A DNA stretch of 37,572 bases, taken from positions 1 to 37,572 of the forward strand of contig JANXVW010000117.1 in the NCBI GenBank assembly GCA_025351455.1, read 5' to 3'. Positions 1 through 37,572 of the stretch are shown one piece after another. The position numbers were made by a program, and so were the translations under genes. Position 1 is the first letter of the stretch. Every line of letters starts with the position of its first letter. The notes below the pieces were generated by a model that ran no database searches, was not told the origin of the DNA, and saw only the letters and a list, made by a program, of their open reading frames with translations. The stretch is from Betaproteobacteria bacterium. GTDB taxonomy: Bacteria > Pseudomonadota > Gammaproteobacteria > Burkholderiales > JACQAP01.

Positions 1-27
1 ATGCGGGATTGCAAGGAGGAGCCGATC

Positions 28-417
28 ATGGAACACAGCTACAAGTTCTCCGTCACCCACATCGATACCACCGAATTCAAGGACGACGGCCTGCGCCCGT
101 TCTTCCAGTACCGCGATCTCGGCATACGCGATGCCACCAACGGCGGCTTCGTCGCGCACGTCATCCGCGCCAAGCCTGGCATGCACGCCGAACCCACGCT
201 GCATCATCACCAAGTTGGTTTCCAGATGGTGTACGTGCTCAAGGGCTGGGTGAAATTTCATTACGATGGCGTCGGCGAGGTCACGCTCAAGCCGGGCTCC
301 TGTGTGCATCAGCCGCCGGGCATCAGACACATCGAGATCGATCATTCGGACGATCTCGAGTTGATAGAAATCGTGATGCCAGCGGATTTTGCGACGGTGA
401 CAGATGGAAAGCCGTGA
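28..417 (+). CDS. Small single-domain cupin protein
   Basis: The 129-residue product is a one-domain cupin (beta-barrel fold). The segment TLHHHQVGFQMVYVLKGW carries the HxH and downstream E/Q-type metal positions of cupin motif 1. The segment around PGSCVHQPPGIRHIEI is motif 2 with its conserved His. Such proteins bind a metal and act as small dioxygenases, isomerases or sensors; the substrate is unknown. The start at 28 is chosen because AAGGAGG lies 8 bp upstream; an in-frame ATG at position 1 lacks visible context. The stop codon TGA (415-417) lies inside the first GTGAATGTC unit of the repeat element that follows, so the element may have redefined the C-terminus. Family call is firm, function is not. 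Confidence 0.85.
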   Translation: MEHSYKFSVTHIDTTEFKDDGLRPFFQYRDLGIRDATNGGFVAHVIRAKPGMHAEPTLHHHQVGFQMVYVLKGWVKFHYDGVGEVTLKPGSCVHQPPGIRHIEIDHSDDLELIEIVMPADFATVTDGKP

Positions 418-545
418 ATGTCGTGAATGTCGTGAATGCCGTGAATGCCGTAACTTCCAATGTAAAAGCGTTCAAGCATTTCGGATTGACGGCCTTTGCG
501 ACATTCACGAGATTCACGGCATTCACGTATTCACGGCATTCACGA
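412..545. repeat. Inverted-arm repeat element A (GTGAATGCC words)
   Basis: The left arm (414-449) is four head-to-tail 9-mers of the form GTGAATGTC or GTGAATGCC. The right arm (about 500-545) holds five units of the reverse complement (GGCATTCAC-like, one 8 nt long). The roughly 50-nt spacer is 450-499. The arms could fold into a long hairpin. The left arm overlaps the stop codon of the upstream cupin gene. Same architecture as ten other elements in the window but with a different word. Confidence 0.85.
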
Positions 546-608
546 ACAACCCATCCCGAACTAACCAATGACCCTCACTCCCCGCCAGCTTCGTTAGCCA
601 GGATCCCC

Positions 609-1031
609 ATGCAATCCGCAGAATCGCATTCCCTGCGCACCGTCGCCGCCCGGCTCACGCCGGGCGAGGACCTGCGCGACGCGATCGAGCGCCTGGCGCA
701 CGAGCATCACGTCGAGGCGGGCTGCGTACTCAGCGCGGTCGGCAGCCTGACGATGGCCACCATGCGTCTTGCCGGCGCGGAAACCTTTGCGAAATTCAGC
801 GGACCCTTCGAGATCGTCTCGCTGTCGGGAACGATCTCGCCCAACGGCGTGCACCTGCACCTGTCCATTTCCGATGCCGCTGGCAAAACGATCGGGGGAC
901 ATCTTGTGCATGGCTGCGTGGTCCATACCACTGTGGAAATCGTGGTCGCCGACATGGGCGGCGTGCGCTTCGCGCGCGTCCCGGATCCCGCCACGGGATA
1001 CAAGGAACTCAATATCCGGGGCGCCGGCTAA
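609..1031 (+). CDS. PPC (DUF296) domain protein
   Basis: The 140-residue protein spans one PPC/DUF296 domain. Recognisable parts are GEDLRDAIERLAHEHHVEAG near the N-terminus, then GCVLSAVGSLTMATMRLAG, then HLHLSISDAAGKTIGGHLV and GCVVHTTVEIVV. The HLH and GGH histidines match the usual metal-binding set of prokaryotic PPC proteins. Bacterial members are small trimers of unknown biochemical role; in plants the domain occurs in AT-hook proteins. The ATG at 609 follows a weak AGGATCC-type ribosome site. It lies downstream of the cupin gene with repeat element A between them. Confidence 0.88.
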   Translation: MQSAESHSLRTVAARLTPGEDLRDAIERLAHEHHVEAGCVLSAVGSLTMATMRLAGAETFAKFSGPFEIVSLSGTISPNGVHLHLSISDAAGKTIGGHLVHGCVVHTTVEIVVADMGGVRFARVPDPATGYKELNIRGAG

Positions 1032-1054
1032 GCGGGTTGATACAAAGGCAAATG

Positions 1055-1246
1055 TTCACCGCAAAGTCGCAAAGGAACGCGAAGGAAGAGAAAAAGCGGC
1101 AATGGATGCGTAGGTATATAGGGTCACGTTGGAATATGACCCTTCGCGAACGAACCGGAGACCAATTTTCGCCCACTACGACAGTAACCGATATTATTTT
1201 CGTTCCTGTCAGGTTTCCTTTGCGTTACTTGGCGTCTTTGCGGTTT
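1055..1246. repeat. Inverted-arm repeat element B (GCAAAG words)
   Basis: The left arm 1055-1089 reads CACCGCAAAGTCGCAAAGG followed by AACGCGAAGGAAGA. The right arm 1214-1246 is its imperfect reverse complement, TTTCCTTTGCG through GTCTTTGCGG. The spacer is about 125 nt. It begins 24 bp after the PPC gene stop and fills most of the gap to the next gene. Confidence 0.85.
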
Positions 1247-1287
1247 AATATTTTTAAAAAGCATTTAGATAAACGAGGAGAAAAACA

Positions 1288-1902
1288 ATGGCACGCACAC
1301 CCATCAATCCGGGCGCGATCGACTGGTCGGGCGAGAATCCGGGGATGTACCTGAAGGACAAGGCCGACGGGGCGTTCGTCACGCTCATCAGTTATTTCCG
1401 CGTGATCCATTCGCCGCACGGCAAAGGGCATGCGGCGTTCATGCTGCTTGACCCTTTCGGCGATGGCAAGAACCCGAAGAAGCCGAACCTGTGCCTGACC
1501 GATAACGAACCGCTCGCCGACTACGTGAAAAAGGGCTTCGTGTCCTACTTCGGCGCCTTCAAGGGTGCGACTGGCCTCGCGAGCCTGCAGGTGAAGCCCG
1601 CGTGGGACTTCATGGCGGGCGGCGACGGCAGCAACGTGCATACTGAATGGTTCCGCTCCGCCGTCGGACAGGTCCAGTTATCCTGGAACAAGCTGGGTGC
1701 GCCCTTCCTGGTCGAGTTTGACAAGGAACACTCTGCCACCGGCAGGCACGAAATGATTTCATTGTTCGTCGATTCGCGCTCCTGCAGCGCAACCCTCAAC
1801 GGCAATCCTGTCGCCGGCCAGGCCTTCCCTCGCGAATTCGCCGGCAAGAAGGACAGCAGTACGGCTTTCCTCGCGTTCAGCGAGACGTGGATAAAGGCCT
1901 GA
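1288..1902 (+). CDS. Unrecognised 204-residue protein
   Basis: I do not recognise a family. The ATG at 1288 is preceded by GAGGAG about 8 bp upstream, the downstream frame is uninterrupted and codon third positions are GC-rich like neighbouring genes, so it is very likely real. There is no signal peptide or membrane segment. The composition is soluble and rich in Gly, Phe and Trp, with short strand-like stretches (GAFVTLISYFRVI, VGQVQLSWNKLGAPFLVEF) that suggest a mostly beta protein. It stands alone between repeat element B and the minus-strand cassette region. Confidence 0.72.
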   Translation: MARTPINPGAIDWSGENPGMYLKDKADGAFVTLISYFRVIHSPHGKGHAAFMLLDPFGDGKNPKKPNLCLTDNEPLADYVKKGFVSYFGAFKGATGLASLQVKPAWDFMAGGDGSNVHTEWFRSAVGQVQLSWNKLGAPFLVEFDKEHSATGRHEMISLFVDSRSCSATLNGNPVAGQAFPREFAGKKDSSTAFLAFSETWIKA

Positions 1903-1920
1903 AGGGCCGTGACGGCTTTT
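1901..1920 (+). terminator. Weak hairpin with T4 tail after the 1288 gene
   Basis: GCCG (1906-1909) pairs with CGGC (1913-1916) across a 3-nt loop. It is extended by G.U and A-T pairs and followed by TTTT. It starts at the stop codon of the upstream gene. The short stem makes this only a possible terminator. Confidence 0.35.
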
Positions 1921-2096
1921 ATGCGTTTTCCTGCGAAGCTACGGCGCGTGCCTGGAAGAATGCTTCCCCACCGACCGCCCGGGCTTTGCACTTCCGTGCT
2001 GCTGGTGCTTTCCCCGCGCCCCGATTTGCGACACTGACTGGTTGCTTCAAACCCGATCCGGAATGCCGATGTGTTTGGGCTGGCGCCGGGGGCCAT

Positions 2097-2507
2097 TTAC
2101 TGGCTCACTATCCTGATCGCAGTCAGCAGGCAGCCGACAAGGAAGAAGCCGCCGCATATCGGAAAGATCCGATCTGCAAACCACTTTGGCAGGAAGATAT
2201 CGGATACGCTGCCATTGACCGCGCCAAGTCGCTCAGCCACGGCGGTCAGCGGGCACCTTCCGCCGAACGCAGCGAGGACCACGCCCTCAACAACAATCGC
2301 CGCTATTGCGCCCCATGTCCAGGGGGTGATGCGATTGAAGGCCCCTGACAGCAGTACGTATGCGACGCACGCACTCAACACGGCAAACACGATCGTGTGG
2401 ATTAATTTGATGTGCAGGACTGTCAGTTGCACCCGTTTGCTCTCAAGGGGAAGATGCACGCGTCGGTGGGCATTTATTCTGCTGCGGTGAATCCGCATTC
2501 TGGGCAC
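2097..2507 (-). CDS. Small integral membrane protein with RCPLT and FLPKWFADRIFP motifs
   Basis: The mature-looking core is about 100 residues with three hydrophobic segments: KLIHTIVFAVLSACVAYVLL, WGAIAAIVVEGVVLAAFG and IFPICGGFFLVGCLLTAIRIV. Between the last two lie RCPLTAVAERLG and DIFLPKWFADRIFP, which I recall from a conserved family of small uncharacterised membrane proteins; I cannot name it safely. The N-terminal 25-30 residues (basic, His-rich) look non-conserved, so the real start may be the GTG at 2432 rather than the ATG at 2507. It lies just beyond the degenerate last attC, so it may be a former cassette or the native flank. No function assigned. Confidence 0.62.
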   Translation of the reverse strand: MPRMRIHRSRINAHRRVHLPLESKRVQLTVLHIKLIHTIVFAVLSACVAYVLLSGAFNRITPWTWGAIAAIVVEGVVLAAFGGRCPLTAVAERLGAVNGSVSDIFLPKWFADRIFPICGGFFLVGCLLTAIRIVSQ

Positions 2508-2562
2508 GTGATTACGGAATTCGTTTCGGCCTCCACGGTCACTCCAATGACGGCCAGCGCCG

Positions 2563-2645
2563 CACTAAGCTGCCGCCGGAGTGCGCAGCACGGAAGGTAC
2601 GGAACGGCAATGCCATTCGGCGGGCAGCTGACGTACTTGTTAAAC
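2563..2645 (-). other. Degenerate attC-like site (cassette 4 end)
   Basis: On the minus strand an R''-like box GTTTAAC (2645-2639) lies 11 bp after the DUF5615 stop codon. The inner stem pairs CGGCGGGCAGCT (2618-2629) with AGCTGCCGCCGG (2568-2579), with one extra base on one arm as attC stems show. No clean GTTRRRY box is found on the far side; the nearest is CTTAGTG (2569-2563). I read it as an eroded attC closing the array. Confidence 0.5.
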
Positions 2646-2656
2646 ACGTATTTCTC

Positions 2657-3016
2657 CTACTCGCGAATCCGAACTTGATCGGGTTCAACAATCCATAGCC
2701 TTGCTTGCACCAGCTCGCCGGGCATTGGCGCAAGGGCGCCGCGCAACAGTGCGAGCGTGTTCTCGACGCTTTGCGTGTGCGGGCGGAGAATCCAGATTCC
2801 GTTATGGCTGGATGGCCGGTAGAGGCGAATATCGGAGAAATCGAGGTCGAGCGCAATCAGCACTCGATTTTCGGTCTGACACGCATCAAGGACCCTGGCA
2901 TCAGGATTCCCTCCGAGCCGTTCGTCAAGAACCGTTTCTACGTCATGACCGGCGTCGCGAAGCAATGCTCCGGCATCCTTCGGAAGATTTTCGTCCAGCT
3001 TGAACCGGACAGCCAT
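2657..3016 (-). CDS. DUF5615-family PIN-like toxin candidate
   Basis: The 119-residue product has the layout of DUF5615 (PIN-like, Mut7-C-related) proteins. It opens with FKLDENLPKDAGALLRDAGHDV, and has the acidic DLDFSDI block and RLYRPSSHNGIWILR in the middle. The acidic residues (D of LDEN, D of DLDFSD) match the predicted metal-binding positions of PIN-like nucleases. The start at 3016 (MAVRFKLDEN) matches the family N-terminus better than the upstream ATG at 3097. It overlaps the preceding DUF433 gene by 74 bp, the usual toxin-after-antitoxin order for this pair. It sits inside an integron-type cassette. Toxicity is inferred from the pairing, not shown. Confidence 0.82.
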   Translation of the reverse strand: MAVRFKLDENLPKDAGALLRDAGHDVETVLDERLGGNPDARVLDACQTENRVLIALDLDFSDIRLYRPSSHNGIWILRPHTQSVENTLALLRGALAPMPGELVQARLWIVEPDQVRIRE

Positions 3017-3251
3017 CCGTACAGTAAGCAGGGATTGGAACGATGCGTTCCCGAGCCAGATCGGCAGCGTAGCCGAGTGCGGCTGGAATGTGCTCAAGTT
3101 TCAACGACGGGTACTGGTCAAGGATACCTTCAGGCGTCTCACCGGCCGCCAGATTGTCGCGAACTACAGACCCGGGAATTCTCGTGCCTCGGAAGCACAC
3201 AGTTCCGTGCATTATCTCGGGATCGGTAGTGAGGTAGGGTTTCCAGTCCAT
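2943..3251 (-). CDS. DUF433 antitoxin candidate
   Basis: The product has the DUF433 core: DPEIMHGTVCFRGTRIPGSVV, then LAAGETPEGILDQYPSL, then IPAALGYAADLA. This is a small winged-helix-like fold commonly encoded next to DUF5615 or PIN-like partners and presumed to be the antitoxin and DNA-binding autoregulator. The start at 3251 (MDWKPYL) fits the family; an in-frame ATG at 3335 would add a non-conserved extension. The frame runs about 25 residues past the usual domain end (VPIPAYCTDGC onward) and overlaps the toxin gene by 74 bp. Its start lies about 50 bp inside the cassette after the attC at 3302-3391. Confidence 0.82.
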   Translation of the reverse strand: MDWKPYLTTDPEIMHGTVCFRGTRIPGSVVRDNLAAGETPEGILDQYPSLKLEHIPAALGYAADLARERIVPIPAYCTDGCPVQAGRKSSEGCRSIASRRRS

Positions 3252-3301
3252 GGCAGCAGTTCCGTTAGCGATTACCAATATAGCACCGTGCATCCGTTCG
3301 T

Positions 3302-3391
3302 GCCCAACGTCTGGGTGAATGGCGGACCAACCCACACGACGACTGATATGGCGCGGCGCCAGCGGCCCGTCCGTTCGACCTCGAGTTAGAT
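3302..3391 (-). other. attC recombination site (cassette 3 end, 90 bp)
   Basis: On the minus strand R'' is ATCTAAC (3391-3385) and R' is GTTGGGC (3308-3302), both matching RYYYAAC and GTTRRRY. The stop codon TAA of BrnA is contained in R'', typical of gene cassettes. The arms between the boxes are partly complementary (GGTGAATGGCGGACC against GGTCGAACGGACGGGCC) around a longer variable loop. The length is within the range known for attC sites. Confidence 0.75.
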
Positions 3392-3664
3392 GGAAGCATC
3401 CTTAAACGCCTTGAGTACCGCGTTTATGCGTGTCTGGTAACCAGGCCCCTGTGCCTTAAACCATTCGAGTACTGCGGCGTCCACGCGAAGCGATATCGAG
3501 GTCTTGCCGGATGCGGGCTTCAAGCCTTGGCGCGCGATGCCGCGGACAATGTGCTTCACATCCGCCTCGGGGTGCTCGGTTGACCGCTTGATGTCCTTGT
3601 CCTTCATACTTCGGACTCGCGCCCAATCGGTTTTAGAGGCTTTGGAAGAGGATGGTCGTTTCAC
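3386..3664 (-). CDS. brnA: BrnA-family antitoxin
   Basis: The 92-residue product ends in a BrnA domain: KTSISLRVDAAVLEWFKAQGPGYQTRINAVLKAF, the ribbon-helix-helix dimerisation and DNA-binding part that represses its own promoter. The basic N-terminal half (KRPSSSKASKTDWARVRSMKDKDI) is the part that contacts BrnT in the characterised system. It overlaps the 3' end of brnT by 32 bp, in the normal toxin-first order. The stop codon lies inside the attC R'' box. A direct repeat at the brnT promoter is its likely operator. Confidence 0.9.
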   Translation of the reverse strand: MKRPSSSKASKTDWARVRSMKDKDIKRSTEHPEADVKHIVRGIARQGLKPASGKTSISLRVDAAVLEWFKAQGPGYQTRINAVLKAFKDASI

Positions 3665-3902
3665 GCTTTGTTGCCTTTCGAAAAGAGATAATGTGGATGC
3701 GGTCTTTCGTTTCGGTATGGACTATTGACACCGGAAGACCCTCCAGCAGCCCCAAGGTTACGAATCGTTTCTCCTCGTACCGGAAGCGGTCATCTTCAAA
3801 GGTAAACGTGGCGTCTTCGAATACCCGCTGCGCATCCACAAAATCCAGCCCGTGGTCCTTCAGGTTTCGCCTGCGCTTAACCTCATCCCAAGTGAACCGC
3901 AT
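3633..3902 (-). CDS. brnT: BrnT-family ribonuclease toxin
   Basis: The 89-residue product is a full-length BrnT. It has MRFTWDEVKRRRNLKDHGLDF at the N-terminus, the AQRVFEDA segment, the strand RFVTLGLLEGLPVSIVHTE and the C-terminal IISFRKATKRE. BrnT is a RelE-like endoribonuclease that arrests translation until bound by BrnA. The ATG at 3902 is fixed by the family start. It has no ribosome-binding site because the -10 box lies only 5 bp upstream, suggesting a leaderless transcript. The gene is the first of a two-gene module carried in an integron-type cassette with its own promoter. Confidence 0.92.
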   Translation of the reverse strand: MRFTWDEVKRRRNLKDHGLDFVDAQRVFEDATFTFEDDRFRYEEKRFVTLGLLEGLPVSIVHTETKDRIHIISFRKATKRETTILFQSL

Positions 3903-3906
3903 AAGA

Positions 3907-3936
3907 AAGTGTATATTCGAAGTGTATATACGTCAA
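3907..3936 (-). promoter_or_regulatory. brnTA promoter with direct-repeat operator
   Basis: On the minus strand TTGACG (3936-3931) is followed after 17 bp by TACACT (3913-3908), and the ATG begins at 3902. This predicts a transcript starting at or next to the start codon. TATACACTT occurs twice with a 13-bp period (3928-3920 and 3915-3907), covering the spacer and -10. That is well placed for BrnA to block RNA polymerase. The repressor assignment is inference. Confidence 0.65.
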
Positions 3937-3955
3937 GGAGCTCGAATCTGCTGCC

Positions 3956-4014
3956 GTATAACTTTTGAATTCAGCGGCCGCCGCTAGGCGGTCCGCTGCA
4001 ATTGCTTGTTGGGC
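3956..4014 (-). other. attC recombination site (cassette 2 end, 59 bp)
   Basis: On the minus strand R'' is GCCCAAC (4014-4008) and R' is GTTATAC (3962-3956). The inner arms AATTGCAGCGGACCGCC and GGCGGCCGCTGAATT are complementary except for an unpaired G and A on one arm, the extrahelical bases that give attC hairpins their strand polarity. A TAGC loop closes the stem. The length of 59 bp is the classical size. R'' is the exact complement of the GTTGGGC at the other end of the same cassette. Confidence 0.88.
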
Positions 4015-4060
4015 ACTCGAAACTGAGTGCATGACCCCCACCTGTTATTACCTCCACGAA

Positions 4061-4998
4061 TCATTCATCGACTTGAAGCTGTACAGTTTTAATAGTCCTC
4101 ACGATCGAGACAGAATCGGACTGAATGCGTTCTGTGAGACCCTTTGGGGAACTGGCCACAACGAAGGCCCCCTGATCTTCCACTGCTTTAGCGAACTCAG
4201 GTGATTTGAGCACGGCCACAATCTCCTTATGAAGACGAGCAATAAGATCCAGCGAAGTTTTGGCTGGGACCAAGAGCGCGAACCAGAGCTGCTGCTCGAC
4301 ACCTGTTATGCCTAACTCGCCCAGTGTGGGCACATTTGGAAGGGCAGGAATGCGTTTCAATCCGGTGACGGCCATAGCGTGGAGTCTACCGGCCCGAACG
4401 TTGGGCAGCGCCGCAAGCGGGCTGATGAACATCATGGAAACCTGAACATTTCGCCGACAAGATGCAGTGTTGTACCTGGACCTGCTGACGCATAAGTTAG
4501 CTCGCCGGGCTTTCGGCGCGCAAGCGCGATGAGATCGGCTGCACTCTTTACTGCCAAGGAAGGCGAAACGACCAATACTAACGGCATGTCCGTAACGATG
4601 GTAATTGGCGCGAAGTCGCGTTGCGGATCGAAATCGATGTTGGCGTGTAAGGCCGGTTCGATAACAAGCGTAGCGGTACTTGCAAAGAACAAAGTGTGGC
4701 CGTCAGGCGCAGCGCGCGCGGCAAGACCGGCGCCAATGCGTCCACCAGCACCGGGTCGATTGTCTATCACTACAGGTTTTCCGAGTCGTTCGGCAAGGCC
4801 TTTCGCGATGAGACGCGCTTGAACATCGTTAGCACCACCCGGAGGAAACGGCACGATGATTGTAATCGGCTTGGTCGGATACTCGATCGCGAATGAATTC
4901 TCAGCTAGAGCAAATACAGCGATGCAACATATCCACGCGATAACGACTCTGGTGATGAACAAGTCGCGTACCGGATTGGTCTGGTGTGCGCTACACAT
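4061..4998 (-). pseudogene. Bug/TctC-type periplasmic solute-binding protein, frameshifted
   Basis: The N-terminal part (from ATG 4998, with GAGGAG upstream) has a signal peptide ending near FALAENSFAIE. The Bug hallmark YPTKPITIIVPFPPGG follows, then VVIDNRPGAGGRIGAGLAARAAPDGHTL, and it runs to HLVGEMFRFP, where the frame stops near 4432. The remainder continues in another frame from about 4435 (MMFISPLAALPNVRAGRLHA) to the stop at 4061. The family segment that normally bridges these points (the VPYKG...LLGG region, about 25-30 residues) is absent. A small deletion together with a frame change is the simplest reading. Intact members bind carboxylates for tripartite transporters. The gene fills an integron-type cassette; no TctA/B partner is nearby. 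Confidence 0.85.
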
Positions 4999-5014
4999 AA
5001 GCTTTCTCCTCGAC

Positions 5015-5071
5015 GCCCAACGTCCGAATTGTGTGGCGCCGACAGGCGTCCGCACCAATGAATTGTTAGAT
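5015..5071 (-). other. attC recombination site (cassette 1 end, 57 bp)
   Basis: On the minus strand R'' is ATCTAAC (5071-5065) and R' is GTTGGGC (5021-5015). The stop codon of the 5599 gene lies in R''. Between them are AATTCATTGGTGCGGACGC and GGCGCCACACAATTCGGAC, an imperfect palindrome with loop CTGTC. The opening TCTAACAATTCATT closely resembles well-known class 1 integron cassette sites. R'' is the exact complement of the GTTAGAT at the cassette's other end (5616-5610). Confidence 0.88.
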
Positions 5072-5599
5072 TTCACCGGCTTTTTCCTGAAGCAATTGGA
5101 ACAGCTTCTCAATTCCGCTAGTGAATTCCTTAATTTCAGCCACTAGCAGATCATTTCGAATCTTAATTGTTTGGCGAAAATTACTCATGGCGCCTGACGT
5201 ATCTTTGTATGCTTGGCGGCTATTAGTGCCAGCATTCAAATGCAATGCTCCAATCGAAGCATCTCGAAGGCCAGTAAGAAGCTCGGTCTGTATTAGCAGC
5301 TTGTCCGGGAGGTTTGCTTTTAAGAGATCCCAAATTCCATCTTTGAACGGCAGCATCGGCACAAGTAGGTAGCCCTCCGAGAGCATCTTTGATTCCTCAT
5401 CGAGCAGCTTTAGGTTGGCTTTTCCGATCTCCACGTTCTCATCGAGTTCGTGCTTAACGGCGCGAACAATCGCTTGATTGCGACATTTTTCTTCGCGTCG
5501 GATTTTCCAGAGATCCCATGCCATCGTAAATCCGAAGCCGGCAAGGGTGGCCGCGGATCCACTAATTACACCTAGGACAAAGTCGCTCAGCTCCGGCAT
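5066..5599 (-). CDS. Cassette-borne membrane-anchored protein, unknown family
   Basis: The 177-residue product begins with one hydrophobic segment (DFVLGVISGSAATLAGFGFTMAW). A basic stretch KIRREEKCRN follows and the rest is largely helical and charged (KHELDENVEIGKANLKLLDEES; AEIKEFTSGIEKLFQLLQEK), suggesting a membrane anchor with a cytoplasmic helical domain. I do not recognise a family with certainty. The start at 5599 is only about 10 bp after an R' box and the stop lies in the next attC, so this is a tightly packed cassette gene. Base composition is visibly more AT-rich than flanking genes, consistent with acquisition. Confidence 0.75.
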   Translation of the reverse strand: MPELSDFVLGVISGSAATLAGFGFTMAWDLWKIRREEKCRNQAIVRAVKHELDENVEIGKANLKLLDEESKMLSEGYLLVPMLPFKDGIWDLLKANLPDKLLIQTELLTGLRDASIGALHLNAGTNSRQAYKDTSGAMSNFRQTIKIRNDLLVAEIKEFTSGIEKLFQLLQEKAGEI

Positions 5600-5609
5600 G
5601 TTTGGTGAA

Positions 5610-5616
5610 ATCTAAC
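5610..5616 (-). other. R' half-site at the 5' edge of the cassette array
   Basis: GTTAGAT on the minus strand (5616-5610) has the GTTRRRY form and lies directly before the first cassette gene. It is the exact complement of that cassette's own R'' box. Upstream is a perfect 12-bp palindrome GAAGTCGACTTC (5619-5630) but no attC stem and no integrase gene, so this could be a remnant of attI or of a deleted attC. Confidence 0.6.
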
Positions 5617-5724
5617 GTGAAGTCGACTTCCTAAATGCAGCTTATCTGGTAAGCGATGACATTGCGCCGCATGCAGTGAATTGATTCTCCGGAAAGATAC
5701 AGAAAATGCAAGTCGGCCAAAATA

Positions 5725-5850
5725 CCGTGACTACGTGACTATCGTGACTGCGTGACTGTCGTATAAAGGCGCTCCGTATCTCGTTTCCTTAAGCGTTCTT
5801 GTTTTACCTCCACAGCAGTCACGATAGTCACGTAGTCACGATAGTCACGG
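5725..5850. repeat. Inverted-arm repeat element J (GTGACTATC words)
   Basis: The left arm (5725-5763) consists of four 8-9 bp words of the form CGTGACTA(T) or CGTGACTG(T). The right arm (5816-5850) is four units of the reverse complement. A 25-nt stretch is identical between the left arm and the complement of the right arm, but offset by one word: each arm has one extra unit at a different end, as replication slippage would give. The right arm ends 2 bp from the stop codon of the hydratase gene. Confidence 0.87.
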
Positions 5851-5852
5851 CT

Positions 5853-6635
5853 TCACCCGACAATACTGATCTCCACCGACCCCACACCCTCGATCGTGTA
5901 CTTGTAGTGCTCGCCGGCTTTGGGAAAGCGGGTGGTGACCCAGCTTCCGGTCAGCACGATCGCGCCCTTGTTCAGCGTTTGCCCGAGTTCGTTAAGGTTG
6001 TTCGCCAGCCAGCGCAACGGTTCGAACGGATGGCCCAGCACGTCGGCGCCCTTGCCTTCATCGATGACCTTGCCGTTGCATTCCAGCACGCTCGTCGCCG
6101 TACCGAGATTCGGCCAGGTGTTCCTGAACTCGCCGAGCACGTTGCCTTCATTCCACGAGTTGTCCGCGACCAGGGAAAGCAGGTCTAGCGGGTAGTCGGA
6201 ATTGCGGTCGTCGATGACTTCGAAAGCGGGGCACACGGCATCCACCGCGGCGGCGACTTCATCGAGTGTGTAGGGCTTGCCGCGCGGGGTCAGCGAAGTG
6301 CCGAGGCGGGCGCAGCATTCGAACTCTATGCCGAGCCGGCCGAGTTTGGAAAGGGAAAGCGATACGCCGCTCTGGTGCACCCGCTTCTCGAAAATCACGC
6401 CAGAATTCGGATGATTGACGCCGCACATTTCCTGCATGCGCTTCGAAGTCAGACCGATCTTGTAGCCGACACGCCGGCCGAGGACTGCTTCCAGCCTTTT
6501 CACGTAGGCCGCCTGGATCGCATACGCGCCCGCCAGGTCGGTGGCGCCGTAGTCCCGCGCAAACGGCACGATCTTGCTTCTTGCGGCGTGATCGCGCATC
6601 AACGCAGCCGCCGCTTCTTCTGTTCTCACATTCAT
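5853..6635 (-). CDS. 2-keto-4-pentenoate hydratase / fumarylacetoacetase-family hydratase
   Basis: The 260-residue product matches the MhpD/HpaH type of the FAH superfamily, usual length about 260. Visible segments are AYAIQAAYVKRLEAVLGRRVGYKIGLTSKRMQEMCGVNHPNSGVIFE, then LGIEFECCARLG with the metal-binding glutamates, then CPAFEVIDDR and NKGAIVLTGSWV near the end. These enzymes hydrate 2-hydroxyalka-2,4-dienoates in meta-cleavage pathways; related members are decarboxylases. The ATG at 6635 is preceded by GAGGAG. It is divergent from the CoA-transferase operon across an 85-96 bp spacer holding a solo repeat arm. The exact substrate is undetermined. Confidence 0.88.
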   Translation of the reverse strand: MNVRTEEAAAALMRDHAARSKIVPFARDYGATDLAGAYAIQAAYVKRLEAVLGRRVGYKIGLTSKRMQEMCGVNHPNSGVIFEKRVHQSGVSLSLSKLGRLGIEFECCARLGTSLTPRGKPYTLDEVAAAVDAVCPAFEVIDDRNSDYPLDLLSLVADNSWNEGNVLGEFRNTWPNLGTATSVLECNGKVIDEGKGADVLGHPFEPLRWLANNLNELGQTLNKGAIVLTGSWVTTRFPKAGEHYKYTIEGVGSVEISIVG

Positions 6636-6666
6636 GCTGTTTTTCTCCTCTGTGCGACATAATACT

Positions 6667-6700
6667 GCGTCCTTTGCGTTCTCTGCGCCTTCGCGTTGGG
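6667..6700. repeat. Solo repeat arm C (GCAAAG family)
   Basis: GCGTCCTTTGCG followed by TTCTCTGCGCCTTCGCGTT is one right-type arm of the GCAAAG word family with no left partner within several hundred bases. It lies between the divergent hydratase and CoA-transferase genes, where both promoters should be. Confidence 0.7.
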
Positions 6701-6731
6701 TGGAGACAGTTTTAACTAAATGGTGAGTGAA

Positions 6732-7913
6732 ATGAGCGGACCACTGAAAGGCATTAGAGTCCTCGACCTGACGCGGGTGCTGGCGGGGCCGTACGCCACG
6801 CAGATCCTGGCCGACCTCGGCGCGGAGGTCATCAAGGTCGAAAGGCCGGAAACGGGCGACGACACGCGTGGCTGGGGGCCGCCGTACGTGAAGGATGCTC
6901 AGGGCAACGACACGGCCGAGACGACGTATTTTGCCGGTTGCAATCGCGGCAAGAAATCGGTCGTGCTGGATCTTTCCGATGCGGACGCACAAAAGAAGGT
7001 TCGCGAACTGGCAGGCCAGTGCGATGTGCTGGTGGAAAATTACAAGGTTGGCGACCTCGCGCGCTACGGCCTCGACTACGTAGTGCTGCACGACTTGTAC
7101 CCGGGATTGATCTACTGCTCGATCACTGGCTTCGGTCAGACCGGACCGTACGCGGAGCGTGCGGGCTATGACCCGATCGCGCAAGCAATGTGCGGCATGA
7201 TGAGCGTCACCGGTGAACCGGAGGACAAGGCGGACACGACGCCACAACGGGTCGGCGTTGCGGTGGTCGACCTGATGTCCGGCCAATATTCCGTGATCGG
7301 CATTCTCGCGGCGCTGCTGCACCGGAAGGAAACCGGCGAGGGCCAGCACATCGATATCGGGCTGCTCGACGTCGGCGTGGCGTCGATGGCCAATATAGGC
7401 TCGGCTTATCTCGGTGCCGGCGTCGTCTCGAAGAGAAACGGCGGCGTACACCCGAGCGTCATGCCGTCCCAGGTATTCGAATGCGCGGATGGCTATGTGA
7501 TCGTTGCGGCTGCGAATGATGCCCAGTTCCGGAAACTTTGCGAGGCGGCGGGCCGGCCCGAGATCGCCACAGACGAGCGCTTTGCGACGAATTCGGCGCG
7601 GGTGCGCAATCGCGCGCAGGTCACGCCGCTGCTCGACGCGATATTCCGCTCCCGCCCGGTCGCCGAGTGGAGCGGTGCATTGGCCAGAGCGGGCGTTTCC
7701 TGTGGCCCGATCCTTTCCATCGACAAGGTGTTCGACGATCCGCAGGTCCGCGCGCGTGGCATGGTGGTCGAAGTCCCGTACGCGCCGGCTGGAACATTGA
7801 AGATGACGGCGAGTCCGATCAGGATGTCGGCAACGCCGCTCGATTCCGCAAAGCCGCCGCCGCTGCTCGGCGAACACCAGCAGGAAGTCTTCCGGACAAC
7901 GGGCTTCAGGTAA
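6732..7913 (+). CDS. CaiB/BaiF-type class III CoA-transferase
   Basis: The product of about 394 residues spans the full class III CoA-transferase fold. It opens with GPLKGIRVLDLTRVLAGPYATQILADLGAEVIKVE. It contains NRGKKSVVLDL, the CoA-pocket region YGLDYVVLHDLYPGLIYCSITGFGQTGPYAERAGYD, and GQHIDIGLLD downstream of the expected catalytic Asp region. These enzymes swap CoA between carboxylic acids. An ATG at 6720 is also possible; 6732 (MSGPLKG) has GGTGAG just upstream and fits the family start. The stop is 3 bp before the next gene, so they are co-transcribed. With the hydratase and lyase-type neighbours it suggests organic-acid catabolism. Confidence 0.93.
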   Translation: MSGPLKGIRVLDLTRVLAGPYATQILADLGAEVIKVERPETGDDTRGWGPPYVKDAQGNDTAETTYFAGCNRGKKSVVLDLSDADAQKKVRELAGQCDVLVENYKVGDLARYGLDYVVLHDLYPGLIYCSITGFGQTGPYAERAGYDPIAQAMCGMMSVTGEPEDKADTTPQRVGVAVVDLMSGQYSVIGILAALLHRKETGEGQHIDIGLLDVGVASMANIGSAYLGAGVVSKRNGGVHPSVMPSQVFECADGYVIVAAANDAQFRKLCEAAGRPEIATDERFATNSARVRNRAQVTPLLDAIFRSRPVAEWSGALARAGVSCGPILSIDKVFDDPQVRARGMVVEVPYAPAGTLKMTASPIRMSATPLDSAKPPPLLGEHQQEVFRTTGFR

Positions 7914-7916
7914 ACC

Positions 7917-8768
7917 ATGACCACCCAGGCGCAAAAGGGCGAGCAATTCGCAAGAAGCCATGTCGAACCGGGCATCGTGGTCCTGCCGAATGCGTGGGAT
8001 GCCGGCAGCGCTATCATGATGGCCGAGGCGGGATTCCCGTCGATCGCGACTACCAGCGCCGGCATCGCGTTCACCATGGGATTGCCTGACGGGCAGCACG
8101 TCAGCCGCGATCGCATGCTCGAGTGCGTCTCAAAGATCGTCGCGGCTGTTCCGGTGCCAGTGACAGCCGATCTCGAGGCGGGTTATGGCGCCAGTCCGGA
8201 AGATGTCGCGGCGACCGTGCGCGGCGCAATCGAAGCGGGGGCGGTGGGTTGCAATATCGAGGATGCCACTGGACGCAGCGAACAACCGTTGTTCGATTTC
8301 GAACTCGCCTGCGATCGCATCCGCGCCGGGGCCGAGGCAGCGCGAAGCGCCGGTGTGCCCTTTGTCCTGAACGCCCGTACCGATCCCTATCTGGTCCGCT
8401 ACGGTTCCGCCGACGTCAACTTCGCGGAGACGGTAAGGCGTGCGAATGCTTTTCGCGAGGCCGGAGCGGATTGCCTGTTCGTGCCCGGCCCGATGGATGC
8501 CGAGACGATCAGCAGGCTCGTGTGCGAAATCCGTGGGCCCCTGAATGTTCTCGGCACGCGCGGCGGATCGGCCAGTGCGTTGAGTATTCCCGAGCTCGGG
8601 CGGCTGGGAGTCAGGCGAGTCAGCATAGGCGGCAGCCTGTCGGTTGCGGCGTTGGGTTTTGTGCAGCAGGCGATGCGCGAATTGCGCGAACACGGCACGT
8701 TCCGCTACGCGCCGTCGGCTCCCTCCAACGCCAGCATCAATGCCATCATGGCCAGGTATCGCAACTGA
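7917..8768 (+). CDS. Isocitrate lyase / PEP mutase superfamily protein
   Basis: The 283-residue product has the superfamily landmarks. They are VLPNAWDAGSAIMMAEAGFPSIATTSAGIA, then PVPVTADLEAGYG with the Mg-binding Asp, then AIEAGAVGCNIEDATG, VPFVLNARTDPYL and ADCLFVPGP. It is the short carboxyphosphonoenolpyruvate-mutase/2-methylisocitrate-lyase-like type. It lacks the KKCGH motif of true isocitrate and methylisocitrate lyases, with no Cys in the flap, so a classical lyase activity is doubtful. It follows the CoA-transferase gene by 3 bp and its stop overlaps the next start (TGATG). Confidence 0.88.
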   Translation: MTTQAQKGEQFARSHVEPGIVVLPNAWDAGSAIMMAEAGFPSIATTSAGIAFTMGLPDGQHVSRDRMLECVSKIVAAVPVPVTADLEAGYGASPEDVAATVRGAIEAGAVGCNIEDATGRSEQPLFDFELACDRIRAGAEAARSAGVPFVLNARTDPYLVRYGSADVNFAETVRRANAFREAGADCLFVPGPMDAETISRLVCEIRGPLNVLGTRGGSASALSIPELGRLGVRRVSIGGSLSVAALGFVQQAMRELREHGTFRYAPSAPSNASINAIMARYRN

Positions 8769-9331
8769 TGCGGCGCGCCTGCCTTTTCGCCTTTTCCGCG
8801 CTTTGTCTTGCCCTGATGGCTGGTTGCGCACCCCAGCCGGAGAGGCCGTTGCCCGCTCCTGTGGTTGTCGCTAAGCCGGCAGCCCGACCCGGCGCCATTT
8901 CGAAAATGTCCACCAGGGATATCCAGGCCATCACGGCCTATCACGACAAAGTGCGCGCCGATGTCGGCGTTGGTCCGATCAAGTGGTCCCCGGCGCTGGC
9001 AGCCTACGCGCAGGCATGGGCCGACCATCTTGCTGCCACGGACTGCCGGATGGTGCATCACACCGAGGGCACGTACGGCGAAAACCTGTTCCAGGGAACC
9101 GCGGGCTACTACACCGCCGTGGACGCGGCCAAGGCGTGGGAAACCGAAAAGAAGGATTACCACGGCGGCGCGCTGACGCAATCCAGCTGGCACCCGGCGG
9201 GCCACTACACGCAGATGGTCTGGCGCGATAGCACCGCGCTCGGTTGCGGCGAAGCGATCTGCAACAAAACCTTGATCGTTTCCTGCAACTACGACCCGCC
9301 CGGCAACTACCTCGGCCGCCGGCCTTACTAA
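8768..9331 (+). CDS. CAP-superfamily (SCP/PR-1) lipoprotein
   Basis: The 187-residue product begins with a lipoprotein signal: MRRACLFAF, a hydrophobic run and the lipobox LMAGC, predicting lipidation of Cys20. A Pro/Ala-rich linker follows, then a CAP domain: ITAYHDKVRADVGVGPIKWSPALAAYAQAWADHLA, H(L) motif residues, then GHYTQMVWRDSTALGCG (CAP1 signature) and CNYDPPGNYLGRRPY (CAP2). Bacterial CAP proteins are extracytoplasmic with mostly unknown ligands. The start codon overlaps the preceding stop (TGATG), so it is translationally coupled to the lyase-like gene although the roles look unrelated. Confidence 0.92.
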   Translation: MRRACLFAFSALCLALMAGCAPQPERPLPAPVVVAKPAARPGAISKMSTRDIQAITAYHDKVRADVGVGPIKWSPALAAYAQAWADHLAATDCRMVHHTEGTYGENLFQGTAGYYTAVDAAKAWETEKKDYHGGALTQSSWHPAGHYTQMVWRDSTALGCGEAICNKTLIVSCNYDPPGNYLGRRPY

Positions 9332-9347
9332 AGCCAAGGCAAATGCT

Positions 9348-9370
9348 CACCGCAAAGAGTCTTTGCGGTG
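9348..9370. repeat. Collapsed repeat element D (perfect 11+11 hairpin)
   Basis: CACCGCAAAGA (9348-9358) and TCTTTGCGGTG (9360-9370) are exact inverse complements separated by a single G. They correspond to the outermost word of both arms of the GCAAAG elements with the interior and spacer missing. It lies 17 bp after the CAP gene stop and may act as a terminator. Confidence 0.85.
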
Positions 9371-9429
9371 CAAACTGCTCTATGCACGAAATACCCGCGC
9401 GATGCTAGGATTCTGCAAGGGAGACAACC

Positions 9430-10395
9430 ATGTTCATCAATTGCGTCGCGTACGAGGGCGGAAAGAAGCTCGCCGACATCCAGCCCAGCGAAATTCACAG
9501 TTACGTCTGCCAGCCGGAGTGCTTTGTCTGGGTCGCGCTGTTCGAGCCCACGCGCGAGGAACTCGCCGCCATGCACAAGGAATTCGATCTGCCTGCCCTG
9601 GCGGTCGAGGACGCGCTCAACGGCCATCAGCGGCCCAAGATCGAGGAATACAGCGACACATTGTTTGCCGTCTTGCACATCGTGGAAATGGTGGGGGATG
9701 AGTTAGCGGTCGGTGAGGTCGATGTCTTCGTCGGTCGCAACTACATCCTTTCCGTGCGCAACCGCACGCAGACTGGCTTCCTGGGCGTGCGCGCGCGCAG
9801 CGAGCGCGAACCGGAGTTGTTGAGGCACGGTGCCGGCTACGTGTTATACGCGATCACGGATGCCGTGGTGGATCGTTACTTCCCCGTACTCGACAACCTT
9901 GAAGTCGAACTCGAGGAAATCGAGACGCGCATTTTCGCGGGCGAGAACAACCGTGCCATCATCGAAGCGCTGTATGGATTGAAGCAGAAACTGATGATCC
10001 TGAAACACGCGACCAGCCCGCTGCTGGAGGCGATCGGCAAACTCTATGGCGGACGCGTGCCTTACCAGTGCGCGCGCCTGCAGGATTATTTCCGCGACAT
10101 CTACGACCATCTGGTGCGTCTGAACCAGTCGATCGAAAGTCTGCGCGAAATGGTAACGACTGCGATCACGGTGAACCTGTCTCTGCTGACCATCCAGGAC
10201 AACGAAGTCACCAAGCGCCTGGCATCCTACGCCGCACTGATCGCGGTCCCCACCGCCATAGCCGGCGTGTACGGCATGAATTTCAAGCATATGCCGGAGC
10301 TCGAGTGGGAACACGGCTATCCGCTCGCCATCAGCATCATGGCGGCGCTCGACTTTTATCTTTTCTATCGCTTCCGGAAGTCCAATTGGCTGTAA
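9430..10395 (+). CDS. corA: CorA-family divalent cation transporter
   Basis: The 321-residue product fits CorA, usual length 310-350. A cytoplasmic N-terminal alpha/beta domain (DLPALAVEDALNGHQRPKIEEYSDTLFAVLHIV) and a long helical stalk (EIETRIFAGENNRAIIEALYGLKQKLMILK) precede two C-terminal membrane helices. The signature YGMNF lies at the end of the first (AALIAVPTAIAGVYGMNFKHMPELEW). It pentamerises in the inner membrane and carries Mg2+ (and Co2+/Ni2+ in some). GGGAGA precedes the ATG. The usual MPEL loop sequence is present. It is a single gene flanked by repeat elements D and E. Confidence 0.95.
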   Translation: MFINCVAYEGGKKLADIQPSEIHSYVCQPECFVWVALFEPTREELAAMHKEFDLPALAVEDALNGHQRPKIEEYSDTLFAVLHIVEMVGDELAVGEVDVFVGRNYILSVRNRTQTGFLGVRARSEREPELLRHGAGYVLYAITDAVVDRYFPVLDNLEVELEEIETRIFAGENNRAIIEALYGLKQKLMILKHATSPLLEAIGKLYGGRVPYQCARLQDYFRDIYDHLVRLNQSIESLREMVTTAITVNLSLLTIQDNEVTKRLASYAALIAVPTAIAGVYGMNFKHMPELEWEHGYPLAISIMAALDFYLFYRFRKSNWL

Positions 10396-10422
10396 CCCGC
10401 TTGCACACCGCATCAGACCTTA

Positions 10423-10602
10423 ACGCAAAGACGCAAAGGCGCAAAGGGAACGCAAAGAAAAACAAAGAAATGTGGGGAGTAATACAAACAAGCGGCGTGC
10501 TTACGCGCCTTGTAACCAGGACCACCGAAGGTCCTATTCACTCTCGATAAGTTATCTCGAATTGCCTTCCTTCGCGTTCCCTTTTCGCCTTTGCGTCTTT
10601 GG
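10423..10602. repeat. Inverted-arm repeat element E (GCAAAG words)
   Basis: The left arm 10423-10460 reads ACGCAAAGACGCAAAGGCG then CAAAGGGAACGCAAAGAA. The right arm 10565-10602 is its reverse complement with few changes, ending GCCTTTGCGTCTTTGG. The roughly 100-nt spacer separates them. It lacks the outer CACC/GGTG word found in other copies. It fills most of the 300-bp gap between corA and the alcohol dehydrogenase, where I see no gene. Confidence 0.85.
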
Positions 10603-10695
10603 GGGTGGGCCGTAGGTGCCGCGCGAAGCGTGCAAGGCGGTGTTAGGATTCGGGCGCGAGGCGAAAGCCAATAAAAACATGACGGGGAGAAAGCA

Positions 10696-11751
10696 ATGCT
10701 GAGTTACGACGTGGTCGAGTGGGGCAAGCCTTTGCAGAAAGCGGAAAAGGCGACGCCGAAGCCGACGGGTACGGAAGTGCTTCTGAAGCTCAAGTACTGC
10801 GGCGTATGCCACAGCGACGTGCACATCCGCGACGGCTACTTCGACCTGGGCGGGGGCAAGCGTTTCAACATGAGCGATCGCGGCATGAACCCGCCGGTGA
10901 CCCTGGGCCACGAGCCTTTCGGGACCGTGATTGCTGCGGGACCGGACGCGAAGGATGTGCCGATCGGCCAGGACCGGCTGGTATGTCCGTGGATCGGCTG
11001 CGGGAAATGCGCGCGTTGCCGCGAGGGCATGGACAACCATTGCATGGCGCCGCGCTGGATCGGCATCCAGCGTCCCGGCGGCTATGCCGATCATCTGCTG
11101 GTGCCAGATGCAAAATATCTCGTCGATGCGAGCGGGATCGATCCAATGTGGGCGGCGACCCTGTCGTGCTCGGGCCTGACAACTTACTCGGCAGTGGCGC
11201 AATTGAAGCCTATCCCGCGCGACGAATGGGTGGCGGTATTCGGCGCCGGTGGCCTCGGCCTGATGGCGATCGAAATGCTCAAAGCCATCGGCCACCAACG
11301 CATCGTGGTCATCGACATCGACGACAGGAAGCTCGAGGTGGCGAAGAAAGAAGGGGCGGCCGCGACGGTCAACGGGCGCGATCCCGATGCGGCGAAGAAA
11401 CTCCTGGAAGCCGCGGGCGGGCCGTTATACGGTGCTGTCGATCTGGTGGGCGCCGCCGACACGGCCACGCTTGCGCTCGGCGCCCTGCGCAAAGGCGGCA
11501 AGCTGATCGTGGTGGGGCTTTACGGCGGAGAAATTCCGGTCTCGCTGGTCATGGTGGTGCAGCGCGCGTGGCGCATCCAGGGATCGAGCGTGGGCAATGT
11601 CGCCGAACTGAAGGAAGTCATCGCGATGGCGCGCGCGGGAAAAATCAAGCCGATCCCGATCGAGAAGCGCCCGCTCGCGGAAGTAAGCCGGACGCTGGAT
11701 CAGTTGAAAGCGGGCAGTATCCTCGGGCGGGTGGTGGCGGCCATCGACTAA
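10696..11751 (+). CDS. Zinc-dependent medium-chain alcohol dehydrogenase
   Basis: The 351-residue product is a medium-chain dehydrogenase/reductase. Catalytic zinc residues are in KYCGVCHSDVHIRDG (Cys) and VTLGHEPFGTV (His-Glu). The structural zinc lobe is seen as CPWIGCGKCARCREGMDNHC, with four properly spaced cysteines. The Rossmann fingerprint is VAVFGAGGLGLMAIEMLKAIG, with an acidic residue at VVIDIDD, favouring NAD+. The insertion DLGGGKRFNMSDRGMNPP before the zinc His is a family-subtype feature also seen in some cyclic-acyl-CoA and aromatic alcohol dehydrogenases. GGGGAG precedes the ATG. The substrate is unknown. Confidence 0.92.
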   Translation: MLSYDVVEWGKPLQKAEKATPKPTGTEVLLKLKYCGVCHSDVHIRDGYFDLGGGKRFNMSDRGMNPPVTLGHEPFGTVIAAGPDAKDVPIGQDRLVCPWIGCGKCARCREGMDNHCMAPRWIGIQRPGGYADHLLVPDAKYLVDASGIDPMWAATLSCSGLTTYSAVAQLKPIPRDEWVAVFGAGGLGLMAIEMLKAIGHQRIVVIDIDDRKLEVAKKEGAAATVNGRDPDAAKKLLEAAGGPLYGAVDLVGAADTATLALGALRKGGKLIVVGLYGGEIPVSLVMVVQRAWRIQGSSVGNVAELKEVIAMARAGKIKPIPIEKRPLAEVSRTLDQLKAGSILGRVVAAID

Positions 11752-11752
11752 C

Positions 11753-12049
11753 TCAAACGCTGAGCAGCAGGACCTCAAGTTCACGCAGGCTCAGCGCGCC
11801 GTCGTGGTCGAGGTCGGCTGCGTCAAACCGGCTCAGCAATCGCGGATCTTCTTCGCGAAGTTCGTCGCGGCTGATCTTGCCGTCGGCGTTCAGGTCGATT
11901 TTCATCCAGATGGGCTGGATCTCGGCGGGTTGGTAGTGATGGGCCGCGGTCGGGGGCGCCATGGTGGCGAGCAGCCCGGCGGAAACCAGCAATGGCAGGG
12001 CGGCGAGCAATTGGGCAAAATGCCGGGACTTCGCTTTATGATTTTTCAT
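11753..12049 (-). CDS. Exported EF-hand protein
   Basis: The 98-residue product has a basic N-terminus and a hydrophobic signal segment (LLAALPLLVSAGLLATM) with a likely cleavage after TAAHH or nearby. Two EF-hand loops follow: DLNADGKISRDEL and DLDHDGALSLREL, both with the calcium-ligand pattern D-x-D/N-x-D-G and a terminal Glu. It is probably a small periplasmic calcium-binding protein. It converges on the alcohol dehydrogenase gene with only 1 bp between stop codons, so the two 3' ends overlap in transcription. Confidence 0.88.
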   Translation of the reverse strand: MKNHKAKSRHFAQLLAALPLLVSAGLLATMAPPTAAHHYQPAEIQPIWMKIDLNADGKISRDELREEDPRLLSRFDAADLDHDGALSLRELEVLLLSV

Positions 12050-12369
12050 TCTCTACCTCCAGTCTTGCCTTGATCCCAAGAAACATTCGCTTGTACTGCG
12101 TCGTCATTACAAGCTTCGTGCCAGCAGTCCCCTACTGTCGCGATTTCAGCGGCTTGAGCCCCATGCGTAAGGTGAAGACCAGGAAAAATTCCGCACGACT
12201 GTAGCCAGATGGAGTCAATGCATCGTGTATCAATCCTGATACGCTTGTTTAGAAGGAAAAAGTTCTGTCGCCCATTGGGGACAGCGGTCACGCCCCGTCC
12301 GCACCGAAGCTAGAATGATCACTAACGCCGGCGCTATCGCGGCGACAACGCCGAACTGGAGCGAAAAAA
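12050..12369. other. 320-bp spacer without recognisable gene
   Basis: It lies between the divergent EF-hand and amidase genes and should hold both promoters. The only structure I see is a small GTATCA/TGATAC hairpin (12227-12242) and a loose CTGTC/GACAG pair near 12268-12287. No repeat element of the window's families is present. Confidence 0.5.
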
Positions 12370-13773
12370 ATGAGCAAAGAGCTCAGTTTCACGCCGGCCA
12401 CCGAGCTGGCGCGCATGATCCGGGAGAAAGCGGTTTCGCCGCTGGAAGTCATGCGCGATACGATTGCGCGCGCGGAAGCCCTCAATCCGCGGCTCAACGC
12501 GATCTGCACGCCGACTTTCGATGCGGCCATGAAGGCCGCGGCTGAGGCCGAAGACGCGGTCATGCGGGGTCGTCCGCTGGGCATCCTGCATGGCGTGCCC
12601 ACCACCATCAAGGACCTTGCGCTCACGCGCGGCGTGCGCACCATGAGCGGATCGCATATCCACCGCGACCGCATTCCGGATCTCGACCATCTGCACGTCG
12701 AGCGCCTGCGTGCAGCCGGCGCAATTTCGATCGGCAAGACCACCGTCTCCGAATTTGGCTGGAGCGGTGTCAGCAACAGCCCGCTCACCGGCATCACGCA
12801 CAATCCATGGAAATACGGCATGAATGCCGGCGCCTCCAGTGCCGGCGCGGGAGTGTGTGCGGCGGCCGGCATCGGGCCGCTCCATCAAGGCTCCGATGGC
12901 GCCGGTTCCATCCGCATGCCGGCGGGATTCTGCGGCGTCTACGGCATCAAGCCATCGCACGGGCGCGTGCCTTACTGGCCGACACCGGCGAACGGTCTGA
13001 TCTCGCATGTCGGACCGCTGACGCGCACTGTCGGCGATGCAGCACTGATGTTGCAGGCCATGGCCGGACCCGACGACCGCGACATGACCAGCCTCGAATC
13101 CCCGCCGCAGGATTTTGTCGGGCGCCTCGACGAAGGTATCGCCGGTTTGAGAGTCGCATTCAGTCCGGACCTCGGTTACCTGAAGGTGGATGCGGAAGTG
13201 GCCGGCCCGGTGCGCAAAGCGGTCGAAGCGTTCCAGGAACTCGGTTGCAAGGTTGAGGAAATCAAGCCGGGCTGGGACAACCCGATCGAAATGGAGCACC
13301 TGCACTTCGCAGCGAATTTCACCAGCCGCCTGGGGCCTCTGCTCGACGAATGGGAAGACCGCATGGACCCCGGCCTGGTCGCGCTGGTCAAGCACGGCAT
13401 GAAATTCAGTGCCGCGGAATATTGCCGGATCGACGAAAAGCGTCTCGCGCTCTACGACAAGGTGCGCGCGCTGTTCGATCGTTACGATTTGCTGCTGACG
13501 CCGACCCTGTCGGTCGCTGCTTTTCCGGCCGATCGCCTGATCCCGCCGCACTGGGAGCAGCATCCGTGGGACTGGCTGCGCTGGGCCGGCTTCAGCTACC
13601 CGTTCAACCTGAGCTGGATGCCGGCGGCGACCTGCCCGTGCGGCTTCACGCCGGCCGGTCTGCCGGTCGGATTGCAGATCGTGGCCGGCCGCCATCGCGA
13701 CCTGCGCGTGTTGCAGGCGTCTCGCGCCTTCGAACGCATCCGCCCCTGGGCTCAACATCGCCCGCCTTGCTAA
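12370..13773 (+). CDS. Amidase-signature family amidohydrolase
   Basis: The 467-residue product is a full-length amidase-signature enzyme. Catalytic Lys is in GVPTTIKDLALT (about residue 80). The Ser-rich core is NAGASSAGAGVCAAAGIG with the cis-Ser, and the nucleophile region is GSDGAGSIRMPAGFCGVYGIKPS. The usual GGSSGG and GGGSIR glycines are partly replaced by Ala, which may tune but should not abolish activity. The C-terminal PAATCPCGFTPAGLPVGLQIV is typical. It hydrolyses amides to acids; GatA function is unlikely because no gatB/gatC is adjacent. GGAG lies about 10 bp before the ATG. The substrate is unknown. Confidence 0.92.
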   Translation: MSKELSFTPATELARMIREKAVSPLEVMRDTIARAEALNPRLNAICTPTFDAAMKAAAEAEDAVMRGRPLGILHGVPTTIKDLALTRGVRTMSGSHIHRDRIPDLDHLHVERLRAAGAISIGKTTVSEFGWSGVSNSPLTGITHNPWKYGMNAGASSAGAGVCAAAGIGPLHQGSDGAGSIRMPAGFCGVYGIKPSHGRVPYWPTPANGLISHVGPLTRTVGDAALMLQAMAGPDDRDMTSLESPPQDFVGRLDEGIAGLRVAFSPDLGYLKVDAEVAGPVRKAVEAFQELGCKVEEIKPGWDNPIEMEHLHFAANFTSRLGPLLDEWEDRMDPGLVALVKHGMKFSAAEYCRIDEKRLALYDKVRALFDRYDLLLTPTLSVAAFPADRLIPPHWEQHPWDWLRWAGFSYPFNLSWMPAATCPCGFTPAGLPVGLQIVAGRHRDLRVLQASRAFERIRPWAQHRPPC

Positions 13774-13784
13774 ACATAAAACCC

Positions 13785-14010
13785 GTTCACCGCAAAGACG
13801 CAAAGGACGCGAAGGAAAGGGAACAACGAGGGATAGAAAACAGGATTGGGATACAACGCAATTGTTCACGAATCTGTGCCTTAAATATTTGCTGCGATGG
13901 CCCATCAGTCACTGAAGGCTCTCAACATCACAATTTTTCTCGTTTCAGTTTTCCTTCGCGTCCTTTGCGCACCCCTCCAGGGGGTACTGAAAAGAGTCTT
14001 TGCGGTGAAC
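13785..14010. repeat. Inverted-arm repeat element F, right arm split by a 27-bp insert
   Basis: The left arm 13785-13821 begins GTTCACCGCAAAGACGCAAA. The right arm occurs as two parts: 13949-13969 (TTTTCCTTCGCGTCCTTTGCG) and 13997-14010 (TCTTTGCGGTGAAC). Joined, they complement the left arm exactly over about 33 bp. The intervening 27 bp (13970-13996) contain ACCCC/GGGGT around TCCA. It ends 17 bp before the GNAT-like gene. Confidence 0.87.
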
Positions 14011-14027
14011 ATTTTCTGGAGTAAAGA

Positions 14028-14330
14028 ATGACGAGCGAAGTGGAGTGGCCGGTCATCCACAACACCGCAGCGAAGCGTTTCGAGATCAGCCTCGACGGCA
14101 AGGTTGCGTTCTCGAAGTACCTGCTTGCCGGCGAGATGATCGTCATCGAGCATACCGAGGTGCCGGTCGAGCTCGAAGGCAAGGGGCTCGCCAGTCTGAT
14201 CGTGCGCACGGCGCTGGATTACGCGAGGGCGCAGAAACTCAAGGTCATGCCGCTTTGCCCGTTTACCGCGGGCTTCATCCACCGCCACCCGGAGTATCAG
14301 GACCTCGTGCTGGAAGGGTATCGCTACTGA
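14028..14330 (+). CDS. Small GNAT-like N-acetyltransferase (YidJ/NATD1 type)
   Basis: The 100-residue protein matches the minimal GNAT family COG2388. Segments are FEISLDGKVAFSKYLLAGEMIVIEHTEVPVELEGKGLASLIV, where GKGLAS is the shortened acetyl-CoA loop, followed by LDYARAQKLKVMPLCPFTAGFIHRHPEYQDLV, the conserved C-terminal CPF/HPEY block. The acceptor is unknown. GGAG lies 7 bp before the ATG. It converges on the ACP phosphodiesterase gene with a 4-bp gap. Confidence 0.92.
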   Translation: MTSEVEWPVIHNTAAKRFEISLDGKVAFSKYLLAGEMIVIEHTEVPVELEGKGLASLIVRTALDYARAQKLKVMPLCPFTAGFIHRHPEYQDLVLEGYRY

Positions 14331-14334
14331 AGGG

Positions 14335-14925
14335 TCATTCGGCGGTGGCGAGTTGATGCCGCCTGGAAAATTCCCGCACTAGCGGCAGGAATTCGCGGAA
14401 ATCCAGTTCGAGTCCGACGTAGTGCTCCACCAGTTCATCGGCCGAATCCAGCAACCGATTCTCGCGCGTCAGGCGCTGACCCATGCGATCGAGCGCGGTG
14501 CGGATCGAACCGACGTCCGCGTAGGATTCGAGCCAATGCCATTGCGCCATCTTCGGCGCCATGTGTTGCAGCCGTGCCGGCAGCATCGCGTGCCGCTGTT
14601 CGAGGATCGCATAAATCCCGGCGGTGAATGCGCCGAGCGGCTGTGCGTGGAATTCATGCCAGTACTTCGCCAGGAAATGATCGTAGAACATGTCGATCAT
14701 GATGCCGGCGTAGCGCCGCCGTTGCGCACTGATCCGCGATTTGCTTTGCAGCACCACGGGATGCGCGTCGGTAAAAGTGTCGATCTTCCTGTGCAGTACG
14801 ATTGCGCGGGTAATGTCGCCGCTGTAACGCCCATCCAGCGGCCCCTTCACGAAATCCCCCAGCAGGCTGCCGAGCAAGGCGTCCTCGGACGGTTCGGACA
14901 GGTAGAGGTGGGCGAGGTAGTTCAT
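14335..14925 (-). CDS. acpH: Acyl carrier protein phosphodiesterase
   Basis: The 196-residue product matches AcpH, usual length about 190-200. It starts MNYLAHLYLSEPSEDALLGSLLGDFVKG, with RAIVLHRKIDTFTDAHPVV and the metal-binding MIDMFYDHFLAKYWHEF block next, all in the normal order. AcpH removes the 4'-phosphopantetheine group from holo-ACP. The ATG at 14925 is fixed by the conserved N-terminus. A tract of three GTGAGGG words lies 14 bp upstream (14939-14959). Confidence 0.93.
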   Translation of the reverse strand: MNYLAHLYLSEPSEDALLGSLLGDFVKGPLDGRYSGDITRAIVLHRKIDTFTDAHPVVLQSKSRISAQRRRYAGIMIDMFYDHFLAKYWHEFHAQPLGAFTAGIYAILEQRHAMLPARLQHMAPKMAQWHWLESYADVGSIRTALDRMGQRLTRENRLLDSADELVEHYVGLELDFREFLPLVREFSRRHQLATAE

Positions 14926-14938
14926 GAAAGGCAGGGGC

Positions 14939-14959
14939 GTGAGGGGTGAGGGGTGAGGC
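14939..14959 (+). repeat. Three tandem GTGAGGG 7-mers
   Basis: GTGAGGG, GTGAGGG and GTGAGGC follow head to tail just upstream of the AcpH start codon. They resemble one arm of the window's word-based elements but have no inverted partner nearby. A separate perfect 12-bp palindrome GCCGCATGCGGC lies at 14992-15003 in the same spacer. Confidence 0.6.
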
Positions 14960-15045
14960 GTCAGCTAAGAGCAAAGGCCAGGAAGTTTGGTGCCGCATGC
15001 GGCGTGAGTCAATGCTATTCCAGCTACACACACCCCTAAATAGAT

Positions 15046-15238
15046 GCGCACCACGAAGGCACGAAGGACACGAAGTGGCACGAAGAAAGGCAAGTACAAA
15101 AAGGCTAATATTTTTCGACGGTGGCATCGCTGATATGTGCCCGTAAATCTAGGCGATCTGCGTACATATCCATTAGTCCAATATACATTTTCGTTCTTCT
15201 TCGTGTTCCTTCGTGACCTTCGTGCCTTCGTGGTGCGC
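15046..15238. repeat. Inverted-arm repeat element G (CACGAAGG words)
   Basis: The left arm 15046-15090 begins GCGCACCACGAAGGCACGAA and continues with two more CACGAAG words. The right arm 15196-15238 is its reverse complement, ending CCTTCGTGGTGCGC. The outer 22 bp match perfectly. The roughly 105-nt spacer is AT-richer than its surroundings. It occupies the middle of the 420-bp gap between the divergent acpH and zwf genes; I see no other gene there. Confidence 0.88.
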
Positions 15239-15347
15239 AGTTGGTCGAGGGCAGTTGACCGAGAGAAGGGGTAATTTCGTGTCCGGCGGCTGAACGTGTA
15301 TAAATGACGGCAGCCGAACAAACCTCCATTCCCCAAGCAGGCAATCC

Positions 15348-16832
15348 GTGAACCAGGACGACGCCCTCTATCCTTGCAGCTTTGTCATTTTCGGTGCCAC
15401 CGGCCATCTTGCGGCAACAAAACTTCTGCCGGCGCTTTACCGGCTGGAGTTGGCCAAGCGGTTGCCGGACGTCACCAATTTCGTCGCGTTCGCGCGGCGC
15501 GACTGGAAGGACGCCGACTGGATGGCGCACATGGAGCAGGCGCTCAGGCAGAAGCTCGGCGCGCAATTCACGCCGGAGTGTTTCGCCCGCTTCGCCGCGC
15601 GTTTCAGCTACGTTCGCGGCGACCTGCAGGATGTCGACGCTTACCGGAGACTGCTCGAGGAACTGGGCAAACCGAAGACCGGCGTGTGTTCGAACATCGT
15701 CTTCTACCTCGCCGTCAAACCGGAGGATTTCAGCGCGATCGTGAACAATCTGGCGCAGGTCGGCCTGAATCGCCCGCGCGGATTGCATCGCGTCGTCGTG
15801 GAAAAGCCGTTCGGCGAAGACATCGAGAGCGCGCAGAAACTGAACCAGCTTTTGCACCAGCATTTCGACGAACGCCAGATCTATCGCATCGACCACTACC
15901 TGGCCAAGGAAAGCGTGCAGAACCTGCTCGTATTCCGTTTCGCCAACCTGATGATCGAGCCGCTGTGGAACCGCAATTTCATCGACCATGTACAGATCAC
16001 CGTGGCCGAGCAGGCAGGCATCGAGACGCGCGCGGACTACTACGACAAGTCGGGCGCACTGCGCGACATGCTGCAGAACCACATGATGCAGTTGCTGACT
16101 CTGGTTGCCATGGAACCGCCGGCCGCGCTCGAGGCCGACACGCTGCGCGATGAAAAAGTGAAAGTGTTGCGCTCCGTGCGGCCGTTCGCCGCCGAAGAGA
16201 TTCACGCTTCTGTGGTGCGCGCGCAATACGGCCCCGGCATGGTGGAAGGCCAGCCGGTCCCCGGCTATCTCGGTGAGGCCGGTGTTCCTGCAAGCTCGAC
16301 GACGGAAACCTTTGTCGCCGCGAAATTCTTCATCGACAACTGGCGCTGGCGCGGCGTGCCCTTCTACCTGCGCACCGGCAAGCGCCTGAAGAAACAGACA
16401 TCGATGATCGCGCTGCGCTTCCGCGATCCCCCGCAGCAGTTGTTCCGCGAGACCCGGCTCGGGAGCATGACGCCGAACTGGATTTTGCTCAGCCTGCAGC
16501 CCAACGAAAGCATGCACCTGGAGATCCACGCTAAGCAGCCGGGCCTGGGCATGCAGACGCATGTGATCCAGATGAACGCGGGCTACCGGCAGGACAACGA
16601 GCCGCAACCCGATGCCTACGAGGCGCTGCTCTCCGACATCATTCGCGACGATGCCACGAACTTCATCCGTTTCGACGAAGTCGAGTGGGCGTGGCGGGTG
16701 GTGGATCCGATGCTCAAGTACTGGGAACGCACGCCGGATTCCATCCATTCCTATCCCGCCGGTACCTGGGGCCCAGCCCGGGCCGACCAGCTCTTCACCA
16801 CCCCGGACCGGGCGTGGCGCAACGACGTCTGA
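15348..16832 (+). CDS. zwf: Glucose-6-phosphate 1-dehydrogenase
   Basis: The 494-residue product is full-length Zwf, first enzyme of the pentose-phosphate and Entner-Doudoroff routes, making NADPH. The N-terminal nucleotide site reads [20 protein letters not shown], a variant of the usual GASGDLxxRKL with His for Asp. The region [18 protein letters not shown] is standard. The catalytic segment is [20 protein letters not shown], with the His and Lys of DHYLGKE (Gly changed to Ala). [20 protein letters not shown] is the conserved C-terminal part. The start is the GTG at 15348. No pgl or edd gene is adjacent. Confidence 0.95.
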
Positions 16833-16844
16833 GGCAAGCCGGCG

Positions 16845-17114
16845 CTAGCGGAAGCGGTATAAATAGCCGACGCGGAAAACATCGCCGTCGTATTTGCCGC
16901 TGCCGTGGCTGGCACGGGAGTCGAAATGGCTCCACCCAAAATCCAGCGCGTCATTTCCGCGCAAGGCGATGTTGACGCCCAGTTCATAGCGATCGGTTTG
17001 CGCGTCCACGCGATACGCAGTCGGCGCCCCGCCGAAGGCCGACGAGAAAACCGGGTCGGTGGCTTGCGCCTTGGAGTAGGGGGTGAGGGATGCCCATGCT
17101 GCTGTGTTGAACAC
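16845..17114 (-). pseudogene. C-terminal remnant of an autotransporter-type outer-membrane barrel
   Basis: About 90 residues are readable. They end in alternating strands, RYELGVNIALRGNDALDFGWSHFDSRA and YDGDVFRVGYLYRF(R), the pattern of the last strands of an autotransporter or porin-like beta-barrel. No signal peptide, passenger or further barrel strands can be found upstream on this strand. A full barrel needs about 250-300 residues, so this is likely a decayed 3' fragment. It lies 12 bp from the zwf stop, convergent. Confidence 0.55.
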
Positions 17115-17155
17115 GGTGAAGACTTGCCCGGCTGTATCTGGAGGCGCAACCCGAT

Positions 17156-17413
17156 TTGACTTACGTGTGCACTTGCTACGGTGCGACTGACAGCGCCGCA
17201 GCCGAGGACCCGAAGATTTCCGAAAGGATCGTGTCGGCCCACCACGATGCGCCGCGCTACATTCTTGCGAAGGCTGACAAAGGCAGGCGCATTATCCCGG
17301 CGCCATTCAAGAATCACACCGACCTGGAACTGACTTTGATCGAGAGCCTGGTCGGGCGCAATACGCCGTTCTCCCTGTTCGACGAATCCTACGGTAGTCC
17401 GCGACGGTATTGA
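17156..17413 (+). CDS. Short unrecognised reading frame, possibly a gene remnant
   Basis: An 85-residue frame opens with TTG (no ATG). It contains a plausible soluble segment SERIVSAHHDAPRYILAKADKG followed by RRIIPAPFKNHTDLELTLIE. I do not recognise a family. There is no clear ribosome-binding site. It lies between the barrel remnant and the signalling operon, a region that looks decayed. It may be the 3' end of a lost gene or not coding at all. Confidence 0.3.
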   Translation: MTYVCTCYGATDSAAAEDPKISERIVSAHHDAPRYILAKADKGRRIIPAPFKNHTDLELTLIESLVGRNTPFSLFDESYGSPRRY

Positions 17414-17459
17414 CCTTTTCGTCCGGCTATCAAGAGCTGGAGTCGTTAGCGGCCTCCTC

Positions 17460-19733
17460 TCATTTCCCGGTTTCTTGACCCGCAGCGATCATCAGTCGAT
17501 CACGACCGGCGCCTTTGGCCAAGTACAACGCCCGGTCGGCCGACTGGATAATCGCCTTCGTCGTCTCGCCATCTTGCGGGTAAAGCGCAACGCCAATGGA
17601 GGTCGTGATCGGTCCCACGGTCTTGTCGTCGTGCATGACAAGCAAGGCCCGCACGATCCTGAGTATGCGTTCGGCGCGGATAACGGCGCCCTTCCGATCG
17701 GTATCCGGCAGCAAGAGGACGAATTCCTCACCACCAAAGCGGCAGATGATGTCCCCTTCGCGGGTATTTTCCTGCAACGCCTGCGCGAAACTGCGCAATA
17801 CGCTGTCGCCGGCATCATGGCCGAAGGTATCGTTGAACCGTTTGAAATGGTCGAGGTCCATCATCATGAGGCTGAAAACTGACCCGCTGCGTTTGCAACG
17901 CGCCATCTCCCGGTTGAGCGACTCTTCGAGAAAACGCCGGTTGTACAGCCCGGTTAACGGGTCGCGGATGGTCTGCTGGCGAAGATTCTCGCGTAACCGG
18001 ATATTGCTCAGAGCCAAGGCGATCTGTTCCGAAAGCGTCACCGCCAGTTGTTCCTGACTGTTCATCCCTGCACGGGTCTCGCCAACGGCGGCGCCACGAT
18101 CCGCGAAGCCGATCCACATCAGCCCCAGCAGATCGCTCTGCACAACCAGCGGGATGCACACATACGGCGCGTCTTTATGGGGCTTAGCGACATGCTCGCA
18201 GATCGCATCCTTCTGAGGATCGAGCACAATGTGCGGCCTTCCGCGCCGCAAGGCCCAGCAATCTTCCGGTTTGATCGGCGGGAGGTCGTCCTGTATTGCA
18301 CCCCAGGAGGCGTACGGGTTCAGATGGTCGCGTGACGCCCTGAACAGGTACAGGACGCCGGTTTGCCCGGGGAACAGTGTTTCGCAATACTTTGGAATTG
18401 CCCTGCATGCCTCCTCGGTGGTCAGGCAGGAGATCAGGAAATTGCTCAGTTCCGCAAGCAGCGTGATTTCCCGATTGCGTTGTTCGAGCGCCTTGATGCC
18501 GTTGCTCAGTTGCTCGCGCGCCTGAATGATCTGCGCCTCGGTCTGTTCGCGACTCGTAATGTCCTGCGCGACGGAAACGATGATATCCCGGTCACCCGCG
18601 CGCAGGGCCCGGCGGCGCACTTCGACCGGAAACATCGAGCCCTCCTTGCGCCGGAGCGTCCGGCGCTCCGGCAGGGAGGCGCGCCCCTGTGTTCCGAGGG
18701 TAATCGCCTGGTCGAAAGCGATTGCCATTTCCTCCGGGGTGGCCAGGTCATTGAAATCTGTCGGCCCCATCCCGATGAGTTCTTCGCGGCGATAACCCAG
18801 CATGGCGCAGGCGGTGTCGTTTACGTCGATGTAGCGCATGCTGGCGCGGTCCACCAGGAAAATGGCGTCTGGCGAAATTTCCATCGCCGCGCGGAATTGG
18901 CGCAGGCTTTCCTCGCTGACGCGCAGTTCAACAGCCAATCGCTCGGCGCGCTGCGTGCGTTGCGTCAGGTCCGCATTGACGGCCTTGAGTGCGCCTACCA
19001 TGCGCGCGTTCTGATCGGAGAGCTTGGCGTCGTAAAAGGCGATGGTCACGGTCACCAGCAACACGATGACTGTGTTGAAGGCGATCATTCCGGCGAGCCA
19101 GGTATTGTCAATTGCACCGGGTGCGGTGACGCAATACGAGTCCGGCGCGAACAGGGCCGCGGCCATCCCGGTATAGTGCATCGCGCATATTCCGCCGGCC
19201 ATGATGAGCGCGGCAGCGAATTTCTTCCAGCGCGCGACAATGCCTGACAGCGACAAGGCGAGCTTGAGCGCGACAAATGCCACCACGATCGCCACGGCTA
19301 TGGATGCGGCGAAGATGACGGGGTGGTAACGAATGGCTGGCTGCATCGGGATAGCCGCCATGCCGGTGTAGTGCATCGCGGCAATGCCGCCGCCGAGCAG
19401 GACGGCACCCATCGCCAGGCGGAATCCGGAAAAATGGCCGCCGCGAACCAGCCAAAGCACCAAACCCGATGAAAGAATGGCGGGCACGATCGAAAGCAGC
19501 GTAATCCGCACGTCATAACTCAGCACGATGGGCAGGTGAAAGGCCAGCATGCCGATGAAGTGCATGGACCAGATGCCCAGGCCCATCGCGACAGAGCCCC
19601 CCGTCAACCACGCCCAGACGGCGCGTCCCTTCGAATCGACGACGCGTCCAGCCAGTTCCAGCGCCGCATAGGACGCGACAAACGCTACCAGGAAGGAGCA
19701 CCACACCAGCCAGAAATTATAAGTGCCTTGCAT
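17460..19733 (-). CDS. MHYT-PAS-GAF-GGDEF diguanylate cyclase
   Basis: The 757-residue product starts with a seven-helix MHYT sensor (residues 1-250). It carries three motif copies: SMHFIGM, AMHYTGM and AMHYTGM, a domain proposed to sense O2, CO or NO through copper. A PAS domain (about 275-395, DAIFLVDRASMRYIDVNDTACAMLGY) and a GAF-like domain (about 420-575) follow. The GGDEF domain (about 590-750) has DPLTGLYNRRFLEESL, a GGEEF active site, and REGD five residues before it, matching the product-inhibition I-site RxxD. It should therefore make c-di-GMP with feedback control. It is the last gene of the operon, 9 bp after the EAL protein. Confidence 0.93.
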   Translation of the reverse strand: MQGTYNFWLVWCSFLVAFVASYAALELAGRVVDSKGRAVWAWLTGGSVAMGLGIWSMHFIGMLAFHLPIVLSYDVRITLLSIVPAILSSGLVLWLVRGGHFSGFRLAMGAVLLGGGIAAMHYTGMAAIPMQPAIRYHPVIFAASIAVAIVVAFVALKLALSLSGIVARWKKFAAALIMAGGICAMHYTGMAAALFAPDSYCVTAPGAIDNTWLAGMIAFNTVIVLLVTVTIAFYDAKLSDQNARMVGALKAVNADLTQRTQRAERLAVELRVSEESLRQFRAAMEISPDAIFLVDRASMRYIDVNDTACAMLGYRREELIGMGPTDFNDLATPEEMAIAFDQAITLGTQGRASLPERRTLRRKEGSMFPVEVRRRALRAGDRDIIVSVAQDITSREQTEAQIIQAREQLSNGIKALEQRNREITLLAELSNFLISCLTTEEACRAIPKYCETLFPGQTGVLYLFRASRDHLNPYASWGAIQDDLPPIKPEDCWALRRGRPHIVLDPQKDAICEHVAKPHKDAPYVCIPLVVQSDLLGLMWIGFADRGAAVGETRAGMNSQEQLAVTLSEQIALALSNIRLRENLRQQTIRDPLTGLYNRRFLEESLNREMARCKRSGSVFSLMMMDLDHFKRFNDTFGHDAGDSVLRSFAQALQENTREGDIICRFGGEEFVLLLPDTDRKGAVIRAERILRIVRALLVMHDDKTVGPITTSIGVALYPQDGETTKAIIQSADRALYLAKGAGRDRLMIAAGQETGK

Positions 19734-19742
19734 GTGCGTTAT

Positions 19743-22700
19743 CTATCCGCGTGTGTTCGCAGGCTTGTGGCGCCGGATCAAATCCGGAACCTGTTCCGGC
19801 GGTGCGGGCTTGCTGATCAGGTAACACTGCATCTGGTCGCAGTCAAGCTGCAGCAGTAACGCGGCCTGCTCCTCGGTTTCCACGCCTTCTGCGATGACGG
19901 TCAGCCTTAGCGAGTGCGCCAGGGAAATGACCGATCTGACGATGGCGAGGCTCTCCGGGCTTTCGGTCATGCCGACCACAAAGCTGCGATCGATCTTGAG
20001 TTCGTGGATGGGCAGCCTCGCGATGTAGGCGAGAGAGGAATAGCCGGTGCCGAAGTCGTCTACCGCGATCTGCACACCGAGCCCGCGCACCGTTTGCAGG
20101 ATGGGAATGATCGCCTCGACGTTTTCCATGATGACGCTCTCGGTGATCTCGATGTCGAGCGCGGCACCGGCCTCTTCAGTTTCCTGCGCCGCGTCGACCA
20201 CGGTGGCGGCGAAATCCCTCTGCCGAAGCTGAATCGGCGAGACGTTGACCGCCACGCGCGGCGCCTTGATCCCGGCTGCGCTCCACTGGCGGCAGTCGTT
20301 CGCGACCTGGGTCAATGCCCAGCGCCCCGCCTCCAGGATCAATCCTGTCTGCTCCATCAGCGGGATGAACTGGGCCGGCGGAACCATGCCGGTTTCCGGG
20401 TCCTGCCAGCGCATCAGGGCTTCGAAGCCGGTGAGCTCGCGCGTCCTGACGTTGACCTTGGGCTGGTACCACAGCACCATTTCGCCGTTTTCCAGCGCGC
20501 GCCGCAACCGGTTCTCCAGTCGCAACGAATCGGCGATGCGAGCATTCATTTCCGGGCCATAAAAGAGAAACCGCGCGTTCTGCTCCTTCGCTTTGCGCAG
20601 CGCCGCTTCGGCGTTGGCAAACAGCAATTCGGAATCACTGGCGTCGCCCGGAAACATCGCGACCCCGGCGGTCGCCAGCACTCGCAACTCTTCGTTTCCC
20701 AGAACGAACGGTTGACCGAACAATGCTTCGCTGCGGGTTTCCAGGGCGCGAGCGGCATCCGCGGTGTTCGAGATACCGGAGACTGCCAGCGCGAAGCGGT
20801 TGGAGCCGACCCGCGCCACCGAGTCCTGGTCCCGGATTGCATCCTTCAGCCTCTTCGCAACCGCTTCCAGCAGTGCATCGCCAACTTGTCGGCCGAGCGT
20901 ATCGTTGACCAGTCGGAAGCGGTTCAGGTCGATAAGGACCAGGGCCACGCCGGTTTGGTCGCGCTTCACTGCGCCGAGCAGGTGGCCAAGCCGGTCGAAA
21001 AACAGGTTGCGATTCGGCAGCCCGGTCAAGGTGTCGTAGTACGCCAGGTACTCGACTTTTTCCTGTTGTGCAATGAAGGTCAGCGCAAACGACACATCAC
21101 CCGCGAGTTCTTCGAGGAGCTTGACTTCCTCTTCATCGAAAAAATCTTTCTCCGCGGCGTAGAGCATGAAGGCACCGACGGCCTCTCCTTTCACCGCAAG
21201 GGGCAGGCCGATGACCGAACGACAGCCGTTGGCGATTGCTTCACGCCGAATGAGGTCGATGCCGGGATTCGCCAGAATGTCGTTGTCGATGACGGGGCGC
21301 CGTTCGTTGAAAGCCCTCATGCCTACGCCGTCGGGCGCGAGCGCTATGCTGGGTTTATCGTGTGCGGACTGTGCGAAAAGCCCTGTATCGAATCCTGTCC
21401 ACGCGACAGGATTGAGGTCACCGCTGGTCGCCTCGCGAAGGGCAATCCAGGCGATGCGAAATGCCCCATGCCTCTCGGCGATGCGGCAGGCCTCGTGGAG
21501 CAGTTCCTGGCGATCGTGGATGCGAACGATGGCCGAGTTGATTCCGCTCAATACCGCATGGATGCGACTCAGACGGGCGATCTTGCGCTTCTGGATCTGG
21601 CGGTCTGTAATGTCGCGGACGGTAACCAGCGCCGCGGGTTTGCCGTCCAGGACTATAGGTGACGAAGCGACCTCCACCGCCACCGTGGTGCCGTCCGACC
21701 GGATGTATACCTGCTCGCTGAGCGGGACGGGCTGCCCGGAATAGAGCCGCGCAATGCGCTGCTCGGCGATGCCCGCGCCTGCTGTCTGCACCACCGAGAG
21801 CGCCGTCTTCCCCAGCAGCTCCCCGTCATTCCCGGCCCTCATCAAGCGGACCATGGCGTCGTTGACGAACACGATACTGCCTGCCTGATGAATGATCATG
21901 GCGTCAGGCGATTGCTCCGCGAAACTGCGGAAACGCGCTTCGCTCTCCCGCAACAAGCCCTCCGCCTGTTTGCGCTCGGTGATGTCCCGGAAGATGAATT
22001 GCACCGCGTCGTCACCGATTTTCTTGGCGCTTATGTCCGCGGAAAACATGCTGCCATCCTTGCGTTTCATCATTCGCTCGTATCGCAAGACATGTCCTTC
22101 CGCGACCTCCTGAAGACGACCGATATACCTGTCCTGATCCTCGTCCAGGTGGGTCATGCCGCCATGCATTCCGGTCATTTCGCTTTCGGCGTAGCCGAGC
22201 ATTTCACAGGCGCGAGAATTCACGAGCTGATAATGGCCCCGGGCGTCGGTGATGAAGATGCCGTCCGAGGCCTGCTCGATCAAGCCGCGGTATTTGGCTT
22301 CGCTCTCGCGGATTCGGCTATCGGCCCGCTTGCGTTCGGTGACGTCCTGCATCGCGCCGATCATGCGCACGCCCTTGCCCGCCGCGTCGCGCACAACGAA
22401 TCCACGGTCGAAAATGTCGGCAAACGAACCGTCCGCGCGCAAGAAGCGGTAATCGTCCGACCACGAGTTTCCACTGCCTTCGATGATCCTGTGAATACCC
22501 TCGAGGATGCGGTTGCGGTCGTCGGGGTGGATCCGGGTGGTCCACGACGCGGCATCCGGTTCAACGTCTTCGCGCCGGAAACCGTAAGCACTGAAGAAAT
22601 TGGCGTTCCACCAGATCGTGTCGTGTACCAGGTCCCAGTCCCAGACGACGTCGTTGGTGGCGCGCACGACAATCTCGAAACGCTCCTGACTCAGGCGAAG

Positions 22701-23906
22701 CGATTCCTCGGCCTGCTTGCGGTCGGTCACGTCTATGGACATGCCGCCGATCGAACGCTTGCCGCTGGCATCGTTGACCGGGAACCGGTACGCGGACATG
22801 ACGTGCAACTTGCCGTCCGCAAATGGTACGGTCTCCTCGGTGTGGTCTACGCCCCCGCTCTGAAGAACCCGGGCCATGGCGGCCATGTACCCGCGGGCAC
22901 GGGGCTCGGGGAAAAGCTCGAACAGGGTTTTGCCGATGACCTCATCCGCTGAGAGGCCCATGTTGGCAAGGTAGGCCCGATTGGCATAGGTAATCCTGCC
23001 TTCCGCACTGACAATGCGGGCGGACACGGGGCTTGAATCCTGGAAGACGCGAAACCGTTCGTCGCTGGCGCGCAGCGCCGCATGTTCGCGTGCCGCCAAC
23101 ACGCGATGGAATGCGTTCTCTACGGCGTTGGGAAGTTGATAAAGATAGCCCGGGGATTTTACGATGTAATCCGCCGCGCCGAGCTTCAGGGCCTCGAGAG
23201 CAACGGCTTCGTTGCCATGGCCCGTGGTCAGGATCACCGGGACGTCGAGCCCTCGCACATTGAAGATTTCTTTGAGCGCCTCCAGCGCATCCATGCCGGG
23301 CATCCGGTAATCGAGCAATACCACGTCAACATCGGCGACCGCACCGGACAGTGGCAGGCGCGAAAGGACTTCGTCGGCCGTACCCACGACCTCGAGGCGG
23401 ACAAGCGGGGCGTAAGCGGCAAGATGCCTGTGCGTGAGGGCAACGTCGTGCTCGTTCGGTTCGGCGTAGAGCAGGCGCAGGGGCCGCGCGCGACGGGCGC
23501 TCTGCGAGCGAAAACGCGCCAATGCGGATCGCAGAGTGGGTGCAACCGCCGTCCAGTAATCGTGACGCTTTGCCAGATAGTCGTCGGCCCCCGCCCGCAG
23601 AGCTCCCAGCACGGTCTGCTCGTCGCCTTTGCCGGTGAGGACGACAACTGCCAAAGGCAGCGCGCGATGGCGCACTTCCGCCAGAACGTTGAGGCCGCTG
23701 CCGTCAGGCAGGTTCAGATCGAGGAGCGCAAGGTCGAAGCGGGCGTTCTCACCCCTGGACATGGCCGCCTGGAAATCGTCGAGCAGGGCGAACGCGCCGG
23801 CCACGCTGCCCACGACGTGCAGATGGATGTCAGGCGCCGAATTGCGCAACGCGTGCCGCGTAAGATCAACATCGCTAGGGGAATCCTCGAGATAGAGAAC
23901 CCTCAT
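19743..23906 (-). CDS. REC-REC-PAS(4)-GAF-GGDEF-EAL c-di-GMP phosphodiesterase
   Basis: The 1387-residue product has, in order, receiver 1 (1-130, phosphoacceptor in LALLDLNLPDGSG) and receiver 2 (145-275, VVLLDYRMPGMD, with the acidic pair reduced to AEPNEHD). About four PAS domains span 280-770, each ending in a DxTxRK-like tail, and a GAF-like domain covers about 790-940. The GGDEF is degenerate: the active-site motif reads GSNRF, so no cyclase activity is expected. The C-terminal EAL domain (about 1120-1375) is intact: GFEALMRW, VNVSPIQL, EITESV, DDFGTGYSS, LKIDRSFV, AEGVETEEQ. It likely hydrolyses c-di-GMP under phosphorelay control by the kinase two genes upstream. Confidence 0.93.
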   Translation of the reverse strand: MRVLYLEDSPSDVDLTRHALRNSAPDIHLHVVGSVAGAFALLDDFQAAMSRGENARFDLALLDLNLPDGSGLNVLAEVRHRALPLAVVVLTGKGDEQTVLGALRAGADDYLAKRHDYWTAVAPTLRSALARFRSQSARRARPLRLLYAEPNEHDVALTHRHLAAYAPLVRLEVVGTADEVLSRLPLSGAVADVDVVLLDYRMPGMDALEALKEIFNVRGLDVPVILTTGHGNEAVALEALKLGAADYIVKSPGYLYQLPNAVENAFHRVLAAREHAALRASDERFRVFQDSSPVSARIVSAEGRITYANRAYLANMGLSADEVIGKTLFELFPEPRARGYMAAMARVLQSGGVDHTEETVPFADGKLHVMSAYRFPVNDASGKRSIGGMSIDVTDRKQAEESLRLSQERFEIVVRATNDVVWDWDLVHDTIWWNANFFSAYGFRREDVEPDAASWTTRIHPDDRNRILEGIHRIIEGSGNSWSDDYRFLRADGSFADIFDRGFVVRDAAGKGVRMIGAMQDVTERKRADSRIRESEAKYRGLIEQASDGIFITDARGHYQLVNSRACEMLGYAESEMTGMHGGMTHLDEDQDRYIGRLQEVAEGHVLRYERMMKRKDGSMFSADISAKKIGDDAVQFIFRDITERKQAEGLLRESEARFRSFAEQSPDAMIIHQAGSIVFVNDAMVRLMRAGNDGELLGKTALSVVQTAGAGIAEQRIARLYSGQPVPLSEQVYIRSDGTTVAVEVASSPIVLDGKPAALVTVRDITDRQIQKRKIARLSRIHAVLSGINSAIVRIHDRQELLHEACRIAERHGAFRIAWIALREATSGDLNPVAWTGFDTGLFAQSAHDKPSIALAPDGVGMRAFNERRPVIDNDILANPGIDLIRREAIANGCRSVIGLPLAVKGEAVGAFMLYAAEKDFFDEEEVKLLEELAGDVSFALTFIAQQEKVEYLAYYDTLTGLPNRNLFFDRLGHLLGAVKRDQTGVALVLIDLNRFRLVNDTLGRQVGDALLEAVAKRLKDAIRDQDSVARVGSNRFALAVSGISNTADAARALETRSEALFGQPFVLGNEELRVLATAGVAMFPGDASDSELLFANAEAALRKAKEQNARFLFYGPEMNARIADSLRLENRLRRALENGEMVLWYQPKVNVRTRELTGFEALMRWQDPETGMVPPAQFIPLMEQTGLILEAGRWALTQVANDCRQWSAAGIKAPRVAVNVSPIQLRQRDFAATVVDAAQETEEAGAALDIEITESVIMENVEAIIPILQTVRGLGVQIAVDDFGTGYSSLAYIARLPIHELKIDRSFVVGMTESPESLAIVRSVISLAHSLRLTVIAEGVETEEQAALLLQLDCDQMQCYLISKPAPPEQVPDLIRRHKPANTRG

Positions 23907-23937
23907 TGCGCTCTTCCGCCCGCTGATCCGCGTTTCA

Positions 23938-24363
23938 TCAGAGGTAATTGCTGCTTGGCGTATTCACGACGCCCCAATACATTTCGATTTGTCCCGCCAC
24001 TTCCATGAATTTTTCGAAATCCACCGGTTTGACAATGTAGGAATTGGCGCCCACCGAATAGGCAGTATCGACGTCCGCGTCTTCCTTTGAAGTGGTGAGC
24101 ACCACGACGGGGATGCGCTTGTAAACGGGATGGCTCTTGAGGGCGCGAAGCACGTCGAGTCCGGATATCTTGGGTAGTTTAAGGTCGAGCAGAATGACCA
24201 CCGGCTGCGTTTTCCCGGCATCCCATTCGGCAATCCGGGCCAGCGCCTCTTCACCGTCGCGGGCGACATCGATGGGGTTGGTGAGCTTGCGTTTGGCGAA
24301 GGCGCGTTTCGTCAGATCCACGTCCATCGGGTTGTCTTCGACGAGCATGATGGGGCGCAACAT
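23938..24363 (-). CDS. Single-domain response regulator (Rcp1-like receiver)
   Basis: The 141-residue product is a lone receiver. It has MLVEDNPMDVDLTKRAF with the acidic pocket, VVILLDLKLPKISGLDVL with the phosphoacceptor Asp, VVVLTTSKED with the Thr and YIVKPVDFEKF with the Lys. The long-spaced form with LTKRAF and PVYKRIPVV resembles Rcp1-type partners of bacteriophytochrome-like kinases. The start at 24363 lies 2 bp after the kinase stop, and AAGGA inside the kinase 3' end serves as ribosome site, so translation is coupled. There is no output domain; it may pass phosphate to the receivers of the EAL protein 31 bp downstream. Confidence 0.93.
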   Translation of the reverse strand: MLRPIMLVEDNPMDVDLTKRAFAKRKLTNPIDVARDGEEALARIAEWDAGKTQPVVILLDLKLPKISGLDVLRALKSHPVYKRIPVVVLTTSKEDADVDTAYSVGANSYIVKPVDFEKFMEVAGQIEMYWGVVNTPSSNYL

Positions 24364-24365
24364 GA

Positions 24366-26795
24366 TCAGGTCCTTTGCAGGAATCTGTCTGCGCAATCGG
24401 AAGGCTGTGCCGCGTCCTCGAGCGGCAGATCGAGATGAAAGATCGCCCCTCTTCCAGGTTCGCTTTCCGCCCAGACTCGACCCCCCATGCGTTCCATCGC
24501 CTTGTGCACGATGGCCAGCCCGACACCGGTGCCCGAGTAATCCTCCGCGCGGTGCAGGCGCTGGAAGATCTGGAAGATGCGATCGTGGTATTTCATATCG
24601 AATCCTGTGCCGTTGTCGCGTACGGAAAGTATGTGCCGGCCGCCCTCCACCCTCGAACGGATGTCCAGAACCGGCGGGTCACGCCGACGCGAAAATTTCA
24701 CGGCGTTATCGATCAGGTTGCGCATCACGATCGACAGGCCTTCGCGGTCGGCCCGCACCGGTGCGCAGCTGACCTGTACTGTTAGCTGCACCAGTTTGAG
24801 GTCATGGGCGCGCTCTTTCAATATCGTTTCCACAAGCATGGGCATATCGATGCGGACGGTTTGGACCGAGCGTTGCTCAAGTTTTGAGTAAGCGAGCAGA
24901 TCGTCGATCAGTTGCTGCATTTGCGCGGTGGCAGTGCGGATGTTCGTGAGAAAGCCGCGTCCGTCGTCGTCGAGCTTGTTCGCGTAATCCGTCAGCAGCA
25001 ACCGGCTGTAACCGTCTATGCCGCGCAACGGCGCCTTGAGATCGTGGGAAACGGAATAGGAGAACGTTTCGAGCTCCTTGTTCTTGGCATGGAGTTCGGC
25101 AGTGCGGTCGGCCACGCGCTGCTCCAGTTCCGCGTTGAGCCGGCGGATATCTTCCTCCGCGCGCTGGCGCTCGGTGACGTCGCGGGCGATGCCAACGACG
25201 ATTTCACTATCGCCGATACGCAAGTACCGGCGCGCCACCTCGATCGGAAACGTCGACCCGTCCCTGCGCCGCATTGAGCGTCCGCGAGATTCGGTCATGA
25301 CATGATCCGTGCCGAGTGCCTTGGCCTCCTCGAATCTGCGCCGCTGATCCGCCTCGCTGATATTGGGATTGGTATCAATCGTTCTCATGGTGAGCAGCTC
25401 CTCTCGCGAATAACCCAGCATCCGGCACCCGGTTTCGTTAACGTCGAGATAGCGGAACGTTTCGAAATCCACGAGAAAAATGCCGTCGCGAGACGATTCC
25501 ATGGCCATGCGGAAACGTAACAGCGCTTCCTCGGCCCGCTTGCGCCCGGTCACATCGCGGTAGTTGGTGACGATTGCCCGCACCGCCGGATCGTGCAGCA
25601 GATTGGTCGCCACCCCTTCGAGCCACAACCATTCCCCGTTCTTGTGCCGGCGCCGCCACAATACGGGGACTGGGGTGCCCGGATTTTCCATGAGTTTCCG
25701 CACGATTTCCTGTACGAGCGGCAGGTCGTCAGGATGAGTGTTCTCGATGCCATTGCGGCCAATCAGTTCTTCGGCCGCGTAGCCCTCTACCGCCGCCACT
25801 GCCGGGCTGAGGTAGAGGATCCGGTTGTTCTGATCGATCATCGAGATGCTGTCGGCGCTGTGTTCGAGAAGGGCGCGGAAACGGCGTTCGCTGTCGCGCA
25901 GTGTATCCTCGGTCCGCCGGCGCGCGGTGTCCGCCCGATTCAGCGATACCGCGGTAAGCCAGATCAGCATCGTGAACACCACGACGTTGGCCGTCGCAAT
26001 CAGTGCCAGGCCGAATTCGAAACCGTAGAAGCCTGCCCGCTCCCCCTGCAGACGCAGCCAGCCGATCAGGATCGGCAGGACGATGGCAAGCGGCAGCACG
26101 CGTCGCGCCATGGCGCTGCCGACACCGCTCGCAGTCAGGATGCCCAGCGGCCCCTCGTCGGGCCGGGTGCACAGGATTCCCACGCAAGCCGCAATCAACA
26201 GCAATGCCGTATGCACGGCCATCGAGGAAAACGGCGAAAATGCGTACAGCGTCTTCACCCCGTAGATGTAACCGGCAAGGGCCAGAAGTCCGACGACGCC
26301 TGAGAGCAGGGCGAGAGCCAGCGCCGGACGATGTCCGTGACGATTTTTACTGTCCAGCCCTAGCAGGGCGAGCGCGACGAGAAGAAAGCTAAACGATGTG
26401 GCCGCCGACATGCGGCCCGGGCTGGCGGGATCCGCGGCGGTCGGCGGCTGTTTCATCAGTACCTGATCGATGCCGAAATCCACGCTCAGCGCGTGTTCGC
26501 CGAGAGTCAGAAGGGCGACAAACGCAACGACCGCCGCCAAAATGCGTCCCGCGAAATAAATGGGCTTTCTGGCCTGTTCGTCGCTCAGGCACCAGAGCGA
26601 CGCGCCGGTCAGGATGAAGCAGGCCGCCGTATTCAGTTTCATCATCACCCAATGCGGTGAGATGCTCTTGAGTGGCGCGATATCGAATATCCAGCCTGCG
26701 GTGACGAGACCGCCGGCCAGCATCAGTATTGCGCTGGATGCGCGCGGGGTGATATCGAGAAGTGAATACCGGCGAGCGTCTTTATGCAAAATCAT
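24366..26795 (-). CDS. Membrane PAS-domain hybrid-free sensor histidine kinase
   Basis: The product of about 809 residues has roughly eight membrane helices in its first 280 residues, an unnamed sensory region with MKLNTAACFILTGASLWCL. Two PAS domains follow (about 305-420 and 430-545) and a coiled coil ending VADRTAELHAKNKELETF. The HisKA segment is SYSVSHDLKAPLRGIDGYS and the ATPase has MRNLIDNAVKFS, DNGTGFDMKY and GTGVGLAIVHKAME. This transmitter subtype is common in phytochrome-like kinases paired with Rcp1-like receivers. A TTG at 26813 could extend the protein by six residues; ATG 26795 is preferred. It is the first gene of the signalling operon. Confidence 0.92.
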   Translation of the reverse strand: MILHKDARRYSLLDITPRASSAILMLAGGLVTAGWIFDIAPLKSISPHWVMMKLNTAACFILTGASLWCLSDEQARKPIYFAGRILAAVVAFVALLTLGEHALSVDFGIDQVLMKQPPTAADPASPGRMSAATSFSFLLVALALLGLDSKNRHGHRPALALALLSGVVGLLALAGYIYGVKTLYAFSPFSSMAVHTALLLIAACVGILCTRPDEGPLGILTASGVGSAMARRVLPLAIVLPILIGWLRLQGERAGFYGFEFGLALIATANVVVFTMLIWLTAVSLNRADTARRRTEDTLRDSERRFRALLEHSADSISMIDQNNRILYLSPAVAAVEGYAAEELIGRNGIENTHPDDLPLVQEIVRKLMENPGTPVPVLWRRRHKNGEWLWLEGVATNLLHDPAVRAIVTNYRDVTGRKRAEEALLRFRMAMESSRDGIFLVDFETFRYLDVNETGCRMLGYSREELLTMRTIDTNPNISEADQRRRFEEAKALGTDHVMTESRGRSMRRRDGSTFPIEVARRYLRIGDSEIVVGIARDVTERQRAEEDIRRLNAELEQRVADRTAELHAKNKELETFSYSVSHDLKAPLRGIDGYSRLLLTDYANKLDDDGRGFLTNIRTATAQMQQLIDDLLAYSKLEQRSVQTVRIDMPMLVETILKERAHDLKLVQLTVQVSCAPVRADREGLSIVMRNLIDNAVKFSRRRDPPVLDIRSRVEGGRHILSVRDNGTGFDMKYHDRIFQIFQRLHRAEDYSGTGVGLAIVHKAMERMGGRVWAESEPGRGAIFHLDLPLEDAAQPSDCADRFLQRT

Positions 26796-26962
26796 GGTGC
26801 GGCGTGAATGCAATGCACATCAGGGTTCACGATTGCATGACGCGCGGGGAGAGGAGGGGCGCGAACAATCCTCAACCGGAACCCCCGTCGCGAGATCGAC
26901 GCGTGTGCCCGAGCGCCCCGAAAGATTGTCTGCCAAAGCGCCCGCGGCATGCGGCTCGTCTT

Positions 26963-26988
26963 GGGGAATTCATCGAATGAATTCTCCC
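26963..26988. promoter_or_regulatory. Strong hairpin in the signalling-operon upstream region
   Basis: GAATTCAT (26966-26973) and ATGAATTC (26977-26984) pair across a CGA loop, extended by GGG (26963-26965) with CCC (26986-26988) past one bulged T. There is no T-tract on either strand, so it is not a standard terminator. It could be a leader structure or operator for the divergent operons. Confidence 0.4.
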
Positions 26989-27481
26989 GTGCGCTACCGT
27001 ACATAGAATTCCGTTTGAGTAATTCGTCGGTCGATCCGGCGATGGTAAGGCTATTTTCGCTCAAAGTCATACCCAGGGGCTCGATCAGCGAGGCGTTGGT
27101 CCCCCATCGATCGGGCGCCCCGCAGCGGCGGAAAGCGGCGCACCCTGGTCCTGCCGATGCTTGGCTGTGCGCAGGCAAGCATCGGCCTTGGACGGGCCGC
27201 ACCCACAGGCCACTCCGGGCCGATCGAATTTTGCAAAATCCGCCTTTACACTGGAGGCCGATAGGAACAGAATTTTTACTGGCGGCCGGGACTGGGTTTC
27301 AGTCGCTTGGGTGAAGGCGATAGTAAGGCGGTTATCACCGCCTTGATGAGTACGGACCCGAAGTCGCATCAGGGGCCCCGTCTTTAAATCCTCCCACCTT
27401 GAGAGCCCGGTCAGGGCTCAGCCGTGATCGCATGGATCGCGGCCACAAATTGGACGACAGCCCCGGCGCCTCAACGCTTCG

Positions 27482-27510
27482 TTCGCACGTACCCGTTGGC
27501 GCGTTACAAT
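27482..27510 (+). promoter_or_regulatory. Predicted promoter of the Sel1-repeat gene
   Basis: TTCGCA (27482-27487) and TACAAT (27505-27510) are separated by exactly 17 bp, giving a transcript start near 27517 and a leader of about 24 nt before the ATG at 27541. Confidence 0.5.
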
Positions 27511-27540
27511 CCCACTCTCTGATCGCTCCAAGGATATCCA

Positions 27541-28017
27541 ATGAAACGTTATATCTTGATGTTTGCATTCCTCATGCCGCTGGCCGCCTTGGCGGGGCTG
27601 GACGAAGGGGTGGAAGCCTATACGACCGGCGACTATCCCAAGGCGCTGATCGAATTCCAGGCGCTGGCGGACCAGGGCAATATGGACGGGCAATATTTCG
27701 TCGGCTTTATGTATCACAACGGCTTCGGCGTGAAGGCCAACCAGGCCGAGGCAATCAAATGGTTTCAGAAGGCCGCCGATCAGGGCGATCCGCGTTCGCA
27801 GTACTACGTCGGCATCATCTACGCCACGGGAAAGGGCGTGGCCAAGGACTTGCCGAAAGCTGCCCTGTGGTTGACCCTGTCGGCCACCAATTCGAAGACT
27901 ACCTATCGCGATTCGCTCTATACGAAAGAGGAAATCGGCAAGATCGAAAAGAAACTGACGCCCGAGCAGCTCGCCGAGGTCAAGGAGCAGGTCAAGAACT
28001 GGAAGCCGCAGAACTGA
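27541..28017 (+). CDS. Exported Sel1-repeat protein
   Basis: The 158-residue product has a signal peptide (MKRYILMFAFLMPLAALA, cleavage near GLDEG). Sel1/TPR-like repeats follow: GVEAYTTGDYPKALIEFQALADQG, then AQYFVGFMYHNGFGVKAN-type units (here GQYFVGFMYHNGFGVKANQ) and QYYVGIIYATGKGVAKD, and it ends in a charged helix EEIGKIEKKLTPEQLAEVKEQVK. Sel1 repeats are protein-interaction scaffolds, here probably periplasmic. A 17-bp-spaced promoter precedes it and a strong bidirectional terminator follows, so it is a single-gene unit. Confidence 0.9.
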   Translation: MKRYILMFAFLMPLAALAGLDEGVEAYTTGDYPKALIEFQALADQGNMDGQYFVGFMYHNGFGVKANQAEAIKWFQKAADQGDPRSQYYVGIIYATGKGVAKDLPKAALWLTLSATNSKTTYRDSLYTKEEIGKIEKKLTPEQLAEVKEQVKNWKPQN

Positions 28018-28033
28018 TCTTCAGACAGACATG

Positions 28034-28064
28034 AAAAAAGCCGGGGCACGCCCCGGCTTTTTTT
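28034..28064. terminator. Bidirectional intrinsic terminator
   Basis: GCCGGGG (28040-28046) pairs with CCCCGGC (28051-28057) across CACG. It is flanked by A6 on the left and T7 on the right, so it serves both the Sel1 gene and the convergent cupin gene. Confidence 0.93.
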
Positions 28065-28075
28065 GCGCGCCACCT

Positions 28076-28426
28076 TCACTTCGTGCGCAGATAAGCGTCG
28101 TCTCCGTTGATCCAGTCCTCGCGGGGCGGCGTGAAAACGTCGTAGGCGACCAGGGTCTCCAGTGCCTCGGCAGTGTGCGGAACGTTAGCCGGAATGAAGA
28201 TCATCTCGTTCGGGCCGACTTCCACCGTTTTACCTTCCAGCTTGAAGCGCCAGGCGCCGCTGGTCACGAAGGTCATTTGCTGGTTGTCGTGCGCATGCAG
28301 CGGCACGACATAGCCTTTCTCGACCAGTGTCTGACCGATCATGATTTTGCCGTCCCAGGCGAGCTTGCGGACGAATTTGTCGTTCAGCCGTTCGGCGGGA
28401 ACCTTGTCCCAGTTGATGTGTTTCAT
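28076..28426 (-). CDS. Cupin-2 domain protein
   Basis: The 116-residue product is a single cupin. Motif 1 is PLHAHDNQQMTFVTSGAWRFKLEGK, with HxH and a Gln/Glu position, and motif 2 is GPNEMIFIPANVPHTAEALE with the conserved Pro-x-x-x-x-His. The C-terminal FTPPREDWINGDDAYLR is typical of sensor-like or enzyme-accessory cupins associated with degradation genes. A GGGGGATAGG sequence precedes the ATG. It shares the bidirectional terminator with the Sel1 gene. The ligand is unknown. Confidence 0.9.
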   Translation of the reverse strand: MKHINWDKVPAERLNDKFVRKLAWDGKIMIGQTLVEKGYVVPLHAHDNQQMTFVTSGAWRFKLEGKTVEVGPNEMIFIPANVPHTAEALETLVAYDVFTPPREDWINGDDAYLRTK

Positions 28427-28514
28427 GGCCTATCCCCCGCTCATTGAATGGTTGCCGTGAGCATAGCATCTTGCGCGAAATTAAAAATCCGCGGCCAGAG
28501 TTTGCGGATCACCA

Positions 28515-28595
28515 TCACGCCTTTCCCCTCAGCTTCGCGAACCACCAGCCCAGGCCGACGAAAAGAAAACGCCAGTCCCGGAAGACCCCGGTCAT
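28515..28595 (-). CDS. Possible 26-residue small membrane-type protein
   Basis: An ATG at 28595 opens a 26-codon frame with the aromatic-rich core DWRFLFVGLGWWFAKLRGK, which looks like one short membrane helix with basic flanks. GGCGGGA lies about 8 bp upstream. It sits between the amidohydrolase terminator and the cupin gene on the same strand. The frame is short enough to arise by chance; the composition is the only argument. Confidence 0.3.
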   Translation of the reverse strand: MTGVFRDWRFLFVGLGWWFAKLRGKA

Positions 28596-28609
28596 GTTCG
28601 CATCCCGCC

Positions 28610-28639
28610 AAAAAAAACGGGGAGCGCGGGCTCCCCGTT
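28610..28639 (-). terminator. Intrinsic terminator of the amidohydrolase gene
   Basis: On the minus strand AACGGGGAGC pairs with GCTCCCCGTT across a 4-nt loop (stem bases 28639-28630 and 28625-28616), followed by a run of eight Ts (28617-28610). It lies 19 bp after the stop codon at 28659. Confidence 0.93.
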
Positions 28640-28658
28640 TGCCTTGCTGCAAAAACAT

Positions 28659-30164
28659 TCAGGCCGCAGTTTTGTTGCCGACGAAGCCGTAAGTAACGTT
28701 GTTACGCTCCACGCCCTCGCCTTCGTAATGCTCCTTCATCTGGGCAAGTTTGTCGTGGCCGAGCTCCTCGTACTCCGCCTGGATCTTGTACTTGTACAGC
28801 CGCGCCGAATTCTCGCCGAAGATCATGTTCTTGACCTTGCCGTCGGCGGCACCGAGCTGCGTCTTCCAACCCATTTTCTTCATGATGTCGTCCGGTACTT
28901 CGAGGCGGCGGAAAGCCTCGATTTGCCACTGCGGGCTGCCGTACCACACCGAGTCCGTACCCCAGACCACGTGATCCGCGCCCATCTCGTTGACGAACTG
29001 TCCGATCATCGCGGCCGCCAGACGCGGGCTGGACACGGCGACCGTCGCGAAAGTCGTGCCGAGCTCGGCATAGACATTCTTGAGGCCGTGCTTGCTCGCC
29101 AGCTCGCACACATCCGTGGTCCAGTCGATGCGCCCGGTTTTCTCGAACTTATCCATCGAGTGCTGCGGATCCTCGAGGAAGTTGCGCATCGCGCCGTGGT
29201 AAATGATGAAGTTGATGCCCGGCCAGTCTTTTGCCGCCTTGAGGACATCGTCCGGGGTGGCGTGTTTCCACACGCCGGGCCAGGAGGTTTCATAGTCGAG
29301 CGGCAGCAGGCCCTTGTGGATACAGACGTTCCGGATGCCCGCCTTCATCGCCTTTTCATACCACGGGTAGAGCTTCTCGTCGTCCAGGCGGAAAGCGGTT
29401 CCCTTGGTCGACGGCGATAGGGGATCGCCCACCGTATAGCACTTCCATGCATCCGGCTTCAGCTCGGCTATGCCGCGATCGACTTCGTCCATCCAGCCGG
29501 GCTGGTTGGGAGTGAGCACGGTGTGTCCGAACATGCGTCGTGACCCGGCTACTTTGTTGATTGCCGCGCGTGCCTGGACGATCTGGTCGTTGCTGAGCAG
29601 CCACCAGTCCGGATCGTCGAAGGGAGCCCCGGAAAGCAACGCCACCTTGGTATCGCTGTCGAGGAAAATTTCTTTCAGGTAGTTCTGGAACTTGTAGCGC
29701 TGAAGTACGAGCGGCACGTCTTTCAACATGTCGGGATTCCAGTGCTCGGATGCGTACTTGCCCAGTCCGAGCAACCCTTCCTTTTCGAAATCGTCCCGCA
29801 CGAAGTGGGTCTGGTCGTCGAAGATGAACTGCTTCTTCAGCGCCTTCGCGCGCGCGTCGGACACGTCCGTATCGGCGGCTTCCGCTTCAGATACGTTCCA
29901 CACCGGTCCGAACACTTCGTTCATGGCCAGGAACGCGACCGCCATGCCCGAAGCCGTCTTCAGGAAAGCGCGGCGGTCCATGTTCAGCCGGCGCGCGTAC
30001 TGGTCGGCGAGTTCCTTGATGCGGCCTTCGACCTGCTTCTGCTTTTCAGTCTGCGGCAGCGGATTGTATTCGCCATTTGAAACGATCTGCGTGGGTACCG
30101 GCGACGCAAAGGCGGCGTTTTCGGCATTCGCAGTTTGTTTACGTTCTTTTTCGGTTAACCACAT
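28659..30164 (-). CDS. Amidohydrolase-2 family TIM-barrel protein
   Basis: The 501-residue product has a roughly 60-residue polar leader, then MDRRAFLKTASGMAVAFLAMNEVFG, which resembles a Tat-type signal anchor with RR shifted inward. The barrel begins QFIFDDQTHFVRDDF, where D-x-T-H replaces the usual HxH, and continues with GIRNVCIHKGLLPLDY, NFIIYHGAM and VVWGTDSVWYGSP, the His and Asp positions of amidohydrolase-2 enzymes. These act as hydrolases or non-oxidative decarboxylases on aromatic or lactone-type acids. GGGGGAG precedes the ATG. A 14-bp palindrome covers the predicted -35. The exact reaction is not assignable. Confidence 0.88.
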   Translation of the reverse strand: MWLTEKERKQTANAENAAFASPVPTQIVSNGEYNPLPQTEKQKQVEGRIKELADQYARRLNMDRRAFLKTASGMAVAFLAMNEVFGPVWNVSEAEAADTDVSDARAKALKKQFIFDDQTHFVRDDFEKEGLLGLGKYASEHWNPDMLKDVPLVLQRYKFQNYLKEIFLDSDTKVALLSGAPFDDPDWWLLSNDQIVQARAAINKVAGSRRMFGHTVLTPNQPGWMDEVDRGIAELKPDAWKCYTVGDPLSPSTKGTAFRLDDEKLYPWYEKAMKAGIRNVCIHKGLLPLDYETSWPGVWKHATPDDVLKAAKDWPGINFIIYHGAMRNFLEDPQHSMDKFEKTGRIDWTTDVCELASKHGLKNVYAELGTTFATVAVSSPRLAAAMIGQFVNEMGADHVVWGTDSVWYGSPQWQIEAFRRLEVPDDIMKKMGWKTQLGAADGKVKNMIFGENSARLYKYKIQAEYEELGHDKLAQMKEHYEGEGVERNNVTYGFVGNKTAA

Positions 30165-30180
30165 GCTCGGCTCCCCCTAA

Positions 30181-30217
30181 GGAATAGGATGTTTCATGGG
30201 CCTTCTGAACGTTCAGA
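30181..30217 (-). promoter_or_regulatory. Amidohydrolase promoter with 14-bp palindromic operator
   Basis: TCTGAACGTTCAGA (30204-30217) is a perfect palindrome. On the minus strand its second half contributes TTCAGA, a -35-like hexamer, followed after 17 bp by TATTCC (30186-30181). A repressor bound here would occlude the -35. Both the promoter and the repressor are predictions. Confidence 0.5.
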
Positions 30218-30372
30218 TAACGGCGCGCCGGACTGTTTCCACTTATTTCGCCGGCGACCCGCTCCTTCCGTTCTAGCACCTGACCGGGCAGAGTCAAGGC
30301 AAGCTTTCGTTGCGATACGGCAGGGCGGCGTCCCGCCTCATTGCTACAATGGCGGCCGCCGACCATGCCTCC

Positions 30373-31407
30373 ATGAAAATCCTTCCCGATCCGCGTCTTT
30401 ACGCGCCGTTGTCGCCGAATTTGCTGGTTAACCTGGCGCAACAGGCATCGGGACAAGGTTCCGCGATGCAGCACGAAAAGTTGGTCGTCGCAATCGGGCA
30501 GGCGCTTCAGGCCGGCGACGATCTGCTGATCGGGCAGGCGCTGATCGAATCGCCGTCCTGCGCCGCCTATCGGACGCTCACGCGCGCTCTGGACGCCGCC
30601 CTGAAAGCGCCCGGCGATGCAGCGCTGCATCTGCGTCTGTTCGCCATCCCGATCCTGCTCGTGACCGGTGGGAGCGGGCCGATGATCCTGCCCGGCGTAG
30701 TGGCGGATGTCGGCGAACTCACGAAGCTGTTTGAATTGCACGGCACGCTCGGACCGATGAGGAATTTCGGCCTGAGCGGCACGTTGGTGTCCGCGGCGGG
30801 CCTTGCCGTCCTGAAGCCGAGCACGATTTACCGAAGGTCGCGCGAGACCGGCCAGGACAATTTTGCGCCGCTGGACCTCCCGCCCGAAGACATCCGCATA
30901 ACCGGCACCGAGGAGAAAGTGCATTTGCGTTTCCTGACCGGCGTTTCGGTCACTTCCGCCGATGCGCCGGGATTCACCGAGACCGCTGGCAACGTCGGTG
31001 CGTGGGGCATGCCTTTCACCCGAGCGCTGGCCGCGCAGCTCGGGCAGCCGGGCTTGTCGCTGCTGCCGATCCCCCGGCCGCCGATGAGCCCGCTGCGGGC
31101 GCTCGAGGCGGGAAGATACGCCGAGAGCGAACTCGGTTTCCAGCTGTTCCTGAGCAGCAATTTGCGCAAATTCCGTTCGCGCGTCGGCGAAGCCGACGCG
31201 GTTGTCGCCGCATGCGCCGACGGCAGCATCCGTATCCGCCTGAGTTCGCCCTTCGACGCATCGCTCTCGCCGGACTATGCCTGGGCCTTGCAACCCGGCG
31301 ACGACATCGCCGCGGTCAGTACCGGAATATTCAGCCTGCTTGAAGAGTGCCGCGTGACGAACGTCACGGCCGCCGAAACTGTCCAGCCTGTTTCAGCTTC
31401 GCACTAA
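30373..31407 (+). CDS. Unrecognised 344-residue protein
   Basis: I do not recognise a family. The start at 30373 (MKILPDPRLYAPLSPNLL) follows a TACAAT box at 30345-30350. The frame is uninterrupted with GC-rich third positions and clean domain-like composition, so it is certainly a gene. It is soluble with no signal peptide. Its N-terminal half has helical LVNLAQQASGQ and LRLFAIPILLVTGGSG segments. The C-terminal half contains SNLRKFRSRVGEADAVVAACADGSIRI and LQPGDDIAAVSTGIFSLLEECRV. It is divergent from the amidohydrolase gene. Confidence 0.78.
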   Translation: MKILPDPRLYAPLSPNLLVNLAQQASGQGSAMQHEKLVVAIGQALQAGDDLLIGQALIESPSCAAYRTLTRALDAALKAPGDAALHLRLFAIPILLVTGGSGPMILPGVVADVGELTKLFELHGTLGPMRNFGLSGTLVSAAGLAVLKPSTIYRRSRETGQDNFAPLDLPPEDIRITGTEEKVHLRFLTGVSVTSADAPGFTETAGNVGAWGMPFTRALAAQLGQPGLSLLPIPRPPMSPLRALEAGRYAESELGFQLFLSSNLRKFRSRVGEADAVVAACADGSIRIRLSSPFDASLSPDYAWALQPGDDIAAVSTGIFSLLEECRVTNVTAAETVQPVSASH

Positions 31408-31425
31408 CAAATAGATCCCGGACGT

Positions 31426-31582
31426 TCTCACCGCAAAGACGCAAAGGAACGCAAAGAAGAACAGGAATGTAAACGGGCGAGATATTGGCGTGCGCGGTCA
31501 ATGTAGCAACCGGCGCCGCTGCTTACTTTCGAATCATTGCTCCGCGATGCTTTCCTTTGCGTCCTTTGCGTCTTTGCGGTGA
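31426..31582. repeat. Inverted-arm repeat element H (GCAAAG words)
   Basis: The left arm 31426-31459 begins TCTCACCGCAAAGACGCAAA. The right arm 31550-31582 is its complement ending GTCTTTGCGGTGA, and the outer 20 bp pair perfectly. The spacer is about 90 nt. The right arm stops 3 bp from the stop codon of the convergent hydrolase gene and the left arm starts 18 bp after the upstream stop, so it fills the whole gap between two convergent genes, where a terminator is expected. Confidence 0.88.
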
Positions 31583-31585
31583 CAT

Positions 31586-32653
31586 CTATTTGGGTTCGTC
31601 GAGGAAGAGCTGCACTTCGTGGAAAAGCTGCCTGCGGTTCTTTTCCATGATGACAGTGTGCGTGCCTTCGCCGATTTCAACGTAACGCTTCGACGGCGCG
31701 TTCTTCAGTAGCGGGAACAGCGCCTGGGCCATATAGGCCGGTGTGTCCTGGTCCCATTCTGCTTTTATCAACAAGGTCGGCACGCGGATGTTCGCCGCAT
31801 CGTAGTAGGTCTTGCCGGAGGCCCAGTAATCGCGCACATCCTGGATGACGCCATTGGGGGCGCGCAGGAGGCCGGCTTCTTTTGAATTGGGATCGGTGGC
31901 CCAGGTCGCGTCGGTCCAGGCTTCGAACCAGCCGGAAGGAATCAGATCCGCCTGCTTGTCTTCCGGGACGCCGGTCAGCCAGCGCTTTTTTGCGCCGTCG
32001 CGGTTGACTGTGCGATAGGCGCCCAGCGGGCCGTCACCGCCGATCAGCAGTGGCGTATTGCGCAACCAGAGCGGGGCGTAGAGCACCAGCTTGTCGACCT
32101 TGTCATTGTTCGCCGCGGCATACGTACCCATGATCGACGTGCCCCATGACCAGCCGAGCAGGCTCAGTTTCGATATTCCGCGCCGCTTCATGATGTAGTC
32201 GACCGCGGCGCCGACATCGCGGACGGCGATATCGGTCGTCACGAGCGGCGCATTGTCCTTCGCCGCTTTGTCCATTTCCGGGGGTCGGGTCGAGCGCCCG
32301 TAGCCGCGCAAGTCCACCAGCCACACATCCCAGCCATGGGCGGCGATATAGTCCATCCAGGACAGGCCGTCGAGCTGAAGATCGAATGCGGTTTCCGACG
32401 GATACGTTGCGCCATGCACGTAGAGCAGCACGCGGCCGGTCGACGCGCCCTGGTTCTTCGCATGCTTGTTGCGCAGGAAGAGTTCGATGCCCGATGTGTC
32501 GGAGGGAATTCGCAGGTCTTCGGACACGAGGTCGGAAATCGCGCCCTTCAGTGTGTCATCGTGGGCCGACGCGCCGGGGGTGCAGAATGCAAGCAGCACG
32601 AAGACTGCTGCAGGCAAATAACCATGAATGCCGGTTTTCACTCGATCCTCCAT
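31586..32653 (-). CDS. Exported alpha/beta-fold hydrolase
   Basis: The 355-residue product has a signal peptide (LPAAVFVLLAFCTPGASA, about residues 13-30) and an alpha/beta-hydrolase domain. The oxyanion strand is VLLYVHGATYPSE, the nucleophile elbow is SLLGWSWGTSIMG (GxSxG), the acid lies near LLIKAEWDQDTPA and the His is in IGEGTHTVIME. The segment WDVWLVDLRGYGRSTRP is classical. Likely a periplasmic esterase or lipase-like enzyme. The start at 32653 (MEDRVKTG) is preceded by GGAG-like sequence. Divergent from srkA. Confidence 0.9.
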   Translation of the reverse strand: MEDRVKTGIHGYLPAAVFVLLAFCTPGASAHDDTLKGAISDLVSEDLRIPSDTSGIELFLRNKHAKNQGASTGRVLLYVHGATYPSETAFDLQLDGLSWMDYIAAHGWDVWLVDLRGYGRSTRPPEMDKAAKDNAPLVTTDIAVRDVGAAVDYIMKRRGISKLSLLGWSWGTSIMGTYAAANNDKVDKLVLYAPLWLRNTPLLIGGDGPLGAYRTVNRDGAKKRWLTGVPEDKQADLIPSGWFEAWTDATWATDPNSKEAGLLRAPNGVIQDVRDYWASGKTYYDAANIRVPTLLIKAEWDQDTPAYMAQALFPLLKNAPSKRYVEIGEGTHTVIMEKNRRQLFHEVQLFLDEPK

Positions 32654-32713
32654 ATTTTCTGGTGTCGACACTTTAGCAAATCGCGGGCGGCGTCCCCCGA
32701 TTACAATCCGGGC

Positions 32714-33700
32714 ATGACCCAAATAACGACACCGTACGCCGGACTGACGCCCGACCTCATTTTGAATGCGATCGATTCCGCGGGATACCGCACTGACGGG
32801 CGCCTGCTCGCGCTGAACAGTTACGAAAACCGGGTTTACCAGGTCGGCATCGAAGACGAAAAACCGCTGGTCGCCAAGTTCTATCGCCCGGCGCGCTGGA
32901 CCGACGAGCAGATACTCGAGGAGCACGCTTTTACCGCGGAACTGGCGGCGCGCGAGATTCCCGCCGTGCCGGCGCTGGTCACGGGCCATTCGACCTTGCA
33001 TGCATTCGAGGGATTTCGCTTCACGCTATATCCGCGCCGCGGCGGCCGTGCGCCGGAACTCGACGATCCCGATACGCTGGAATGGCTGGGCCGTTTCATC
33101 GGGCGCATTCATGCGGTCGGCGCGATCAAGCCATTTGTTCATCGTCCCGCATTTGACATCGAGAGTTTCGGCGAGGGGCCGCGCGAGTTTCTGCTCGATG
33201 GCGAATGGATTCCCGCCGAACTTCACGATGCCTATTCCAGCGTGATCGACCAGGCGTTGGACGGCGTGCACGATTGCTTCGATCGCGTGGGCAGCGTCGT
33301 CCAGTTACGGCTGCATGGCGATTGCCATCCCGGTAACGTGTTGTGGACGGACGACGGCCCGCATTTCGTCGATTTCGACGACGCCCGCTCGGGCCCGGCC
33401 ATGCAGGATTTGTGGATGCTCCTGTCGGGCGACCGCGCAGCCATGACCCGGCAGCTTTCCGATGTGCTGGCCGGATACGAGGATTTCGCGGAACTTGATC
33501 GCCGCGAGCTCGGTCTCATCGAAGCCTTGCGCACGTTGCGCATGATTCACTATTCGGCATGGCTCGCGCGCCGCTGGTCCGATCCGGCCTTTCCCGCCGC
33601 CTTCCCCTGGTTCCATACCACGAAATACTGGCAGGACCAGATCCTGGAGCTGCGCGAGCAGGTCGCCGCCATGCAGGAACCGCCGCTGGGGCCGTTATAG
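32714..33700 (+). CDS. srkA: Stress response Ser/Thr protein kinase SrkA (YihE/RdoA)
   Basis: The 328-residue product matches SrkA in length and motifs. LLALNSYENRVYQVGIEDEKPLVAKFYRPARWTDEQILEEH holds the ATP-binding Lys. LRLHGDCHPGNVLW is the HGDxHxxN catalytic loop and HFVDFDDARSGPAMQDLWML is the metal-binding Asp. SrkA is a cytoplasmic Cpx/envelope-stress kinase that counters MazEF-type killing in E. coli. TACAAT at 32702-32707 lies 6 bp before the ATG, which suggests a leaderless transcript. Confidence 0.94.
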   Translation: MTQITTPYAGLTPDLILNAIDSAGYRTDGRLLALNSYENRVYQVGIEDEKPLVAKFYRPARWTDEQILEEHAFTAELAAREIPAVPALVTGHSTLHAFEGFRFTLYPRRGGRAPELDDPDTLEWLGRFIGRIHAVGAIKPFVHRPAFDIESFGEGPREFLLDGEWIPAELHDAYSSVIDQALDGVHDCFDRVGSVVQLRLHGDCHPGNVLWTDDGPHFVDFDDARSGPAMQDLWMLLSGDRAAMTRQLSDVLAGYEDFAELDRRELGLIEALRTLRMIHYSAWLARRWSDPAFPAAFPWFHTTKYWQDQILELREQVAAMQEPPLGPL

Positions 33701-33724
33701 ACTCAGGAGTCGGGTCATATCGAT

Positions 33725-33777
33725 ACCTTGACGCTCCATGTAGGCACCTTGACGCTCCCTGACAGAGTCTTTACAGT
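33725..33777 (+). promoter_or_regulatory. phaZ promoter with a 13-bp direct repeat
   Basis: ACCTTGACGCTCC occurs at 33725-33737 and again at 33746-33758, a period of 21 bp (two helical turns). The second copy carries TTGACG (33749-33754), followed after 17 bp by TACAGT (33772-33777). The first copy is one activator- or repressor-site spacing upstream. This gives a leader of about 60 nt before phaZ. Confidence 0.6.
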
Positions 33778-33849
33778 CCGACAGCCCGGGTTTCCGGGGG
33801 ATTTACCTTGAGAAAACGGCGTTTTCAGCCATCTCCGAAATGAGGCATG

Positions 33850-35103
33850 ATGATCTATCAGTGGCACGAGTTCCAAAAATCGGTGATGGCGCCCGCGGTG
33901 GCCTGGGCCGACACCGCGCGGCACCTCTTTACCAATCCGCTGAGCCCGTTGGCTTACACGCCGCTGTCCCGCAGGATAGCCGCCAACAGCGAAATGTTCG
34001 TGCGCCTGATGCGGCGTTATCCGAAGCCGGCATGGGGCATCGATGACGCCCTGGTCAATGGCGAGCGTGTGGCGATCGAGTGCGAGGTGGCGATTGACAA
34101 GCCGTTTTGCCAGTTGCTGCATTTTCGCAAGATGGTCGCCGTCGAGCAGCCTAAGCTGCTGATCGTGGCGCCCCTGTCAGGGCATTTCGCCACGCTGTTG
34201 CGCGATACGGTGCGCACAGCACTGGCCGACCACGATGTCTGGGTCACCGACTGGGTGGACGCGAAGATGGTGCCGCTCGCCCAGGGACCTTTCCACCTCG
34301 ACGACTACGTCGACTACATTCGGGAATTCATTCGCTTTCTTTCACCGGAACTGAACGTAATGTCGGTCTGCCAGCCCACTGTGCCGGTGCTGGCGGCGGT
34401 ATCGTTGATGGCTGCGGAGAACGACAAGGCCTTGCCGAAAGCCATGATCATGATGGGCGGTCCGATCGACACGCGCCGCAATCCGACCGCAGTGAATGAT
34501 TTCGCCTCCGGACGTCCGCATTCCTGGTTTTCCAACCAGGTCATCATGCGCGTGCCGGCCAACTATCCGGGCTTCATGCGCAAGGTCTACCCGGGCTTCC
34601 TGCAGCACGCGAGCTTCCTGGCGATGAATCCGGATCGTCACATGGCTGCACACAAACAATTCTACAACCACCTGGTCCGCGGCGATGGCGACAGCGCAGA
34701 GGGCCACCGACGGTTCTACGACGAATACAACGCGGTGCTCGACATGCCGGCCGAGTACTACCTCGACACGATCAAGGTCGTCTTCCAGGAATTCCAGTTG
34801 CCCAAGGGGAAATGGTCGGTACATGGGGTTCCGGTACGCCCGGAAACGATCCGCAAGACCGCGCTGTTCACGATCGAAGGCGAACTGGACGACATTTCCG
34901 GTAACGGCCAGACCGAAGCCGCGCACACGCTGTGCAAGAGCATTCCGTCGGACAAGCGCAAACATCTGCTGGCCAAAGGCCTCGGCCACTACGGCATCTT
35001 CAGCGGCCGAAAATTCCGCGAGACCGTCTACCCGCAGATCCGCAGTTTCATCCGCCTCGTATCCCAGCGCGAAGCGGACCTCCGGCTGGTGCGCGTGAAG
35101 TAA
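33850..35103 (+). CDS. phaZ: Intracellular polyhydroxyalkanoate (PHB) depolymerase
   Basis: The product of about 417 residues matches the PhaZa family that digests intracellular PHB granules; the family usually has 405-420 residues. It starts MIYQWHEFQKSVMAPAVAWA and contains LNVMSVCQPTVPVLAAVSLMA, where the Cys of CQP is the nucleophile in the characterised Cupriavidus enzyme. FFTIEGELDDISGNGQT (here LFTIEGELDDISGNGQ) holds the acid, and KGLGHYGIFSGRKFRE the C-terminal His. The ATG at 33850 is preferred over 33847 because GAGG is then 4 bp upstream. A hairpin GCGGCC/GGCCGC follows the stop (35110-35126). Confidence 0.93.
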   Translation: MIYQWHEFQKSVMAPAVAWADTARHLFTNPLSPLAYTPLSRRIAANSEMFVRLMRRYPKPAWGIDDALVNGERVAIECEVAIDKPFCQLLHFRKMVAVEQPKLLIVAPLSGHFATLLRDTVRTALADHDVWVTDWVDAKMVPLAQGPFHLDDYVDYIREFIRFLSPELNVMSVCQPTVPVLAAVSLMAAENDKALPKAMIMMGGPIDTRRNPTAVNDFASGRPHSWFSNQVIMRVPANYPGFMRKVYPGFLQHASFLAMNPDRHMAAHKQFYNHLVRGDGDSAEGHRRFYDEYNAVLDMPAEYYLDTIKVVFQEFQLPKGKWSVHGVPVRPETIRKTALFTIEGELDDISGNGQTEAAHTLCKSIPSDKRKHLLAKGLGHYGIFSGRKFRETVYPQIRSFIRLVSQREADLRLVRVK

Positions 35104-35347
35104 CGGGCAGCGGCCCGCGCGGCCGCCTCTTTCCGGATTCGCTGAAAAACCGACCGGCGTCGGCGCAAAGCAGGCGAAGTGCGCTGGACGTTTTTCCCTT
35201 TCCGATACAATACGACTGCATGCCGCGCCCGGCGCGGTGGATCCGTTTCTCCAGCATTGAACCCATTGTTGTGAACCAGTTCGTTGGGAATGAGGATTAG
35301 CGCGCCACTCGAGGCGCCGGTCGACAATCAATAATCAGGAGTGAGAC

Positions 35348-36319
35348 ATGGCTAAGGCGATACGTTTTCACAAGACGGGCGGGCCCGAAGTTCTGCAACT
35401 CGACGACGTCGAAGTCGGCGATCCGGGTGAAGGCCAGGCGAAAATCAGGCACAAGGCGATCGGCCTGAACTTCATCGATACCTATCAGCGTTCCGGCCTT
35501 TATCCGTTACCGTTGCCCAGCGGTGCCGGTAGCGAAGCCGCAGGTGTTGTGGAGGCGGTCGGGAAGGGCGTCACCCAGGTGAAGGTGGGCGATCGCGTGG
35601 CCTATGCGGGCGGTCCTCCCGGGGCTTATTCCGAAGTGCGCCTGTATCCGGCGGCCCGGCTGGTCAAGATCCCGGATGGGGTTTCCGACCAGCAGGCGGC
35701 GGCCATGATGCTTAAAGGGCTAACCGCGCAATATCTGATTCGCAGCGTCTACCGCGTGGAGAAGGGCGAAACCGTGTTGTTCCATGCCGCAGCGGGTGGC
35801 GTCGGCCTGATCGCCTGCCAATGGTTGAATGCGCTCGGTGCCACGGTGATCGGCACTGTCGGCTCGGATGAAAAGGCGAAGGTTGCCAAGGCGCACGGTT
35901 GCCACCATACGATCGTCTATACGCGCGAGAATTTCGCCGAGCGCGTCAAGGAAATTACCGGTGGCGCCAAAGTCCCGGTGGTGTTCGATTCGGTCGGCAA
36001 GGATACTTTCGCCGGCTCCCTCGATTGCCTGAAGCCGCGCGGCCTGCTGGCCGTGTTCGGCAATGGGTCGGGGCCGGTCACCGGTGTCGAACTCAATACG
36101 CTCTCGCGGGGATCCTTCTATGTGACCCGGCCGACACTGATGACTTACACCGCTGAGCGCAAGGATCTCGAGCGCGCATCGCAGGAATTGTTCGACGTGG
36201 TGAAGTCCGGCAAGGTCAGGATCGAAATCAACCAGACGTTCAAGTTGGCGGATGCCGCGCAGGCGCACCGCGATCTCGAAGCCCGCAAGACTACTGGCTC
36301 GACAATCTTGTTACCGTAA
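35348..36319 (+). CDS. qorA: NADPH:quinone oxidoreductase (zinc-independent MDR)
   Basis: The 323-residue product is a QOR-type medium-chain reductase. It has IGLNFIDTYQRSGLYPLPLPSGAGSEAAGVVEAVG at the N-terminus, the LLKGLTAQYL-like motif MLKGLTAQYLIRSVY, and the nucleotide site VLFHAAAGGVGLIACQWLNALGATVIGTVGS (AxxGGVG, the NADPH type). It has no zinc cysteines. AGGAG lies 7 bp before the ATG. TACAAT at 35207-35212 probably starts a leader of about 130 nt, which includes a 26-codon frame at 35220 that I do not trust. It reduces quinones or enones; the physiological partner is unknown. Confidence 0.93.
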   Translation: MAKAIRFHKTGGPEVLQLDDVEVGDPGEGQAKIRHKAIGLNFIDTYQRSGLYPLPLPSGAGSEAAGVVEAVGKGVTQVKVGDRVAYAGGPPGAYSEVRLYPAARLVKIPDGVSDQQAAAMMLKGLTAQYLIRSVYRVEKGETVLFHAAAGGVGLIACQWLNALGATVIGTVGSDEKAKVAKAHGCHHTIVYTRENFAERVKEITGGAKVPVVFDSVGKDTFAGSLDCLKPRGLLAVFGNGSGPVTGVELNTLSRGSFYVTRPTLMTYTAERKDLERASQELFDVVKSGKVRIEINQTFKLADAAQAHRDLEARKTTGSTILLP

Positions 36320-36325
36320 TTCCAT

Positions 36326-36490
36326 TCTCACCGCAAAGACGCAAAGGTCGCGAAGAAGGGTGCAATAATTTGATAAGGAAATGAACACATGCGCGATTGG
36401 CGCGAGGCAAAGAGCTGCCCTGGCCAAGGGCTAGGCCTGGTGTCCCGTTCATTTCCGATTCCTTTGCGCCCTTTGCGACTTTGCGGTGAA
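36326..36490. repeat. Inverted-arm repeat element I (GCAAAG words)
   Basis: The left arm 36326-36360 begins TCTCACCGCAAAGACGCAAA. The right arm 36459-36490 ends GACTTTGCGGTGAA and is complementary with a few changes. The spacer is about 98 nt. It begins 7 bp after the qorA stop and its right arm lies about 20 bp before the SDR start, overlapping the place where that gene's promoter or leader would be. Confidence 0.87.
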
Positions 36491-36511
36491 AAATAGCGGG
36501 GGAGAAAAGAA

Positions 36512-37279
36512 ATGATTGAAGATCTGAAGAATAAAGTGGTCTTGATCACCGGGGCCAGCACGGGGATCGGCGCTGCCGCGGCGATCGCGTTTGGGCAGAA
36601 CGGCGCGAAAGTCGCCGTGCATTACAACAAGAGCAAGGCCGAGGCCGAGAAAGTCGCGGCGGCGGTGGAAAAGGCGGGCGGCAAGGCGCTGCTGGTCGGT
36701 GGTGATGTCACCGATTCCGCAACCTGCAGGCAGATCGTCGACACGACGGTGGCCGGTTTCGGCCGCATCGATGTGCTGATCAACAATGCCGGCGGCCTGG
36801 TGCAGCGCGCGCCGATCGAAACCATCACCGACGAATTGTTCGACCACGTCGTGAATCTGAACGTGCGCTCGACCATGGTCTGCACCGGCGCCGCCGCGCA
36901 GCACATGCGCAAGCAAGGCAGTGGCGGGGCCATCATCAATGTAACCTCGGTTGCCGCGCGCCACGGCGGCGGTCCCGGGGCCTCGCTCTACGCCGGATCG
37001 AAGGGCTTCGTCAGCACCATCACGCATGGTCTTGCCAAGGAACTCGTCAAGGACAGGATCCGTGTCAATGCAGTCGCGCCCGGCGTCATCACGACGCCTT
37101 TCCATGATCGCTACTCCACGCCGCAGATGCTCGAAGGCTTCAAGGCCAGCATCCCGATGAATCGGTTGGGCACGGCCGACGAATGCGCGGGCGCTTTCCT
37201 GTTCCTGGCATCAGAACAATTGAGTGGCTACATGACCGGGCAGATACTCGAAGTCAATGGCGGGCAGTACATGCCCTGA
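36512..37279 (+). CDS. Short-chain dehydrogenase/reductase (classical SDR)
   Basis: The 255-residue product is a classical SDR with all landmarks. VVLITGASTGIGAAAAIAFG is the TGxxxGxG cofactor loop. VAVHYNKSKAEAEKV suggests NADP(H) preference by lack of an acidic residue after the second strand. LINNAGG is the NAG motif. VTSVAARHGGGPGASLYAGSKGF contains the catalytic Ser-Tyr-Lys (YAGSK). INVNAVAPGVI-like VNAVAPGVITTPF follows the active site and DGGQ-like EVNGGQYMP ends it. GGGGGAGA precedes the ATG. The substrate is unknown. It is followed 134 bp later by a second SDR gene. Confidence 0.94.
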   Translation: MIEDLKNKVVLITGASTGIGAAAAIAFGQNGAKVAVHYNKSKAEAEKVAAAVEKAGGKALLVGGDVTDSATCRQIVDTTVAGFGRIDVLINNAGGLVQRAPIETITDELFDHVVNLNVRSTMVCTGAAAQHMRKQGSGGAIINVTSVAARHGGGPGASLYAGSKGFVSTITHGLAKELVKDRIRVNAVAPGVITTPFHDRYSTPQMLEGFKASIPMNRLGTADECAGAFLFLASEQLSGYMTGQILEVNGGQYMP

Positions 37280-37297
37280 CGCGTAGCGTCGGGCATG
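37270..37297 (+). terminator. Hairpin spanning the SDR stop codon
   Basis: CATGCCC (37270-37276) pairs with GGGCATG (37291-37297), and GACGC (37278-37282) with GCGTC (37286-37290), around a GTA loop with a single bulged T. The stem includes the stop codon TGA (37277-37279). No T-tract follows, so it may act as a Rho-blocking or 3'-end stabilising structure rather than a classical terminator. Confidence 0.5.
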
Positions 37298-37373
37298 CGT
37301 GACTATCGGAAATGCCGTGACTGTCGTGACTGTCGTAAACCCGAGTAGCTGCGAAGTCACGATAGTCACGATC
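37298..37373. repeat. Inverted-arm repeat element K (GTGACTATC words)
   Basis: The left arm 37298-37338 contains CGTGACTATC, a divergent GGAAATGC word, then CGTGACTGT twice. The right arm 37353-37373 has two reverse-complement units (AGTCACGAT, AGTCACGAT). It uses the same word as element J but the arms are unequal and the spacer is only about 15 nt. It begins directly after the hairpin at the SDR stop. Confidence 0.8.
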
Positions 37374-37413
37374 TAATGGTGGTTACAAAAACAACAATAT
37401 TCGAGGACACAAA

Positions 37414-37572
37414 ATGTTCAATTTGAGCGGCAAAGTCGCCCTTGTCAGCGGCGCTTCGCGCGGCCTTGGCTGGGCGATGGCGCAATCGCTGGCGACGGCG
37501 GGCGCGCATGTGATCCTGAATGCGCGCGATGACTCGGCGCTGAAAGAAAGAGTCAGGGAACTCACTGCGAAA
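37414..37572 (+). CDS. SDR family oxidoreductase, truncated by window end
   Basis: The first 53 residues are visible: MFNLSGKVALVSGASRGLGWAMAQSLATAGAHVIL, with the TGxxxGxG-type cofactor loop as SGASRGLG, then NARDDSALKERVRELTAK. The Arg after Asn-Ala (NARD) fits NADP(H) binding of fatty-acyl/gluconate-type SDRs. GAGGA lies about 9 bp before the ATG. It is likely co-functional with the preceding SDR gene, though a repeat element separates them. The catalytic part lies outside the window. Confidence 0.88.
   Translation, partial: MFNLSGKVALVSGASRGLGWAMAQSLATAGAHVILNARDDSALKERVRELTAK

Follow-up and report, generated by a model that had tools for sequence, protein, structure and literature searches.

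A BrnT-BrnA toxin-antitoxin operon in an integron cassette, with a conserved promoter-operator block and a predicted leaderless toxin mRNA

The DNA analysed here, referred to as the window, is the whole of contig C238 (37,572 bases) from a draft genome (3.94 Mb, 353 contigs). Our main reading, to which we give a probability of roughly 0.78, is that it carries an intact type II BrnT-BrnA operon as an integron cassette, transcribed from its own sigma-70-type promoter, with a leaderless brnT and with repression through an operator. The whole control unit lies within about 60 bp between the recombination box and the ATG, so that the operon would work wherever the cassette inserts.

The toxin gene, brnT (3633-3902, minus strand), encodes a predicted ribonuclease toxin of 89 amino acids (PF04365 BrnT_toxin, 87.1 bits against a cut-off of 34.5), and brnA (3386-3664, minus strand) an antitoxin of 92 amino acids (PF14384 BrnA_antitoxin, 62.4 bits, cut-off 26.1), read from an assumed GTG start inside brnT. 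Both proteins thus exceed the curated Pfam cut-offs of their families, both frames are intact, and the genes stand in the order toxin then antitoxin with an overlap of 32 nt (brnT 3902-3633, brnA 3664-3386). With attC sites on either side, this bears out the BrnTA cassette of the original prediction, whose coordinates were right to within a base. In the BrnT-BrnA system, the ribonuclease toxicity is neutralised by BrnA in a 2:2 complex. PDB entry 3u97 was matched as a BrnT-BrnA structure, and no relative of BrnA was found by sequence among solved structures at E values up to 0.1. The AlphaFold model of BrnA alone is poor (mean pLDDT 67.5) and contains no beta strand, so that the strand of the ribbon-helix-helix (RHH) fold is not seen in it.

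The operon is the third of four cassettes that run along the minus strand from a GTTAGAT box at 5616 down to about 2650, separated by three attC sites in one orientation (5071-5015, 4014-3956 and 3391-3302). The opening R' box GTTAGAT (5610-5616) is the exact complement of the ATCTAAC at 5071, and the attC covariance model, R1, lists no attC upstream of it. Cassette 1 (5066-5599) encodes a 177-aa protein without a Pfam or NCBIfam match, whose ATG lies 10 nt past the box, leaving no room for a promoter of its own; it is closed by the attC at 5015-5071 (ATCTAAC ... GTTGGGC, 62.2 bits, a site included in the covariance model). Cassette 2 (4061-4998) holds a broken TctC-type receptor gene, seen as two open reading frames in different frames that cover profile positions 2-126 and 156-272, with about 127-155 absent. 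The brnTA cassette itself (3308-3961, minus strand) has its recombination points, G^TT, at 3962/3961 and 3308/3307. Cassette 4 (2657-3251), which follows it, matches the DUF433 (3251-2943) and DUF5615 (3016-2657) profiles and is probably a second toxin-antitoxin cassette; the attC searches of the window found no site closing it.

A search of the genome's contigs for integrases gave matches on C137, C4 and C213 only, and none on the 37.6-kb contig of the window. The integron integrase gene on C137 is intact (487 bits to TIGR02249, cut-off 265) and lies beside an IS1595-type transposase fragment. Two attC sites are the threshold for a CALIN, a cluster of attC sites without an integrase, in PMC12444791; the window has three in the same orientation and no integrase match on the contig. 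We therefore see here a small cluster that lacks an integrase of its own, while the genome encodes an integron integrase elsewhere; the sedentary integron array originally envisaged is not supported. Among the 399 genomes of the order that were searched, the three others of the window's genus with a match had only distant ones (best E 1.7e-10, compared to 8.8e-40 in another family), which suggests that the operon came in from elsewhere.

The brnTA cassette is bounded on both sides by attC sites with R'' and R' boxes and a folding stem. The attC of the preceding cassette (3956-4014, minus strand, GCCCAAC ... GTTATAC, 59 nt), which supplies the start box TTATAC, scored 57.3 bits on the minus strand and 18.3 bits on the plus strand; it is part of R1, and its GTTATAC box passes the relaxed box rule only. 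The attC of brnTA (3302-3391, minus strand, ATCTAAC ... GTTGGGC, 90 nt) stands outside R1, a model built from ten sites (two of the window's, the other eight taken at brnTA homologues elsewhere), and was still recovered by this model with a score of 25 bits and an E value of 0.0008 in 46 kb. A strict attC-like search of the window gave three hits (two sites, one on both strands) compared to 0.45 +/- 0.80 in 40 dinucleotide shuffles, which reached a maximum of 3, a modest result taken alone. Over the whole genome at E <= 1, the covariance model made 19 matches: C238 had three, C90 seven, and C46 and C93 two apiece, with single ones on C60, C27, C240, C51 and C183. Matches whose E value approaches or exceeds 0.1 may have arisen by chance. 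A copy of the downstream attC, 85% identical over 104 nt, stands on C240. In that region (L009:391-871) the copy adjoins a possible decayed BrnA-like remnant, a weak match of 45% over 20 residues (E 0.017), which also lies beside a HicB-like antitoxin gene and another attC.

Relatives of the operon were sought in 399 genomes of the order, in species-representative genomes (201 relatives, best 80 kept), in viral contigs and in plasmids. Viral contigs yielded only four distant BrnT relatives (34-40% identity), and plasmids none at 60% identity or above. The best 80 of the 201 relatives, the window, L011, L012, L015 and L016 make up the 85 loci used below; seven were removed for an identity of 92% or more across the first 240 nt of brnT, which left 78 non-redundant loci. 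Those set aside were L010 (the window itself), L013 and L014 (upstream sequences the same as those of L054 and L095) and L017 and L032 (without a brnT start).

Upstream of brnT, a local scan located a -35 element, TTGACG (3931-3936, minus strand), and, after a 17-bp spacer, a -10 element, TACACT (3908-3913, minus strand), together matching 9 of 12 consensus bases; TTCTT follows, and then the ATG at 3902. A promoter with this spacing, its -10 box ending 5 nt before the toxin start, had been predicted and is present. Between 2600 and 5700, 2 promoter-like sites were observed compared to 1.8 +/- 1.4 in shuffles, and the window's promoter alone is therefore no better than chance. It is the family comparison that makes it convincing. 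Across the 78 non-redundant loci, positions -35 to -6 before brnT (counting the A of the ATG as position 0) are conserved, at up to 1.3 bits, while -75 to -37 are near zero; both the -35 element and the position of the -10 element are kept in the family, and the spacer is 17 bp in 61 of the 75 loci counted when TACA[AC]T is taken as the -10 box. The block averages 0.69 bits in the 29 loci with both cassette boxes and 0.63 bits in the 49 without detected boxes, a partial test of cassette ends in that some of the 49 are cassettes too (e.g. L053 and L054, with a downstream attC-like site). The flanks of these two groups average 0.08 and 0.03 bits, respectively, and the 22 fourfold-degenerate sites of brnT reach 0.23 bits, below the promoter block. 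Since the block also precedes brnTA operons without detected cassette ends, the promoter belongs to BrnTA and not to the cassette. The notion of a promoter special to this cassette did not survive the comparison, and we reject a cassette-only adaptation for the same reason.

In the usual sigma-70 geometry, a -10 hexamer at -12 to -7 or -11 to -6 implies transcription from the start codon or from a base beside it. The operator palindrome described below begins at -18 in 70 of the 85 loci (best 80 of 201 relatives plus five) and at -17 in 11, which places the hexamer at one or other of these positions; the -10 box is thus placed for transcription from the start codon in 81 of the 85. None of these 85 loci has a Shine-Dalgarno tetramer (GGAG, AGGA, GAGG or AAGG) at -18 to -4. 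Both results support the leaderless geometry of the original prediction, and a transcript start at 3902-3900, as predicted from sequence, agrees with the family pattern. Among 58 loci of the wider BrnT family, 34 have a -10-like hexamer whose end lies 4-8 nt upstream of the start, compared to 10 of 178 other frames, a rough control made of unchecked open frames of the same 58 loci with the first ATG taken. The leaderless-position hexamer is lacking in 24 of the 58, and in 7 of the 58 there is a Shine-Dalgarno-like tetramer. It should be noted that five of the best 80 of 201 relatives (L044, L096, L112, L113 and L119) show neither ATG nor GTG where the alignment places the start codon of the window, and that L095 has a stop codon directly after its ATG.

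A real promoter could also give a message with a short leader, or one read from another start codon, and we consider this unlikely. A transcript beginning a few bases before the ATG would be compatible with the sequence, and the window's -10 box is one base nearer the ATG than that of most relatives. However, the 0 of 85 count of Shine-Dalgarno tetramers argues against a leader, and the brnT start appears fixed by D6, E7 and K9, positions important for ribonuclease activity in Brucella BrnT according to PMC5086665 and matched here by position alone. We also entertained, and rejected, the idea that a leaderless brnT and a Shine-Dalgarno-driven brnA serve as a stoichiometry device: a Shine-Dalgarno-like tetramer precedes the assumed brnA start in only 25 of the 85 loci (best 80 of 201 relatives plus five), and that assumed start is often no start codon.

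The leaderless promoter that we favor is overlain by a repeat. The direct repeat TATACACTT, read from the sequence (3907-3928, minus strand; copies 3928-3920 and 3915-3907, 13 bp apart), lies across the promoter as had been noticed from the start. In the family, the operator over the -10 box has the consensus TGTATATACA. The window's upstream copy, CGTATATACA (3923-3932, minus strand), matches it at 9 of 10 positions and is the best upstream copy of 76 loci; the downstream copy, CGAATATACA (3910-3919, minus strand), 13 bp from the first and overlapping the -10 box, matches at 8 of 10, the lowest of the 83 loci with the motif among the 85 (best 80 of 201 relatives plus five). The window is unusual in this respect, since of its two copies the upstream one is the better match and the one over the -10 box the poorer. 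The two loci of the 85 in which the motif is absent, L098 and L116, are both cyanobacterial. An upstream copy at the 13-bp spacing averages 5.36/10 over the 76 loci, compared to at most 3.51 for other spacings from 8 to 19. The TATACACTT repeat is, by this comparison, the window's form of a predicted tandem operator of the BrnTA family, and it looks like a candidate BrnA operator, with tandem copies conserved 13 bp apart. On our reading, the family's preference for TTGACG arises because its final G doubles as base 2 of the upstream operator copy.

We propose the following mechanism. RNA polymerase would begin transcription on the first codon of brnT or no more than a base or two away; the toxin would be translated from a leaderless mRNA and brnA from the same message. 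The two palindromic operator copies, of 8-10 bp and 13 bp apart, overlap the -35 end and the -10 box, and their occupation by a BrnA RHH dimer, by itself or together with BrnT, would repress the promoter. Assuming that BrnT is toxic, cells that lost the cassette would be left with the stable toxin set free and would be selected against, by analogy with Vibrio cassettes (PMC11023631 and PMC8876359).

No more probable than a short leader is transcription of the operon by read-through from outside, from an integron Pc or from upstream genes, in which case the block before brnT would be no more than an operator or a relic. PMC11014356 describes cassettes without promoters as the usual case, and the box-to-ATG distance is 10 nt in cassette 1 and 7 nt in a BrnT-only cassette on C93. 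On the other hand, the genome's integrase matches lie on other contigs than the window's, and a -35 element, a 17-bp spacing and a -10 element have been kept at a fixed distance from the ATG, which would be needless for a mere operator.

The ends of the cassette raised a further question. Its upstream R' box, GTTATAC (3962-3956), and its downstream R'' box, ATCTAAC (3391-3385), which holds the brnA stop codon, agree as complements at 5 of 7 positions and differ at 2, confirming that they are not exact complements. An R''-like box occurs at or just after the brnA stop in 45 of the 85 homologous loci (best 80 of 201 relatives plus five). Sought 36-80 nt before brnT, its complement was present exactly at 21 of those 45 loci, at 26 when one mismatch was allowed and at 32 when two were; three control stretches farther upstream gave, per 45 loci, 0, 0 and 2 exact hits, 0, 1 and 2 with at most one mismatch and 4, 3 and 6 with at most two, so that part of the two-mismatch group, in which the window falls, is due to chance. 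Imperfect pairs make up 11 of the 32 counted cassettes, some perhaps by chance. Among the 21 exact cassettes the pair seen most often is GTTAGAC/GTCTAAC, in 8 of them, and GTTATAC boxes occur also in L067, L071 and L074.

For the mismatch, either a fusion of two cassettes or erosion had been suggested, and the second explanation suffices. Although a fusion could leave boxes that differ at 2 of 7 positions, each window box is a single base away from the commonest exact pair, and a point mutation therefore explains the mismatch with no need for fusion. Moreover, R'' takes in the brnA stop as it does in the family, the 60 nt from box to ATG are like those of 17 of the 21 exact cassettes (-56 to -62), and imperfect pairs are found in other cassettes too. 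We reject fusion as very improbable, less likely than either read-through or a short leader. Finally, the idea that promoter and repeat are chance matches in an AT-rich spacer, which the local scan by itself would allow, is almost certainly wrong given the conservation of 78 non-redundant loci with flat flanks, the 34 of 58 against 10 of 178 control frames and the 0.69 and 0.63 bits against 0.23.

The operator comes in more than one form. In a subset of 12 loci (best 80 of 201 relatives plus five), TGTAGCTACA replaces TGTATATACA, the palindrome being kept through changes on both sides of its centre. BrnA residue 56, which we take to belong to the strand through which the RHH fold contacts DNA, is Leu in all 12 TGTAGCTACA loci; in the 70 TA-centred loci it is Ser in 55, Ala in 11, Leu in 3 (L052, L061 and L063) and Gln in 1. 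The comparison covers 82 of 84 BrnA proteins (12 + 70, near-duplicates included), L098 and L116 being without a classified operator. The distant L133, whose BrnT is 51% identical to the window's, has two GTAGCTAC palindromes 13 bp apart upstream of brnT, and Leu at position 56. On the tree, operator class needs 3 changes and Leu at residue 56 needs 6; with so few changes there are few independent co-changes, and the covariation stays a lead, weakened by relatedness. The tracking of the operator centre by residue 56 is nonetheless a testable lead. We put at a little under even odds the broader view that Pseudomonadota BrnTA operons share an ancestral leaderless promoter with the operator woven into its -35 and -10 elements, that this 60-bp unit enables their travel as cassettes, and that Leu 56 (window numbering) is a code for the change from TGTATATACA to TGTAGCTACA.

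The original prediction was correct in what it observed and largely correct in how it read it; the find is ordinary in kind, and is lifted by the family-wide promoter-operator block. What was a single weak promoter guess becomes a testable family rule on leaderless toxin translation and on autoregulation by an operator within the promoter. An operator swap tied to one antitoxin residue would in turn allow the insulation of co-resident BrnTA pairs from each other to be tested directly. If true, our reading would also explain the expression of some cassettes that lie far from Pc or outside any integron.

The closest known system is BrnT-BrnA of Brucella abortus (3u97), which belongs to the same families (PF04365, PF14384) and whose antitoxin, with a C-terminal RHH domain, controls brnTA transcription (PMC10714953 and PMC11980606). 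Work of 2012, as cited in PMC10714953, found that BrnA and BrnTA of Brucella bind the brnTA promoter, and the same article describes a BrnA-like antitoxin of Acidovorax with no binding to its own promoter in a gel shift. The window's operon differs from that of Brucella in being an integron cassette, and its operator and leaderless geometry were derived here by comparison. Toxin-antitoxin cassettes of the chromosomal integrons of Vibrio cholerae and V. vulnificus likewise have their own promoters and are thought to stabilise the array (PMC11023631 and PMC8876359), whereas the window has a cluster of four cassettes with no integrase on the contig, and not a large array. For the human oral metagenome, 23 cassettes are described as active promoters in E. 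coli, and the toxin-antitoxin cassettes named in that set include BrnT-BrnA; unlike the window's, those cassettes are mostly of Treponema type, and the passages on them report no start site, operator or leaderless geometry (PMC6557892). BrnTA cassettes with their own promoters have therefore already been published (PMC8876359 and PMC6557892), and BrnT/BrnA are listed among integron toxin-antitoxin genes in PMC7370490.

As for leaderless transcripts, 32 of the 37 toxin-antitoxin pairs of Mycobacterium tuberculosis with a primary transcription start site are leaderless and start at the start codon (PMC3898074). That organism belongs to a different phylum and its start sites were mapped, whereas we infer the window's. 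A leaderless BrnTA promoter was not found in the openly licensed literature searched: in the portion of PMC5086665 at hand "leaderless" refers to MazF, and that of PMC2945992 mentions leaderless translation only in general.

Several other loci of the genome deserve mention. A BrnT-family gene on C93 (L197:1064-1483, 44 bits) sits in a cassette of its own, 7 nt past the R' box and with no brnA seen beside it; 7 nt leave no room for a promoter, a design opposite to that of the window's cassette in the same genome. A third BrnT-family locus, on C2 (L199:1061-1602), has a 68-aa frame matching 51 of 77 profile positions, followed by an RHH-antitoxin-like frame and an attC-like repeat, both recognized by eye only. 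The array on the minus strand of C90 (L196) has seven attC matches to the covariance model, and one of its cassettes (1538-995) encodes a small protein without a Pfam match and then an HTH protein. In this cassette the palindrome TACCATTAATGGTA lies beside a promoter-like TTGACA near the start codon, a proximity suggesting that it too may be leaderless.

The window also contains repeats of two other kinds. About 100 nt upstream of the array's first box, at 5723-5856, there is an inverted pair of GTGACTATC-like units of 29-36 nt. Interspersed repeats of the TCACCGCAAAGACGCAAAGG type occur at 1056-1246, 10415-10607, 13785-13823, 15045-15239, 31425-31587 and 36325-36497, and several of them form inverted pairs with 96-113 nt between the arms.
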